58,678 nt of DNA from Bacteroidales bacterium. Lineage in GTDB: Bacteria; Bacteroidota; Bacteroidia; Bacteroidales; WCHB1-69. Below, in pieces: positions 1 to 58,678 of the stretch; positions within the stretch are counted from its first letter, which is position 1, and every line of letters begins with the position of its first letter. The stretch is from positions 1 to 58,678 of the forward strand of contig JAFVNW010000088.1 of assembly GCA_017506175.1 (NCBI GenBank), given 5' to 3'. The position numbers and the translations under genes are program-made. Below the pieces are notes generated by a model. It searched no databases. It saw only the letters and a program-made list of their open reading frames with translations, and was not told the origin of the DNA.

Positions 1-1209
1 GGCAACCGAAAACTCGCCGACAACTGGCGTATCAGCAACAAACAGCAGCTCTCATTTGAAGACATGGCCAACATGAACAACCCCAACGCCAAAACCGACA
101 CCACCGAATACGATGAAGACGGGAACCCCATCCTGAAACGCGAAACCGACCCCGAAAAAGAACGCTACTACACACAGGACCTTCCCCTGACACCAGGCGC
201 TATTGATACTTCCAACCTAATGATTGCCAACTCCCTATACCAAGCAGCCATCATCTACCTTGACATGCTCAACGACCAAAAACGCGGCTGCGAAACCTTG
301 GAGAAGTTCTACTCACGCTTCCCCAACGACACGCTCACCCCCTCAGCCCTCTATCTTCTCTACCTCAATTACCAAAAGATGAAAAACGGAAAGGCAGAAA
401 CCCCCAAGAACATCATTCTCACCCAATACGCCACTACCGACTACGCCCGCCTCATCCGCGAACCCGACTACTACAAAAAGCTGGAGGCGCAGAACAAACT
501 GATGGAGAACCGCTACGAGGAGACCTACGGCAAATACACAAACAAGCAATGGAAAGCGGTCATCGCCGACGCTGATGAAGCCATTGCAAAAGCCACCGAC
601 AAAACGCTGAAGTCAAAGTACGCCTTCCTCCGCGCCGTGGCCGTGGGACAAACCGAGAACAAAGACACCTACCGGTCGGCACTGCAAAGCGTAATCTCCG
701 ATTTCAACGACCAGCCCGTCGCGGAGCTGGCCCGCATTCTGCTCGCCGACCTCGAACCAGCGACCAGCACCCTCTCCTCCCCAACCACCGAAAAACAGGG
801 TAAAGCCCAATCCGACTCCGCCCAAACTGCAGAACCCTTCACCTTCGCTCCCAACGACTGGCATTACGTCACACTCATCGTCAACGTGCACAAGGTGAAC
901 GTAATGGATCTCAAAGTCGATATTTCCAACTTCAACCGCGAGTTCTACTCTCTTCAGAAGTTCAACATCAACAGTTTCTATATCAACCAAGACCAACAGA
1001 TCGTGACCGTTTCGCGCTTCAAGAACAAAGATGCAGCAATGGACTACTATCACTCCATCTCCTCTAACGACAAGTTCAAGGCGCACATTCTCTCCCAAAA
1101 CATCACAGTCTATCCGATGAGCGCCAGCAACTACAGCACCTTCTACAAGAAAAAAGAGTCGCGCGCACTTTACGAAGAATTTTTCCAAAAGAATTACATC
1201 AACAAATAA
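1..1209 (+). CDS. porW: PorW/SprE-type T9SS and gliding lipoprotein, 3' part
   Basis: The frame is already open at base 1 and runs to the stop at 1209, so this is the C-terminal ~400 residues of a longer protein; the ATG at 64 is internal. The visible part has helical TPR-like stretches rich in Tyr, Ala and Glu, a Ser/Thr/Gln-rich linker (about 230-260 residues after the ATG at 64), and a compact C-terminal domain beginning WHYVTLIVNVHKVNVMDLK. That domain, together with the TPR body, resembles PorW/SprE, an outer-membrane TPR lipoprotein needed for type IX secretion. The signal peptide and lipobox lie outside the window. The T9SS cargo genes near the right edge fit this role. The name is by recall of family features, not by search. 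Confidence 0.78.
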   Translation, partial: GNRKLADNWRISNKQQLSFEDMANMNNPNAKTDTTEYDEDGNPILKRETDPEKERYYTQDLPLTPGAIDTSNLMIANSLYQAAIIYLDMLNDQKRGCETLEKFYSRFPNDTLTPSALYLLYLNYQKMKNGKAETPKNIILTQYATTDYARLIREPDYYKKLEAQNKLMENRYEETYGKYTNKQWKAVIADADEAIAKATDKTLKSKYAFLRAVAVGQTENKDTYRSALQSVISDFNDQPVAELARILLADLEPATSTLSSPTTEKQGKAQSDSAQTAEPFTFAPNDWHYVTLIVNVHKVNVMDLKVDISNFNREFYSLQKFNINSFYINQDQQIVTVSRFKNKDAAMDYYHSISSNDKFKAHILSQNITVYPMSASNYSTFYKKKESRALYEEFFQKNYINK

Positions 1210-1220
1210 ATCTCAAGACT

Positions 1221-1610
1221 ATGGTAAAATTATACGATGGGGTTGAAGCCCCCGAAATCAACACAATTGCAGCCGGAACTAAAATCGAAGGCAACGTTAC
1301 CACCACCAGCGATTGCAGAATTGATGGTATCATCAAGGGCAATATCGAGTGCAAAGCGAAAGTCGTTATCGGCCCCAACGGCATTCTTGAAGGCGACATC
1401 GTGTGCGAAAGCGCTGAAATCGAAGGCAAGGTGAAAGCCAACATCAGCGCCACCGACCTCATCTCATTGCGCTCAACCGCAGTGCTGGCCGGCGACATCA
1501 CCTCCAGCAAACTCTCCATCGAACCCGGTGCCACTTTCATGGGTAACTGCAAAATCCAAAGCGGAAGAGCCGTTGCCACCCCCGTCCAACCAGAAAGCAA
1601 CAACGACTAA
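1221..1610 (+). CDS. bactofilin (polymer-forming cytoskeletal protein)
   Basis: 129 residues. After a short N-terminal tail (about 1-15) the protein is a run of hydrophobic-Gly repeats (TKIEGNVTTTSDCRIDGIIKGNIECKAKVVIG and similar; I quote only the pattern), which is the right-handed beta-helix of bactofilins, followed by a short Pro/Gln/Asn tail. Bactofilins polymerise without nucleotide and act in cell shape and envelope positioning. The gene starts 11 bp after porW and precedes an AtpZ-like gene. The order bactofilin then AtpZ then a small membrane protein is common at the head of Bacteroidota ATP synthase operons. Confidence 0.9.
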   Translation: MVKLYDGVEAPEINTIAAGTKIEGNVTTTSDCRIDGIIKGNIECKAKVVIGPNGILEGDIVCESAEIEGKVKANISATDLISLRSTAVLAGDITSSKLSIEPGATFMGNCKIQSGRAVATPVQPESNND

Positions 1611-1676
1611 AGGACATTGAACAATGAATATTGAATAATGAGTTGCTGACATTCATTATAAGATATTCACTTCATT

Positions 1677-1895
1677 ATGGACGACCAGCGGAAATGGAAT
1701 GCAGGCGCGGCCTATTCGGGCATGGCAATCCAAATGGGTGCCATCATCGCATTGGGCACATTCGGAGGCGTCAAGTTGGACCAATGGCTTGATCTGTCGC
1801 CTGTCTTCACCATCATCTGCGCACTGATTTCCATCGCCCTCGCCATGTATGTGATGATTCAAAAATTCACAAAGAAAAAGAAGGATGGAGACTAA
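1677..1895 (+). CDS. AtpZ/AtpI-family ATP synthase accessory protein
   Basis: 72 residues with two predicted membrane helices (about 14-34 and 42-62) joined by the short GGVKLDQWLDLSP segment, and a Lys-rich C-terminus. The G-x-x-L-D-x-W pattern between the helices is typical of AtpZ/AtpI (F0F1 ATPase gene 1) proteins, which help assemble the c-ring or carry Mg2+/Ca2+. The ATG at 1677 gives the full two-helix protein. It is followed at 22 bp by another membrane protein, but no atpB/E/F genes follow, so the usual operon is interrupted here. Confidence 0.82.
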   Translation: MDDQRKWNAGAAYSGMAIQMGAIIALGTFGGVKLDQWLDLSPVFTIICALISIALAMYVMIQKFTKKKKDGD

Positions 1896-1916
1896 CGGTT
1901 TTACTAATTATGAAGT

Positions 1917-2369
1917 ATGAATAAAATGAAAAAAGTTCCCAAATACGTCTTCCGACTGATTGTTTTCTCCATTGTCATCACAGCGGTGGTGCTGGTGCTG
2001 CAACAGGTGATGCCAGTGCAATACGTCTCCCCCGCCCTACCCTACATCGTACTCTTCTTCTTCGTCATCACACTCTTTACCCTATACATTCTCCTGCGTG
2101 ACCAGGCAAAAAAAGAGGCAAAAAAATTCGTATCCAGCTATATGCTCTCCCGAATCATCAAGTTCATGTCCTGCCTGATTTTTCTGCTCATATATTTCAT
2201 TGTAAACAAAGAAGATAGATGGCAGTTTGCCATATCATTCATCATCATCTACTTCCTCTTCTCCGGATTCGAGGTCATCGTGATGAAAAAAGAGAACGAC
2301 GCCATCACAAAGGAACAACACGAACGGCTGGATAAAGCCAAAAACGAAGAATTTAAAACTAATCATTGA
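1917..2369 (+). CDS. small four-helix membrane protein of an ATP synthase neighbourhood
   Basis: 150 residues with four predicted hydrophobic helices (about 11-30, 38-60, 80-98, 103-122) and a charged, Lys/Glu-rich C-terminal tail. In other Bacteroidota an uncharacterised membrane protein of this size sits between the AtpZ-like gene and atpB, so an accessory role for ATP synthase (AtpI-like) is an inference from position only. No catalytic motif is visible. An alternative internal ATG at 1923 would remove two residues. The stop is 41 bp before the start chosen for the next gene. Confidence 0.7.
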   Translation: MNKMKKVPKYVFRLIVFSIVITAVVLVLQQVMPVQYVSPALPYIVLFFFVITLFTLYILLRDQAKKEAKKFVSSYMLSRIIKFMSCLIFLLIYFIVNKEDRWQFAISFIIIYFLFSGFEVIVMKKENDAITKEQHERLDKAKNEEFKTNH

Positions 2370-2410
2370 TTTTGGGATACTTGCGGTCAATTGGAAAGGC
2401 ATTTCTAAAT

Positions 2411-3223
2411 ATGAGAACAATCAGGTATTATTGGGTCATTCTCTTGACGAGTGTGACTTTTTTTGCATTTGGCCAAAACAATTGCGACAAAACCTCCGTC
2501 AGGCCGCTCGCCGCTTTTGATTCAGCTTCACACCTGACTGTTTCAGTGAACATGGATTATCCTCAATTTCCCAATAAAATACTGAATGACAGCATCTTGA
2601 AGTGGCTATCCAGCTTCGGAGTCATTGACAAGACAACGCAGAAAAACCCAATCATCGCAAATGCGCAGTCCAGCATTGAGAATTTCACAAAAAAGACCCG
2701 GAAAGACTACAACAAAGATATCGACAGCTGGATTGCGGAACTGGGAAATTCGGATCATGAGGAAGTGTGGATTTTCAACTGGTCGGTGGAGCATTTCTTC
2801 ACCCTCGAATCCGAAAGCGAGCATTTCGTCACTTATAGCGCCACCACTTATGAATATCTCGGCGGCGCACACCCGATGTCGTACAACACTTTCGCCAGTT
2901 TCAATCGAACCGACGGTCAACTCGTCACCTGGGATATTCTGGATTCAAGCAAACGCACAGCCCTGTGCGCACTTCTAATCCAACGAATCACTGACGAATA
3001 CTTTGGAGGAGAGTCGGAGGAAATGGAAAACTTCTCCCCAAACGACCACGAGCTTCCACTTCCCACCTCCAAACCAGCCATCATCCAAGACTCCGTGATG
3101 TTCTTCTACGACTATTACGAAATCAGCGCCTATGCCAGCGGGATGCCATACACCCAACTATCATTCAAAGAGTTGCGCCCGTACATGAGCGCATGGGGGC
3201 GGAAATTGCTGCTGGGAGAATAA
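2411..3223 (+). CDS. secreted DUF3298-type (RsiV-like) protein
   Basis: 270 residues from the ATG at 2411. A TTG at 2366 would add 15 residues before the signal peptide, so I chose the ATG: RTIRYYWVILLTSVTFFAFG is a normal export signal ending at FGQ. The C-terminal half contains TTYEYLGGAHPMSYNTFASF and a following region with D-G-x-x-v-t-W-D-I-L and L-x-x-R-I-T-D-E-Y, the pattern of DUF3298 (often with DUF4163) as in the anti-sigma factor RsiV, a lysozyme-binding protein. No membrane anchor other than the signal peptide is seen, so this is probably periplasmic. Its job in this organism is unknown. Confidence 0.72.
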   Translation: MRTIRYYWVILLTSVTFFAFGQNNCDKTSVRPLAAFDSASHLTVSVNMDYPQFPNKILNDSILKWLSSFGVIDKTTQKNPIIANAQSSIENFTKKTRKDYNKDIDSWIAELGNSDHEEVWIFNWSVEHFFTLESESEHFVTYSATTYEYLGGAHPMSYNTFASFNRTDGQLVTWDILDSSKRTALCALLIQRITDEYFGGESEEMENFSPNDHELPLPTSKPAIIQDSVMFFYDYYEISAYASGMPYTQLSFKELRPYMSAWGRKLLLGE

Positions 3224-3277
3224 CGATTATCCATAATTATTGCTTGCATTTTCAACAATTTTAACTACTATAAAACA

Positions 3278-4264
3278 ATGAAAAAACGTCTTTTAACCGG
3301 CCTGCAACCCAGTGGAACACTCACCTTGGGGAATTTTTGCGGAGGCATCAATCAAGTATATAATTATCAGGAACAATACGACACCTTTTTGTTCATTCCC
3401 GACCTGCACTCCATCACGGTCACACAGGATCCTGAAGAACTTCATAAAAAGATAAAAGAGGTTGTCGGACTTTACCTCGCCTGCGGAATCGATGCCCAAA
3501 AGACACACATCTACATCCAGTCTGAAAATCTCTACCACGCCAATCTTTCATGGATACTGGAATGCCACGCCTACTTCGGCGAATTGAGCAGAATGCACCA
3601 GTTCAAGGAGAAATCCAAGAACAAAGAGAATTTCACCTGCGGGCTCTACACCTACCCCATTCTGATGGCCTCCGACATTTTATTGTACGATGCGCAGGTC
3701 GTTCCCACAGGCATCGACCAGAAACAACACGTGGAACTGGCCCGAAACATCGCCGAACGTTTTAACAACCGTTATCACGGCAATTATTTTGTGATTCCCG
3801 AACCGCTCATTCCCAACGTCGGCGCCAAAATCAGAGATTTGCAAAATCCTGAAAAGAAGATGAGCAAATCCACAAGCAACCCCAAATCCTCCATTTTCCT
3901 CTTGGATGAGGAGAAAGCCATCCGGAAGAAAATCATGGGAGCCGTCACCGACAACGATGCCTCGATAAAATTCGACGAGGAGAACAAACCCGGCGTTTCC
4001 AATCTACTCACCATCTATTCGGTATTAAAAAACATAAGCATTGATGAAACGGTGCGCCAATTCTCAGGTGCTGGCTATGGCGATTTGAAAAAAGAGGTCG
4101 CCAACGTCACCATTGAGAAAATAATGTCCATCCAAGAGAAATATCACGAAATCATGTCTTCAAACGTGATTGACGACATTCTTGATGAGGGACGAGACTA
4201 CACAGTCAAATTAGCTTCGGAAAAGTACGAAACCATTCGAAAAGCAGTCGGGCTTGGAAGATAA
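3278..4264 (+). CDS. trpS: tryptophan--tRNA ligase
   Basis: 328 residues, the usual length for bacterial TrpRS. The class I signature region is GLQPSGTLTLGNFCGG (residues about 8-23), with the HIGH-type motif degenerate to LGNF, and the KMSKS loop is intact at residues 194-198. The middle contains the conserved GIDQKQHVELARNIAERFN stretch that forms the tryptophan and ATP pocket. The enzyme charges tRNA-Trp in the cytoplasm. It stands 14 bp before uvrC and is probably co-transcribed with it. Confidence 0.97.
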   Translation: MKKRLLTGLQPSGTLTLGNFCGGINQVYNYQEQYDTFLFIPDLHSITVTQDPEELHKKIKEVVGLYLACGIDAQKTHIYIQSENLYHANLSWILECHAYFGELSRMHQFKEKSKNKENFTCGLYTYPILMASDILLYDAQVVPTGIDQKQHVELARNIAERFNNRYHGNYFVIPEPLIPNVGAKIRDLQNPEKKMSKSTSNPKSSIFLLDEEKAIRKKIMGAVTDNDASIKFDEENKPGVSNLLTIYSVLKNISIDETVRQFSGAGYGDLKKEVANVTIEKIMSIQEKYHEIMSSNVIDDILDEGRDYTVKLASEKYETIRKAVGLGR

Positions 4265-4278
4265 ATGCTTGATGCATA

Positions 4279-6066
4279 ATGAATTCTGAATTAGAGCAGA
4301 AGATTCACCTGATACTCTCCGCGCTTTCCACCAAGCCCGGTGTCTATCGCTTTCGCGATGAGAACGGCAAGGTGATTTATGTGGGCAAGGCGAAGAACCT
4401 GAAACGGCGCGTCTCCTCCTATTTCAACAAAAACCACGACTCCCCAAAAGTGCGGATGCTGGTCACTAAAATCCGTGATATTCAAACTGTTGTGGTCAAC
4501 ACCGAGTGGGAGGCGCTGCTCTTAGAGAACTCGCTCATCAAAGAGTACAAGCCGCGCTACAACATCATGCTCAAGGACGACAAGACCTACCCGTGGGTCG
4601 CTGTCACCAAAGAAGATTTCCCCAAAGTTTTCTCCACGCGCTCGCCCAACCGCAAGACGCAGGAACTGTTCGGCCCCTACCCTTCCGTCCGCTCCATGCG
4701 CACGATGCTCGACACCATCTTTGAAGTTTTTCCCGTCAGAAACTGCAAAATCCTGCACAAAAACGTGCGCCCCTGCCTGCAATACCAACTCAAAAGATGC
4801 CCCGCTCCCTGCGCCGACCTCATCTCCAAAGAGGAGTACCAGAAAAACATCAAGCGCATCATCGAAATCTTGAAAGGCAACAGCCGGTTGATTATCAAAC
4901 AATTGCAAGATGATATGATGGCTTGCGCCGACCGTCTGGAATTTGAAAAGGCACAAGAAATCAAACTCCGCCTTGAGATTCTCAAGAAATTTCAAGAAAA
5001 GTCGGTGGTGGTGAATCCGGAAATCACGAAATTAGACGTTTTCTCCATTGTGGAAGATGAGGATGATGCCTACATCAACTTCATGCGCATTATGGAAGGC
5101 GCTGTCATTCAAGCCTATACATTGGAAATCACACACAAGCTGGATAAGTCGAAAGAGGATTTGCTGTTGGCGGGAATGGTGGAGATCCAAGAGAAGTTCG
5201 GGCAGATTTTCCCAAACGTGATTGTGCCATTCATGCCGGAAACCGAAGTGGCGGGCATCACTTTCTCTGTTCCACAACGCGGCGACAAGAAAAAGTTAAT
5301 GGAACTTTCCGTCAAAAATGCCTTCACCTATATGATGGAGAAAAAAAAGCGGCAGGACCTGGTCAATCCGGAAAGACGAAGCCAGCGCGTATTAGCGAGT
5401 TTACAGAAAGCACTGGAAATGAACCGCTTACCCAATCACATCGAGTGCTTCGACAACTCCAATACACAGGGCAATGAGCCAGTGGGGGCTATGATTTGCT
5501 TCAAAAACGGAAAGCCCTCGAAAAACGATTACCGCCATTTCAACATCAAAACGGTGGAAGGTCCCGATGACTTCGCCTCTATGGAAGAGGTGGTGTTTCG
5601 CCGCTACAAACGCCTGTTGGACGAGCAGAAACCCCTCCCCGACCTCATCGTGATTGACGGCGGCAAAGGACAACTCAATGCCGCCTACCGCAGTCTGCAG
5701 GCACTACATATCGAAGACAAAGTCTATATCGTAGGCATCGCCAAACGGTTGGAAGACATCTACCGCGTAGGCGATGAACTGCCATTATACATCGACAAGA
5801 AGTCGGAGGCACAAAAACTGCTTCAACGCGTCCGCGATGAGGTTCACCATTTCGGCATCACGCACCATCGTAAACGTCGAAGCAAGAAGAGCATCGAATC
5901 ACAGTTGGACGGCATTCCAGGAATTGGGAAGGTTTTGAAGACCAAACTTTTACAAAAATTCAAGAGTGTAAAAGCCATCGGCAAGGCAAGCGAAACGGAA
6001 TTGGTGGCAGTGGTCGGTCCGGCGAAAGCAAAAGCAGTGGCGGAATTCTTCAAGGCTGAAAAATAA
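4279..6066 (+). CDS. uvrC: UvrABC excinuclease subunit C
   Basis: 595 residues, full length. The N-terminal GIY-YIG nuclease domain begins GVYRFRDENGKVIYVGKAKN (about residues 20-40) and makes the 3' incision. A UVR coiled region (about 195-235, around DDMMACADRLEFEKAQEIK) binds UvrB. The RNase H-like nuclease for the 5' cut contains IECFDNSNTQG and DLIVIDGGKGQL (about 385-470), and tandem helix-hairpin-helix motifs follow (GIPGIGKVLKTKLLQKF, about 535-590). UvrC acts in nucleotide excision repair. The ATG at 4279 places the GIY-YIG motif at the normal distance from the N-terminus. Confidence 0.97.
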   Translation: MNSELEQKIHLILSALSTKPGVYRFRDENGKVIYVGKAKNLKRRVSSYFNKNHDSPKVRMLVTKIRDIQTVVVNTEWEALLLENSLIKEYKPRYNIMLKDDKTYPWVAVTKEDFPKVFSTRSPNRKTQELFGPYPSVRSMRTMLDTIFEVFPVRNCKILHKNVRPCLQYQLKRCPAPCADLISKEEYQKNIKRIIEILKGNSRLIIKQLQDDMMACADRLEFEKAQEIKLRLEILKKFQEKSVVVNPEITKLDVFSIVEDEDDAYINFMRIMEGAVIQAYTLEITHKLDKSKEDLLLAGMVEIQEKFGQIFPNVIVPFMPETEVAGITFSVPQRGDKKKLMELSVKNAFTYMMEKKKRQDLVNPERRSQRVLASLQKALEMNRLPNHIECFDNSNTQGNEPVGAMICFKNGKPSKNDYRHFNIKTVEGPDDFASMEEVVFRRYKRLLDEQKPLPDLIVIDGGKGQLNAAYRSLQALHIEDKVYIVGIAKRLEDIYRVGDELPLYIDKKSEAQKLLQRVRDEVHHFGITHHRKRRSKKSIESQLDGIPGIGKVLKTKLLQKFKSVKAIGKASETELVAVVGPAKAKAVAEFFKAEK

Positions 6067-6068
6067 AA

Positions 6069-6148
6069 CGAAATTATCCCCTTTTAATCTTGTAGGGTTC
6101 ATAATCACAGGCCTCTTTTTCTTTACAAGAGGTAAAGGGATAATTCCG
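6069..6148. repeat. dispersed ~75-bp repeat with inverted ends, copy 1
   Basis: Lies between the convergent uvrC (+) and TonB receptor (-). The left end CGAAATTATCCCC and the right end (6136-6148, ending AGGGATAATTCCG) are imperfect inverted repeats, and the next inner segments AATCTTGTA and TTTACAAGAGG also pair. A second copy at 34331-34404 shares the core TTCATAATCACAG and the whole right arm. Function is unknown: it could be a small MITE-like element or a bidirectional terminator that has been mobilised. Confidence 0.7.
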
Positions 6149-6189
6149 TGCAAAAGCAAAATACTAATCCAACCGCTGACTGCTCGGCA

Positions 6190-8457
6190 TTAGAACCGGA
6201 GTGTGACACCGCCCATGAAGTTGATGCCAGCCTGCGGGAAGTAGCCGTCGGTGCGGAACTCCTCGCCACCGTAGATGTAGCGGTATATCCAGCCATTGCT
6301 CTCATACTTGCTGTTGAACAGATTATTGACATCAAAAAAGAGTGTGATGGCGGAAATCGGCTTCGTCTCAATCGTGTAGCTCAGGTGGAGGTTGTTGATG
6401 CAGTAGGGCTTGATGATGTAGTTGTCGTTGCTGGAATTGTCGAGGTATTGCTTGCTGACGAATTTGGTGATGAGAGCGATGTCGAAATTCTTGACCGGAA
6501 TGAAGTGGAATTCGTTGCCGGCGACAATATTCGGAGAAAAGGAGATGTCGGTCATGCCGAGGTGGGTAGCGCGCTGGCTGCCGCTGTCCCAGTCGTCAAC
6601 ATATTCAGTGTAATCAAGAATCTTGTTGAGGGAGAAGGTTCCGTTGATGTGCCATTCGAAAAACTTGACGGGCTTGTAAGCGACGGCCAATTCCAAACCG
6701 GTACGGAAGCTCTTAGGCGCGTTGGTCATGATGTTGTCGCCCACGTCGTTGATTTCGCCGGTGAGAATCAGCTGGTCAAGATAGTACATAAAGTAGGCGT
6801 CGGCCGAGAAGGCCACCTTGTTATGACCAAGCTGATAGCCGAGTTCAAAGTCGAAAAGCGTTTCGGGATTGGGGCGGTGCTCCGGCTCATTGTCGGTGAG
6901 GTCAGAGCGGGTGGGTTCGCGGTTGGCCATCGCAAACGAAAAACTTACGTTGTGATGAAGGTTCTTTGCATCTTCCCAACTGTGGAAAATCCCCACTTTC
7001 GGATTGAAGAAGTTCCAATAATAGTTCTGGGCAATGTCGCGCAGATTGTCGTCAATGCCACCAATCTGATACATAATCCCACGATATTGCACATCCGCAT
7101 AAACGGAAGTCCCCTTCTTGGAATTATAGATGAACTTCCCGAACAGGTTGAACTGCAGCTTGTCGCCGGTGCCATCGTACCAATGCTGCCCCTTCTTCAC
7201 TTGTCCGGCATATTGCATCCACTCCAGCGTTCCGTAATGCTTGCCATTGTATTGGTTGGCCGCACCACCGACCATCCACATAAAACGCCCATTGATGGAA
7301 TGGCTGAAATTGAAGTTCAGACCATAGAAGTAGTTGTCCAAGTATTTACGGGTGATAAGGTCGGTGTATTTGAGCGTATCATTGGGCAATTCGATGTTCG
7401 GAAGCCCATATTTTGAGAATTTCTTGTCGTCTTTATACTGTTCATAATAGCCGATACCACGGGTGAGGTGGGCGGTGATTTTCAGGTGGTACAAATTCTG
7501 GTTGACTTGCCAAGGATAATCGTAGGTAAGCTGATAGTGGGTCTGTTGGTAGTTATCTGTTTCATTATCATAACGATGCAACATTCCGTTGTCGTCGTAA
7601 TAAAGACCGCAGTCATTGTATTTGCGGTTGGTCTTGAGGGAGTCGGATGGCACACCGTCCCAAGCCAGACCGGTTTTTTCATTGCCATAGAGCACGCGGA
7701 AACTGAGCGCACCAAACTCCTTGTTTTTCTTCTCGCTCAAGATACGATACTTAGCAGTAAAATAGAGGGAATGCAGTTTAGCAAAGGAGTTTTCAACGTA
7801 GCCATTGCTGAAGATATTGGAGTAGGCGACGGCGGCGGAGAAGCGGTTTTTGATGAGGCCCGTATTGGCGGTGATGGAGTTGCGGAAGGTCATAAAGGAG
7901 CCGGCACTGGAGCTGAGGATTGCGTAAGGATCGTCGGAAGGTTCCAGTGTAGTGAAGTCCATCGTGGCACCGAAAGCGGATGCGCCGTTATTGGAGGACC
8001 CCACACCGCGCTGCACTTTCAGTCCTTGTACGTTGCTTCCGAGCGCGGGCAGATTGACGAACCACGAGCCTTGCGACTCCGCGTCATTGAGGGCTACTCC
8101 GTTGACTGTCACATTAATACGCGTCTGATCAATACCTCGGATGCGCATGTAGGTGTAGCCGATTCCGGTACCTGCATCAGAGGTGGTCACCATCGCGGGC
8201 ACTAATTCCAACATATTGTTGACGCTGCCGTTGCCAAGGTTCTTCTGGATGGCGTCACGACCGACGTTAGAAGTGGCAAACACGCCTTCGCCTTCAAGCG
8301 GGGCACTCACCGACACGCCTTGCAATTCGTAGTACTTGACGCTATCTTCTTGCTGCGCAACAGCAGTACGCACGCCCAATGCGAAAACGGTTAATAAAAG
8401 AATTGTCTTGATAGTCCGTGGTGCGGACTTTTGGAATTTTTGTTTGTTTTGCTGCAT
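6190..8457 (-). CDS. TonB-dependent receptor, probably for thiamine
   Basis: 755 residues. A long N-terminal signal peptide (basic start, then TILLLTVFALGVRTAVA, cut before QQED) is followed directly by a plug domain (YELQGVSVSAPLEGEG through RIRGIDQTRINVTVNGVALN, about 45-190) and a 22-strand-type barrel rich in aromatic residues ending GGVTLRF, the normal C-terminal phenylalanine. There is no N-terminal carboxypeptidase-like domain, so this is not a SusC-type protein. The TPP riboswitch directly upstream points to thiamine or its precursors as substrate; that is inference from known Bacteroides thiamine receptors under such riboswitches. No plasma-membrane transporter gene is next to it. 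Confidence 0.9.
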   Translation of the reverse strand: MQQNKQKFQKSAPRTIKTILLLTVFALGVRTAVAQQEDSVKYYELQGVSVSAPLEGEGVFATSNVGRDAIQKNLGNGSVNNMLELVPAMVTTSDAGTGIGYTYMRIRGIDQTRINVTVNGVALNDAESQGSWFVNLPALGSNVQGLKVQRGVGSSNNGASAFGATMDFTTLEPSDDPYAILSSSAGSFMTFRNSITANTGLIKNRFSAAVAYSNIFSNGYVENSFAKLHSLYFTAKYRILSEKKNKEFGALSFRVLYGNEKTGLAWDGVPSDSLKTNRKYNDCGLYYDDNGMLHRYDNETDNYQQTHYQLTYDYPWQVNQNLYHLKITAHLTRGIGYYEQYKDDKKFSKYGLPNIELPNDTLKYTDLITRKYLDNYFYGLNFNFSHSINGRFMWMVGGAANQYNGKHYGTLEWMQYAGQVKKGQHWYDGTGDKLQFNLFGKFIYNSKKGTSVYADVQYRGIMYQIGGIDDNLRDIAQNYYWNFFNPKVGIFHSWEDAKNLHHNVSFSFAMANREPTRSDLTDNEPEHRPNPETLFDFELGYQLGHNKVAFSADAYFMYYLDQLILTGEINDVGDNIMTNAPKSFRTGLELAVAYKPVKFFEWHINGTFSLNKILDYTEYVDDWDSGSQRATHLGMTDISFSPNIVAGNEFHFIPVKNFDIALITKFVSKQYLDNSSNDNYIIKPYCINNLHLSYTIETKPISAITLFFDVNNLFNSKYESNGWIYRYIYGGEEFRTDGYFPQAGINFMGGVTLRF

Positions 8458-8508
8458 AACTCTAACAATTTTAGATGGTTAAAAATAAAACTGAAAGAGG
8501 GAAAAAGA

Positions 8509-8588
8509 ATGTCGCGAAACTCTCCCTACGTCGGCATTATCCGAATCAGGTTCATTGGGTCTATTCTCAGCCTTTCGGCACCCCTTTC
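8509..8588 (-). promoter_or_regulatory. TPP (thiamine pyrophosphate) riboswitch
   Basis: Read on the minus strand, the leader contains in order the THI-box elements GGGGTGCC, GGCTGAGA, ACCC, GAACCTGAT, GGATAATGCC and CGTAGGGA, with normal spacing. These make up the pyrimidine and pyrophosphate sensor helices of the TPP aptamer. The aptamer starts just after a TACTTTTG promoter box (8606-8599) and ends about 50 nt before the receptor start at 8457, leaving room for an expression platform that would hide the start or stop transcription when TPP is abundant. Confidence 0.95.
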
Positions 8589-8598
8589 TTTTCGGCGG

Positions 8599-8606
8599 CA
8601 AAAGTA
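8599..8606 (-). promoter_or_regulatory. Bacteroidota -7 promoter box for the riboswitch and TonB gene
   Basis: TACTTTTG on the minus strand matches TAnnTTTG and lies just upstream of the first aptamer helix. Confidence 0.7.
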
Positions 8607-8675
8607 CGACTTTTTTCTTTTATTTGAACCGTGAAAAAAATTTTGCGGGGTCAGTCAGCCAACGCGGATTTTTTG

Positions 8676-8683
8676 TACCTTTG
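8676..8683 (+). promoter_or_regulatory. Bacteroidota -7 promoter box for gatE
   Basis: TACCTTTG followed by GC, about 40 nt before the gatE start. It is divergent from the riboswitch promoter; the two boxes are 70 bp apart. Confidence 0.72.
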
Positions 8684-8723
8684 CGCCCGCATTTTGTAAA
8701 AAAAATCAAAACATCAATATATC

Positions 8724-10685
8724 GTGAAAAAAATTGACCCTATTGAGAATTTTGAAAACTCTCGCAAGAAAATCGGTTACAAAAACCGCAAGGAAGCCAC
8801 TCAAAAAGATTACGATCGCCTCGGCTTCAAGTCGGGCCTGGAAGTGCATCAGCAACTTTTGACAGAAAAGAAACTTTTCTGCCGTTGTCCCGCCGGACGT
8901 TTTCAGAAGCCGAACGAATACGACGCGGAGATCATCCGCCACATGCGCCCCACCCTCTCCGAGATGGGCGAATACGATGGCACCGCACTGATGGAATTCC
9001 GCACCAAGAAGGAAATCGTCTATCACATAGCCAACCCGACGGCCTGCACCTACGAAATCGACGACACGCCTCCGTTCTTCATTGACAAACAGGCTGTTGA
9101 AATCGCTATCGAGGCGGCCCTTGCTTCCAAAATGAGCATCGTGGGCGAACTGCACATCACCCGCAAGCAGTACCTCGATGGTTCCATCCCGACGGGCTTC
9201 CAGCGCACCGCCATCATCGGCATCGAAGGGTCGCTCCCGCTGAAACACAAGAATGTGAAATTGATACAGATGAGCTTGGAGGAGGATGCCTGCCGCGAAG
9301 TCTCCGACATCCGCCACCGCCGTATCTATCGCACCGACCGCCTCGGCATGCCGCTGATTGAAACAGTGACCTATCCGGAACTGATGAATCCGGACGAACT
9401 GATGGAAGCCGGCAACGCCATCCGCTTCCTGAATCGCAGTTTGGGCAAAATGCGCGTGGGCATCGGTGCCGGCCGCGAAGATGTAAACGTGAGTTGCAAA
9501 GGCGGTACCCGCGTCGAAATCAAAGGCGTAGCCCACACCAAATGGATACCGGAACTCTCTCACAACGAAGTCTATCGCCAGTGGGCTCTGCTCGCCATCC
9601 GCGACTTGCTGAAAAAACGCTGCAAGAAGGATGATTGGAAGATGACCTCCTTGAAACTCAACCCTAAAGAGTACAAATTCTACTTCACTCCGGTGGTGGA
9701 TGCCATTAACCACGGAGAACAACTATGGGCAGTCAACCTGCCTCACTTCGCCGGTCTGCTCTCCCACTTCACCCAACCCGGCAAGCCGTTCTACGACGAA
9801 TTCGCCGGCCGGCTGAAGGTGATCGCCTGCATCGAACGCCCCAACATGGCCAGCAGTGAGGATCTCGACGACGTGATCAGTGACCACGTTTTCGCGCAAG
9901 TCGCCGCCAAAATGAACGCCGGAGCCGACGATGCTCAAATCATCTTCTGGGCTCCCGAAGCCGACGCACAGATGGCCCTCGATGTAATCGAAGAACGCGC
10001 CCTGATGACCTTCGACGGAGTGCCGAAAGAAACCCGCAAGTCGCTGAAAGACGGCACCACCATCTTTGAACGCGTGCTGCCCGGCGCCGACCGTATGTAC
10101 CCCGACACCGATTCAGCCCCGATTCCGTTGGACAACTCCTACATCGAGGAAATCCGCAAGAGAGTGCCCGCCGTGGAACTGCCTGCACGCTACGAGCAAT
10201 TCCAAAAGTGGGGCATCCCCGAAAACTGCTACTTCTACCTACTCACCAACAACCTCTACCCGCTTCTCCAACGCATGGTGAAAGAACTGAAACTCGATGG
10301 CAAGTACATCGGGACCTTTATGGGCCAACGCTTTAAACACATCCACGGGGTCCATCGCGCACTGCCTTTCAGCTACGAACGAGTCTATGACCTATTCGCA
10401 TACCTGAAGAAGAACAAGATCGATTTTGCTGTGGCCCTGACAATGGTGGAAAAAATGTTCAACCAGCCAGATGCCAGCTTTGAAGAACTGCTGCCGAAAC
10501 GCTATACAATGAATGTCAATGCCGAGATGAAAGTCGCCGAGGACGCGAAACTGCTAAAAAAACAGTTCGTTCCAAACCGCAAACGCACCAATGCCAACGA
10601 CAAATTCAACTATGTGATGGGGATGCTGCGTGCAAAATACGAAGGCCGTATCAGCATGGACAAATTGGCGAAGGCTGCCAAATAA
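8724..10685 (+). CDS. gatE: GatE-family Glu-tRNA(Gln) amidotransferase subunit (archaeal type)
   Basis: 653 residues, far longer than GatB (~475). GLEVHQQL (His42) opens the kinase cradle shared by GatB and GatE, followed by KLFCRCPAG, RPTLSEMGEYD, DDTPPFFIDKQAVEIA, DGSIPTGFQRTAIIG and QMSLEEDACREV, all in GatE order. Around residues 310-450 lies the insertion domain specific to GatE (WAVNLPHFAGLLSHFTQPGK, then GVPKETRKSLKDGTT and LPGADRMYPDTDSAPI), and the C-terminal part resembles the helical tail/YqeY region. In archaea GatE works with the asparaginase-like GatD to turn Glu-tRNA(Gln) into Gln-tRNA(Gln). No gatD is in this window. There is an extra ~27-residue basic N-terminus; GTG at 8724 or a later start is possible, but no better one is seen. 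Stop overlaps the next ATG by one base. Confidence 0.9.
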   Translation: MKKIDPIENFENSRKKIGYKNRKEATQKDYDRLGFKSGLEVHQQLLTEKKLFCRCPAGRFQKPNEYDAEIIRHMRPTLSEMGEYDGTALMEFRTKKEIVYHIANPTACTYEIDDTPPFFIDKQAVEIAIEAALASKMSIVGELHITRKQYLDGSIPTGFQRTAIIGIEGSLPLKHKNVKLIQMSLEEDACREVSDIRHRRIYRTDRLGMPLIETVTYPELMNPDELMEAGNAIRFLNRSLGKMRVGIGAGREDVNVSCKGGTRVEIKGVAHTKWIPELSHNEVYRQWALLAIRDLLKKRCKKDDWKMTSLKLNPKEYKFYFTPVVDAINHGEQLWAVNLPHFAGLLSHFTQPGKPFYDEFAGRLKVIACIERPNMASSEDLDDVISDHVFAQVAAKMNAGADDAQIIFWAPEADAQMALDVIEERALMTFDGVPKETRKSLKDGTTIFERVLPGADRMYPDTDSAPIPLDNSYIEEIRKRVPAVELPARYEQFQKWGIPENCYFYLLTNNLYPLLQRMVKELKLDGKYIGTFMGQRFKHIHGVHRALPFSYERVYDLFAYLKKNKIDFAVALTMVEKMFNQPDASFEELLPKRYTMNVNAEMKVAEDAKLLKKQFVPNRKRTNANDKFNYVMGMLRAKYEGRISMDKLAKAAK

Positions 10686-11692
10686 TGCAAGATAAAGTCG
10701 TGACCGACAACTTATTACAGAAATTTTCTCAAAGCACTGTCCTCGTCATTGGCGATGTGATGGTGGATGCATACCTGAACGGGAGCGTCGGGCGGATTTC
10801 CCCCGAGGCCCCCGTTCCGATTGTAGATATCCAAGAACGCACCTACCGCGCAGGCGGAGCCGCCAACGTGGCCATCAACCTGCAATCGCTTGGTGCTCAG
10901 CCGATTCTCTGCTCCGTCATCGGCAACGATGCCAAAGGGGAACTTCTGCGGGAGATTTTGCAAAAAAAACACCTGAAAACAGATTACCTACTTCCCTCCA
11001 CTTTTCGCAAAACCACGATCAAGTACCGCGTGATTGGCAACCAGCGCCAAATGCTCCGCATCGACGAAGAGGATGTTTGCCCGCTGAAAAAGGAAGAAAG
11101 TGTGGATCTCCTGCAAATCACCAAGCAAATCATCGACAACCAGAAGATTGATGCCATTGTTTTTGAAGACTACGACAAGGGTGTCCTGTCGAAAAATGTG
11201 ATTCAAACGATTGTGGGCTGGGCCAAAGCCAAGAAAATCATCGTAACAGTGGATCCAAAGCGCAAAAATTTCTCTCATTATCAAGGAGTCACCTTATTCA
11301 AACCCAACTTGAAAGAGTTGAAGGAGGGGTTACAGGATGAGGACAAAACGTTTTCGATAGAAACGGTGCAACAGTTGATGCGGGATTTTGCGACGGAGCA
11401 CCAAATTGACTACCTGTTCACGACCTTATCGGAGAAGGGGGTGGCGATGTACGACCGCCAAGAGGACTCCTTCTTTACTGAGCCTGCCTATTTGCGAAAA
11501 ATCAGCGATGTTTCCGGCGCCGGCGACTCAGTGATTGCCACTGCAACACTCTGTCTTTTAGCAGGTTTGCCCATTCATAAGGTGGCACAGGTGGCCAACC
11601 TCGCCGGCGGCATCGTGTGCGAGTACAGCGGCGTAACCCCCGTTCACAAACAACAACTCATGGACGAAATCCGTAAATATAATATTGTATAG
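10685..11692 (+). CDS. hldA: D-glycero-beta-D-manno-heptose-7-phosphate kinase (RfaE1-like)
   Basis: 335 residues of PfkB/ribokinase fold. The N-terminus has VIGDVMVDAYLNGSVGRISP and the substrate motif RAGGAANVAINLQSLGA; the catalytic signature is DVSGAGDSVIATATLCLLA with the base Asp281. The pattern GSVGRISPEAPVPI is characteristic of the kinase half of HldE/RfaE. The adenylyltransferase half is absent, so this is the stand-alone kinase making ADP-heptose precursor for LPS core. ATG at 10685 overlaps the gatE stop (TAATG), suggesting translational coupling although the functions are unrelated. Confidence 0.88.
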   Translation: MQDKVVTDNLLQKFSQSTVLVIGDVMVDAYLNGSVGRISPEAPVPIVDIQERTYRAGGAANVAINLQSLGAQPILCSVIGNDAKGELLREILQKKHLKTDYLLPSTFRKTTIKYRVIGNQRQMLRIDEEDVCPLKKEESVDLLQITKQIIDNQKIDAIVFEDYDKGVLSKNVIQTIVGWAKAKKIIVTVDPKRKNFSHYQGVTLFKPNLKELKEGLQDEDKTFSIETVQQLMRDFATEHQIDYLFTTLSEKGVAMYDRQEDSFFTEPAYLRKISDVSGAGDSVIATATLCLLAGLPIHKVAQVANLAGGIVCEYSGVTPVHKQQLMDEIRKYNIV

Positions 11693-11707
11693 CCTCTCAT
11701 CTCTAAA

Positions 11708-12121
11708 ATGAATTACCGTTTTTCCACCCCAATACAGATCAAGATGTGCGATTTGGACCCCTTCGCACACGTGAACAATGGGGTTCAGTGCAACTATTTC
11801 GACTACGGACGCGGCCAATACTTTGAAAAGGTGTTCGGAGAGCCGATTGACTGGATGACGATGGATATGGTTTTGGTGCATGTGGAACTGGATTTCCGCC
11901 GCCCCATCAAAATCCACGATGAAATTGTTTGTGAGACAACTATTTACGAATTTGGGGACAAGAGTCTGAAAATGGTTCAACAGTTGCGCTGCAAGAAAAC
12001 GAACGAGGTGAAGACCGTATGCCACTGCGTTTTGTGCGGCTTTGACCGAGAAACGGAGAAGTCGATTCCGATTCAGGAACGATATAAGGAGCGGATTACG
12101 GCATTTGAGGAAATGAGGTAA
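11708..12121 (+). CDS. acyl-CoA thioesterase, 4HBT hotdog family
   Basis: 137 residues, a single hotdog domain. The signature D-L-D-P-F-A-H-V-N-N (residues about 15-24), continuing to Y-F-D-Y-G-R, is the 4-hydroxybenzoyl-CoA thioesterase/YbgC motif in which the first Asp is the catalytic residue. It is followed by VELDFRRPIKIHDEI, the second conserved strand. The physiological substrate cannot be read from sequence. The gene follows hldA by 15 bp and probably shares its transcript. Confidence 0.88.
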   Translation: MNYRFSTPIQIKMCDLDPFAHVNNGVQCNYFDYGRGQYFEKVFGEPIDWMTMDMVLVHVELDFRRPIKIHDEIVCETTIYEFGDKSLKMVQQLRCKKTNEVKTVCHCVLCGFDRETEKSIPIQERYKERITAFEEMR

Positions 12122-12495
12122 AAAACTTCCAAAAATATTTGTTTTTTCTTGGAATTCCAAGATATTGGAAAGGGGATTTCCTATTTTCCGATGCTAATCA
12201 ATTGATTATTAATCTCAAAATAAATTTATTTAAATTTAACCAAATATCTTGTTTTTATAAAAAACAGATGTATATTTGCGGTGTCTTAATCAAGGGCTGG
12301 CTACCCGATGATAACTGAACAAAACCTAACCTAAAAGAGCTCATCCCACTAACCAAACTACCAAAACTAAAAAATAGCTAAAATTTACATTTATTTTTCA
12401 ATTTTTCAATTGACGATGTTTCTATATCTCAAGGGATATAATACTGCGAAAGTGTAACTAAACCAACTACCCACAACAATTAAAATCTATTAGAA
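12122..12495 (+). other. AT-rich intergenic region with promoter and long leader
   Basis: No coding frame or tRNA is seen. A perfect 14-bp palindrome CTTGGAATTCCAAG lies at 12148-12161. A promoter box TATATTTG at 12271-12278 would give a leader of about 210 nt before the gene at 12496. The leader holds a short hairpin (TATATC / GATATA, 12423-12440) 55 nt before the start codon. Confidence 0.6.
12271..12278 (+). promoter_or_regulatory. Bacteroidota -7 promoter box
   Basis: TATATTTG followed by CGG, upstream of the secreted protein gene at 12496. Confidence 0.6.
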
Positions 12496-13011
12496 ATGAA
12501 AAAAGTACTATTAATTTTCGCGTTATGTTTGATGGTATTCACCTCCTTCGGCAAAAAGGTCATCGTGATGGAAGTAACCCGTTCCGGCAATGGCTGGCAA
12601 AACTTTTTCAACTGCTATGAAAGGGTGACAACGAGTTTGGACCATTTCGAGGGGGGGACCGCGTACGTCAACCTCGAATGCCTCGGTGCCGGGTACAACT
12701 TTTGCCGCGCCTCACGGCAGATCGGGGAGATTTCAAGCACCGCAGCCGAAGCGAACATCTTGTCCAATGCGACTATCTTAAATGCAATCAACGAATTAAT
12801 TGAGCAATCGGAAGCAAAAGTGAACACAAAAGGAGTCTATTCAGGCTTTTTATCCAAAAAGGTGGCCATCGGAAACAGGAACACCGCACCCACACTTTAC
12901 TTCATCAACGCCTCATGGCATTACAATCGAAGAGACCCCAGTTCCGGCAATATGGTAATAACCATTGAGACCGATGATTCTCAACTGATTAATTCAAGGC
13001 AAAGCAACTAA
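12496..13011 (+). CDS. secreted protein of unknown function
   Basis: 171 residues with a clear export signal (KKVLLIFALCLMVFTSFG, cut before KKV). The mature part (about 150 residues) has repeated Asn and Thr, three cysteines (in NCYE, ECLG and NFCRA) and no motif I recognise. It ends with an acidic, Ser-rich tail. The gene stands alone, with a long predicted leader upstream and an inverted repeat (13114-13206) downstream. Start and reading frame are well supported by the signal peptide, but there is no functional clue. Confidence 0.75.
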   Translation: MKKVLLIFALCLMVFTSFGKKVIVMEVTRSGNGWQNFFNCYERVTTSLDHFEGGTAYVNLECLGAGYNFCRASRQIGEISSTAAEANILSNATILNAINELIEQSEAKVNTKGVYSGFLSKKVAIGNRNTAPTLYFINASWHYNRRDPSSGNMVITIETDDSQLINSRQSN

Positions 13012-13113
13012 GACCTTCTATTTACATCCGCTATAGTTGATTCGAACGCCCCCCCGATTCAAGACAATGATAAGAGTAAAAAAAGATGGGGTTTAGAATG
13101 CGCTATACCTAAC

Positions 13114-13206
13114 GGAGACGACCGAGACACATTAGTCTTTGTCAGTAGAAGTGATTTTCCAGAGTTTAGTTAGTTCGATGCTTGAGTTCAGTGTCTCGTC
13201 GTCTCC
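13114..13206. repeat. long-loop inverted repeat
   Basis: Left arm GGAGACGACCGAGACAC (13114-13130) pairs with right arm GTGTCTCGTCGTCTCC (13191-13206) with only one bulged C. The 60-nt loop holds no gene. It lies in the 246-bp gap between two secreted protein genes and is not followed by a T-run (TTTATTAT only), so it is not a typical terminator. Confidence 0.7.
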
Positions 13207-13257
13207 TTTATTATATTTCCCGTACGCCAAAATGAAACCATTTAAAGCCAATAATTC

Positions 13258-14463
13258 ATGAGCCCCTTATATAGATATCTTGCCATTTTCCTTGTTCTCA
13301 TGCACCTCATCGGGACGAACTTCGCACAAAAGCACATCTCCCATTTTTTTGAAATAGAGAAGGAGTTTCCAATCCATGGCATGGGAATGAACGACCTGTC
13401 GGCGAATTGGCGGGGCTGCATGGATGGGGATCATTTGTTTATGTGTAAGAATGTGGTGCTCCGAAAGAAGAGAAGCTACGACTTGGACGTATGGAAAATC
13501 AACATCTCCACTTCCGAGCAACAAGTTATTCATTTGCAACTTCCTGAAAACCCAAAATTCAATCTATTCTCATCAAAATATTGGATTTACGGGCTCTACT
13601 CTGCGGGAAGCCATTTGCTGATTTCCTCCCAATTCATTGTTTACGATTTTCAGTTGCAGGAGAATGGACGATATGTGTTGGTCGGGCAAATAGAGGTGAA
13701 GGGAGCATGCTTCTCATTTATTCAGGACAAGAGAATCCACACGGTCACGGAAGTGAATGATTTCGGGTTCAAGTTGTTCAAGCAAGGCAGGGTGGATGGT
13801 CCATCCGACTCGATAGCGGCTTTTCGACTGCCAGCGGCCTTTCTAACCCAAATCGGTCCCAGCCACTACATCCGGCACTTTCAACAGCAGCTCTACTTTC
13901 TCCCAGCGACAGAGCCAACGATTCAACGGTTCGACAGCGACGGGGACTTGACCGCCCAAGTGAAACTGGAACTTCCAGAATGGCATCCGATACCCGAAGA
14001 GTACATACGGGAAATCAATGGGATTCCTTACGGAGCAGAGCGGTCCAACCATATATTTTATAGCAGCCGCCACTACTCTTTTCTCATGGACGTTCTGCCT
14101 ATCAATCCTCAAACCTTCATCCTGCTCTACCACAAGCCGCCAGACGACAGCACCCAGATGTTTACCGTGCCTGTCTTGATTTGCACCACGGATGAAGGGT
14201 GGAATCGTGTCCAATATGAGGAGTGCGAAAACGCGTTCAGCAACGGACACAGGTTCGCAGAAAATGAATTTCCATTACCATTGGTGGGGAAAAACGCAAA
14301 ACTCACATTGAGCGATGAGAACCGCATCGTGCAAGTGCTGCTCACCGCCGAGGCGGACTGGTCGGGGAAAACAATCGAAGAGTACAGGAAAGCGGAAGAC
14401 GACTATTTCAAGGATCATGACCCAATTTTCAAAGTCCGCATCTTGAGATTCAAAGGATTGTAG
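13258..14463 (+). CDS. secreted protein of unknown function, possibly beta-propeller
   Basis: 401 residues with an N-terminal signal (LAIFLVLMHLIGTNFA, cut before QKH). The mature protein is rich in alternating beta-strand patterns with aromatic residues, as in six-bladed beta-propeller lipoproteins of Bacteroidota, but no repeat unit is clear enough to name. No lipobox cysteine is present. It lies 40 bp before a thioredoxin-like gene in the same direction, so the pair may be co-transcribed. Confidence 0.72.
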   Translation: MSPLYRYLAIFLVLMHLIGTNFAQKHISHFFEIEKEFPIHGMGMNDLSANWRGCMDGDHLFMCKNVVLRKKRSYDLDVWKINISTSEQQVIHLQLPENPKFNLFSSKYWIYGLYSAGSHLLISSQFIVYDFQLQENGRYVLVGQIEVKGACFSFIQDKRIHTVTEVNDFGFKLFKQGRVDGPSDSIAAFRLPAAFLTQIGPSHYIRHFQQQLYFLPATEPTIQRFDSDGDLTAQVKLELPEWHPIPEEYIREINGIPYGAERSNHIFYSSRHYSFLMDVLPINPQTFILLYHKPPDDSTQMFTVPVLICTTDEGWNRVQYEECENAFSNGHRFAENEFPLPLVGKNAKLTLSDENRIVQVLLTAEADWSGKTIEEYRKAEDDYFKDHDPIFKVRILRFKGL

Positions 14464-14503
14464 AAGAGATGGTTACTAAAAAAAACAAAAGGGAAGAACA
14501 GCT

Positions 14504-15022
14504 ATGAAAAAGACACTGATGGTTTTAATCCTTTGGAATTTCACCTTCGTTACAGCGCAAGAAATACCTATTGAAAGACTGACTTTCTGCGATTACGATG
14601 GAAATGATTTCCAGATGGAACAGATTTCCAGACACAAGGCTCTGTTCATGGTCAACAACGCTCCGCAATGCCACGGCTGCGCGGAAAGCATCTACGATTT
14701 TCTCGCTAAAATCAAATTCAAGACCGCCAACCTGTATATAGTCAACATGGCTGCGGATAGTTATCTGGAAAAGAAGATGCTTTCACAAGAACAACTTGAA
14801 AGAATCGGGCAATCCTTTGATGCACTTTACATTAAGCCTCATGAAAAGAAAAGGTTTCTTGATACGTTGGGAGAACAGACCTATCCCCTACTGCTGCTTT
14901 ACTGGAAAGGCGAAACGACGGCAAGGGTTATTACCAACGAAGAGATTTTCACGGATGACGTCAGGTTCAGCGACCTCCGGCCTGAGATTCGGACAGTGCT
15001 TAAAAACTTTGCAAAAGATTGA
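14504..15022 (+). CDS. exported thioredoxin-like protein
   Basis: 172 residues with a short signal (TLMVLILWNFTFVTAQ). A strand-loop-helix LFMVNNAPQCHGCAESIYDF carries a C-x-x-C pair (CHGC) where thioredoxin-fold proteins have their active site, and LPLLLLYWKG-type sequence (YPLLLLYWKGETTARV) later resembles the cis-Pro strand region. The fold is therefore probably thioredoxin-like and periplasmic. The CHGC pair is unusual compared with CGPC or CPPC. Function may be disulfide or redox handling; no partner gene is evident. Confidence 0.66.
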   Translation: MKKTLMVLILWNFTFVTAQEIPIERLTFCDYDGNDFQMEQISRHKALFMVNNAPQCHGCAESIYDFLAKIKFKTANLYIVNMAADSYLEKKMLSQEQLERIGQSFDALYIKPHEKKRFLDTLGEQTYPLLLLYWKGETTARVITNEEIFTDDVRFSDLRPEIRTVLKNFAKD

Positions 15023-15052
15023 TTCCAAATGCGAAGTCTCGTCAAAAATAAG

Positions 15053-15060
15053 TAATTTTG
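15053..15060 (+). promoter_or_regulatory. Bacteroidota -7 promoter box before the DUF58 gene
   Basis: TAATTTTG followed by CAG. A TTG inside this box (15058) is in frame with the gene but cannot be its start, which supports the ATG at 15085. Confidence 0.72.
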
Positions 15061-15084
15061 CAGCCCGTTTTGAATGGACAGACT

Positions 15085-16020
15085 ATGGATTACACGATTG
15101 ATTTTTCGAAGATAACACAATACGACAATTTAGAATTCGTGGCCAAACAGGTAGTGGAAGGGTTCATCACAGGCATCCACAAAAGCCCAATGCACGGGTT
15201 TTCCGTTGAGTTTGCCGAGCACCGACAATACAATACAGGGGAGCCCACCAAGCACATCGACTGGAAGTTGTATGCCAAAACTGACAAGCTGTTTGTGAAG
15301 TGTTATGAGGAGGAGACCAATCTTCGCTGCCAGCTGGTGATTGACAACTCGTCTTCCATGTACTTTCCAATTCAGGACCAATACACGCTGGCATCGCCCA
15401 ACAAGGTCTTCTTTTCGGTGTATGCAGCAGCAGCAATCATGCAGATGCTTAAAAACCAACGAGATGCTGTCGGATTAAGCATATTTTCGGACCAAGTGGA
15501 AGTTCACACGCAAGCCCGTGGCGGAGACATGCACCAAAAGATGATTTACCGCGAGTTGGAGAAAATCCTTCGTCCGATCTCGTCCGAAGTAAAACGCAAG
15601 TCCATGGTGACCGATACGCTGCACCGGATTGCCGAGCAGATTCACCGTCGCTCCATGGTCATCATCTTCAGCGACATGCTGGAGTCGAACACGAACACGG
15701 AGGAACTCCTGCTGGCACTGCAACATTTGAAACACAACAAGCACGAAGTTATCTTGTTCCACACCTATCATAAGAAGTTGGAGTTTGACTTTGCGCTGGA
15801 AAACCGCTTATACCGTTTTGTGGATATGGAATCCGGCGATGAGCTGAAAATCCACGCCAACCAAATTCGCGACTACTACAAAACCGCCATCGGCGACTAC
15901 TTCCAAGAACTCAAGGTCAAATGCGGGCAATATCAGATTGACTTGATTCCCGCTGATATCACAAAAGGCTTTGACCAGATTTTACTGCCCTACGTACTAA
16001 AAAGACAAAAAACGGTTTAG
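15085..16020 (+). CDS. DUF58 domain protein
   Basis: 311 residues from the ATG at 15085. The DUF58 core is seen in GFSVEFAEHRQYNTGEPTKH followed by IDWKLYAKTDKLFVKCYEEE (about residues 40-85), then a VWA-like region with the metal-site pattern VIDNSSSMYFP (D-x-S-x-S) and VIIFSDMLE. Such proteins usually work with MoxR-type AAA ATPases, probably in metal or cofactor insertion or envelope stress; a MoxR gene is present at 23803 but not adjacent. No membrane helix is visible. Followed 6 bp later by radC. Confidence 0.87.
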   Translation: MDYTIDFSKITQYDNLEFVAKQVVEGFITGIHKSPMHGFSVEFAEHRQYNTGEPTKHIDWKLYAKTDKLFVKCYEEETNLRCQLVIDNSSSMYFPIQDQYTLASPNKVFFSVYAAAAIMQMLKNQRDAVGLSIFSDQVEVHTQARGGDMHQKMIYRELEKILRPISSEVKRKSMVTDTLHRIAEQIHRRSMVIIFSDMLESNTNTEELLLALQHLKHNKHEVILFHTYHKKLEFDFALENRLYRFVDMESGDELKIHANQIRDYYKTAIGDYFQELKVKCGQYQIDLIPADITKGFDQILLPYVLKRQKTV

Positions 16021-16026
16021 ATTTCA

Positions 16027-16728
16027 ATGGATTACAATCATACCTCCCGTCTAACCATACGGGAGTGGTCGGTTTCCGACCGACCGAGAGAAAAGTATAT
16101 GGTTGGCGGAGCACAAAATCTGAGCGATGCCGAATTGATTGCCATTCTACTGCGGACGGGCACCCCAAAGGAATCAGCCGTAGATGTGGCCAAACGTTTG
16201 CTTGCAGTCAACGGCAACAGTTTGAACGCCGTTTCTTCCTTGACGATGAACGAACTCACAAAAATCGCCGGGATTGGTAAAGTAAAAGCGATTACATTGC
16301 GTGCCGCCTTCGAATTAGGAAGGCGAAGGAGAGCCGAAGTGATTGAGGACCAGAAAAGCATCGGAAGCATGGAGGATGTCGTCGAAGTGATGCAGAGCCG
16401 GATGGCAGAGACCGTCCACGAGGAGTTCTGGGTTATCTATGTCAATCAAGCCTCAGTGATTTTAAACATCGAAAAGATTGGGGCAGGCGGCTTAACTGCG
16501 ACAACAGTCGATGTGCGATTGATTATCCGGAAGGCTATTGAGGTTCTCGCCACAGGCATATTCCTATGCCACAATCATCCGTCGGGGAACCTGAAGCCCA
16601 GCCAACAGGACATCAAGCTGACCCATCAGATTTGCCAGGCCGCCGACTTGTTCAATATCAGGGTGTTAGATCATGTGATTGTTTGCAAGAACGAGGGATT
16701 CAGCTTTTATGCAGAGGGGATGTTGTAA
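16027..16728 (+). CDS. radC: RadC-family JAB domain protein
   Basis: 233 residues. The N-terminal part has an RPREKYMVGGAQNLSDAELI segment and a helix-hairpin-helix-like stretch (LTKIAGIGKVKAITLRAAFE, about 75-95); the C-terminal JAMM/JAB metal motif is HNHPSGNLKPSQQDIKLT (about 185-202), with E and H residues spaced as in RadC. Despite its name, a repair role of RadC is not established; it is now regarded as a JAB-domain protein of uncertain function, often found on mobile elements too. Here it is in a housekeeping setting. Confidence 0.93.
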   Translation: MDYNHTSRLTIREWSVSDRPREKYMVGGAQNLSDAELIAILLRTGTPKESAVDVAKRLLAVNGNSLNAVSSLTMNELTKIAGIGKVKAITLRAAFELGRRRRAEVIEDQKSIGSMEDVVEVMQSRMAETVHEEFWVIYVNQASVILNIEKIGAGGLTATTVDVRLIIRKAIEVLATGIFLCHNHPSGNLKPSQQDIKLTHQICQAADLFNIRVLDHVIVCKNEGFSFYAEGML

Positions 16729-16744
16729 GAATTGGAAAATTGTG

Positions 16745-16752
16745 TACTTTTG
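16745..16752 (+). promoter_or_regulatory. Bacteroidota -7 promoter box before ktrA
   Basis: TACTTTTG followed by CC, 20 nt upstream of the start at 16773. Confidence 0.68.
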
Positions 16753-16772
16753 CCGCTCAAGATATTTAGGAT

Positions 16773-17471
16773 ATGTCAAACGAAAGATTTGCAGTTATCG
16801 GTGCGGGGCATTTCGGCTCCTCCATCGCCATTGCCTTGTCGCAAAATGGCGCAGAAGTCCTGGTTATTGATTCCGACATCAGCGTAATCCAAGATATTTC
16901 AGAAGATGTGGCCTATGCAGTCTGCGTAGACGCGACCAACAAGAAAGCCTTGATCGCCGAGAACATACAGGATTTCGACGTGGTTGTGGTAGCCATTGGG
17001 AACGACTTCGTTAAACGGCTGTTATGCACCGCCAATTTGATGGATCTCGGTGTTAAGCGCATCATCTGCCGCACAATGGGCACCAATCAACGCCTGATTC
17101 TTGAGAAGATGGGCGTTACTGAATTCCTGGCCCCTGAAGATGAGATTGGAAAACTTTTTGCGGAACGGCTTCTCAACCCGACCGTCGTATCCTATCTGCA
17201 ACTCCCTGACGGATACAGAATTGCTGAAATTGTCATTTCACCCAAACTCATCGGGATGACCGTGGGCGATTTGAATTTGCGAGATGCCTACCGATTAAGC
17301 TTGATTACCATCCGCCGTAATTTCACCGAAGGCAACGACCCAACCCAAAACAACGCCACTGGTCACATCCTTGGCGTGCCGGACACAAGCACAACCATTG
17401 AATCCAACGACTGTTTCGTCATTTTCGGTCTCGCACGCGATATTGAAAATTTCATCAAAAGAAATCAATAA
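16773..17471 (+). CDS. ktrA: KtrA/TrkA-type potassium channel regulator (RCK)
   Basis: 232 residues. The N-terminal Rossmann domain begins FAVIGAGHFGSSIAIALSQN and has the acidic residue at the end of strand 2 (VLVIDSD), so it binds NAD(H) or ATP/ADP. The C-terminal half (about 140-230) is an RCK_C domain (AEIVISPKLIGMTVGDLNLR). Single-copy RCK proteins of this size form the octameric ring of Ktr systems. It precedes the membrane subunit by 6 bp, so the two genes form an operon for K+ uptake. Confidence 0.92.
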   Translation: MSNERFAVIGAGHFGSSIAIALSQNGAEVLVIDSDISVIQDISEDVAYAVCVDATNKKALIAENIQDFDVVVVAIGNDFVKRLLCTANLMDLGVKRIICRTMGTNQRLILEKMGVTEFLAPEDEIGKLFAERLLNPTVVSYLQLPDGYRIAEIVISPKLIGMTVGDLNLRDAYRLSLITIRRNFTEGNDPTQNNATGHILGVPDTSTTIESNDCFVIFGLARDIENFIKRNQ

Positions 17472-17477
17472 TCCAAA

Positions 17478-19274
17478 ATGCAGGGAACCAGACAGTTGCT
17501 TAAGAAGATCCTATTCAAGATAGCCACCCACAGCCCCATTATTGAAAAGGTGCTCAAGGTGCTGTCCGTGGTGATCTCTTTAGCTGCCATCTCCGCCATC
17601 ATTTTGGAACACGGCACCTACATCGAATCCAACCAGAGCAATTGGATCCGACTGATTGTAACTACTGCCTACATTTTTTACATATTGAAATTTTTTATCC
17701 GTTGGACATATTCCGGCAGTAAACCATTAAAGTATCTGAAAGAGAACATTTTGGACATCGTTGTCATTGTATTCTTTCTGCTTGCTTTTATCTTGTCACC
17801 GCAAATCAAACATCTGATGCGCGCTCCGGATGAAGTTTTTGTACACTACCGCAGGCTCTTCTTCCACATCTATTACGCGATCATCTTCCTCGTTGAAATA
17901 GCAAAAGGGAGTGCCATCCTGAAGAAAATCAACCTCAGCCCGCCGCTGCTGATGATGCTTTCATTCTTTGTTCTGATCTCCATCGGCACCTGCCTGCTCA
18001 TGCTGCCCAAAATGACAACGCACGGAATCACGTTCATCGATGCATTGTTTACTGCCACAAGCGCCAGTTGCGTTACCGGCCTGACCGTCGTCAACACGGC
18101 TACCACCTTTACTACTTCCGGACATATCGTGCTGATGCTCCTGATGCAATTCGGCGGTATGAGCATCTTATCGTTCGCAACCTTCTTCATCTCCTTTTTG
18201 TCGCACTCGTTCACCGGGCTTCGCTACCAATACATGGTCAAGGATATTCTTTCCACCAACCGGCTTTCCGACTCCTTCTCCTTTTTACGGGAAATCATTG
18301 TGGTGACTTTCGCCATTGAAGGGGTGGGGGCCATCTTGCTCTACATGTACTGGCAGACAACGGGACTCTTTGACACCCAAGGCGAGACCATCCTATTCGC
18401 TGTTTTCCATGCGATTTCCGCATTCAACAATGCGGGGTTCTCATTATGGCAAAACAATCTGATGGATTCGGCTATCATGGATAGTCATTTCCCACTGATG
18501 ATTATCATGATTCTGGTGTTTGTCGGCGGTATCGGCTATGTGGTCATCCGCGATTTCTTCGACCCCAACGTCATCCGCGAACGCAAGCGCAAACGATGGA
18601 AGAAACTGACCGACGGCACCCAAATCGCCCTTATCACTTCATTTGTCATTATTGCCGTCACCGCCGTACTCTTCTATGTTTTTGAATACAACAACACCCT
18701 CTCGGAAACATCCGGCTTCAACCGCATCTTCGCCGTCATCTTCCAATCGGTGGTAGCAAGAACAGCAGGTTTTAACATTGTGGATGTCAATCACTTGGCA
18801 ATCCCCACGTTGTTGGTTTTCATCATAGCCATGTTCATCGGAGCCTCTCCCGGCTCAACCGGCGGCGGCATCAAAACCACCACCTTCTTCGTCATCATCA
18901 AGTCCCTTTTTGCCACCATACGCGGTAAAAAAAGAATCGAGTTCAACAAGAAGACTATCCCGTTCAATTTGGTGGACAAAGCCTACTCCATCTTTGCCAT
19001 GTCGTTGATAATCATTATGATATCAACGATTATCATCGCTGCTATCGAGCCAATGATTCCGTTTAAGAACATTGTTTTTGAGACCACCTCCGCATTCACG
19101 ACCTGCGGACTTTCCACTGGCATCCTCGACCAATTCTCCATTGCAGGAAAAGCGGTTTTGACCTTCAACATGTACATCGGACGCATTGGCACACTTACCT
19201 TCGCCTACGCCTTGAGCAAGCGTGTCAAGGAGAGCAGACACGAGTACCCGGAGACCTATTTCATGGTCGGGTGA
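17478..19274 (+). CDS. TrkH/KtrB-family potassium transporter with extra N-terminal helices
   Basis: 598 residues, longer than KtrB (~450) or TrkH (~480). The last ~440 residues hold the four pore half-repeats: SASCVTGLTVV, AFNNAGFSL, ARTAGFNIVD and FTTCGLSTGI, each with the conserved Gly of the K+ filter. The first ~150 residues add about four membrane helices (around 28-46, 55-75, 92-110 and 128-148) that are not part of the transporter core and look like a separate sensor-like bundle. The regulator gene lies directly upstream. The family and cation specificity are clear; the role of the N-terminal bundle is unknown. Confidence 0.9.
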   Translation: MQGTRQLLKKILFKIATHSPIIEKVLKVLSVVISLAAISAIILEHGTYIESNQSNWIRLIVTTAYIFYILKFFIRWTYSGSKPLKYLKENILDIVVIVFFLLAFILSPQIKHLMRAPDEVFVHYRRLFFHIYYAIIFLVEIAKGSAILKKINLSPPLLMMLSFFVLISIGTCLLMLPKMTTHGITFIDALFTATSASCVTGLTVVNTATTFTTSGHIVLMLLMQFGGMSILSFATFFISFLSHSFTGLRYQYMVKDILSTNRLSDSFSFLREIIVVTFAIEGVGAILLYMYWQTTGLFDTQGETILFAVFHAISAFNNAGFSLWQNNLMDSAIMDSHFPLMIIMILVFVGGIGYVVIRDFFDPNVIRERKRKRWKKLTDGTQIALITSFVIIAVTAVLFYVFEYNNTLSETSGFNRIFAVIFQSVVARTAGFNIVDVNHLAIPTLLVFIIAMFIGASPGSTGGGIKTTTFFVIIKSLFATIRGKKRIEFNKKTIPFNLVDKAYSIFAMSLIIIMISTIIIAAIEPMIPFKNIVFETTSAFTTCGLSTGILDQFSIAGKAVLTFNMYIGRIGTLTFAYALSKRVKESRHEYPETYFMVG

Positions 19275-19438
19275 AAACTGATTGTGAACCAAGTTTTACA
19301 AACTGCAGAATTTGGGAAAACAAGGCGTATTTTGTGCGTCCGCACCAGGTTTCCCCTTCCCTAATCACTTCCATAATGGAGCGGTGAATCTTTTGGAATC
19401 GACAATATTTATTTTGTACGTGATTCATTAAAAAGTTG

Positions 19439-19446
19439 TACTTTTG
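19439..19446 (+). promoter_or_regulatory. Bacteroidota -7 promoter box
   Basis: TACTTTTG followed by CGCC, 23 nt before the start at 19470, with a TTG about 22 bp upstream as a possible -33 element. Confidence 0.7.
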
Positions 19447-19469
19447 CGCCTAATTTTTTTGAAAGAAAA

Positions 19470-20663
19470 ATGGAACAGGAAAATCCGACTGTGCCTAAGA
19501 AACAGTCTATGTGGAAATCATGGAAAACGCTGACATTAGCTTCTAAAACCTTCCTGATTTTCATCATCGTTTTTGCCTTGATTGGTTTGGGGATTTGTGG
19601 GGTGTGGGTGCTTTACCAAACCGGCATTATGAACAATTCGGGCGGTATTGACAAGAACAACCGCTATCTAGCCGACTACAAAAGCCGCGTGAAAATCGTT
19701 GACAGCAACGATATTTACGAAGCTGATTTACAGAATTATATCAGTCTGGCCATGCTCAACAAGGTTTATCCTGTGAACGCGAAGCTGATTTACAAGGCCA
19801 GCAAGACCACCCCCAGCCCAGAGGCCATTGACCGTATGCTCTACGCCGCCAATCTGTACTTAAAGGACAACAGCAAGGGCAAGCAGTATCAGCAGATGAT
19901 GGACGAGGTGGAAGCGCTCTTCAAGAAATACAACCCCAAGCCTTCAGACGAGAACCTAATTCCGTGGATGAACGATTCTGGGTGGGTGGTCCTGAAATTG
20001 GCACTGACCAAAGATGCGGACAAGATCAAGCAAGCGGCGGAGTTGACTGGCGTGGATGCCCGCCTGATTGCCGCCTGCACCGTGGGTGAACAAATCCGGC
20101 TGTTCAACTCCAAGCGCGAGGATGTAAAACGCTACCTCGGCCCCGCCGTCCTCAGCGTGCAGTCGCAATTTTCGTACGGAGTCAACGGCATCAAGGACTT
20201 CACCGCCGCGCAGGTGGAACGCAATCTGAAAGACCCGAAATCCCCGTTTTATATGGGCAAAAAATACGAAAACATCCTGGACTACGACACCGTGGATGTT
20301 GGCGTTGTAACCACCATCGAGGACAGCGTGCTCATTGAGAAGTCAGGGATCCAGGCCAAGCGCTTCAAACGCCTCGCCGACCGCGACCACCTCTACTCCT
20401 TCATCTACACCGGCTGTATCCTGCACCAGACGATGATGCAATGGAAGAATGCCGGCTACGACATTTCCAACCGCCCCGACATCCTTTGCACCCTCTTCAA
20501 CCTCGGATTCCAGGCCTCCAAACCGAACCCCGAACCGCGTTGCGGTGGCAGCCACATCTCCGTCGGAGGGCGCATCTACACCTTCGGTGTCATCGGCAAC
20601 GACTTCTTCTACTCAGGTGAACTTTCCGAAGTGTTCCCAATGCCCGATAAAATCTTCAAATAG
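19470..20663 (+). CDS. membrane-anchored protein, possible lysozyme-like fold (DUF1402-like)
   Basis: 397 residues. A cytoplasmic Lys-rich N-terminus (1-25) is followed by one membrane helix (about 28-52), and the rest is predicted to be periplasmic. The region DARLIAACTVGEQIRLFNSK and FSYGVNGIKDFTAAQVERNL recalls DUF1402 proteins, in which a Glu after the A-x-x-x-E pattern and the Y-G-x-x-G-I-K segment occupy places like those of lytic transglycosylases. Enzyme activity is only a suggestion. The gene is monocistronic with its own promoter. Confidence 0.66.
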   Translation: MEQENPTVPKKQSMWKSWKTLTLASKTFLIFIIVFALIGLGICGVWVLYQTGIMNNSGGIDKNNRYLADYKSRVKIVDSNDIYEADLQNYISLAMLNKVYPVNAKLIYKASKTTPSPEAIDRMLYAANLYLKDNSKGKQYQQMMDEVEALFKKYNPKPSDENLIPWMNDSGWVVLKLALTKDADKIKQAAELTGVDARLIAACTVGEQIRLFNSKREDVKRYLGPAVLSVQSQFSYGVNGIKDFTAAQVERNLKDPKSPFYMGKKYENILDYDTVDVGVVTTIEDSVLIEKSGIQAKRFKRLADRDHLYSFIYTGCILHQTMMQWKNAGYDISNRPDILCTLFNLGFQASKPNPEPRCGGSHISVGGRIYTFGVIGNDFFYSGELSEVFPMPDKIFK

Positions 20664-20730
20664 CAGCTCCTAACCACTGACTGCAGCGATTATGAATTTT
20701 CAAATATTAATCCTCAATTAAAATAAAGCT

Positions 20731-21963
20731 ATGGAAATTATCTCCAACAGAGTACGTAACATGGCGGCTTCCGAAACGCTGGCCATGACCCAAACGGCCC
20801 GCGAACTGAAGGAAGCTGGCAAAGACGTGATCAGTTTAAGCATCGGCGAACCCGATTTCAACACTCCTGAAGAGGTGAAAGAGGCTGCCAAACAAGCCAT
20901 CGACGAAAACTGGACCCACTATCCGCCGGTACCTGGCTACCCCGAACTGAAAAAAGCCATCTGCGCAAAATTCAAACGCGACAACAATCTGGACTATACC
21001 CCCGACCAAATTATCGTTTCCACTGGCGCAAAACAATCTATTTATCAAGTAGTTATGGCTTTAGTCAATCCCGATGACGAGGTAATCATCCCCGCTCCCT
21101 TCTGGGTGTCATACAAAGCCATCGTGCAATTGGCTGAGGGCAAGTCGGTTTACATCCAAACCAAAATCGAGAACGACTTCAAGGTGACACCAGAGCAACT
21201 CCGCGCCGCCATCACCCCAAAAACCAAAATGATGATTTTCAGCAGTCCGTCCAACCCAACCGGCATGCTCTACTCGCACGATGAGCTCAAGGCTCTGGCC
21301 GAAGTGCTGCGCGATTACCCCAACATCTTCGTCGTTGCAGACGAAATCTACGAGCACATCAACTTTGAGGGCAAACACGAGAGCATGGCCCAGTTCGATT
21401 GGATGAAAGAACGCACCATCACGGTGAATGGCGTGGCCAAAGGATTCGCCATGACCGGTTGGCGCATCGGATTCATCGGTGCACCCGTGGCCATCGCCAA
21501 AGCCTGCAACAAACTGCAGGGCCAGGTTACTTCCGCCACCTGCTCCATTGCCCAACGCGCCACCATCAAGGCCATGGAGATGGACCCGAAAACCTCCAAG
21601 GACATCATTGAGATGCGAAACATCTTCATGAAACGTCGCGACATGGTATTCGAACTGCTCCAACAAGTGCCCGGCTTCAAGGTCCGCCTGCCCAAGGGCG
21701 CCTTCTACTTCTTCCCCGAAGTATCAAGTTTGTACGGCAAAAATGTACCCGCCGATTCCGCCTTCGCACAAAAATACGGCAAAACCAAAATTGAAAACTC
21801 CACCGATTTCTGCATGTATATCCTTTACGATGCAAACGTGGCACTGGTTATGGGCAGCGCTTTCGGCGATGACAAATGCGTCCGTTTGTCCTACGCAACT
21901 TCCGAAGACAAACTTCGCGAAGCTGTCAAAAGAATCAAAACTGCCGTCGAAAACATGAAATAA
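20731..21963 (+). CDS. aspC: pyridoxal-phosphate aminotransferase, aspartate type
   Basis: 410 residues, class I/II fold. LSIGEPDFNTPEEVKEAAKQ, the PLP-binding VVADEIYEHINFEG and the Schiff-base lysine K237 in NGVAKGFAMTGWRIGF match aspartate aminotransferases of the type Ib (AspAT) group. It transfers amino groups between aspartate and 2-oxoglutarate, though related substrates cannot be excluded. It is monocistronic and ends in a strong hairpin. Confidence 0.92.
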   Translation: MEIISNRVRNMAASETLAMTQTARELKEAGKDVISLSIGEPDFNTPEEVKEAAKQAIDENWTHYPPVPGYPELKKAICAKFKRDNNLDYTPDQIIVSTGAKQSIYQVVMALVNPDDEVIIPAPFWVSYKAIVQLAEGKSVYIQTKIENDFKVTPEQLRAAITPKTKMMIFSSPSNPTGMLYSHDELKALAEVLRDYPNIFVVADEIYEHINFEGKHESMAQFDWMKERTITVNGVAKGFAMTGWRIGFIGAPVAIAKACNKLQGQVTSATCSIAQRATIKAMEMDPKTSKDIIEMRNIFMKRRDMVFELLQQVPGFKVRLPKGAFYFFPEVSSLYGKNVPADSAFAQKYGKTKIENSTDFCMYILYDANVALVMGSAFGDDKCVRLSYATSEDKLREAVKRIKTAVENMK

Positions 21964-21976
21964 TGCTGTTATGAAC

Positions 21977-22055
21977 AAGGAACAGTGAATAGAATAGGAC
22001 TCTTTGGATTTTTCCATAAAGACTTGATTTTCAATCCACTGTTCCTTTTCTTTTT
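21977..22055 (+). terminator. probable terminator of aspC, long hairpin
   Basis: Arms AAGGAACAGTG (21977-21987) and CACTGTTCCTT (22037-22047) pair perfectly and are followed by a T-rich tract (TTTCTTTTTCTTC). A weaker inner stem sits in the loop. The outer stem is unusually long-ranged for a terminator. Confidence 0.6.
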
Positions 22056-22149
22056 CTTCTTTATCCCTGAGAGCATAGCAGCTTTCCTCTCCTATCGAGC
22101 CTTTGAAAAATAAATTTCAATCGTATGTTGCGCGTTATAAAAAAAGTTG

Positions 22150-22157
22150 TATTTTTG
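22150..22157 (+). promoter_or_regulatory. Bacteroidota -7 promoter box for rpmH
   Basis: TATTTTTG followed by CAG, with a TTG at 22128-22130, 19 bp upstream: a near-perfect -33/-7 pair. Confidence 0.8.
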
Positions 22158-22195
22158 CAGTCCGTTTTTTAAGGAAATAAAAAAAATAAAATAAG

Positions 22196-22354
22196 ATGAA
22201 AAGAACATTCCAACCGTCCAACAGAAGACGTAAAAACAAACATGGTTTCAGAGAAAGAATGGCAACTGCGAACGGTCGTAGAGTTTTGGCTGCACGTCGT
22301 GCAAAAGGCAGAAAAAAACTGACCGTTTCTGACGAACCCATGGGCAGAAAATAA
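22196..22354 (+). CDS. rpmH: 50S ribosomal protein L34
   Basis: 52 residues starting [20 protein letters not shown] and continuing [20 protein letters not shown], the unmistakable L34 pattern of Arg/Lys-rich helices. It ends VSDEPMGRK, a short extension typical of Bacteroidota. L34 sits in the large ribosomal subunit near the 23S rRNA. The usual rnpA-yidC neighbours are absent. Too short for ordinary gene-length cut-offs but certain. Confidence 0.98.
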
Positions 22355-22382
22355 TACTGATTTTTTCGGTATTGCAAAAGGG

Positions 22383-22409
22383 AGAAGGCTTTATGTCTTC
22401 TTTTTTTTG
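22383..22409 (+). terminator. weak terminator after rpmH
   Basis: A short stem AGAAG / CTTCT (22383-22387 and 22397-22401) runs into eight T. It directly abuts the promoter of the next gene. Confidence 0.4.
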
Positions 22410-22417
22410 TATTTTCG
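22410..22417 (+). promoter_or_regulatory. possible -7 promoter box before the PpiC/SurA gene
   Basis: TATTTTCG, one mismatch from TAnnTTTG, 23 nt before the start at 22440. Confidence 0.45.
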
Positions 22418-22439
22418 CGACCGAAATCTGAAATGACGA

Positions 22440-23792
22440 ATGAAAAAAGTCTTAGTCGCTATTTTGTTTATAATCATTGGGTTACACACTTCTTTTGCCC
22501 AACCTTCCAATGTAGTGGATGAAATCATCGCCATTGTCGGCGGAGAAATCATCACTCGGTCGGAATTGGAAAAGGAGTATGCCACCTATGCTGCGCAATA
22601 TAACGTCATGGACAATGAGGAGGAGACGAGATGCCTGTTGTTCAGCTACCTTCTTCGCCAAAAACTCTACCAGCACCAGTCGGAAATCGACAGTTTGGTT
22701 TTCACCGACCAAGAGGTGGACGCCCGCGTCAACTACCAACTCAATTATTGGTTGGGGCAAGTAGGTGGGAATGAGAAGATTATAGAGGATGCCTACCACA
22801 AGACGATGTTGGAAATCAAGAAGGACTTGCGTGAAGTGGTCCGCAACCAGATGATTGCCGACAAAGTGCAGCAGAACATCACTGAAGGAGTCACCATTAC
22901 GCCCTCGGAGGTGAAGCGCTTTTACGACAGAATCCCCTACGACAGTTTGCCGACAGTACAGCCGGAATACGAGTTTGGTCATATCGTAAAACTGCCACCG
23001 GTAAGCGAAGAGGAAATCGCGAACATCAAATCGCGCCTCAACGAATACCGCGAACGCGTGCTCCGCGGGGAGAAATTCTCGATGCTGGCCCGCCTCTATT
23101 CCGATGACCCCGGCTCCGCATCCAAGGGCGGAGAACTCGGCTTCGTGGAACGAGGCACCCTCTACCCCGAATTCGAGGCCGTAGCCTTCAATCTCAAATC
23201 CGGCGAAATCTCCCAAATCGTTCAAACCAAAGCTGGCTACCACATCATCCAAATGATTGAACGCCGCGGCGACAAAATCAATGTCGCACACATCCTCCTC
23301 CAGCCCAAACCTTCTGCAGATGAACAAGTTAAAGCCATCGAATACCTCGACAGCATCCGCAATGTCATCATTTCCGAAAAGATGGACTTCAGCGAAGCCG
23401 CCAAAAAATTCTCTGATGACTTGAACAAAAACAGCGGCGGCTGGGTGGTCAACCCCTACAACAACTCATACAAATTCGAGAAAGAATCCATCGAAGCCTC
23501 CACCTTCGCAACCATCAACAAACTCATACCCGGCGAATACTCCGAACCTGTCGCCTACGTGACAGAGGATGGCAAAATGGCATACCGACTCCTCTATCTC
23601 CGCACCAAAGTCGCCGCCCACAAACCCAACCTGAAGGAAGACTACGACCTGATTAAAAACGCTGCCCTCGAAGAAAAAAAACAAAAACTCGTCAACGAGT
23701 GGCTGCTTGAAAAGGTGAAAACGACCAATATCAAAATCAACGAGAATTACAAAAGTTGCCCGTTCATCAAGGAATGGGGCATTCTCCAATAA
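22440..23792 (+). CDS. surA: SurA/PpiC-type periplasmic peptidyl-prolyl isomerase
   Basis: 450 residues. A signal peptide (VLVAILFIIIGLHTSFA, cut before QPS) leads into a SurA N-terminal domain (about 25-155: VVDEIIAIVGGEIITRSELE) and two parvulin domains: the first around residues 175-280 (FSMLARLYSDDPGSASKGGE and LGFVERGTLYPEFEA), the second around 285-385 (HILLQPKP, KKFSDDLNKNSGGWVVNP). SurA escorts outer-membrane proteins through the periplasm. Followed at 10 bp by moxR. Confidence 0.9.
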   Translation: MKKVLVAILFIIIGLHTSFAQPSNVVDEIIAIVGGEIITRSELEKEYATYAAQYNVMDNEEETRCLLFSYLLRQKLYQHQSEIDSLVFTDQEVDARVNYQLNYWLGQVGGNEKIIEDAYHKTMLEIKKDLREVVRNQMIADKVQQNITEGVTITPSEVKRFYDRIPYDSLPTVQPEYEFGHIVKLPPVSEEEIANIKSRLNEYRERVLRGEKFSMLARLYSDDPGSASKGGELGFVERGTLYPEFEAVAFNLKSGEISQIVQTKAGYHIIQMIERRGDKINVAHILLQPKPSADEQVKAIEYLDSIRNVIISEKMDFSEAAKKFSDDLNKNSGGWVVNPYNNSYKFEKESIEASTFATINKLIPGEYSEPVAYVTEDGKMAYRLLYLRTKVAAHKPNLKEDYDLIKNAALEEKKQKLVNEWLLEKVKTTNIKINENYKSCPFIKEWGILQ

Positions 23793-23802
23793 AATACGAA
23801 CT

Positions 23803-24780
23803 ATGACAGACCTGAATTTTAAAGATGATGTGGAAGCCATCCAGGCTTTTGTGGAAAAATACGCCAACCTCCGAAAGGAAATCGCCAAGGTGATTGTTGG
23901 ACAGGATGAGGTCATCAAAAATATCCTGATGGTGATGTTCAGCCGCAGCCACGCACTGCTCATCGGTGTACCTGGATTGGCTAAAACATTGATGATCACT
24001 ACAATAGCAAAAACCATCAACTTGTCGTACAATCGTATCCAGTTCACACCCGACCTTATGCCATCCGATATTATGGGCACGGAAATTCTGGACGAGAACC
24101 GCAAGTTCAAATTCGTGAAGGGCCCCATTTTCGCTAACATCGTTTTGGCGGACGAGATCAACCGTACCCCTCCGAAAACCCAGTCTGCACTACTTGAAGC
24201 CATGCAGGAACGCTCCGTCAGTATGAACGGCGTAACTTACCAATTGCCCGACCCGTTTTTCGTACTTGCCACCCAAAACCCGATTGAGCAAGAGGGAACC
24301 TACCCCCTGCCGGAAGCCCAACAGGACCGCTTCATGTTCAACATCATGCTCGACTATCCTGAATTCAAGGACGAAGTGGATATCGTGAAATCCACTATTC
24401 ACGGGGCAATGAACGAACCGAACCAGATTCTGACCATGGAAGAGATCATTTTCTACCAGAAACTGCTCCAAAAAGTGCCGATTTCCGACAACGTATATCA
24501 ATACGCCGTCAATCTGGCTACGATGACCCGCCCGCACACGCCTCAGGCACACCCGTGGGCAAACGACTACCTCGCTTGGGGAGCTGGCCCACGCGCCTCG
24601 CAGTTCCTCATCATCGGTGCCAGAACCCACGCCATCATCGAAGGCAAATACTCGCCCGACATCGAGGACGTGCGCGCAGTGGCCGTCAACATTCTGCGAC
24701 ACCGCATCATCAAGAACTACAAGGCTGAGGCTGAGGGAATTACAATCGAAGACATTATCAACAAACTGATGCACGCCTAA
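23803..24780 (+). CDS. MoxR-family AAA+ ATPase
   Basis: 325 residues. Walker A GVPGLAKT (about 57-64), Walker B VLADEINRTPPKTQSALLEA (about 109-128) and sensor/arginine motifs (TQNPIEQEGTYPLPEAQQDR) are of the MoxR class, with the lid domain at the C-terminus. MoxR ATPases act as chaperones with DUF58 and VWA proteins. The DUF58 protein at 15085 could be a partner although it is 8 kb away. Stop overlaps the next ATG by one base (TAATG). Confidence 0.93.
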   Translation: MTDLNFKDDVEAIQAFVEKYANLRKEIAKVIVGQDEVIKNILMVMFSRSHALLIGVPGLAKTLMITTIAKTINLSYNRIQFTPDLMPSDIMGTEILDENRKFKFVKGPIFANIVLADEINRTPPKTQSALLEAMQERSVSMNGVTYQLPDPFFVLATQNPIEQEGTYPLPEAQQDRFMFNIMLDYPEFKDEVDIVKSTIHGAMNEPNQILTMEEIIFYQKLLQKVPISDNVYQYAVNLATMTRPHTPQAHPWANDYLAWGAGPRASQFLIIGARTHAIIEGKYSPDIEDVRAVAVNILRHRIIKNYKAEAEGITIEDIINKLMHA

Positions 24781-25940
24781 TGCTTTTCAAGGACGTAATG
24801 GTGGACGAAGGGCTGAAAAAACAGCTCGTGATGCTGGCGGATGAGAACCGCATCAGCCACGCGCAGCTTTTCTTGGGCAAAAAAGGCACCCACAGCTTCG
24901 CTTTGGCCGTCGCATTCGCACAATACATATCCTGCTCCAACCGCCACGATGGCGACTCCTGCGGGAAATGCCCTTCCTGCCTGATGTTTGAGAAACTACA
25001 ACATCCCGACCTCCATCTCATCTTCCCGAATTGTACCACCAAAGAAGTCAAGAAAGACAATGATTCAAAGCAATTTATGAGTCAGTTCCGCGATTTTGTG
25101 TTCGCTCACAACTATCATATCGACTTCGATGATTGGGTGAAGGAAATGCAAAGCGAAAACAAGCAGATCTCCATCAACATCCGCGACTGCTCCAATATTA
25201 TCCAACAGAATGACATCCGCTCCTATCAGGGCGGCTACAAAATCTACATTCTTTGGAAGGCAGAAAAACTCCATTACACCGCCGCCCCAAAATTGCTAAA
25301 GACCTTGGAAGAGCCTGAAAACAAGACACTTTTCCTTCTTTTGGCTGAAAGCAGCGACCAGATACTCCCCACCATCCTGTCGAGAACACAGCTGGTTAAA
25401 ATTCCGCCGCTGAAAGAAAATGTCATCCGCCAGCATTTGGTAAACGACGAACATATAGACGAAAAGGTTGCCGCCGATTTCGCCGCCATATCCGAGGGAA
25501 GCTACACAAAAGCTTTGGGTCTCATCAAAAAACAAGATGAATTGCACCATCTGCTTAAGCAGTATGATAATTTGTTAAAGAGCTTGAACGCATACGTCAC
25601 CAACGCCGATTTAACTGCTATGAATTATTTGGAAATTCAGAATATGTTCGGCGAAATCATCAAGGAGGGACGCGAAAAACAGAAGCAGTTCATCAACTAT
25701 CTTTCGCGAATGTTCCGCAACGAGCTGCTGCTCCATCAAAAAAGCGAACATCTGGTGAAGGCAATGGCGGCGGAACATGAAATTCTGGAACGCTACAAGA
25801 TCTTGTTCACGGTGAAAAATGCCGCCCCCCTGCTCAACGAATGCAACCGTGCCCTCTACCATATCGAAAGAAATGTGAGTGCCAAATTGATTTTTACCGA
25901 TTTGTATTTCAAGATGGCCGCCGCATTTGCCAAGCGCTAA
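24780..25940 (+). CDS. holB: DNA polymerase III delta-prime subunit
   Basis: 386 residues. The N-terminal AAA-like region has HAQLFLGKKGTHSFALAVAF, where the Walker A is degenerate (no GKT/S), as in delta-prime, which does not bind ATP. A zinc cluster CSNRHDGDSCGKCPSC (about 43-58) follows. Then come KIYILWKAEKLHYTAAPKLL and KTLEEPENKTLFLLLAES, in which the usual SRC motif is replaced by ILSRTQLVKIP. It loads the sliding clamp during replication. It starts inside the moxR stop codon. Confidence 0.88.
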   Translation: MLFKDVMVDEGLKKQLVMLADENRISHAQLFLGKKGTHSFALAVAFAQYISCSNRHDGDSCGKCPSCLMFEKLQHPDLHLIFPNCTTKEVKKDNDSKQFMSQFRDFVFAHNYHIDFDDWVKEMQSENKQISINIRDCSNIIQQNDIRSYQGGYKIYILWKAEKLHYTAAPKLLKTLEEPENKTLFLLLAESSDQILPTILSRTQLVKIPPLKENVIRQHLVNDEHIDEKVAADFAAISEGSYTKALGLIKKQDELHHLLKQYDNLLKSLNAYVTNADLTAMNYLEIQNMFGEIIKEGREKQKQFINYLSRMFRNELLLHQKSEHLVKAMAAEHEILERYKILFTVKNAAPLLNECNRALYHIERNVSAKLIFTDLYFKMAAAFAKR

Positions 25941-25958
25941 TCAGTACTTTTTCTCAAT

Positions 25959-26441
25959 ATGCTCAAATTCCCAATTAAGGTTTTTACTGAAAACGATTTT
26001 CAAATCATTGAAGACCAACAATCTTTTGATGAATTACTGAAAGAATTCGAGTTTATTCGTGCAGCAGGCGGGATAGTCAGAAACGAAAAGGGCGAAATCC
26101 TGATGATTTTCAGAAGAGGCAAGTGGGACTTTCCGAAAGGAAAAGTAGAGGCTGGGGAAGACAATTCTACCGCCGCCTTGCGCGAAGTGCGCGAAGAAAC
26201 AGGCGTGACCGCGAGAATCACAGAAGGAAAGACCATTTCCATCTTCCATACCTACGATACATACGGCCCAAAAATGTTAAAAGAAACCGTTTGGTTCCCA
26301 ATGCGCGCTTTATCCCAACAAAACCTCACTCCGCAAACCGAAGAAGAGATTGCCCAAGCCGTCTGGATTCCCGCCGAAAAGATCAACGAACTGCTACAAG
26401 CGTCATACGCTTCCCTGCAAGAGTTGGGAAAACTTCTATAA
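25959..26441 (+). CDS. Nudix hydrolase
   Basis: 160 residues. The Nudix box is complete: GKVEAGEDNSTAALREVREE followed by TGV, matching G-x5-E-x7-R-E-x2-E-E-x-G-V, in the middle of the protein (about residues 61-83). The first 35 residues are a short extension before the strand AGGIVRNEKGEILMIFRRGK. The substrate (a nucleoside diphosphate derivative) cannot be assigned. It follows holB by 18 bp. Confidence 0.92.
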   Translation: MLKFPIKVFTENDFQIIEDQQSFDELLKEFEFIRAAGGIVRNEKGEILMIFRRGKWDFPKGKVEAGEDNSTAALREVREETGVTARITEGKTISIFHTYDTYGPKMLKETVWFPMRALSQQNLTPQTEEEIAQAVWIPAEKINELLQASYASLQELGKLL

Positions 26442-26471
26442 CAAATTGATAATTAATTATATAGAGGTCAA

Positions 26472-27299
26472 CTACTCCTCATAAACGTATTCCTCCACCG
26501 CTCCATCGCTGCTGGTTCGTCTTACCGGAAACTTGCCTTTACTCTCGTATGTGAAATTTGTAACGTATGCATTCCCATCATCCACACTGCATACACAATG
26601 CGCTGAAAGATTGGCAACGCCCAACCCCTCAATCGTGAGCAAACCATGAAAGGGATTTTTCAACTTTTCGTAAGTATAGGTGTACTTCTGGGTTGATATC
26701 TGTCCAATAAACCGATAAGATGGGGTAATCGACTCTGTGTAAATCACTTGCGAAATATCATCCCCGTCCCACACAAAGGAGGCACCATAATAATATTTGC
26801 CATCGCCATGAACATATTTGCTTTTTTCCATGTCGGCAAACACCTGCGACGCCTCCTTGCCCAGAATCAAAGGCCGTAACTTGCTCTCTTCGAGGCTTTT
26901 AACATAAACATCAAGGTGGTATCCATAACCCGAAATTTTGTTTCCCTCATGCCTGACCTGAATCGTATAATAGAGACTGTCACCGACATAATAATCAATG
27001 GTATTGAGCAATTTTTTTTGATAATGATAAACGGCAACCTCCTCATTACAAACAACTTGTGAAAGCCGGTGCTGGTCATCGTACGACAATTCAAAAGTGG
27101 TGCCGGCGCCTTTGATTCCCACCAAAAGGCCATCGTCCCAAATATAATCGTAGCTGGTTATCGCCTCCGGATAGTCCATCGCATAGCAATTACGCTGAAT
27201 TAACTTCTTTTTTGGATGAAAAACGCCCTCTTTCTGGCAGGAAAAAAGGCTGAATGACAGCACAACGCAAAGCGAGGCAACGCAGAAACGATGACGCAT
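26472..27299 (-). CDS. lipoprotein of unknown function
   Basis: 275 residues from ATG at 27299; the start 33 bp upstream would add residues before a normal lipoprotein signal (HRFCVASLCVVLSFSLFSC, lipobox Cys). The mature part contains repeated Y-x-Y/Y-D motifs with strand-turn alternation (DYIWDDGLLVGIKGAG, LSYDDQHRLSQVV), as in RHS/YD-like lipoproteins of Bacteroidota. It ends in a hydrophilic Glu-rich tail. Last gene of the minus-strand group that also has murF; 47 bp separate it from murF. Confidence 0.72.
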   Translation of the reverse strand: MRHRFCVASLCVVLSFSLFSCQKEGVFHPKKKLIQRNCYAMDYPEAITSYDYIWDDGLLVGIKGAGTTFELSYDDQHRLSQVVCNEEVAVYHYQKKLLNTIDYYVGDSLYYTIQVRHEGNKISGYGYHLDVYVKSLEESKLRPLILGKEASQVFADMEKSKYVHGDGKYYYGASFVWDGDDISQVIYTESITPSYRFIGQISTQKYTYTYEKLKNPFHGLLTIEGLGVANLSAHCVCSVDDGNAYVTNFTYESKGKFPVRRTSSDGAVEEYVYEE

Positions 27300-27346
27300 G
27301 ACCTGATTCAACCCCCAGACAACCATTGGCAACTTCGTTTAAGTCA

Positions 27347-28612
27347 CTAACCCACAACCGCTTTATCCAGATGAATGGAGTGCGACCCCTTGATTAAAAT
27401 CATGGAATCAGCAAAAGGATGTTGCTGCAAATAATCATTTAACGCCTCCACATTTGGGAAGACTTTCATTCCAGGTATTTGGAGAGCGGCGAAATTCTCA
27501 CCTACAAAAAAGGCATCGATGTTTTGTACCTTGCAAAGTTCAACGATATGGCGGTGCTCGCTTTCACTGATGTGCCCCAATTCCAGCATATCACCCAAAA
27601 TCGCCTTCTTGTTGGGATGTGCCAGATGGGCAAGGTTCAAAATGGCAGCCTTCATACTCGTGGGGTTGGCGTTATAGAAATCCGCAATCACCACATTGCT
27701 GCCGACCTGATTGATTTGCGAGCGGTTATTGGTCGGAACATAGTTGCTAATGGCTTCAGCAGCAGCACTTTCCGATATTCCAAAATGCTTACCTATCGCG
27801 ATAGCGCAGAGGATGTTCACCAGATTGTAATCCCCGGTCAGATGCGTGCGGAAGGTGACATCGCCCACTTTGATCGCCAGATAGGGATTCATATCAACGA
27901 TTTCGCCGTCGCAAGTGCTGCCTTCACATTTACCATATTTAATAATGGTAGTGGATGGGGTGGCCCTCTCGGCACACTTCGTTAAAACAGCATCGCCCCC
28001 ATTGACGAACAGCGTGCCATTCCGTTTTATTACAGACTCATACAAAGCACTTTTTGTTTTGATAATATTCTCTTCAGAGCCGAAGCCCTCCAAATGCGCC
28101 TTTCCGATAGTGGTAATCACGCCATAGGTGGGCTGCGAAATTTGGCAGAGGTCGGCGATTTCGCCCGGATGGTTGGCTCCCATTTCCACAATTGCGATTT
28201 CTGTATCAGCGGGAATCGACAGCAGTGTGAGCGGCACGCCAATGTGGTTGTTAAAATTACCTTGGGTGAAAGAAATTTTGAATTTTGTTTTTAACACAGT
28301 AGCTATCAGCTCTTTAGTGGTAGTTTTACCGTTAGTTCCCGTGATACCGATCACAGGAATCTCCAAATTCCGGCGATGCTCGGCGGCCAATTCCTGCAAT
28401 GCTTTCAGCGAATCCTGCACCACGATGCAGCGTGGATGATTCGTCAGTTCCGTATTCTCAGTCACCACGTAAGATGCCCCTTGCTCAAGAGCCTGAGTGG
28501 CAAAGCGATTGCCGTCAAAATTTTCACCCTTTAAACAGAAAAAAAGACACCCCGGGATGATTTTCCGTGTGTCGGTACAAATTTGCGGGTGTTTCAGATA
28601 GATGGAATACAT
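27347..28612 (-). CDS. murF: UDP-N-acetylmuramoyl-tripeptide--D-alanyl-D-alanine ligase
   Basis: 421 residues from the ATG at 28612 (MYSIYLKHPQICTDTRKIIP). A longer frame from 28678 would put translated repeat DNA at the N-terminus, so I reject it. Mur ligase ATP site GITGTNGKTTTKELI (about 85-100), then GNFNNHIGVPLTLL and VEMGANHPGEIADL, and the C-terminal domain has the Asn/Arg positions of MurF. It adds D-Ala-D-Ala in peptidoglycan synthesis. No other mur genes are here, which is usual for Bacteroidota murF to be outside dcw. Confidence 0.94.
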   Translation of the reverse strand: MYSIYLKHPQICTDTRKIIPGCLFFCLKGENFDGNRFATQALEQGASYVVTENTELTNHPRCIVVQDSLKALQELAAEHRRNLEIPVIGITGTNGKTTTKELIATVLKTKFKISFTQGNFNNHIGVPLTLLSIPADTEIAIVEMGANHPGEIADLCQISQPTYGVITTIGKAHLEGFGSEENIIKTKSALYESVIKRNGTLFVNGGDAVLTKCAERATPSTTIIKYGKCEGSTCDGEIVDMNPYLAIKVGDVTFRTHLTGDYNLVNILCAIAIGKHFGISESAAAEAISNYVPTNNRSQINQVGSNVVIADFYNANPTSMKAAILNLAHLAHPNKKAILGDMLELGHISESEHRHIVELCKVQNIDAFFVGENFAALQIPGMKVFPNVEALNDYLQQHPFADSMILIKGSHSIHLDKAVVG

Positions 28613-28616
28613 TTTA

Positions 28617-28650
28617 GAATTGAAAATTGAAAATTGAAAGTTGAGAATTG
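28617..28650. repeat. low-complexity GAATTGAAAATTGAAA tract
   Basis: Three tandem units of the form AATTGAAA just upstream of murF. The same motif forms the left part of the composite repeats at 31490 and 32349. The tract is translated by an apparent N-terminal extension of murF, which is therefore not genuine. Confidence 0.6.
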
Positions 28651-28684
28651 ATTTCGCGCACGGATTGTTATAGCCCAATCAGGG

Positions 28685-29371
28685 TCAATTATTCAGGAAA
28701 TAGGGGGTGCTTTTAGTGAATTTATGCGTCTTCTTATTCCAGACCAAATCCAGCATTGTGCCGTCAAGATACTTGAAAATTCTTTGATATTCAGACTTTT
28801 CCAACTCGTCGAGGCACGTATAAATCACCATAATGTCGTGGCCGCTATGGGGCAGTTGCAACTGCACCTTCACTTGAAAGTCCTTGACGATATTCTGCGG
28901 GGTATAGTAATTTTTTTCGAGGCGGGAGGCATTGAAGATATCCTCCAATTGAAATTCGGGGAGATAATTTTCAGCCGGGGCTGGCTCCCATACATAGCGG
29001 GCACTGGCAAGGTCGGCGGTGGAATGAACCCGGTAGAACTTGATTTTGGAGCCGCAACTGATGCCGCAGCGCGTTTCGCAAAGCGCCACCAACAGTGTGT
29101 CACTTTCCAATTTCCAGACAGAAACTTCATAAATCACCTCCAACGGGGTGACAATCCGGATAAAACGGGCGCGTTTATCGTAGATTACCAGCTTGTAATT
29201 GTCATAATCGCCCTTGGTGTTGCCGTTAAACTCCACCATCTTTTCACGGATATCCATCGGCACATCCATCTCTTTTTCTGGAAAATGCAGCAGAATTTCG
29301 CTGATACTTTGCGCTTTTACATTAAAAGACAGGCAAACAATCAGTGAAAAAAAACAGATTCTCTTGAACAT
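28685..29371 (-). CDS. secreted protein, possibly DUF3256-like
   Basis: 228 residues from the ATG at 29371 (MFKRICFFSLIVCLSFNVKA, signal peptide, cut before QSI). The segments SEILLHFPEKEMDVPMDIR near the N-terminus and DTLLVALCETRCGISCGSKI in the middle recall DUF3256 family proteins, which are small, secreted Bacteroidales proteins of unknown function. Two Cys pairs (ETRCGISCG) could form a disulfide. It lies between the DUF819 permease and murF in one minus-strand transcription unit. Confidence 0.62.
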   Translation of the reverse strand: MFKRICFFSLIVCLSFNVKAQSISEILLHFPEKEMDVPMDIREKMVEFNGNTKGDYDNYKLVIYDKRARFIRIVTPLEVIYEVSVWKLESDTLLVALCETRCGISCGSKIKFYRVHSTADLASARYVWEPAPAENYLPEFQLEDIFNASRLEKNYYTPQNIVKDFQVKVQLQLPHSGHDIMVIYTCLDELEKSEYQRIFKYLDGTMLDLVWNKKTHKFTKSTPYFLNN

Positions 29372-29420
29372 TTCGCAATGGATTTTGGAATAATTGATTA
29401 ACGAAAATTTCGATAGAAAA

Positions 29421-30602
29421 TTATAGGAACATGGCCAAGAAGTATGCCATGGCAGCTCCGAGATAAGTTCCTGCAGCATAACCGATTAGACCGATACAAA
29501 TGCCGCTGATGAGCACTTTTTTGTTTCCCATGGCACCCACAACCGGCGGCACGAAAGGCGGGGAACAAAGCAATCCGACATTCGCCACGCAGAACAAGTC
29601 GCCGTTCACCTTGAAAATCCTGCAAAGAACAAAGTGCAAAAGCACCGACACGACAATGATGTAGAGGAGGAAAAGCAGCAGGGAGACCGCACTGGCATCG
29701 ATAGCGTGAATATCAAATTGCGAAGCCACAATGATGCTGAAAACGAGGATGAAGAACATGCCGAGCTCGAAGGTTTTGGGCAGTTCGCGCACTTTTTTCA
29801 CGAACGAGAGGGCAATGGAAAACGTGGTGGTGGTGAGGATGATGACCAATTCGTTGGTGAATTTTCCCGTGAGCAGTTTTGACAGCAGGGCACCCACGCC
29901 GAAAAGTGCGATGGCGAGCAATAGCGCAAGGAGGGTTCTGCCGAAAACGCGCGGTTTCAACATACCGTCGTACTGCTCCACGCCGCTGTCCACCGTGCTA
30001 TGGTGCTCTACAGAGACGGATTCATCGGCGAAAGGCAGGAGTTTGCGGAACACTTTGTAGCCGCCCGCCACGATGAAAACGATGAAGGGGAAGGTGACGA
30101 GCATCTCGAAGGTCAGCACGAGCGAAATGGTGTTGGGGTTGACCTTGAGGGCGGCACCGAGGGCACTGAAGTTCATGGTCCCACCCGTGTAGATGGCGGT
30201 CATCATGCCGGCGACATTGGGCAAGTCGGCAATGCCGGAGTGACGGAAAACGAAAAAACCGGAGACTACCGCTACGACAATGGCAATGAGTCCGCCGACC
30301 AGCGCCGCCGCCGTCTTCGGAAGCGATTTCGTCCACATCCGGAAGTCGCAGTTGAACAGCATAAGCGGGATGGCGAGCATGATGGCAATGTCGCGGATCC
30401 ACGTTTGCGAGGTTTGAACTTGGGCGGTGAGCGTGGGATCGCTGAAATCAAGCCAGCCGAAAAGCGACGCAGCAATACCGACCGCGTAGGCCAACATCAC
30501 CGTCCCGATTTTTCGCGCCCAACCGAACTTCTTGTATAACAGAATGATAAGTGCAGGGACCAAGAGATAACAAACTGAAATCAGTAGGGTTGTCATCATC
30601 AT
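29421..30602 (-). CDS. DUF819-family membrane permease
   Basis: 393 residues, about 10-11 predicted helices with short loops. Helices contain the family patterns GGLIAIVVAVVSGFFVFRH, NVAGMMTAIYTGGTMNFSAL and ANVGLLCSPPFVPPVVGAMG (all conserved Gly/Pro/Asn stretches of DUF819/YjcL-like carriers). The substrate is unknown. Start ATG at 30602 is one of three consecutive Met codons. It has a promoter box at 30632-30639 and probably heads the unit DUF819, secreted protein, murF, lipoprotein. Confidence 0.86.
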   Translation of the reverse strand: MMMTTLLISVCYLLVPALIILLYKKFGWARKIGTVMLAYAVGIAASLFGWLDFSDPTLTAQVQTSQTWIRDIAIMLAIPLMLFNCDFRMWTKSLPKTAAALVGGLIAIVVAVVSGFFVFRHSGIADLPNVAGMMTAIYTGGTMNFSALGAALKVNPNTISLVLTFEMLVTFPFIVFIVAGGYKVFRKLLPFADESVSVEHHSTVDSGVEQYDGMLKPRVFGRTLLALLLAIALFGVGALLSKLLTGKFTNELVIILTTTTFSIALSFVKKVRELPKTFELGMFFILVFSIIVASQFDIHAIDASAVSLLLFLLYIIVVSVLLHFVLCRIFKVNGDLFCVANVGLLCSPPFVPPVVGAMGNKKVLISGICIGLIGYAAGTYLGAAMAYFLAMFL

Positions 30603-30631
30603 AACAATAGCGTTTTAATTTTCAAACGGTG

Positions 30632-30639
30632 CAAAAATA
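30632..30639 (-). promoter_or_regulatory. Bacteroidota -7 promoter box for the DUF819 unit
   Basis: TATTTTTG on the minus strand followed by CACC, 30 nt before the start at 30602. Confidence 0.68.
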
Positions 30640-30703
30640 CGATTTTTATCTGAAAATCAAAGTAATGTTACCGCAAGGGAGAGACCATCGTCAAAAAAAG
30701 TAT

Positions 30704-30711
30704 TACTTTTG
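30704..30711 (+). promoter_or_regulatory. Bacteroidota -7 promoter box for lpxH
   Basis: TACTTTTG followed by CAAA, 17 nt before the lpxH start. Divergent from the box at 30632-30639. Confidence 0.66.
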
Positions 30712-30728
30712 CAAACCAAAAAACGACG

Positions 30729-31496
30729 ATGGAATTTCCTGATTTTCAACATGCAATCACCTTGGAGGGCAATGTCTATTTCGCCTCCGACTTTCATCTG
30801 GAAAACACGCCCGAAAGCCGCGTGCGCGAGGAGGAGATTGTGCGCTGGCTGGACGGGATTTCCGACCACGTCCAACATCTTTTTCTGTTGGGCGACATCT
30901 TCGATTTCTGGTTTGAATACAAGGACGTAGTGCCGCGCGGCTACTACTCCTTTTTTGCAAAATTAGCGGAATTGAAGAAAAAAAACGTTGAATTTTACTA
31001 CTTTACGGGAAACCACGACATGTGGGTGAAGGACTATTTCGCGAAAGAATTCGGAATGAGGATCTTCCGCCAACCCACCCCTTTCATCATCAATGGGAAA
31101 CGCTGTCTGATTGGGCACGGCGACGGGCTGGACAAACGCGACAAAGGCTACCTCCTCATCAAAAGGATCTTCAACTGCCGGTTCAACATCGCACTTTACG
31201 GGGCACTGCCTCCGCGATGGGCCTTCGCCATCGCCCGAGCCTGCTCCCACAAAAGCCGCCAATCCAACTCCTCCAAAAAGAAAAAGCTCAACCAAAACGA
31301 AGCCTCCGTGATGAACTACATACACGAATACCTCCAACACTCCCCCGCCGACTACTTCATCTTCGGACATCGGCACCGCCCCCTCGAAATCTCCGTAAAC
31401 GATACTGTAACATACTATAACACAGGCGATTGGCTCTTCCACAAATCATATCTGAAATGGACGGAAGGGGGAATTGAGCTGAAAGGTGAGAATTGA
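30729..31496 (+). CDS. lpxH: UDP-2,3-diacylglucosamine diphosphatase
   Basis: 255 residues, calcineurin-like phosphoesterase fold. All metal motifs are present: DFHLE (in YFASDFHLENTPESR), GDIFDFWFEY, GNHD (in YYFTGNHDMW), GHGD (in LIGHGDGLD) and GHRH (in FGHRHRPLEI). Lipid A synthesis uses this step to make lipid X. The order of motifs and the FDFWFEY stretch fit LpxH rather than a generic phosphodiesterase. Monocistronic; followed by a repeat. Confidence 0.93.
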   Translation: MEFPDFQHAITLEGNVYFASDFHLENTPESRVREEEIVRWLDGISDHVQHLFLLGDIFDFWFEYKDVVPRGYYSFFAKLAELKKKNVEFYYFTGNHDMWVKDYFAKEFGMRIFRQPTPFIINGKRCLIGHGDGLDKRDKGYLLIKRIFNCRFNIALYGALPPRWAFAIARACSHKSRQSNSSKKKKLNQNEASVMNYIHEYLQHSPADYFIFGHRHRPLEISVNDTVTYYNTGDWLFHKSYLKWTEGGIELKGEN

Positions 31497-31587
31497 GAAT
31501 TGAAAATTGAAAGATTAGAGATGAAGGGATTAAAGGATGAAAGGATGAAAAGGGGTATGTAGGGCTGTCATAATATGGCAGCCCTAC
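31490..31587. repeat. composite repeat: purine-rich tract plus 29-nt palindrome, copy 1
   Basis: An AATTGAAA-type tract (31490-31514), then a GATGAAGGGATTAAAGGATG-type tract (to about 31552), then the palindrome at 31559-31587 with arms GTAGGGCTGTCAT and ATGGCAGCCCTAC around TAAT/A. Copies of the second part and palindrome occur at 53415 and 54607; the tract alone occurs at 32349. Confidence 0.75.
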
Positions 31588-31645
31588 AACCATAATATGG
31601 CGCCTATCGTGGGAACACACCGCGTGCGTCCATGTATGCCGTTCG

Positions 31646-32302
31646 TTATTCTTTTTCCACAAAAATGATAAAATCCCAATCTGCGGGATTCCCTCCTCCC
31701 ACACTTGGTGTGTACAAGAATACTGCGACTTTTTTGTTGGTTTTGCTGTAATAATGCTGAAATTCAGGCTGTTTGGAAATGGTTTCCCAAACATTTTCAA
31801 TCATGGTTTCGTCAACGATACCATGTTCCCATGGGAGCGTTTGTTGTGCACCCGATATATCGATAAAGCAGACTCTGTCGTTCCCTGGGTAGGAGGGTCC
31901 AGCGGATTGAGCAGGTAATTCCATGAAGGAAGTTGGAAAATGGAGATTCCCGCACCCCGACCAAATAATACTTCCATAAAAAAGGAGATGGTTGGGATTC
32001 TCATAAAACAATTTGATATATCCAAAATCACAAGGAGGACAATAGGTTGCCATAAAAGGAATAGTGTCCGAGGAATCATTGGTACTATCCACATTCACAG
32101 TGGTGTATCCCTCATATTGAAAGGTTTGGTAATCCACTTTCATGATCAGAATATTGCTGTCGGCCCCTGGAATGTCAATTTCTACAGGGTTTGGTTCGGG
32201 AGTGTCAGGTTCAACGGGCACTTTTTCACAGCTGAATGCGAGAACGGCAAGGAAGAATACTCCTGTCATTTCCCAGATACGTTTAAGCAGAAGATGTTTC
32301 AT
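31646..32302 (-). CDS. lipoprotein of unknown function
   Basis: 218 residues. Signal TGVFFLAVLAFSC ends in a lipobox Cys and is followed by a Pro/Glu-rich linker (VPVEPDTPEPNPVEIDIPG). Cysteines in MATYCPPCDF and WSGCGN could bond. No known domain. The gene is bracketed by two direct copies of the purine-rich repeat (31490-31587 and 32349-32409) and has a promoter box at 32325-32332. Alternative start at 32266 (second Met, EMTG) would shorten the signal. Confidence 0.68.
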   Translation of the reverse strand: MKHLLLKRIWEMTGVFFLAVLAFSCEKVPVEPDTPEPNPVEIDIPGADSNILIMKVDYQTFQYEGYTTVNVDSTNDSSDTIPFMATYCPPCDFGYIKLFYENPNHLLFYGSIIWSGCGNLHFPTSFMELPAQSAGPSYPGNDRVCFIDISGAQQTLPWEHGIVDETMIENVWETISKQPEFQHYYSKTNKKVAVFLYTPSVGGGNPADWDFIIFVEKE

Positions 32303-32324
32303 TGGTTACGGGCAATTTGGGCGC

Positions 32325-32332
32325 AAAGATAC
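32325..32332 (-). promoter_or_regulatory. Bacteroidota -7 promoter box for the lipoprotein at 31646
   Basis: TATCTTTG on the minus strand followed by CGCCC, 23 nt before the start. Confidence 0.68.
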
Positions 32333-32348
32333 GACAAGTTCGTTAAAC

Positions 32349-32409
32349 TGAGAATTGAAAATTGAAAACTGAAAGATTAGACATGAAGAGATGAAAAGAT
32401 TAAAGGATT
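32349..32409. repeat. purine-rich repeat, palindrome missing (copy 2)
   Basis: GAGAATTGAAAATTGAAA and GATTAGACATGAAGAGATGA-type tract in the same orientation as 31490-31552. The palindrome does not follow. Confidence 0.65.
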
Positions 32410-32481
32410 ATTTCTGAGGGTAGTGGAAATTGACGGGGCAAAAGTAGGGAAATTTTGACTATGACATAACCAAAAGTTTTG

Positions 32482-32489
32482 TACATTTG
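32482..32489 (+). promoter_or_regulatory. Bacteroidota -7 promoter box
   Basis: TACATTTG followed by GCGG, upstream of the gene at 32543. Confidence 0.65.
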
Positions 32490-32542
32490 GCGGCTCAAAT
32501 TTGTTTTATGAAAAAATTGTTGGAACCCATTGTCCATGTCCC

Positions 32543-33430
32543 ATGAAACATTGTCTATTTATCCTTACTGCAATTCTGCTTTCAAGCCCTTGTCTTGCTC
32601 AAATTCAGGAAAGAATGGACAGATGGGACTCCTTGTGTATGACACATCCGCCTTGCAAAGACAACAATATTGACAGCAGCCAGATTGATTTTTATCGTTC
32701 TCTTTTTGAAATACTCAACGAAAATGAACGCAGAATTCCGATGGAACGTCACGATTCCCTGCAGTACTATGCTAAATATTGGCAGTGGTCGGATTCCGCT
32801 TTTCTAAAAAGTTTACGCTGTTTTGCGTGCATTCAACATCTCTTCTATGGTTTTTATATTCAAAAGAGCATAGAAGAATCCATCAAGCATTATGACTCAT
32901 TAAAAGACACGGTGCTTGTGACTTTCGCACGAGCCCATAGTGATTCTTGGCCCCGACAGGAAGTGGAGATACCGTTCAATCCGTCAAAGGCTAAAGTCTA
33001 TTGTTTATATTACCCAACAGACTCCAAATGCACCGGTGACTTTCAAAAAGTTCTACAAACAGTAGAATGGCAGGGATGCGAACGGGCAAAATTGGTGAAG
33101 AATGGCTTTATACATCCAGGTCGCAAAGAAGGGAATTATTCCCTCATCATTCTCAAGTACTCCAATATTTATTACCAAATTGGACACGTCGGTAAAGGTG
33201 GTGACGTTACAATTCTCATTATCTATGAGCATCCAAGGAACGGACGGAAAGTAGAACCGACCAAAATAAAAGTAGAACCAGCCAAAATAGAAATCTCATA
33301 CAATAAGTTCATGCCGCGCGTCATGGCCTCCGAAGCTTCATACGACAAGCTCAAACGCTACTCAAAGGAAAACAAACAGATTTTGAGAAGGGCGATGAAG
33401 AAGTCCAAGAAAGGGGGGAGCAAGGAATGA
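32543..33430 (+). CDS. secreted protein of unknown function
   Basis: 295 residues from the ATG at 32543 (KHCLFILTAILLSSPCLA signal, cut before QIQ); a longer frame from the TTG at 32501 would precede the signal and is unlikely. Cys-rich mature protein with a Lys/Ser-rich, basic C-terminus. Composition is more A+T-rich than the housekeeping genes around it. The stop overlaps the next ATG by four bases (ATGA), so the two are translationally coupled. Confidence 0.66.
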   Translation: MKHCLFILTAILLSSPCLAQIQERMDRWDSLCMTHPPCKDNNIDSSQIDFYRSLFEILNENERRIPMERHDSLQYYAKYWQWSDSAFLKSLRCFACIQHLFYGFYIQKSIEESIKHYDSLKDTVLVTFARAHSDSWPRQEVEIPFNPSKAKVYCLYYPTDSKCTGDFQKVLQTVEWQGCERAKLVKNGFIHPGRKEGNYSLIILKYSNIYYQIGHVGKGGDVTILIIYEHPRNGRKVEPTKIKVEPAKIEISYNKFMPRVMASEASYDKLKRYSKENKQILRRAMKKSKKGGSKE

Positions 33431-33864
33431 AAAAAATACTAATAATTATTATGCTATCCCCTTTTTATTCAATAGGGCAAATTGTTGTTGATAAGCTGGA
33501 ATGTAATAAAACAGGAGATGTCTTATTTGTGATAAATAATACTGATACTGTCAATTATTTTGTTTCGCTCGAACTGGAGATAATGCATGATTCAACATGG
33601 TGTCTCATCAATAATGATATTTTAGCTCCAAGTATTTCTAAAATGGAATCTTGGATCATGTTGAAATCCCAATTGACCGAGACGCTACAATTTAACATCA
33701 ATAATATTTTAAAGAGTTCGGCAGTGATCATACCCACCAGCAGTACACATCTCATACCATCTCAAAATGATACCGAGTTTCGCATAAAGGTGAACTATAC
33801 ACCATCGCTGGACGAAAAGAACAAATATATCTATTATGACTTTACTCTACCACGTGATTTATAA
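33427..33864 (+). CDS. secreted protein of unknown function
   Basis: 145 residues. Signal peptide KKILIIIMLSPFYSIG ends before QIV. The mature part is about 128 residues, rich in Asn, Ile, Ser and Thr and very A+T-rich in codon use, with an immunoglobulin-like strand pattern but no recognisable motif. Overlaps the preceding secreted protein by four bases, so the two are probably made together. Confidence 0.62.
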   Translation: MKKILIIIMLSPFYSIGQIVVDKLECNKTGDVLFVINNTDTVNYFVSLELEIMHDSTWCLINNDILAPSISKMESWIMLKSQLTETLQFNINNILKSSAVIIPTSSTHLIPSQNDTEFRIKVNYTPSLDEKNKYIYYDFTLPRDL

Positions 33865-33899
33865 TGCACCCCGAAAAATGGGCCAACGGCTAAAGTAAT

Positions 33900-33907
33900 T
33901 ATTTTTG
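33900..33907 (+). promoter_or_regulatory. possible -7 promoter box before the small membrane protein
   Basis: TATTTTTG followed by CACC; about 118 nt upstream of the start at 34025. Confidence 0.5.
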
Positions 33908-34024
33908 CACCCGAAAAACGAATGACAACCTTATTTAGTGTTATTGTAAACTTTTACAGAAACATGTCAACCCAATTAGTGTAAACCACTCAAAAAGTGT
34001 CAACCAAAATCAGGAAAAGTCATA

Positions 34025-34330
34025 ATGATGATATTTATAATGATGTTTAATATTGCCATTAGCATGATAATGCTTTTGCTATTGAAAACAAAAAAAATTG
34101 GCAATCATACTTGTATTATAAAGTATGTTAACACAATACAAATAGGGTTGCATTTATTGATTTTCATCACTTGTGGAGTTCTACTGTCCGTTACATCACC
34201 AGAACATCCTATTATTAATAATGGACGTGCATTGGGAATATGGACAACATTTATATGTACAATTTTAGGTGTTGTTGTTCTGCTGTTTAATATCGTTATG
34301 TTGTTAGTGAATCGTTTTAAAAACAAGTAG
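34025..34330 (+). CDS. small membrane protein of unknown function
   Basis: 101 residues with three predicted membrane helices (about 2-20, 37-56 and 75-97) and a basic C-terminus RFKNK. No family recognised. A+T-rich like the two genes upstream, suggesting a shared origin. Two start Met codons; the first is used here. The stop is one base before the second ~75-bp repeat copy. Confidence 0.55.
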   Translation: MMIFIMMFNIAISMIMLLLLKTKKIGNHTCIIKYVNTIQIGLHLLIFITCGVLLSVTSPEHPIINNGRALGIWTTFICTILGVVVLLFNIVMLLVNRFKNK

Positions 34331-34404
34331 AATCCCCCCCCTTAATCTTGTCGTATTCATAATCACAGCTTCTTTTCTTTACAAGAGGTAAAGGGATAAT
34401 TCCG
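34331..34404. repeat. dispersed ~75-bp repeat with inverted ends, copy 2
   Basis: Shares TTCATAATCACAG, the CTTTACAAGAGG segment and the right arm (ending AGGGATAATTCCG, identical over more than 25 bases to copy 1) with 6069-6148. The left arm here is degraded into a C8 run (34334-34341). Lies directly before the era promoter. Confidence 0.7.
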
Positions 34405-34414
34405 AAAATTTAAG

Positions 34415-34422
34415 TACTTTTG
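34415..34422 (+). promoter_or_regulatory. Bacteroidota -7 promoter box for era
   Basis: TACTTTTG followed by CAAG. A TTG inside the box (34420) is in frame with era but is not a plausible start, so the real start must be further on. Confidence 0.7.
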
Positions 34423-34479
34423 CAAGTCCAATTTAGAACTTTACTAAAAGGGGAATTATCAACTATCAATTACACAAAG

Positions 34480-35376
34480 GTGGACAACAACTTTTCAAAT
34501 CATCACGCCGGTTTTGTAAACCTCATCGGGAATCCGAATGTGGGGAAGAGCACGCTGATGAACCAGTTGGTGGGCGAGCAGCTGAGCATCACGACGGCAA
34601 AAGCGCAAACGACCCGCCATCGCATCAAGGGCATCGTGGACGGCGAAAATTTCCAGATCATCTACTCCGACCTGCCAGGCATTCTCACCCCCGCCTACAA
34701 AATGCAGGAGATGATGATGCGTTTCGTGACCGGCTCGCTCAAGGATGCCGATGTCATCCTCTACCTCGTGGAGTGCGGCGAAACCAAATACAACGAGGAA
34801 ATCATTGCCAAACTCCAGCAGATTGAGACACCTATCATCCTGGTTCTGAACAAAATAGACAAAGTAAGTGCCGATGTGGTGGAAACGACCGCCCGTCTGT
34901 GGCAATCGCTGCTCCCCCAAGCGGAAATGGTGAAAATATCCGCCCTGGCCGGCGCCCATATCGACGTCTTATTGCAAAAAATCATCGAAAAACTGCCGCT
35001 TTGCCCTCCCTATTTCCCCAAAGACCAGCTCACCGACCGCCCCACACGCTTTTTCGTCTCCGAAATCATCCGCGAGAAAATCCTTCTCCAATACAAAAAG
35101 GAAGTGCCTTATAGCGTAGAAGTTGTCGTGGAAGAATTCAAGGAAAGCGACGACCTGATTCGCATTCGGGCCACGCTTTACGTGGAACGCGACACCCAAA
35201 AGGCCATCATCATCGGCAAGGGCGGACAGGCCATCAAACAACTCGGCATCAACGCCAGAACCGCACTGGAAGAGTTCCTGCAAAAACACGTATTCCTCGA
35301 TCTCTCCGTCAAAGTGCTGAAAGATTGGCGCAATAACGACTTGATAATGAAGAAGTTCGGCTACGACCTGAAATAA
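34480..35376 (+). CDS. era: GTPase Era
   Basis: 298 residues from GTG at 34480, the usual Era length. GTPase motifs: G1 GNPNVGKST (residues about 15-23), G3 DLPG, G4 NKID. The C-terminal KH domain is present (DTQKAIIIGKGGQAIKQLGI with the GKGG loop). Era binds 16S rRNA and helps assemble the 30S subunit. No ATG lies in frame near the motif, so GTG is the best start and is set against the promoter at 34415-34422. Confidence 0.92.
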   Translation: MDNNFSNHHAGFVNLIGNPNVGKSTLMNQLVGEQLSITTAKAQTTRHRIKGIVDGENFQIIYSDLPGILTPAYKMQEMMMRFVTGSLKDADVILYLVECGETKYNEEIIAKLQQIETPIILVLNKIDKVSADVVETTARLWQSLLPQAEMVKISALAGAHIDVLLQKIIEKLPLCPPYFPKDQLTDRPTRFFVSEIIREKILLQYKKEVPYSVEVVVEEFKESDDLIRIRATLYVERDTQKAIIIGKGGQAIKQLGINARTALEEFLQKHVFLDLSVKVLKDWRNNDLIMKKFGYDLK

Positions 35377-35421
35377 TGGTTCGCGAAGAGGACACCATGA
35401 ATCATAATTAAACAAACTATT

Positions 35422-36297
35422 ATGCAAATTATTGACGGCAAGAAGATTGCCATTGAAGTGAAACAAGAAATCGCAGCGAAGGTGCTGTCGATGAGCAAAG
35501 ACCAGCAGCGCGTTCCGCATTTGGCGGCGGTCATCGTCGGAGAGGACGGCGCAGCCAAGACCTACGTTGAAAGCATCCAACGCTCTTGCAAAGAGGTGGG
35601 GTTCATCTCCTCCGTCTATAAATATCCGGAAGACATATCGGAGCGGGAGCTGCTGGAAGCCATTGATTTTCTGAACCATGACGACGAAATCGACGGCTAC
35701 ATCATCCAACTGCCATTGCCGAAACACATCTCCATCGACAAGGTGACGGAACACGTGGACCCGAAAAAGGACATCGACTGCTTCCACCCTATCAACTACG
35801 GCAAGTTGCTGTTGGGCGAGGCCGATTTTCTGCCCGCCACCCCCTACGGCACCATCGAACTGATGCAGCGCGCCGGCATCGAAGTCGCCGGAAAGCACTG
35901 CGTGGTTCTTGGCCGCAGCAACATTGTGGGCAAACCACTGGCCATGCTTCTGGCCGAGAAATCGGCAAAAGGCAACGCCACAGTCACCATCTGCCACAGC
36001 CACACCGAGAATCTGAAGGAGATCTGCGCCACCGCCGACATCCTATTGGTGGCCATCGGCAAAGCGGAGATGATTACCGCCGACTACGTAAAGAAGGGTG
36101 CGGTGGTGATTGACATCGGCATTCACCGCGTGCCAGATGTGGACTCACCGAAGGGCTACCGCATCTGCGGCGACGTGAAGTTCGATGAAGTGGCCTCCAA
36201 ATGCTCTGCCATCACGCCTGTGCCGGGCGGCGTGGGCTCCATGACCATGGCCTGCCTGCTGCTCAACACCCTCCACGCCCGATTGACTACCCTATAA
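35422..36297 (+). CDS. folD: bifunctional methylenetetrahydrofolate dehydrogenase/cyclohydrolase
   Basis: 291 residues. Signature GEDGAAKTYVESIQRSCKEV (residues about 33-52) carries the catalytic Tyr and Lys (K-T-Y), IIQLPLPKHISIDKVTEHVD is the second family signature, and the NADP-binding GRSNIVGKPLAMLL (about 160-174) and CSAITPVPGGVGSMTMACLL follow. FolD converts 5,10-methylene-THF to 10-formyl-THF. It follows era by 45 bp. Confidence 0.96.
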   Translation: MQIIDGKKIAIEVKQEIAAKVLSMSKDQQRVPHLAAVIVGEDGAAKTYVESIQRSCKEVGFISSVYKYPEDISERELLEAIDFLNHDDEIDGYIIQLPLPKHISIDKVTEHVDPKKDIDCFHPINYGKLLLGEADFLPATPYGTIELMQRAGIEVAGKHCVVLGRSNIVGKPLAMLLAEKSAKGNATVTICHSHTENLKEICATADILLVAIGKAEMITADYVKKGAVVIDIGIHRVPDVDSPKGYRICGDVKFDEVASKCSAITPVPGGVGSMTMACLLLNTLHARLTTL

Positions 36298-36352
36298 TAA
36301 TATTTTTTCGATGAAGTGGCCAAAAATCAATTATTTACAAAATTTATAAAAG

Positions 36353-36715
36353 ATGAAAAAAATCGCAAAAATTTTAGCCATTGCAATTGTTGCCGTTATG
36401 CTGGCCTCATGCAATTCCCCTGTAAAAGTGCTTGACAAAGGCATCAAAGACGCGAAGGCAGCCACCACTATGGAAGAGTTAGAGAAAGTGAACAACCAAG
36501 TTGCTGAAAAAATGAAGAAATTTGACGAGGCTGAGTTCAAAAACGACACCGCATTTCAAAATCGTGCCATTGAATACTTCGGAGTTATCATACAGAAAAA
36601 CAAGGAATTACGCGGCACAAACATTAGCGATTTCCTGGAAAATTATGCCGAGGAGACAACCGAAACGATGGATGATATGATGGATGAATTTGATGACGCG
36701 ATGGATGCCGACTAA
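36353..36715 (+). CDS. small acidic lipoprotein
   Basis: 120 residues. Signal KKIAKILAIAIVAVMLASC with lipobox Cys20. The remaining 100 residues are strongly helical, rich in Lys, Glu and Asp, and end in an acidic stretch (DDMMDEFDDAMDAD). The Lys/Glu heptad pattern of about residues 34-60 suggests a short coiled coil. No known family. Followed by a strong terminator. Confidence 0.72.
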   Translation: MKKIAKILAIAIVAVMLASCNSPVKVLDKGIKDAKAATTMEELEKVNNQVAEKMKKFDEAEFKNDTAFQNRAIEYFGVIIQKNKELRGTNISDFLENYAEETTETMDDMMDEFDDAMDAD

Positions 36716-36732
36716 CGTAAGTTCCCTCTCAT

Positions 36733-36768
36733 AAAAAAACGGACGATTATCAACCGTCCGTTTTTTTT
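36733..36768. terminator. bidirectional intrinsic terminator
   Basis: Stem CGGACG / CGTCCG (36740-36745 and 36755-36760), flanked by seven A on the left and eight T on the right, so it can end transcription both from the lipoprotein gene and from the convergent rdgB unit. Confidence 0.9.
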
Positions 36769-36778
36769 ACGCTTGTAT

Positions 36779-37366
36779 TTAGAGAATATTCACTTTATTT
36801 TTGAGAAAATCCATCAGTTTTTGCATGGCGCGACCGCGATGGCTGACGGTGTTCTTGTCGGCTTCGCCCATTTCAGCGAAAGTCTGGTTGAAACCGAGCG
36901 GACGAAAAATCGGGTCGTAGCCGAAACCAGCGGTTCCGCGCTCTTCGGTGATGATTTCGCCATCGACGCGGCCTTCAAAATAGTAGGTCTGATTGTCAAG
37001 AATCAGTGCGACGACGGTTTTAAAACAGGCATTGCGGTTTTCGATGCCCTGCAGTTCGGACATCACCTTCCGAACATTGTCCTGAAAACTGCAATTCTCT
37101 CCGGCATAGCGGGCGGAATAGACGCCAGGGCGGCCGTCCAACGCTTCGATTTCCAGTCCGGTGTCATCGGAAAAGCAATTCACATTGTATTTTTTGTGGA
37201 CATAATCCGCCTTTTGGAAAGCATTACCCATTAAAGAATCGGCTGTTTCGGGGATTTCCTCAAAACAGCCGAGTTCGTCAAGTCCTTTCACGACAAACGA
37301 AGCACCCGCGATTGCGACTGCTTCCTGTAATTTGTGACGATTATGCGTGGCAAAGACTAGTTCCAT
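36779..37366 (-). CDS. rdgB: XTP/dITP diphosphatase (RdgB/HAM1)
   Basis: 195 residues from the ATG at 37366 (MELVFATHNRHKLQEA). The first signature is FATHNRHK, and the conserved SDDTGLEIEALDGRPGVYSA (about 68-87), with a later TERGTAGFGYDPIF, holds substrate-binding Asp and Phe. It removes non-canonical purine nucleotides. The next ATG upstream (37375) would add three residues. It shares a transcript with rpmF 18 bp upstream. Confidence 0.96.
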   Translation of the reverse strand: MELVFATHNRHKLQEAVAIAGASFVVKGLDELGCFEEIPETADSLMGNAFQKADYVHKKYNVNCFSDDTGLEIEALDGRPGVYSARYAGENCSFQDNVRKVMSELQGIENRNACFKTVVALILDNQTYYFEGRVDGEIITEERGTAGFGYDPIFRPLGFNQTFAEMGEADKNTVSHRGRAMQKLMDFLKNKVNIL

Positions 37367-37384
37367 TGCCTGCAAAGGTCAAGA

Positions 37385-37573
37385 TTATGCGTTGGCGCCT
37401 TTGATTTCAATAGCCTGTTTATCCCTGTAGTAACCGCATTCAGGGCATACTCTGTGGGTAAGAATGGCTGCACCGCAGTGGCTGCAAGTAGTCAGTTGTG
37501 GAGCGGTGATGAAATCGTGAGCTCTTCTTTTGTCTCTTCTCATTGCTGAGTGTCTTCTTTTCGGATGTGGCAT
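37385..37573 (-). CDS. rpmF: 50S ribosomal protein L32
   Basis: 62 residues: MPHPKRRHSAMRRDKRRAHD followed by a zinc ribbon CSHCGAAILTHRVCPECGYY with two C-x-x-C pairs, and a C-terminal EIKGANA. Typical L32 of the zinc-binding type. It directly follows yceD (26 bp), as in most bacteria, where both are expressed together. Confidence 0.97.
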   Translation of the reverse strand: MPHPKRRHSAMRRDKRRAHDFITAPQLTTCSHCGAAILTHRVCPECGYYRDKQAIEIKGANA

Positions 37574-37599
37574 AACTATTTAACTTTTAAATTATTAAA

Positions 37600-38145
37600 C
37601 TATTTTTTGATATTTTTAAGGGCTTCCCAGCGCGGGTCGATTTCATCAGATTTTCCGTCTTCCTGCCGGGTAAGCTGCTTCAAAGTCTCCAAAACCTTCG
37701 GGTTGCACGTCGGTTGGCCGTTCTCATCATCGGGATGTACGATGCGGCTGGGCAATGCGAGCGTTATGGCTTCATAAACGAAGTGGTACAAATCCAACTC
37801 GTACTCGTTCTCATTGACAATCCACAGGTTATCTTCCTCCTCAATCTCCTCAACCAGCGGGACCAACTTCACAACCAAATTGTCGTTGAAATCCAAATCC
37901 ACCTTGACTGGATCCAGGCAACGGTCGCAAGGAAACATCACATAACCATGGAAATGGAAATCCAACAATATCATTTTTTCAGAAACATCCATCTCAATCT
38001 GCAACTTCACCAGTCCGTCATGCAAATCGGGGATGTCTGCAAGTTCAAAGAACGTCTTATCACAATCTATTGAAAATGAACGCTTTCCAAGTTCAACTCC
38101 AGCAATTCTCAGCTTAAATTCTTCAAGTTTCGGACTTGTTTTCAC
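37600..38145 (-). CDS. yceD: YceD/DUF177 protein
   Basis: 181 residues. The DUF177 signature is CDRCLDPV (C-x-x-C, about residues 94-97), preceded by a beta-strand region and followed by acidic loops. In plants and bacteria YceD is linked to 23S rRNA accumulation and is nearly always upstream of rpmF, as here. The promoter box at 38164-38171 gives a short leader. Function is still poorly defined. Confidence 0.9.
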   Translation of the reverse strand: MKTSPKLEEFKLRIAGVELGKRSFSIDCDKTFFELADIPDLHDGLVKLQIEMDVSEKMILLDFHFHGYVMFPCDRCLDPVKVDLDFNDNLVVKLVPLVEEIEEEDNLWIVNENEYELDLYHFVYEAITLALPSRIVHPDDENGQPTCNPKVLETLKQLTRQEDGKSDEIDPRWEALKNIKK

Positions 38146-38163
38146 TTTCTACAAATTGGGCTG

Positions 38164-38171
38164 CAAATATA
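38164..38171 (-). promoter_or_regulatory. Bacteroidota -7 promoter box for yceD-rpmF-rdgB
   Basis: TATATTTG on the minus strand followed by CAGC, 19 nt upstream of the yceD start. Confidence 0.72.
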
Positions 38172-38265
38172 CAGCTTTTTTCATGTGCTGTTTAATATGT
38201 TGAAAAAAATTTTTTCACCCATGAATTATCAATTATCAAGCACGAATTATCAATAAAAAAAATCG

Positions 38266-38273
38266 TATCTTTG
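38266..38273 (+). promoter_or_regulatory. Bacteroidota -7 promoter box for the DUF2807 gene
   Basis: TATCTTTG followed by CCGCGC, 42 nt before the start at 38315. Confidence 0.7.
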
Positions 38274-38314
38274 CCGCGCAAAAAAGATATTGTTTCACTA
38301 TAAATTATAGAGGT

Positions 38315-39277
38315 ATGAAAAAAATATTCGCATTAGTTATTTTGGCTTGCGCTTTCTTCAGTGTAAATGCGCAAGAAGCTGGCAATCAGGACTTGAAAAC
38401 CGATTCACGTTTTTTAGATCCCTTCGAACAAGTTGTAATTGAAGCCAATCAGGTCAACTTCAACTTGAATATCTCCTACGCGGTAAGCGCGAAAGTGGAC
38501 GTTCAGGCCGAATCCAATCTGATGCAGTTCATCACCACGGAAGTGAAAGGCAAAACCCTGACCATCGGTCTGGCAAAAAAAGCTAAAATCGCCCCCAACT
38601 TCCCCATTACCATCAACTTGGCAATGCCTGTTGTCACCAAAATCCAGTACAAAGGCGACGGAAACATCTCCATGGACGGCGTTCCTGCTGAGAAAATGGA
38701 ACTCGCGTTGAACGGAAAAGGCAGTTGCAAAATCAACAACTTGAAAGTCAATTCCTCCCTGAAGCTCAACGCCACCGACGGCTTCAAGATTGAGTTCGGC
38801 GAATCCCTCTGCAACAGCAGTGCCGACATCACCATCGCCGACAACGCCGCCGCCAACTTCTCCCGCCTGACCTCCCCGAAACTGAAACTCAACTACACTT
38901 CTGCCCAACCCTCCAAGTTCACCTCCCTGAAGTGCGAATCCTCCCTGTCCATCACCCACAATGGAGCTGGCAACATTGAATTCAGCGGCTTCGCAGGCCA
39001 AAGCATCAACGCGACCTTGAGCAATACCGGTAAAATCTCCATGGCAGGCACCGCTTCCGACATCACCGTCAGCACCACCAGCGCCGCCGCTTTCGACGCA
39101 CTCAACCTCACCGCCGAAAAAGCCAAAGTTACCAACGGGGGCACCGGCGACATCGCCGTTGCCGTCTCTTCCAAACTCGACGCCACCATCTCCTCCAACG
39201 GCTCCATCATCTATAAAGGATTCCCGAAAATCTCTTTGGAAAACACTGCCAAAGGGCAACTCGTGAACAAAAACTAA
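38315..39277 (+). CDS. secreted DUF2807 (head-GIN) protein
   Basis: 320 residues. Signal KKIFALVILACAFFSVNA, cut before QEA. Residues about 35-300 form regular beta-strand repeats with the DUF2807 patterns (DPFEQVVIEANQVNFNLNIS, LNGKGSCKINNLKVN, HNGAGNIEFSGFAGQSINAT), i.e. an auto-transporter-like right-handed beta solenoid. Function unknown; such proteins are common secreted or surface proteins of Bacteroidota. It ends in a terminator at 39341. Confidence 0.88.
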   Translation: MKKIFALVILACAFFSVNAQEAGNQDLKTDSRFLDPFEQVVIEANQVNFNLNISYAVSAKVDVQAESNLMQFITTEVKGKTLTIGLAKKAKIAPNFPITINLAMPVVTKIQYKGDGNISMDGVPAEKMELALNGKGSCKINNLKVNSSLKLNATDGFKIEFGESLCNSSADITIADNAAANFSRLTSPKLKLNYTSAQPSKFTSLKCESSLSITHNGAGNIEFSGFAGQSINATLSNTGKISMAGTASDITVSTTSAAAFDALNLTAEKAKVTNGGTGDIAVAVSSKLDATISSNGSIIYKGFPKISLENTAKGQLVNKN

Positions 39278-39340
39278 CATTGATTACATTTCACAATCAC
39301 GGTTGTACCATTTTCTGGACATCAATTAAATAATCCTTAT

Positions 39341-39372
39341 CAGGGCGGTTTAAAAAAGCCGCCCTGCTTTTA
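39341..39372 (+). terminator. intrinsic terminator after the DUF2807 gene
   Basis: Arms CAGGGCGG and CCGCCCTG (39341-39348 and 39359-39366) with a short T-run after. It ends only 10 bp before the next start (39383). Confidence 0.75.
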
Positions 39373-39382
39373 ATCACCAATT

Positions 39383-40618
39383 ATGGCTAATAAAACTGTT
39401 CCCATTCTGCTTTTGACAGGCTATCTCGGAAGCGGGAAGACCACCCTCGTCAATCACATTCTCTCTAACGAACGCGGCATCAAGTTCGCCGTCATTGTCA
39501 ACGACATCGGCGAGGTGAATATCGACGCGAGCCTCATCCAAAAGGGCGGCGTGGTGGATACGAAGGACGACAGCCTCGTGCCCCTCCAGAACGGCTGCAT
39601 CTGCTGCACCCTCAAGATGGATTTGCTCAAGCAAATCGACGACATTCTCGCCACCGGCAAGTTCGACTACATCATCATCGAAGCCAGCGGCATCTGCGAA
39701 CCCGTCCCCATCGCCCAAACCATCACCACCCTCCAAGAACGCGGCCGCGAATATTTCGGCTACTATCCCTGCCGCCTCGACAGCATCATCACCGTGGTGG
39801 ACGCCCTGCGCCTACAAAGCGAGTTCAACTGCGGCAACAAACTGATTGACAAACAAGTGGACGAGGAAGACATCGAAAACCTGATCATCCAACAGATTGA
39901 GTTCTGCAACCTCCTGTTGCTCAACAAGAAATCGGAAGTCGAGCCGAAAGAGCTCGCCCGTATCAAGCAGATTATACACACGCTCAACCCAGGCGCAAAA
40001 ATCATAGAGTGCGACTATGCCAACGTGAATTTGGAAGAGGTGGTCAACACCGGAGAATTCGATTTCGACCAAGCCTCCCTGGCAGCCGGCTGGGTAAAGG
40101 AGTTCGACCGCCAACGCACGGAGGAAGAGGAAGCGGAAGCCCGAAGACATGGCCACGTCCATCATGAAGAGCATGAACATGAACACGATGAAGAGCACGG
40201 ACATCACCATCATCACGAGCACCACCATCACGAGGGGGGCGAGGTGGAGGAATACGGCATCGGCACATTCGTCTATTACCGTCGTCCCGCCTTCGACGTC
40301 ATCAAGTTCAACGATTTTTTGGGCGAAAAATGGGAAAAGAACATCATCCGAGCCAAAGGCATCTGCTATTTCAAACAGAACCCCAACATGTCGTACCTGT
40401 TTGAGCAGGCGGGCGTTCAGAAAAAGCTAACCGAAGCCGGCCAATGGTTCTGCACGGCCCCCGACGACGAATTGGCGGAAATCCTCGACCGCGAACCCTC
40501 CATCCTGAACGACTGGGACGATGAATACGGCGACAAGATGCAGAAAATCGTCTTCATCGGACAAAACATCGACAAAGAGAAACTGATTGCCCAGCTGGAC
40601 GCCTGTCTTGCGGAGTGA
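39383..40618 (+). CDS. CobW/COG0523-type GTPase with histidine-rich loop
   Basis: 411 residues. Walker A GYLGSGKTTLVNH (about 11-23), the metal-binding motif GCICCTLKMDLL (about 70-81), Walker B-like YIIIEASGICEP and the GTP base motif LLNKKSE are of the CobW/ZNG1 metallochaperone class. A long insert (about 253-290) carries over 15 His mixed with Glu and Asp (HVHHEEHEHEHDEEHGHHHH-type), a likely Zn2+ or Co2+ store, and a CobW C-terminal domain follows. It probably delivers metal to a target enzyme, using GTP hydrolysis. Monocistronic. Confidence 0.9.
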   Translation: MANKTVPILLLTGYLGSGKTTLVNHILSNERGIKFAVIVNDIGEVNIDASLIQKGGVVDTKDDSLVPLQNGCICCTLKMDLLKQIDDILATGKFDYIIIEASGICEPVPIAQTITTLQERGREYFGYYPCRLDSIITVVDALRLQSEFNCGNKLIDKQVDEEDIENLIIQQIEFCNLLLLNKKSEVEPKELARIKQIIHTLNPGAKIIECDYANVNLEEVVNTGEFDFDQASLAAGWVKEFDRQRTEEEEAEARRHGHVHHEEHEHEHDEEHGHHHHHEHHHHEGGEVEEYGIGTFVYYRRPAFDVIKFNDFLGEKWEKNIIRAKGICYFKQNPNMSYLFEQAGVQKKLTEAGQWFCTAPDDELAEILDREPSILNDWDDEYGDKMQKIVFIGQNIDKEKLIAQLDACLAE

Positions 40619-40736
40619 AATCAATAAAAGTGCTCTTATTTGTGTGAAAAACGACAGTCGTCTTCGCTTCAGATGACTGTCATTTTTCATCGTATAAAAT
40701 TTTGGCACAATTCATTTTTTATACACAAAAAAATCG

Positions 40737-40744
40737 TATTTTTG
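40737..40744 (+). promoter_or_regulatory. Bacteroidota -7 promoter box for the C25 peptidase gene
   Basis: TATTTTTG followed by CCTGCC, 38 nt before the start at 40783. Confidence 0.7.
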
Positions 40745-40782
40745 CCTGCCTTAATTTATAGTATATAAATAACTATTGCTTT

Positions 40783-43700
40783 ATGAAAAAATCAATCATT
40801 TTTGCAGTGTTGATCATGGCTTGTTTTGTGGGTTTCTCACAAGAGACTTCGAGTGTGAATTCAGGCAGAGCCTATGAAACGAGATACTCTCAGCCCCAAC
40901 CCGGAGTTCATCAGCTGACGTTTGAATTCCACGATTACAGCATCAGCGAGGTGACACATGACGGGGTGACCTACAGCAAAATCGATTTCGCCTCCAGCAC
41001 CACCACCCAGCAGAAAGGGTGGGCCGAACTGCCATACGTGAGTGCGGCCATCCAGCTGCCGGCCAACAAGAATGTGGACATGGAGGTAGAGATTCATTCT
41101 GCCCCGCTCCTTATCGCATTATCAAACCCGATGCTGCCCTCCCGCGGCGTCATCTACCGCAACCAAGATCCGAACGCCATCCCTTACGAAATCGCACCTG
41201 AATCGATAAACGAGGACGCCTACCCCGCCGACATCGCCACCATGGAAGAGCCCTACATCGTTCGCGACGTGCGCGGCACCTCGGTCAGGGTGTTCCCTTT
41301 CCGCTATATCAGTGAAGGCCAGATGCTTATATATTATAGCAACATCACGGTTATTTTGCGCGAAAACAACCAGCCCGCCACCAACCCGCTGCTGCGCGAG
41401 AACCTGACACCGGTTCGCGAAGCCGTGGGCATGTACCAAAGCATGTTCCTCAACTATGAGCCTTCCCGCACCGCCCTCGCCACCGGCGAAATTGGCGACA
41501 TGCTCGTGCTCACCCCTGCCACTTACGAAAGCGCCGTTGAACCCTACATCCAATGGAAAAAAGAGATGGGCTACAACGTGACCAAACAGGTGGTCAGCTC
41601 CGGTGCCAACGTGGTTAACACCATCCAAACCGCCTACAACAACAACCCCAACCTAATGTACGTGCAACTCGTCGGCGACTGGGCCGACATCAAGTCGAAC
41701 ACCATCAGCAGCGACGGGGTGAACTGCCCAATTGACCCTGCCATGGGCTGCGTGTCGGGCAACGACAACTACCCCGACATCGCCATCGGCCGTTTCTCCT
41801 GCACCAATGCCACTCACGTGACTACCCAGGTGAACAAGGCCATCAACTATGAAAAGAATCCGAACATGGATGCCGGCTGGCGCGAAACCTTCATCGGCAT
41901 CGGTTCCGCCGAGGGCAGTGGCTCCGGCGACGACGGCGAAATTGACTACACACACATTCAACGTATCTACTCCGAGCGTTTGGCGAATTTCACCTACCAA
42001 ACGCACCAGCAGAACTACGGTAACAGCGCCAGCGCCAGCACTTTGGCCGGACACGTCAATCAAGGCGCCTCTACGATTGCCTATTGCGGCCACGGCGATG
42101 TGACGGAGTTCGTCACCACCGGCTATAACAACAACAACGTGAACGCCGCCACCAACGGCGACAAACTGCCATTCATCGTTTCCGTCGCCTGCGTCAACGG
42201 CGCCTTCCATAATTCCTCCGACTGCTTCGCCGAAGCATGGCTTCGCAAACAGAACGGCGGTGCTGTCGTAACCTTGATGTCCACCATCAACCAGCCCTGG
42301 ACTCCCCCGCAAAGAGGCCAGGACTACTTCTACGACATCCTCATCGGCGGCTTCGACTACAGCCAGTACTCCGGCCAGGACGGACTGAGCACCAACGAAC
42401 AACGCACCCACTGGGGAGCCATTGTGGTGAACGCATTCAACCTCGCCCTGCAGGAGAGCAGCACCTCCAGTGATTTGGAGACTTTCAAGACATGGACCAC
42501 CTTCGGCGATGCCTCCTTGCAACTGCGCACCAAGCGTCCTGACGCCATCACAGTTTCCAACGAAGCCATGATGGTCGGCATCCCGTTCACAACCATTGTC
42601 ACCCAAAACGGCGAACCCGTGGCCGATGCATTGGTCTGCATCTCCCAAAACGATGTTTACTACCATGCCTACACGGATGCCAACGGTAGCGTAACCATCC
42701 CGCACGACTTCAATGTGGGCGAGGTACTGCTTGTTGTAACTGCATTCAATACAACCACTATCTACCAAAATATCAACTGTATGGCCGGCAATGTGCCCTA
42801 CCTCACTTTCGTGAGCCGCACTCCTGATATGGTCGTCCACGGCACCCCGCAATACCTCTCGATGACCATGAGCAATGTCGGTTCGGTAGCCACTACCACA
42901 AACACAACCGTGACCATCTCCTGCGACAATCCGGAGCTGACCATCAACGACGGCACCGACTACCTCGCCCCAATGGCAGCCAACGGAGGCACCGCCACCA
43001 TCAGCAACGGCTTCATGGTGACACCTTCCAATAATATTGTGACGGGCGACGTGTTCACCATCAACTACACCGCCACTTGCGGCAGCGACACGTGGACCGG
43101 CAGCTTCACACTCACCGGCATCGGCAGCGACTGCGACGCCCCCACTGGATTGACCACTCAAGCTGAGGGAAACAGCGTAACCCTCACCTGGGATGACAAT
43201 TCCACCCTTGAGAACATCACTATCACAGATGATGTGGAAAGCCATACATACGGCACCATCAATTCGCCCGGCACCGTGGGTTGGAGTTATATTGACGGCG
43301 ACGGTGCCAATACTGGCAGCTTCCAATCTCTCACCTTCACCAATGAAGGCAGCCCGATGGCCTACATCGTATTCGATGACACCCAGATTTCCGGCAGCGC
43401 AATCGTATCAGCCCATTCCGGAGAAAAGTACTTTGCCTGCCCCTACGCAAGAGGCAGCGGCTACTATTCCGCCGGTGTGAACGACGACTGGATTGTCAGT
43501 CCTGAACTAAACTTCACTAGCGAAGCAACCTTCTCGTTCTACGCGCGCTCCTACTCCTCCAGCTATGCCAACGAGCAGTTCTACGTGGCTTACTCGATGA
43601 CCGGCAACGCGGCATCCGATTTCAGCAACATCAACCCCAACCCTGTAACCACCACCACCAACTGGACAGAATACACCTACACGATTCCGGCCAACGCAAA

Positions 43701-44463
43701 ATACGTGGCCATCCACTGCGTTTCCAACGACCAATACATATTCTGCGTGGACGACATCTCCATCTCCGGGGAGGCATACGACGGCCGCCTGTACAACATC
43801 TATCGTAACGGTGAACTGATTGCTTCCGGCATAACGGGAGGAACCTATACCGATGACAATTTGGAAGACGGCAGCTACTGCTACACCATCACCACCAGCT
43901 GCATCAACGACTTGGAATCCGCACCTTCCAACAGCAGCTGCATCACCATCGGCTCACCCATCGTACAGGGCTGCGACTCACCCACCAATCTGTCCGCCAC
44001 TACGGTCTCATCCCAAATCATTCTCACCTGGAATGCCGTTCCTTCCGCTATATCTTACAGAATCTATCGTGACAACCAAGCCATCAATACCACACCTGAG
44101 AACTATTTCGTTGACAATTCCGCTGAATCGGGACGCATGTACGCTTACACCGTTCAGAGCATCTGCGTGGGCGAGGAATCCGCACAGTCCATCCCGGCTT
44201 ACGGCTCCGTAGGCATCAGCCAATATGCTGCCAGCGACGTGAAAGTATATCCGAATCCGACCAACGGCAAAATTTTCATCGAAGGACGGAACATCCAGAA
44301 AATCGAAGTGATTGACATGTCCGGCCGCGTTGTTCGCGCCACGGAAAACAATTCCGTCACCGACCGCATTGAAATGGATTTGTCGGGCTTCGCATCCGGA
44401 ATGTACCTGTTCAGAATTGTGGAAAACGACAATGTGATGATGCTGAAGGTGAGCAAGAATTAG
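40783..44463 (+). CDS. gingipain-type C25 cysteine protease with T9SS sorting domain
   Basis: 1226 residues. Signal peptide SIIFAVLIMACFVGFS, cut before QET; an N-terminal propeptide of ~230 residues; then the C25 catalytic domain (about 235-585). The catalytic His is H437 (AYCGHGDVTEF) and the catalytic Cys C470 (SVACVNGAFHNSSD), 33 residues apart as in RgpB. After it come an Ig-like strand region (590-790), a jelly-roll/MAM-like domain with SPGTVGWSYIDGDG and DDWIVSPELNF (about 820-1005), two fibronectin-III-like modules, and a type A T9SS C-terminal domain (VKVYPNPTNGKIFIEG, GMYLFRIVENDN). It is therefore secreted and anchored on the cell surface. A virulence role is not implied; gingipain-like proteases occur in many Bacteroidota. 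Confidence 0.93.
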   Translation: MKKSIIFAVLIMACFVGFSQETSSVNSGRAYETRYSQPQPGVHQLTFEFHDYSISEVTHDGVTYSKIDFASSTTTQQKGWAELPYVSAAIQLPANKNVDMEVEIHSAPLLIALSNPMLPSRGVIYRNQDPNAIPYEIAPESINEDAYPADIATMEEPYIVRDVRGTSVRVFPFRYISEGQMLIYYSNITVILRENNQPATNPLLRENLTPVREAVGMYQSMFLNYEPSRTALATGEIGDMLVLTPATYESAVEPYIQWKKEMGYNVTKQVVSSGANVVNTIQTAYNNNPNLMYVQLVGDWADIKSNTISSDGVNCPIDPAMGCVSGNDNYPDIAIGRFSCTNATHVTTQVNKAINYEKNPNMDAGWRETFIGIGSAEGSGSGDDGEIDYTHIQRIYSERLANFTYQTHQQNYGNSASASTLAGHVNQGASTIAYCGHGDVTEFVTTGYNNNNVNAATNGDKLPFIVSVACVNGAFHNSSDCFAEAWLRKQNGGAVVTLMSTINQPWTPPQRGQDYFYDILIGGFDYSQYSGQDGLSTNEQRTHWGAIVVNAFNLALQESSTSSDLETFKTWTTFGDASLQLRTKRPDAITVSNEAMMVGIPFTTIVTQNGEPVADALVCISQNDVYYHAYTDANGSVTIPHDFNVGEVLLVVTAFNTTTIYQNINCMAGNVPYLTFVSRTPDMVVHGTPQYLSMTMSNVGSVATTTNTTVTISCDNPELTINDGTDYLAPMAANGGTATISNGFMVTPSNNIVTGDVFTINYTATCGSDTWTGSFTLTGIGSDCDAPTGLTTQAEGNSVTLTWDDNSTLENITITDDVESHTYGTINSPGTVGWSYIDGDGANTGSFQSLTFTNEGSPMAYIVFDDTQISGSAIVSAHSGEKYFACPYARGSGYYSAGVNDDWIVSPELNFTSEATFSFYARSYSSSYANEQFYVAYSMTGNAASDFSNINPNPVTTTTNWTEYTYTIPANAKYVAIHCVSNDQYIFCVDDISISGEAYDGRLYNIYRNGELIASGITGGTYTDDNLEDGSYCYTITTSCINDLESAPSNSSCITIGSPIVQGCDSPTNLSATTVSSQIILTWNAVPSAISYRIYRDNQAINTTPENYFVDNSAESGRMYAYTVQSICVGEESAQSIPAYGSVGISQYAASDVKVYPNPTNGKIFIEGRNIQKIEVIDMSGRVVRATENNSVTDRIEMDLSGFASGMYLFRIVENDNVMMLKVSKN

Positions 44464-44620
44464 TGAACTGCAAACGATGAACAGCACAGGTCATTCCCTG
44501 TTCACAGAAAACGCAAAAGCGCATTTAATATTTGCGAAAAAAAGTGTAATTTAGCAAAGTTTTTAAGCAGAATATAAATTATTGATAATCAACTTATTAT
44601 AAAACTAAAATTAAAAAATT

Positions 44621-44842
44621 ATGGCATTTCAAGGAACTTTGGTAATTGATACCGAAAAATGTAAGGGATGCGGGGTCTGCATTCAAGGCTGCCCCAACAA
44701 AGTCATCGCTTTATCAAAAAAGGTAAACCACAAAGGTTACAACTATTTGGAAATGGTAAATGAGAGTGCGTGCATCGGCTGTGCCAACTGCGCAGTGGTT
44801 TGCCCGGATGGCGTAATCGAAGTTTATCGCGCAAAAATCTAA
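44621..44842 (+). CDS. korD: 2-oxoacid:ferredoxin oxidoreductase, ferredoxin (delta) subunit
   Basis: 73 residues with two complete 4Fe-4S motifs: CKGCGVCIQGCPNK and CIGCANCAVVCPDG. It opens a four-gene set in the order delta, alpha, beta, gamma. The enzyme oxidises a 2-oxoacid with CoA and reduces ferredoxin. The set could be the 2-oxoglutarate (KOR) or branched-chain (VOR) enzyme; sequence by eye does not separate them. No convincing promoter is seen nearer than TAATTTAG at 44547, which is weak. Confidence 0.9.
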   Translation: MAFQGTLVIDTEKCKGCGVCIQGCPNKVIALSKKVNHKGYNYLEMVNESACIGCANCAVVCPDGVIEVYRAKI

Positions 44843-44937
44843 TTTCAGTGAACAGGAATCAGCGATCTGAGACCAGATTGCCGAAGCGTTCATCCATTCA
44901 TTTTAATACAATAAACTATTAAACAAATAACTAAATT

Positions 44938-46017
44938 ATGGCAAAAGAACTTAAATTAATGAAGGGTAACGAGGCCATTGCTGAGAGCGCCATTCGCCAC
45001 GGTGTGGACGGCTATTTCGGCTACCCTATTACCCCCCAGTCGGAAGTTCTGGAGCACCTTGCTCTTGAAAACCCGATTAAGACGACCGGTATGGTTGTAT
45101 TGCAAGCCGAAAGCGAAACTGCTTCCATCAACATGGTTTATGCAGGTGCCTCTTGCGGCAAGAAAGTCATGACTTCTTCTTCATCCCCTGGTATCAGTTT
45201 GATGCAGGAAGGTCTTTCCTACATGGCCGGCGCCGAGCTGCCCGCAGTTGTTGTGAACGTTGTTCGTGGAGGCCCAGGCCTTGGCACCATCCAACCTTCC
45301 CAAGCCGACTACTTCCAGAGCACGAAGGGCGGCGGTCATGGCGACTATCGTCTGATCACCCTCGCACCGGCTTCTGTACAGGAAATGTATGATTTCGTAG
45401 GTCTCGCCTTCGAATTGGCATTCAAATACAGAAACCCCGCCCTCATCCTCTCCGACGGTATGATTGGCCAGGTAATGGAAAAGGTCGTTATTGACGATTA
45501 CCAGCCCCGCTGGACCGACGAATACATCGCTGAACATTTCCCGTGGGCAACCGTTGGCAAACCGGCCACCAGAAAGCACAACTTCATCACTTCATTGGAA
45601 CTGGATTCCGCCGTTCAAGAGCAGAACAACATCCGCATCCAGAAGAAGTACAAAGAGTGCGAGGAGAAAGAAGTTCGCTACGAGATGATCAACTGCGAAG
45701 ACGCTGACTATCTGTTCGTTGCTTACGGTTCTTCCGCTCGTATCTGCCAGAAATCCATCGAATTGGCACGTGCCGAAGGCATCAAGGTCGGTTTGTTCCG
45801 CCCGATCACCTTGTGGCCATTCCCGAGCAAGCAACTCAAGGAAGCTGCCAAAAACGTGAAAGGCATCTTAAGCGTTGAAATGAACGCCGGACAGATGATC
45901 GAAGATGTGAAGTTGGCTACCGAATGCCGCGTGAAAACCGAACATTACGGCCGCAACGGCGGTATGATTCCGGATCCGAACGAAATCTTAGAAGCCTTAA
46001 AAAAACAAATTATGTAA
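44938..46017 (+). CDS. korA: 2-oxoacid:ferredoxin oxidoreductase alpha subunit (KorA/VorB-like)
   Basis: 359 residues. The pyrimidine-binding core is seen in HGVDGYFGYPITPQSEVLEH and the conserved VLQAESETASINMVYAGASC and TSSSSPGISLMQEGLSYMAG. Length and motifs fit alpha subunits of four-subunit KOR or VOR. It pairs with the beta subunit 47 bp downstream to form the active site around TPP. Confidence 0.92.
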   Translation: MAKELKLMKGNEAIAESAIRHGVDGYFGYPITPQSEVLEHLALENPIKTTGMVVLQAESETASINMVYAGASCGKKVMTSSSSPGISLMQEGLSYMAGAELPAVVVNVVRGGPGLGTIQPSQADYFQSTKGGGHGDYRLITLAPASVQEMYDFVGLAFELAFKYRNPALILSDGMIGQVMEKVVIDDYQPRWTDEYIAEHFPWATVGKPATRKHNFITSLELDSAVQEQNNIRIQKKYKECEEKEVRYEMINCEDADYLFVAYGSSARICQKSIELARAEGIKVGLFRPITLWPFPSKQLKEAAKNVKGILSVEMNAGQMIEDVKLATECRVKTEHYGRNGGMIPDPNEILEALKKQIM

Positions 46018-46064
46018 TTCAATAACGGCGATTCGCTTGAATCCGTTATCAAAAAAGAAAAATT

Positions 46065-46832
46065 ATGACAAGAGAAGAAATAATAAAACCCGAAAATTTA
46101 GTGTACAGACGTACGCCGGTCCTCACCGACAATGTTATGCACTATTGTCCCGGTTGCGGACATGGGACGATTCATCGTATTATTGCCGAAGTCATTGAAG
46201 AAATGGGAATTCAGGACAAAGTCATCGGTATCTCTCCGGTAGGCTGCTCCGTTTTCGCATACAACTATTTCGACGTTGACTTCATTGAAGCGGCTCACGG
46301 CCGTGCTCCGGCGTGCGCCACCGCAGTAAAACGTCTGAACCCCGACAAATTCGTTTTCACTTACCAAGGGGATGGCGACTTGGCTGCCATCGGTACTGCC
46401 GAAACCATCCACGCTTGCAACCGCGGTGAGAACATCACGATGATTTTCGTCAACAATGCCATCTACGGTATGACTGGCGGCCAAATGGCTCCCACCACCC
46501 TGCTCGGCATGAAGACCGTTACCACTCCCTACGGCAGAACCGTGGAAGCCAACGGTTATCCGTTGAGAATCACCGACATCATCGCTTCATTGCCCGGTGC
46601 TTACTACGTAACCCGCCAAGCCGTTTTCACTCCGGCCCACGTTCGCAAATGCAAGAAGGCTATCCGTCAAGCTTTTGAAAACCAAAAGCTCAAGAAAGGT
46701 GTTTCCTTCGTAGAAGTTGTTTCCAACTGCAACTCCAACTGGAAAATGCCCGCCGTCAAAGCTAACGAATGGCTGGAAGAAAACATGCTTCCTTTCTACC
46801 CGCTCGGCGACCTCAAAGTTCCCGAAAAATAG
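46065..46832 (+). CDS. korB: 2-oxoacid:ferredoxin oxidoreductase beta subunit, TPP binding
   Basis: 255 residues. CPGCGHGTIHRIIAEVIEEM opens the subunit; the TPP motif is GDGDLAAIGTAETIHACNRG ending at NN (FVNNAIYGMTGGQMAPT). Cys residues at the N-terminus may hold an additional cluster as in known beta subunits. TPP dependence is a link with the TPP riboswitch-controlled receptor in this window, but the two are not adjacent. Confidence 0.93.
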   Translation: MTREEIIKPENLVYRRTPVLTDNVMHYCPGCGHGTIHRIIAEVIEEMGIQDKVIGISPVGCSVFAYNYFDVDFIEAAHGRAPACATAVKRLNPDKFVFTYQGDGDLAAIGTAETIHACNRGENITMIFVNNAIYGMTGGQMAPTTLLGMKTVTTPYGRTVEANGYPLRITDIIASLPGAYYVTRQAVFTPAHVRKCKKAIRQAFENQKLKKGVSFVEVVSNCNSNWKMPAVKANEWLEENMLPFYPLGDLKVPEK

Positions 46833-46893
46833 TTTAACGCTACAAACCAACGATTAAACAATTCAACAAATAAAACAATTAAACTTAAATATC

Positions 46894-47445
46894 ATGACAG
46901 AAGAAATCATCATAGCAGGGTTTGGCGGACAAGGCGTTCTCTCCATGGGCAAGATCCTCGCTTACTCCGGTGCCATGCAGGACAAGGAAGTGAGCTGGCT
47001 GCCCTCCTACGGTCCGGAGATGAGAGGCGGTACCTCCAACGTTACCGTCATCATCAGCGACGAACGCATCAGCTCCCCCCGTATCAACCAATTTGACACG
47101 GCCATCATTCTGAACCAACAATCACTGGACAAATTCGAAAAGACCGTAAAACCTGGCGGCCTTTTGGTTTATGATCCGAACGGCATCACCGAGCCGCCCA
47201 CAAGAAAAGACATCAACATCTACTCAATCGCCGCTACCGAAGAGGCTGCCAAAATTGGTAACACAAAGCTTTTCAACATGATCGTCCTTGGCGGTTTCCT
47301 GAAAATCAAACCCATCGTGAACTCCGAATTCATCCAAAAAGGTTTGGAAAAATCTCTTCCTCCGAGACACCACAACCTGATTCCCGCAAACCTCGAAGCC
47401 ATTGAAACCGGTAAGAAAATCCTTAACCCCATCAATGTGCTCTAA
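46894..47445 (+). CDS. korC: 2-oxoacid:ferredoxin oxidoreductase gamma subunit
   Basis: 183 residues. It begins with the CoA-binding pattern IIIAGFGGQGVLSMGKILAY and contains WLPSYGPEMRGGTSNVTVII, both diagnostic of the gamma domain of pyruvate/2-oxoacid oxidoreductases. It closes the operon and is followed by a terminator. Confidence 0.94.
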   Translation: MTEEIIIAGFGGQGVLSMGKILAYSGAMQDKEVSWLPSYGPEMRGGTSNVTVIISDERISSPRINQFDTAIILNQQSLDKFEKTVKPGGLLVYDPNGITEPPTRKDINIYSIAATEEAAKIGNTKLFNMIVLGGFLKIKPIVNSEFIQKGLEKSLPPRHHNLIPANLEAIETGKKILNPINVL

Positions 47446-47464
47446 GGAAACGTTTTGTTAAAGT

Positions 47465-47499
47465 AAAAAAAGTGCGTCAGAAGTTGGCGCACTTTTTTT
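47465..47499 (+). terminator. intrinsic terminator of the kor operon
   Basis: Stem GTGCGTCA / TGGCGCAC with one G-T pair, framed by A6 and T7 runs. Confidence 0.9.
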
Positions 47500-47648
47500 G
47501 TTTCTGATTTGAAGACCATAATAATCGTGTCAACAGCACGAAATTCTATTATCCCCGTACCAAACGCAGTGCTGTGCGGGGTAAGAGAAGTGCCCTTGCA
47601 TCAGTAGTATTACAACAATATGAGTGAAAGAGAAAAGTCTTACCTGTT

Positions 47649-48668
47649 TCATCGCAAAGTGTACACTTTCTGTCCGTCTTTCTCCTTTCTGCAATCCACA
47701 ACGCCCTCATTCTTTAGCAGTTGCAGAATCCGTTGCGTGTTACGTTCCGACAGGTGTATTTGTTGGCTAATCTCCTGCGAATTGCAGCCGGGGTGTTGGG
47801 CGATATATTCGCAGATGAGGGTACGCTTTTCTTCCATATAGTGAGTGACAGCTGAAGAAGGGGTGTCCGCTGCTTGGTATTTTTGCGCATTCCATTGCTT
47901 CAACTCTGCGTATATTTCCTCAGATTTTGCGGGCATGATGGGAATTCTCTCCAGAATTTTGTTGATTCGAAGAGTGACGCTACACGAATCATAGCTCACA
48001 ATATGAGAGTAGGCCACAACGGTATTGCGATTGATGCGGATGAATAGATCTGTAGGCAAATCCGCCGCTATACTGGCCAGAGAGTTGTAGGTGGTGATGG
48101 GTGCGCCGTGTGTGCGGAAGATGGTGGTTTTCCTTTCTTCGTATTTCAGGCATACAATATAATTGATATCCTGTGCAAGGGTAGTTCGGTCGGGAAGATT
48201 GATGAGAAGGTGCTGGGTGGTCTGCAGGGTGATTTTCTGGTTCTGCTGCAGCTGTATCGCCTGCATCTCACACAGCTTGACCACATCTGCGAACAGGATG
48301 AAGCAGGAATTCCGCACAGAGAGGAAGATAAATATCCCATACAATGCTTGTTTGTATGTTTGTATGTCTAAGGTGTGAAGGAAGCAACGTTCCATACTAC
48401 TCTCCACTACCCACATTTCTATAGCACTGCTCAATAAAATAAGCAGAAAGGTAAGTAAAAAGAAAAGAAAGACGCGCTGACGCATCAAAAATTTCGGTAC
48501 AAATATAAAATATGATAGATAAAAAGAGCACATAAGGATGAATAGAGCCACACTCTCCCGCAAAACGGAAGAGTAGGGTCTGATATAAGCGTTTCTCAAA
48601 AATAAAAAAGAAGCGATAGTCCAAAAAACAAGGTGTACAATGAAAAAAATCAGCTTGTGGTTTTTCAT
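47649..48668 (-). CDS. membrane LytTR regulator with C-terminal winged helix
   Basis: 339 residues from the ATG at 48668 (MKNHKLIFFIVHLVFW); eight more residues from 48692 are possible. Four predicted membrane helices (about 5-22, 34-52, 62-80 and 102-120) are followed by a coiled linker (QLQQNQKITLQTTQH) and a LytTR DNA-binding domain (about 150-245; IRINRNTVVAYSHIVSYDSC). The C-terminus is a winged helix (CNSQEISQQIHLSERNTQRI, about 290-335). The three parts in one protein are unusual: LytTR regulators seldom carry a second DNA-binding fold. No partner histidine kinase is next to it. Confidence 0.85.
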   Translation of the reverse strand: MKNHKLIFFIVHLVFWTIASFLFLRNAYIRPYSSVLRESVALFILMCSFYLSYFIFVPKFLMRQRVFLFFLLTFLLILLSSAIEMWVVESSMERCFLHTLDIQTYKQALYGIFIFLSVRNSCFILFADVVKLCEMQAIQLQQNQKITLQTTQHLLINLPDRTTLAQDINYIVCLKYEERKTTIFRTHGAPITTYNSLASIAADLPTDLFIRINRNTVVAYSHIVSYDSCSVTLRINKILERIPIMPAKSEEIYAELKQWNAQKYQAADTPSSAVTHYMEEKRTLICEYIAQHPGCNSQEISQQIHLSERNTQRILQLLKNEGVVDCRKEKDGQKVYTLR

Positions 48669-48919
48669 AATAGTAGTTTTTTCATCGGGCAAATTTACGA
48701 GATTTTGGCAAAAATATAAATAAATGGTGGGGGCAACTTACGGAATTCAGGCCCATTTTGGACCGTTTGCAACAAATCCGTGCAAAAACTTCAGTGAAAA
48801 CAAGTATTTTTTTCTTTGACAATCGTTTAATTCCCAATGATTTATATTTTCCCTGCCGCCAATTTCGTGCAAAAACGTGGCAATTTTGAAATTTTTGAAA
48901 TTTGCGGGTAAAAATCCCT

Positions 48920-48927
48920 TAACTTTG
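48920..48927 (+). promoter_or_regulatory. Bacteroidota -7 promoter box
   Basis: TAACTTTG followed by CGG, 29 nt before the start at 48957. Confidence 0.66.
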
Positions 48928-48956
48928 CGGAGAACATCATATAAAAACATAGCTTT

Positions 48957-49228
48957 ATGAGAAAACTTTATTTAGCAATGGCCATGATGATGGCAGTTTT
49001 GGGACTTTTTTCATGCGAAAAATCGCAAACCGTCACCTCTAATTTTGAGGATGAAATGAACCCTGCTTCAACATGCCGGCGCGTTCGCTGTACACGGGCA
49101 TGGACGACACGGGGCTGCCCCGTTGGCTCAACATTCCGGCGCAGTTTGTGCTGCGCGACAGCACCACCCGCCTGTTCACCTTCACGGGCGTGTTCTTCAG
49201 CCAGCAGCAGGTGTATAAGAATCAGTAG
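48957..49228 (+). pseudogene. lipoprotein gene broken by a frameshift or internal deletion
   Basis: The frame from ATG 48957 gives a good lipoprotein signal (LAMAMMMAVLGLFSC) and a normal start of mature protein (EKSQTVTSNFEDEMN), but then turns into a Cys/Arg/Ser-rich string that looks like a wrong frame. In frame +2 relative to it, bases 49073-49228 encode 52 sensible residues ending in a stop (SLYTGMDDTGLPRWLNIPAQ and FTFTGVFFSQQQVYKNQ). The simplest reading is that a longer gene has lost its middle and its frame. The second part is GC-rich, like the far end of the protein at 55683. Confidence 0.7.
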
Positions 49229-49267
49229 GGAATCACAACAATTCAATAATTTAAATTCAATATGATT

Positions 49268-50296
49268 ATGAAAAGAAACATTTTATTATTAACTCTGTGC
49301 CTATGCGCAACGATGCTGTACGGACAGAGCTATTGGTCGTTGTCGGGCAACAGTGCCAGCAGTAGCAATTTTATCGGCACCACCAATTCGCAGCCCCTGA
49401 CTTTCAAAACGAACAACATTACTCGTATGACCTTGTCGGCATCGCAGGCTTATGTCGGCATCGGAATCAGCTCGCCAAACGGGAATCTACATGTGCATTC
49501 CTCCCAAAGAACGCCGAGTTCATACACCCTCACGGATTTTCAGATGACCAATTTGAACACGGGCACTACCACTTCCGATGGATTTCGCATCCGCCAGCAG
49601 AACCAAGTAGTTTACATCAATCAGCTGGAAAAGGCGAATCTTTATCTGCAGAACAACAGCAAAGGTTTTGTCTTGGACACCAACGGCTACTTCGGCTTCA
49701 ACACCACTTACCCCAAACAGCGTGTCCATGTGGTGGATGGCAACATCTTGATTTCAAGGACTTCCGCCCGTGCCCCGGGTTCCACCAACGGTTCGCTGCT
49801 GTTCGGTGGGGATGTGGTTGACAGCTGTCCCCACGGCGACTGGGGTATTGAGTATGTTAACAGCACGGACGAGGGCTACGGACTGAACTTCTGGCGTCCG
49901 GCCACCCCCTGTCATATCGGGTTTAACTACGCATTGTTCATCGCCAATGATGGCAATGTGGGCATCGGCACCAACACACCGCAGGCGAAACTGACGGTGG
50001 ACGGCAACGTGTGCGCCAAGGAGGTTCGGGTATCCCTGAGCGGCTCTCCCTGCTGGCCCGACTACGTGTTTGCGCAGGACTACGACCTGATGAACCTCGG
50101 CGATTTGAAGCGGTACATACAGTCCAACAGCCACCTGCCGGGTGTGCCAAGTGCCGCCGAGGTGGAGGAGAATGGCGTGGAGCTGGGTGCCACCACCGAG
50201 ATTCTGTTGCAGAAAATCGAGGAGATGACACTCTACATCCTCCAGTTGGAAGAGCGTGTGCAACAACTTGAAAACGGGAAAGGAGGGGGAAGATGA
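49268..50296 (+). CDS. secreted tail-fibre-like protein
   Basis: 342 residues from the ATG at 49268 (an ATG two codons earlier is possible). Signal RNILLLTLCLCATMLYG, cut before QSY. A long Ser/Thr/Asn-rich beta region with repeated VGIGxxxPxxxLxV units (AYVGIGISSPNGNLHVHS, VGIGTNTPQAKLTVDGN) leads to a C-terminal stretch WPDYVFAQDYDLMNLGDLKR, SHLPGVPSAAEVEENGVELG and a final coiled coil (EEMTLYILQLEERVQQLENG), as in fibre-like secreted proteins of Bacteroidota. It probably forms a trimeric surface fibre. Stop overlaps the next gene by four bases. Confidence 0.82.
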   Translation: MKRNILLLTLCLCATMLYGQSYWSLSGNSASSSNFIGTTNSQPLTFKTNNITRMTLSASQAYVGIGISSPNGNLHVHSSQRTPSSYTLTDFQMTNLNTGTTTSDGFRIRQQNQVVYINQLEKANLYLQNNSKGFVLDTNGYFGFNTTYPKQRVHVVDGNILISRTSARAPGSTNGSLLFGGDVVDSCPHGDWGIEYVNSTDEGYGLNFWRPATPCHIGFNYALFIANDGNVGIGTNTPQAKLTVDGNVCAKEVRVSLSGSPCWPDYVFAQDYDLMNLGDLKRYIQSNSHLPGVPSAAEVEENGVELGATTEILLQKIEEMTLYILQLEERVQQLENGKGGGR

Positions 50297-52461
50297 AAAG
50301 ATGGAGTATCCTTTTCATTTTATTTTTTAGCTATCGCATTGTATCTGGGCAGATCAGCCAAGGAGGAACCCCGTATGCTTTGCAATCAAGTATGTCATCA
50401 GAGAGCCCGGCACATGAAAAATGCTTAGATAAACAAATTCGGACAATCATAACGCCACAAGTAGATAAACACATTGTAGATTCTATATTATTACATAATA
50501 AGTTATATGAAGAATGTCAATTTGCTTATGGATTTGATGCAAACATCAATGTAACAGACTATGGAACAAAGGATTCCATTCAAATAGGGACTTTATATAG
50601 ACTATTATTAATATCACCTGGAGCTAAATCAATAAATTTGATATTTAGCAAATACAAGGTGCCTCCGGGGGCAAAACTGTTTATCTATTCAGCTGATGGA
50701 AGACATATTATCGGAGCCTTTACCAGCAATAACAATAAATCATGTGAAATACTACCCACCATTCCGGTTTATGGCGATAGTATAGTTGTTGAATACTTTG
50801 AACCATATTTCCCTGAATTTTATGGGCAGCTTGTTATAGGAACAATAAACCATGATTTTATTGGTATTGTTTCTGAGTCTGGTCTATTTGATGATGATTC
50901 TGGAACTTGTCATGTAGATGTAAATTGCAGTCCTGAAGGCGATAATTGGCAAACAGAAAAAAAAGCTGTTTGTGAAATTATTATTAATGGGAGAATTCAA
51001 TGCTCCGGTGTATTATTAAACAATACTAATATGGATGGAACCCCCTATTTCTTAACAGCAAATCATTGCATTGACAGTCAAGACGAAGCGAATCATAGCA
51101 TTTTTATATTTAATTATGAAAAGAATTCATGCGGCGGTAGCAGCGGGAATACAAATCAATCAATATCCTCAAGCATTCTACGAGCAACAAATACCGATTC
51201 TGATTTTTCTTTATTAGAGTTTTCACATAAACCACTTTCTTCATGGAATCCTTATTATGCAGGATGGGATAGACAAGACATTCAGGGTCCAGGTGGCGTA
51301 TGCATTCATCATCCTGCTGGTGATGTAAAAAAAATATCTACTTATACAATGTCCCCAACCTCTTCTAATTGCATCGTTGGGAAACCACAAAATAATTTTT
51401 ATTTGATTTCACAATGGATTTCTACTTTAAACGGCCATGGTGTAACCGAGGGAGGGAGTTCTGGTTCCCCATTATTTAACAATAATCATAATGTCATTGG
51501 TCAACTTTATGGGGGATGTCCAAACCATAATGACAATTGCGACAACCCTTCAAATGATTATTCTAATTATGGTAAAATATATTCATCTTGGGATTACAAT
51601 GGAACAGCAAGCATTCAACTAAAGAATTGGTTAGACCCGAATAATTGTGGCTGTACCTCAATGAATGGTGCAAGCGTGTGTCCTCAAGAAGTAGTAGAAA
51701 ACCTCAATTTAAGCCATACTGTCAATGCTGGAGTCGTAGAAATCCATCAAGCCAGAAAAAACATCATTTCAAATTGTAATATAAAATACGGATCCTCAGT
51801 TCATTACATAGCAGGAGAAAGTGTTTTATTGACACCAGGCACACATATTGAGCACGGTAGTGATTTTTTAGCAGAAATTCAATCTTATAACTGTGTGCCT
51901 GGATGTCATCCCATCAGTTTCCAAATCATTAATACTTCGTTTCAAAATGGGGGTGATTTATGTTTTTATCAAACAAATGCCCAATCATATTATTTGAGAC
52001 TAGTAAATATGTATGGGCAAACAGTCTTTCAGTCATCCGGAAATACGAATGGTTATCAAAACTGTGTACAAATGCCCATAAATTTAGCAGCGGGCATTTT
52101 TGTGGCAACAATAATATTGTATAACGAATGTAATGAGTATTCCGAATCATTTTCAGTGACAAACATAAGCTCAAAATCTATTATGGCCGAAATAGATCAA
52201 GAAGATAAAATAAAATGTGATTTTGATTTTCAAGTCTGCCCAAATCCAAGTGATGGCTCCTTCATAATAGATATCAATAAAAATCAAGACGATGTATTCA
52301 CATTAGATATCTATACCTCTATAGGGACAACGGTTTTGCATATAGAATATCTGTCAGAATCACATATTGAAATAAATAATAATGCACTTCCTTCTGGAGT
52401 TTATTTTATTAGATTAATGAATCGCTATTGTTTGTCAACAAAAAAAATCATTGTACACTAG
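50293..52461 (+). CDS. T9SS-exported trypsin/lysyl-endopeptidase-like serine protease
   Basis: 722 residues. Signal WSILFILFFSYRIVSG, cut before QIS. Catalytic triad of family S1: His258 (YFLTANHCID), Asp304 (DSDFSLLEF) and Ser390 (GGSSGSPLF), as in lysyl endopeptidases of gliding bacteria. The final ~80 residues form a T9SS type A sorting domain (FQVCPNPSDGSFIIDI, GVYFIRLMNR). Between them lies a Ser/Asn-rich region (about 450-640). The gene is clearly more A+T-rich than its upstream neighbours, suggesting transfer. It overlaps the fibre gene by four bases. Confidence 0.88.
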   Translation: MKRWSILFILFFSYRIVSGQISQGGTPYALQSSMSSESPAHEKCLDKQIRTIITPQVDKHIVDSILLHNKLYEECQFAYGFDANINVTDYGTKDSIQIGTLYRLLLISPGAKSINLIFSKYKVPPGAKLFIYSADGRHIIGAFTSNNNKSCEILPTIPVYGDSIVVEYFEPYFPEFYGQLVIGTINHDFIGIVSESGLFDDDSGTCHVDVNCSPEGDNWQTEKKAVCEIIINGRIQCSGVLLNNTNMDGTPYFLTANHCIDSQDEANHSIFIFNYEKNSCGGSSGNTNQSISSSILRATNTDSDFSLLEFSHKPLSSWNPYYAGWDRQDIQGPGGVCIHHPAGDVKKISTYTMSPTSSNCIVGKPQNNFYLISQWISTLNGHGVTEGGSSGSPLFNNNHNVIGQLYGGCPNHNDNCDNPSNDYSNYGKIYSSWDYNGTASIQLKNWLDPNNCGCTSMNGASVCPQEVVENLNLSHTVNAGVVEIHQARKNIISNCNIKYGSSVHYIAGESVLLTPGTHIEHGSDFLAEIQSYNCVPGCHPISFQIINTSFQNGGDLCFYQTNAQSYYLRLVNMYGQTVFQSSGNTNGYQNCVQMPINLAAGIFVATIILYNECNEYSESFSVTNISSKSIMAEIDQEDKIKCDFDFQVCPNPSDGSFIIDINKNQDDVFTLDIYTSIGTTVLHIEYLSESHIEINNNALPSGVYFIRLMNRYCLSTKKIIVH

Positions 52462-52472
52462 ATATGGATAAT

Positions 52473-52904
52473 ATGAAGTCAAAATTCATTATTATACTTT
52501 GTGTTCTCTGTTTCACAAATGTAGGTTGTCAAAAAGACATCACGCAAGAAATTGACATCACCCCATTTGTATGGGAAATAAACAGCGTAAAAATAGGCCA
52601 TACGATGCACCGTATTGAAAATCAATATTATTTTAATGCTGAATCCTATAAGCTTATTTTCCAACAAGACGGCAATTTTCAATTGAACACAAGCGTAAAT
52701 TTAGCTATGGGAAACTTTGTAATCGAACAAAGAGGAATAATACATTTTTATGGTTATCAAGAAATTACAGAAGTTGGCGGCGGTAATGATACAGACAAAG
52801 AACTGCTAAAACTTATACCACAGGTGACTTCATATAAAGTTAAATCACAACGCTTGCATTTATGTGGTGATCATTTTGAAATCGTATTGAAGAAAAATTC
52901 GTAG
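52473..52904 (+). CDS. small lipoprotein of unknown function
   Basis: 143 residues from ATG 52473 (an in-frame ATG at 52464 is equally possible and adds three residues). Signal KSKFIIILCVLCFTNVGC with lipobox Cys; mature part about 125 residues of alternating strands (lipocalin-like size), e.g. YKLIFQQDGNFQLNTSVN and GNFVIEQRGIIHFYG. No named family. Lies directly after the serine protease and before the chagasin gene, same A+T-rich composition. Confidence 0.64.
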   Translation: MKSKFIIILCVLCFTNVGCQKDITQEIDITPFVWEINSVKIGHTMHRIENQYYFNAESYKLIFQQDGNFQLNTSVNLAMGNFVIEQRGIIHFYGYQEITEVGGGNDTDKELLKLIPQVTSYKVKSQRLHLCGDHFEIVLKKNS

Positions 52905-52934
52905 CATTTTGAAAAAATATTGAAACAATAAATT

Positions 52935-53282
52935 ATGAAACAGAAAATAGCTTTTACAGTCATTTGTGTTGGATTGCTTTTTTCTTCTTGTTACAAACAA
53001 GCGGATTATGAACTTGGTGTTGGTGAAACTATCACCATAAGATTAGAGACCAACATGTCTACTGGTTATGATTGGATTTGTAATGATTTTGATGAAAACG
53101 AATGTGTTAGGATAAATAATCAATATGTGGAACAGCAAGAATATGGTACAGGAAAACCAAGTTGGCATTGTTTTGTAATAGAAGGTGTAAAGAAAGGATA
53201 CACGCATCTAAAGTTCACCCACCAGCAATCTTTCTCTAATGAAATTGACGAAACAAAAATTATTTCTTTTGCTGTGAAATAG
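52935..53282 (+). CDS. chagasin-type (I42) cysteine protease inhibitor
   Basis: 115 residues. Lipoprotein or signal peptide KQKIAFTVICVGLLFSSC; mature domain starts YELGVGETITIRLETNMSTG. The inhibitory loops can be recognised: L2 NMSTGYDW (family NPTTGYxW) and L4 GTGKPSWHCF (family GxGGxxxW/F); the third loop is less clear (HQQSF). Chagasins block papain-like and related cysteine proteases. It sits within 12 kb of a C25 cysteine protease and next to a serine protease, so it may guard the cell or envelope against its own or a neighbour's enzymes. Confidence 0.82.
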   Translation: MKQKIAFTVICVGLLFSSCYKQADYELGVGETITIRLETNMSTGYDWICNDFDENECVRINNQYVEQQEYGTGKPSWHCFVIEGVKKGYTHLKFTHQQSFSNEIDETKIISFAVK

Positions 53283-53351
53283 CCAACTTACTCATGCTAA
53301 AAACTCGCTTAAGGTGTCTTATTCTAAAATAAGTTGACAGTTTGCACGCGG

Positions 53352-53443
53352 GAAAGGATGAAGAGATTAAGGGATGAAAAGATGAAAAGATGTGGGGATT
53401 ATGTGAGGATGATTGTAGGGATGCCATAATATGACATCCCTGC
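53352..53443. repeat. composite repeat: purine-rich tract plus 29-nt palindrome, copy 3
   Basis: GATGAAGAGATTAAGGGATG-type tract then the palindrome 53415-53443 with arms GTAGGGATGCCAT and ATGACATCCCTGC. Relative to 31559-31587 the seventh pair is changed from C-G to A-T, so pairing is kept. The similarity to copy 4 continues through the downstream leader and first signal-peptide codons of 53500. Confidence 0.8.
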
Positions 53444-53499
53444 GGATAAACGAATAAAAATCAACGGATAAATGAATAAATCATAAAACACCGACAACC

Positions 53500-54552
53500 A
53501 TGAAAACACATAACTTTTTTAAAACCCTTTTGCTTCTCGTGGTGCTGGTAGTGGCGGGAGGGAACAGTGTGACGGCGCAGGATACTGTTTACCACCCCTT
53601 TGCCGACCATTCGGTATGGTCTGTCAACAACATCAAGTATGGCACTTGGGGCGACACCATTATCTGCGGGAGAGATTACCTCAAGGTATATCGGCAGGAG
53701 GAAGACCATCCATTTGACTTCGATGTGGAGCAGGCGGAGTACTTCTGTGCCATCCGCAACGATACCGCCGCCCAACGGGTGTACGGGATTTATAAAGCCC
53801 CCGCAGTGGTATATAAATATACTTCATCGTTTTTTCCATATTTCTCCATTGTAGACACTGTCACTGATTCAACAGAATTCCTATTGTATGATTTTAATAT
53901 AGGGATTGAAGACACTATGGAAATCGCGGCTTTTGAAGAACATTTTAACGACTATGGTGCTCCAGGAATATATGTTTATGAAATCTCTCTATACAATGGG
54001 GATTATTCCGAAACCACAACAACCTTAAGTGACAATTCTACAAGAAAGACATTGAAGGTCGAGCTTCTCAACTTGCCACAGGAAGCTATCTTATATGAGA
54101 TGAACCTTTTGGAATGGGTGGAAGGAGTCGGAAACATGGATGGAACCTTTACCGTCGCACGAACATCACTGGGCTTTGCATGGGAAGGCACAATGATGTG
54201 GCTGTTATGCTATGAGCAGAATGGCAGTACCCTTCTTTCGAGATCAGGGTTTGATCTGGACTTAAATTATGATTGTTATTATCATGTTGGCATAGAAGAA
54301 AACCTTATTCAGGAGGGCAATATTTATCCTAACCCCACGAATGGTTTTCTCCATATAGAGTTCTCGGGACAGGAAGAGAGTCTGTCCAAGCAAGTATCAA
54401 TTTATTCTGTTACAGGTCAAATAATTGATTCTCAAATACTTAATTCTCTTGATTTTGAGATCAATATACAAAACTATCCGAGCGGCATTTACATCATTAA
54501 AGTGACGGATGAGACAGGTATAGTTCTACAGGAAAAAATCATAAAACGGTAA
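53500..54552 (+). CDS. T9SS cargo protein, family A
   Basis: 350 residues. Signal KTHNFFKTLLLLVVLVVAGG ending near AQ; a ~240-residue beta-rich body with segments WGDTIICGRDYLKVYRQ and EYFCAIRNDTAAQRVYGIY; then a T9SS C-terminal domain NIYPNPTNGFLHIEF and GIYIIKVTDETG. The body resembles the N-terminal parts of other unannotated T9SS proteins. The gene is bracketed by direct repeats (53352-53443 and 54553-54635) and has a near-twin leader with 54691. Confidence 0.78.
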   Translation: MKTHNFFKTLLLLVVLVVAGGNSVTAQDTVYHPFADHSVWSVNNIKYGTWGDTIICGRDYLKVYRQEEDHPFDFDVEQAEYFCAIRNDTAAQRVYGIYKAPAVVYKYTSSFFPYFSIVDTVTDSTEFLLYDFNIGIEDTMEIAAFEEHFNDYGAPGIYVYEISLYNGDYSETTTTLSDNSTRKTLKVELLNLPQEAILYEMNLLEWVEGVGNMDGTFTVARTSLGFAWEGTMMWLLCYEQNGSTLLSRSGFDLDLNYDCYYHVGIEENLIQEGNIYPNPTNGFLHIEFSGQEESLSKQVSIYSVTGQIIDSQILNSLDFEINIQNYPSGIYIIKVTDETGIVLQEKIIKR

Positions 54553-54635
54553 GGAAGATTAAAAGATGAAGAGATTAAGAGATGAGGGGATTATGTGAGG
54601 ATGATTGTGGGGATGCCATAATATGAAATGCCTAC
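54553..54635. repeat. composite repeat: purine-rich tract plus palindrome, copy 4
   Basis: Same orientation as copy 3. The palindrome at 54607-54635 (arms begin GTGGGGATGCCAT) has decayed on the right arm. The match to copy 3 extends to the start of the next gene: leader AACGAATAAAAATCAAC and codons ATGAAAACACRTAACTTTTT. Confidence 0.78.
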
Positions 54636-54690
54636 GAATAAACGAATAAAAATCAACAAATAAACGAAAAAAAATAAAACACCTATAACC

Positions 54691-55680
54691 ATGAAAACAC
54701 GTAACTTTTTTAAAACCCTATTTCTCCTTGCGCTGATGATGGCGGGCTTCGGCTTCCAAGCGCAGGCGCAGTACCAGTCGTTCTTCGGCGACAGCATCAC
54801 AGAGTATTCTGTTTTAGGACATTTGGAAACATATCGTACAGATCCTGATCCTCGTTGGCTACCAGGTTTTTCCTTTGAATTTCCTTTCTGCAAGAATGAT
54901 ACGTCCGTTATAAATGGGAAAACATATTATGAACTTATTGGAACTGACATTTATCTGCGTGAAGACACCACAACGGGCAGGATTTACAGGTATGAATCTA
55001 CCTATGGTGAGGATGTGCTGACCTGCGACATGTCGTTAAATGTTGGTGACACGTTCTGGATGCCGTTTTATAGATGGAGCTTGAATCAATCTCCTGTTCC
55101 TATTGTCGTTGACACGGTAATATATGTCAATGGTCTTAAGAACATCATTTTCAGAAAAATATGCGACTGTCCCCACCTATATGCTGAGAATTACCATGGA
55201 CACCCCATTGAATTTGTTGAAGGAATAGGGCCCAGCTTTTCCCCTTTGGGTTGGGGAGGATGGTATTCTATGTTTTGTGATGGAGGATACTATTATATGG
55301 ACAGTATTTTGCGTTGTGATATTGGAATATATGATAATCCATTCTTGTTGTGCGTGCACAAGGATGATGAATTAGTATATATGGCTGACGAACGAGCTGG
55401 GTGTTATCAATATGGTTTTATAAAAGTGGAGGAGAACCCTAAGGATGTTTTTGCACTATTCCCCAATCCGACACGGAACCGTCTTACCATCAGATTTGAA
55501 AGTCTTCCATCCAACTGCACATTGTATATTTCCGACATGTTTGGCAGGATTGTGTTCGTGGGGTGTCTCACGGAGATGCGCACCAGCATCAACATATCCC
55601 ATTTGCAGCAGGGCACCTATATCGCTACATGCATCATAGATAATAAAAAATACAGTCGTAAATTTGTAAAAACAAGGTAA
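54691..55680 (+). CDS. T9SS cargo protein, family A paralogue
   Basis: 329 residues. Signal KTRNFFKTLFLLALMMAGFG, nearly the same as the gene at 53500, ends in QAQAQ. Body with GKTYYELIGTDIYLREDTTT and MSLNVGDTFWMPFYRW; the T9SS C-terminal domain is FALFPNPTRNRLTIRFES to GTYIATCIIDN. It probably arose by duplication of the upstream cassette followed by divergence of the body. The stop lies 2 bp before the next ATG. Confidence 0.76.
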   Translation: MKTRNFFKTLFLLALMMAGFGFQAQAQYQSFFGDSITEYSVLGHLETYRTDPDPRWLPGFSFEFPFCKNDTSVINGKTYYELIGTDIYLREDTTTGRIYRYESTYGEDVLTCDMSLNVGDTFWMPFYRWSLNQSPVPIVVDTVIYVNGLKNIIFRKICDCPHLYAENYHGHPIEFVEGIGPSFSPLGWGGWYSMFCDGGYYYMDSILRCDIGIYDNPFLLCVHKDDELVYMADERAGCYQYGFIKVEENPKDVFALFPNPTRNRLTIRFESLPSNCTLYISDMFGRIVFVGCLTEMRTSINISHLQQGTYIATCIIDNKKYSRKFVKTR

Positions 55681-55682
55681 CC

Positions 55683-58678
55683 ATGAAGAAAGGTCTATTA
55701 TTTTTTTTCCCTTGCCATACCCCTTCTTTCGTTTTCCCAAACTTACCATAGTTGGGATGGAAAAGGCATATCACCGAAGAGCAAAATGCATGTGCTTAAC
55801 ATTTTTGTCAATGTTATTTATGATGAACACCGTGATACTAACAATGTAGCAGGTAGTACATTTTGGCCACGTGTTACCGATACTCTTCAGGAAGGTGTGA
55901 ATGTACCAGGGACAATTCCCTCCAATCTGCTTGATTTTATGGACACAATGTATGTGCCGGGACAGCTCCGTGGCACCATTACTCGCATCTTCGGGGAGTC
56001 GTCATTCGACTCGCTCCAGATTGCAGGAGATTTTATTGTGGTGAATGTGCGCGAGAAGTGCGTGGTGAACACTTATCATCAGTTCAAATTTTCTAATATT
56101 GCAAAGGCAGCGGTAGATGTCATCAATGATAAAGGATTTCATACTATCTATGGGCACGACGACATCAGCTATTATGACTATCTGAACAATGGGGAATTCT
56201 ATTTCACACAGGTGATAATCCGAAATATCTCAAACGACTATGGGGGACTTTGCAGTTCGTGTGGAACTGCAAATCTTCCATTGACAGGAAAAAGTATCGT
56301 CATCAATGGAGTGAGCCATTCTTTTTTTAATCTTGGAAATATACAGAATACGGGAGGAGGTGACATTACTCGCAATCCCACAGATGTGGTGACACACGAG
56401 ATTTCCCATAAACTCTTTGGCAGCGATAATTTCCATACATCGGGCGGCAATCATCGGGGAAGTGGTAGCAACACTATGCCATTCATGAACATACAGGGTG
56501 GCTATGGGCTGATGGGGGCAGCCCACAGCGGTCTTGTAAGCTGCAACGGTTACGAGCGGTGGCGCATGCACTGGAAGCACGCGAGTTCACCATACTATAT
56601 TTCCGCCCATAACATTTCCAACAATATGTATGTCAATTCCGACATCAAGAAGGAGGACGGCACAAAGTGGTTCATTCTCCGCGATTTCGTCACCTACGGT
56701 GATGCCGTGCGCATCAAGCTGCCCTACAAGGATAGCATTCATACCCCCAACCAGTACATTTGGCTGGAGTTTCACAATGTGGGGCGGAACAACAAGCTGG
56801 ATTTTTTACAGTTTTCCAATGTCTCTAACTGCCTTCACCATGGATCGTCAGGTATATATTCCTACTACCAAATTGGTAGGGATATTTTAGAATCAACGGA
56901 TACAGAAGATATTTGGGATAATATCAACCGTGACAACCTGCGCATCATCAGCAACGAGGGGTATTGGGATTACACCCGTCATGTGATGGAAAGGGACACC
57001 TGTTTCGACTGCACGCAATGGAACAAGGTGCGGGACTATTATACACCCGAGTACAGCAATTCATTCTGTGGGTATCAGGACCAGGAGAAGTTCATTATTC
57101 CAAAAGATCATGACCAATATCTGGACCTCATGCGCGATAGTGTGTATTCCTACTATTTGGGCCCCAGCGACACTGTCCAATACTTTAATAATACGTGGAA
57201 CGAAGTCATTAGGGAATACACGATGAACAACAAGATAGCGAATGGGGACACGATGCGCTGCAGTATCTCCTTTCTCGGCGACAGTCTCGATGCCTTCTCC
57301 AGCCACCGGAAAATCAATATGGGAACCAACCCGAGCACCTGCAATGCCAAGACGTATTACACGAGCAATGACAACATTCAACAGCATTTGACATTCAACA
57401 GCAATACACAGAACAACAACACAACCACCTACCTCACCGGGCTGAGTATCGAAATGATTCCGCGTCCCGATTCTGTAAGCTACCTGGTGAAAATCCGCTG
57501 GGATGACTACGACATAATGGACGATGCCCGTTGGACGGGCAAAATTGCGCTGAAGGGTACGGAGCGGGTCAACCTCACGCGTGGTCACGATATCACCCTG
57601 GCGCAGAACCGCACGCCCGCACAGCGTCTGCGCGACAGCGAGAGCGGCTACTTTGCAGCTCCCACCAAACTCACCTGCGAGGCGGGGAGCCACTTCACCC
57701 AGCAGCCGCACTCCACCCTGCTGCTCACCGAGAAGAGCCGCTTCGTGCTGGACAGCGGAGCCGTGTATCAATTGGGCGACAGCGCGCAGATACTGGTGCA
57801 GGGCGGTTCCACTTTCACCATTGGCAAGGGGGCTGACTTCACGGGCGGCATCGCGGCGGAAATCATCGTGGACAGCCTCTCCACGCTCTATGTTTACGAC
57901 ACGGCGAAGCTGCGCCGCGAGGCACACATCATCGTCCGTCCCGGCGGGAAGCTGATCGTGAATGGCGGCACACTCACCAACGCGTGCGAGGGTGAGATGT
58001 GGCAGGGCATCATCGTGGAGGGCAACCGCAGCCTGCCCCAGTACGCACAGAGGCAGGGGAGCGTCATCCTGAACAACGCGACAGTGGAGAACGCCCGCAA
58101 CGCCATCAGCACCCGCGGCGCGGACACCAACGCTGTGTACGAACATACCGGCGGCATCGTCCAAGCCACCAACACCCTGTTCCGCAACAACCGCCGTGCG
58201 GCCGAGTTCCTTGAGTATGAGAACCACTCCGGCAGCAACGTCACCGACAACACCTCCCGCTTCACCCGCTGCACCTTCACCGTGGACGACGACAACCTGT
58301 TCGCTTCCAATGGCACCTCTTTCCTTGAGCATGTCAGCCTGTGGAGGGTCCGCGGTGTGAAGTTCAACGGCTGCGACTTCCGCAACGAAACCACGGGCTC
58401 AAGCACCCGCGGCGCGGGAATCCTCTCCATTGAAGCGGGGTTCACCGCCAAGAGAGTGTGCCCCCAGCTCTCCAACAGCGATCCCTGCGGCTGCTACAAC
58501 TCCGGCAGCGACACCGTGCGCCGCTGCTCCTTCACGGGATTCTCGGAAGCCGTGCACGCGGCCGACACGCTCGGAGCCTACGACATCACGCTTGACAACT
58601 GCGACTTCGCCTACAACACCGCAGGTGTGTCCCTCTATGCCGCCGACAACGCCCGCGTCTCCTTCTGCGACTTCGCCC
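55683..58678 (+). CDS. metzincin-like metalloprotease with beta-helix region; frameshift in signal, 3' end outside
   Basis: From ATG 55683 the frame reads KKGLLFFF then stops at 55752. With seven instead of eight T at 55701-55708 it becomes a normal signal (KKGLLFFSLAIPLLSFSQTY) and joins a frame that stays open from before 55745 to the window edge (about 970 residues; first ATG 55786). That frame has HEISHKLFGSDNFH (codons 56395-56436), a zinc HExxH with a later Gly and His as in metzincins, then GYGLMGAA (Met-turn-like) and GYERWRMHW. From about 57530 the sequence becomes GC-rich and shows beta-helix repeats (NCDFAYNTAGVSLYAADNAR). A T9SS tail may lie beyond the window. The minus-strand frame at 57061-58332 is a shadow of it. 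Confidence 0.7.

Follow-up and report, generated by a model that had tools for sequence, protein, structure and literature searches.

A GatE-type tRNA amidotransferase subunit in a Bacteroidales genome and its relatives, with a possible auxiliary role beside GlnRS

Results

A gene of the GatE family

The window, i.e. the whole stretch of 58,678 nucleotides that was analysed (contig JAFVNW010000088.1, assembly GCA_017506175.1), carries on its forward strand an open reading frame for 653 amino acids at 8724..10685 (GTG start, stop included). In a profile search with the encoded protein, the GatE model TIGR00134 (gatE_arch) matched residues 29-651 at 372.4 bits, over its cut-off of 319.55, and a second GatE model, NF003107 (PRK04028), scored 434.7 bits, just below its cut-off of 456. 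Six GatB models stayed at 56-122 bits, with cut-offs that range from 315 to 680, their best stretches lying between residues ~116 and 316. The best matches in the PDB were the GatE chains of archaea, namely 2d6f_C from M. thermautotrophicus (E 4.8e-79) and 1zq1_C from P. abyssi (E 1e-75), and GatB chains were weaker, with E values of 1.3e-16 and worse. The first-pass annotation had proposed a GatE-type protein of 653 residues in a Bacteroidota genome and had suggested a profile search against GatE and GatB as a check; this search places the protein in GatE, and the motifs quoted at that time are all present in the translation. Judged by these sequence matches, the open reading frame is firmly assigned to GatE at the family level. 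A GatB protein with a long tail was ruled out by the scores of the GatE and GatB models.

The predicted catalytic (kinase/amidating) domain, which also encloses the GatE insertion, occupies residues 37-475 (8832..10148, forward strand, as for all features of the gene), where Pfam GatB_N matches with E 8e-47 and positions 3-277 of its 277 are covered. The protein thus shares the kinase fold family with GatB of the bacterial GatCAB enzyme, but it stands far below the GatB cut-offs. In an alignment of 34 rows, every member of which matches TIGR00134 at E 1e-20 or better, E40 and H42 of the GLEVHQQ motif (E40-V41-H42, 8841..8849), all of E186-E187-D188 in the LEEDACRE motif (9279..9287) and E213 (9360..9362) are invariant (34/34). 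In the alignment with the PDB match, H42, E186 and E213 fall on residues 15, 157 and 184 of M. thermautotrophicus GatE; we take His15, Glu157 and Glu184 of that protein to be metal/ATP-site and metal-binding residues. The GatE-type insertion (residues ~300-430, 9621..10013), which had also been read from the sequence at first pass, is aligned through in TIGR00134 and in 2d6f_C and 1zq1_C, lies past the best stretches matched by the GatB models, and gives no Pfam match by itself (window positions 9600-10058). In archaeal GatE, this insertion is AspRS-like. A C-terminal tail that may resemble YqeY and the GatB tail (10362..10670) is covered by TIGR00134 up to residue 651 and matches Pfam GatB_Yqey weakly (E 0.0081, 16.5 bits, below the cut-off of 27); it is taken to bind the tRNA elbow.

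The genome of the window (G000; 2.46 Mb, 99 contigs, 91% complete, 2.9% estimated contamination) contains this gene as the single GatB_N match found. The gene is under purifying selection, with a dN/dS of 0.03 in comparison with genome G208, whose GatE copy is 98% identical, and of about 0.12 in comparison with either G200 or G202. The window protein departs from the consensus at 4 of 232 near-invariant columns, where 83 distinct sequences show one departure in the median and 13 at most. A decaying orphan would look worse, so these few departures indicate that the gene is not decaying.

Directly 3' of gatE, and overlapping its stop codon in a TAATG sequence, lies a gene for an HldE-N-like PfkB kinase (10685-11692, forward strand). 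The coupling to an LPS kinase gene that had been noted earlier is therefore real as regards the overlap, while the kinase, at 327 bits, remains below the TIGR02198 cut-off of 345. The congeners G200 and G202 likewise have a gene of this cluster after gatE, and in this genus a kinase, instead of gatD, stands directly 3' of gatE; the first-pass reading that gatD is not adjacent in the window is borne out. The gene had also been called promoter-led, a claim that found no backing in a sigma-70 consensus scan, which gave no forward-strand site from 8350 to 8724. The promoters of Bacteroidota, however, deviate from the sigma-70 consensus. On the opposite strand, a 338-amino-acid open frame (8706-9722) runs antisense to gatE and is probably a mechanical shadow of its coding sequence.

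GatE is widespread among bacterial relatives

In a set of 99 relatives, the window's own genome counted, GatE was present in 54 (E 1.7e-214 or better); in one of these, G263, the gene is split over two contigs. Within the window's genus it was found in four of 13 genomes (G000, G200, G202 and G208), and the other nine show none. A wider sample of 198 genomes from the phylum contained GatE in 19, again with the own genome counted (E 1.4e-145 or better), plus a short fragment in G047; this sample held no second GatE genome of the same class, and many closer relatives have GatE. In 17 of the other 18 GatE genomes of the phylum sample, a PF00710 match in a frame of 460-530 amino acids lies on the contig of gatE; in the eighteenth (G031), the match is on a different contig. 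A scan of named genomes returned at least 566 confirmed relatives; judging from the record titles of the best 80, most are uncultured Bacteroidales or Bacteroidetes of the rumen, other animal guts, sediments and waters. Nearest among the matches listed, at 98%, was RUG734, an uncultured Bacteroidales bacterium. Thus, GatE in this Bacteroidota genome is real, as had been claimed, but it is not the lone oddity that it had seemed to be.

When GatE presence was mapped onto a GluRS tree of 30 rows, nine changes were required, and the distribution was not clustered (153 of 500 shuffles were as low). Such a scatter means that the gene was lost or transferred repeatedly, and some of the absences will be false ones due to incomplete genomes. 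In G156, a genome listed only as belonging to the same phylum, locus L003 (contig C73) carries a gatDE pair of the Bacteroidales type with a GatE that is 56% identical, which reflects either a transfer or a misbinned contig. Three records among the 80 matches listed are labelled Cloacimonadota or Aminicenantes; their GatE frames (L213:1690-3645, L217:5001-6923 and L219:695-2641) fall outside the Bacteroidales GatE rows in the tree.

The phylogeny with archaeal GatE that had been proposed at first pass was run with 22 bacterial GatE, three archaeal GatE and five GatB sequences. It grouped the bacterial GatE together (85/85, a modest support) and set the archaeal GatE apart (100/100); the three archaeal rows comprise two partial chains and one piece on a long branch, so that long-branch attraction is a concern. 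Identity between bacterial and archaeal GatE was 33-38% in the pairs compared, and 34-38% between the window protein and the three archaeal sequences. As far as three archaeal sequences and this modest support can tell, the unusual origin suggested earlier amounts to a bacterial clade of its own, and the tree speaks against a recent acquisition from archaea; a thin archaeal sample and overlong branches to GatB preclude finer statements on origin.

GatE is paired with GatD in most genomes that carry it

In G156, a GatD of 461 amino acids adjoins gatE and scores 502 bits with TIGR02153 (cut-off 324). The GatD of the congener G202 passes the same model at 492 bits, carries domains GatD_N, Asparaginase and Asparaginase_C, and can be aligned with both archaeal GatD structures over residues 7-442 of its 460. 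With the G156 protein as query, a strong GatD match was obtained in 49 of the 54 genomes with GatE and in one of the 45 without it (Fisher p 2.9e-21). The two genes share a contig in 41 of the 49 genomes that have both, and lie on different contigs in eight (G202, G218, G219, G222, G228, G234, G243 and G250). They are adjacent in 20 of 29 family-level loci. Over 7 kb, both genes occur in 66 of 85 loci, a set which contains some genomes twice; the next most common neighbour occurs in 15 of 85, and no conserved functional or biosynthetic neighbour of gatE in these loci comes near gatD in frequency. The single GatD in a genome without GatE is at L097 (G266, contig C463), where the upstream neighbour is an unrelated 379-amino-acid frame.

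In G000 itself, searches of the 91%-complete assembly with PF00710 and with the G156 GatD did not find GatD, only an asparaginase of the AnsA type. This single PF00710 match is encoded in a 365-amino-acid frame and is 26% identical to GatD, over residues 99-433 only. Type I asparaginase AnsA corresponds to a domain that GatD contains, but GatD adds the GatD_N domain, and among relatives the AnsA-type gene is found with or without GatE. The genome-wide search that the first-pass annotation had proposed for gatD and glnS thus recovered GlnRS and not gatD. Of its suggestions as to how GatE might work here, a distant GatD, which has a precedent in G202 of the same genus, and another amidase are both plausible for G000, and a new role is conceivable; the family does have a true GatD partner.

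Five GatE genomes lack a GatD match, namely G000 (91% complete), G200 (80%), G208 (85%), G220 (97%) and G227 (71%); in G227, gatE ends near a contig edge. Counted over all 54 GatE genomes, five misses compare with 4.8 expected for an unlinked gene, and GlnRS was also missed in five; this count is too lenient, because in most of the genomes gatD is beside gatE and would hardly be missed. When only the 13 genomes without gatD on the contig of gatE are counted, the five misses compare with 1.5 expected from completeness (P 0.009), and GlnRS was missed in one of these 13. Excluding the contig-edge case G227 leaves four of 12 without GatD (P 0.02), and counting the near-identical G000 and G208 once leaves three of 11 (P 0.07). 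Incompleteness accounts for the missing GatD only partly, and a hidden GatD and a true loss are both live options. Both of the proteins tried that flank the unlinked gatD of G202 had no match in G000, so synteny cannot tell a loss from an assembly gap. At L165 in G220, unrelated genes follow gatE at the place where three congeners have gatD, so that a further candidate for an orphan GatE comes from this genome.

The glutamine-charging machinery is alike with and without GatE

G000 has GlnRS (TIGR00440, 768 bits) and a bacterial GluRS, a setting different from that of archaeal GatDE, in which GlnRS is absent and GluRS is non-discriminating. With fragments counted, GlnRS was found in 49 of 54 genomes with GatE and in 40 of 45 without. 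A second, partial GlnRS-like frame in G000 (C88:2529-3098), 53% identical to the main GlnRS, is possibly assembly contamination or a fragment. The GluRS column of T. thermophilus Arg358 holds Arg in 16 of 16 GatE-positive and 14 of 14 GatE-negative rows (30 of the 98 genomes with a match), and by this marker, which is not decisive, the GluRS of G000 appears to be of the discriminating type. According to a published paper, the marker failed in H. pylori GluRS1, where a change of Arg358 was without effect, and non-discriminating GluRS is described as absent in Bacteroidetes with the exception of Fluviicola taffensis. Since GatB was not found, a GatCAB enzyme is unlikely in G000.

The tRNA-Gln(UUG) sequence is identical over 72 nt in all four GatE-positive congeners and in five of the nine GatE-negative ones; among the remaining four, the match is at 99% in two and at 97% in one, and G203 is without a match. 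In G000, the two tRNA-Gln each pair U1 with A72 and carry a D-loop of 7 nt. According to a review, GatDE and GatCAB both select tRNA-Gln partly through its small D-loop; the archaeal GatDE enzyme reportedly makes use of an A1:U72 pair (2022 review). No readable feature of the charging machinery changes with the presence of GatDE. A dedicated tRNA-Gln or an altered GluRS was considered as the reason for GatDE and rejected, as GatE-positive and GatE-negative genomes showed no difference in either.

Discussion

That GatDE is regarded as archaeal, as the first-pass annotation had it, agrees with the published view. A 2022 review of archaeal code systems limits present-day GatDE to archaea and states that a GlnRS gene is missing from all archaeal species; a 2021 review also places GatDE only in archaea, and a 2020 review assigns GatCAB to bacteria and GatDE to archaea. 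Within the literature on GatE or GatDE and bacteria or Bacteroidota, titles and abstract openings contained no report of a bacterial GatDE, and neither a bacterial GatE nor a bacterial GatDE appeared in the excerpts of PMC9499178, PMC8007984, PMC3927822, PMC4206432, PMC4810234, PMC6338057, PMC8204192, PMC13131534 and PMC7373986. Automatic annotation may already name such bacterial proteins GatE. In its argument on early evolution, the 2022 review treats GatDE as confined to archaea and attributes the lack of GlnRS in archaea to the co-evolution of tRNA-Gln with GatDE. A widespread bacterial GatDE that coexists with GlnRS and with a U1-A72 tRNA-Gln strains both premises. The locus is of interest as part of a bacterial GatDE clade more than as a single odd gene, and bacteria with GatDE and GlnRS are organisms in which both routes to Gln-tRNA(Gln) can be compared. 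They also raise the question of what use a Glu-tRNA(Gln) amidotransferase is to a cell that has GlnRS and a discriminating-type GluRS.

The bacterial system has in common with archaeal GatDE (2D6F of M. thermautotrophicus, 1ZQ1 of P. abyssi) the long matches of both GatE and GatD, the conserved key residues and the two-gene pair; it differs in the bacterial host with GlnRS, the 34-38% identity of the window protein to the three archaeal GatE, the U1-A72 pair of tRNA-Gln, and the genes, which are not always linked. For the family, we strongly infer that GatE acts with GatD on Glu-tRNA(Gln). In the bacterial GatDE that we propose, GatE would be the subunit that binds tRNA and carries out the ATP-dependent amidation: GatD, the asparaginase-like amidase, would free ammonia from Asn or Gln, and GatE with ATP would activate the Glu side chain on Glu-tRNA(Gln) and amidate it to Gln-tRNA(Gln). 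We know of no activity established for any bacterial GatDE. Because GlnRS and an Arg358-type GluRS are present, GatDE would not be the main route to Gln-tRNA(Gln); as a reasoned guess, it may be an auxiliary or repair route beside GlnRS, which would set right misacylated Glu-tRNA(Gln) or add to the supply. Against repair, a steady need would be expected, yet the presence of GatE is patchy; also against the proposal, the tRNA-Gln of G000 have U1:A72, whereas A1:U72 is the pair reported for archaeal GatDE. In the window's genome, GatD would either be encoded away from gatE and missing from the 91%-complete assembly, as the unlinked copy of G202 suggests, or be lost, and we lean slightly to an unlinked gene that was missed over a loss. 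The recount in the 13 genomes favours loss more than the count over all 54, and we hold the auxiliary or repair role, with the status of GatD included, to be about as likely as not.

A true loss of GatD in the window's lineage is a serious option. In its full form, which we consider somewhat improbable, the window's subclade and, independently of it, G220 lost GatD, and GatE works with free ammonia or an AnsA-type asparaginase, or as a tRNA-binding factor. The excess of misses in the 13 genomes, in which GlnRS is nearly always found, argues for such a loss, as do the failure to find GatD in G000, G200, G208 and the 97%-complete G220 while gatE is under strong selection, the unrelated genes that replace gatD in G220, and an asparaginase in G000 that aligns to GatD from residue 99 only. 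This evidence is weakened by the fact that metagenome assemblies do not lose genes at random and that gatE of G000 and G208 is near-identical; in addition, G202 and seven other GatE genomes keep GatD on another contig, and the AnsA-type gene does not follow GatE. It is rather unlikely that GatE of the window's subclade, without GatD, is an orphan amidating subunit that is fed by ammonia or another amidase and guards GlnRS-bearing bacteria against Glu-tRNA(Gln).

The remaining readings give GatDE a different task or a different source. An amidation of another charged tRNA or acid substrate, by a relative of GatDE with a new specificity, would fit the separation from the three archaeal GatE, the coexistence with GlnRS and a tRNA-Gln that lacks the archaeal A1:U72 pair; but the bacterial system keeps the key residues and the two subunits of archaeal GatDE, tRNA-Gln has its small D-loop, and gatE has no conserved biosynthetic neighbour, which makes a new substrate improbable. 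Even less probable is GatDE as the main tRNA-Gln route, with a GluRS that is non-discriminating in practice and a secondary GlnRS. The tight pair of GatD and GatE under purifying selection and the imperfection of Arg358 as a marker would allow this, but GlnRS is kept equally often with and without GatE, the GluRS marker and tRNA-Gln are the same in both groups, and GatE was not found in most genomes of the genus. Contamination, with a contig of archaeal origin placed in the bin of a Bacteroidota genome, would be conceivable in an assembly of so many contigs with some estimated contamination; it is rejected, its probability being negligible, on account of bacterial uvrC, trpS and radC near gatE on the contig, neighbours common to the congeners G200 and G202, and the place of the window protein among the Bacteroidales GatE in the tree. 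Of all these readings, we prefer an auxiliary or repair route that works alongside GlnRS.

Carriage of gatE by a virus or plasmid was ruled out by searches of both. Among viral contigs, 26 stretches had a pattern and none encodes a relative; among plasmids, nine records were matched, and no record covered 80% of the query at a single place. Four of these other than the best match have a named gene, which is gatB. The best plasmid match is an archaeal megaplasmid of Natrinema (L349, CP031304.1), on whose record GatE is unannotated and appears in more than one frame.
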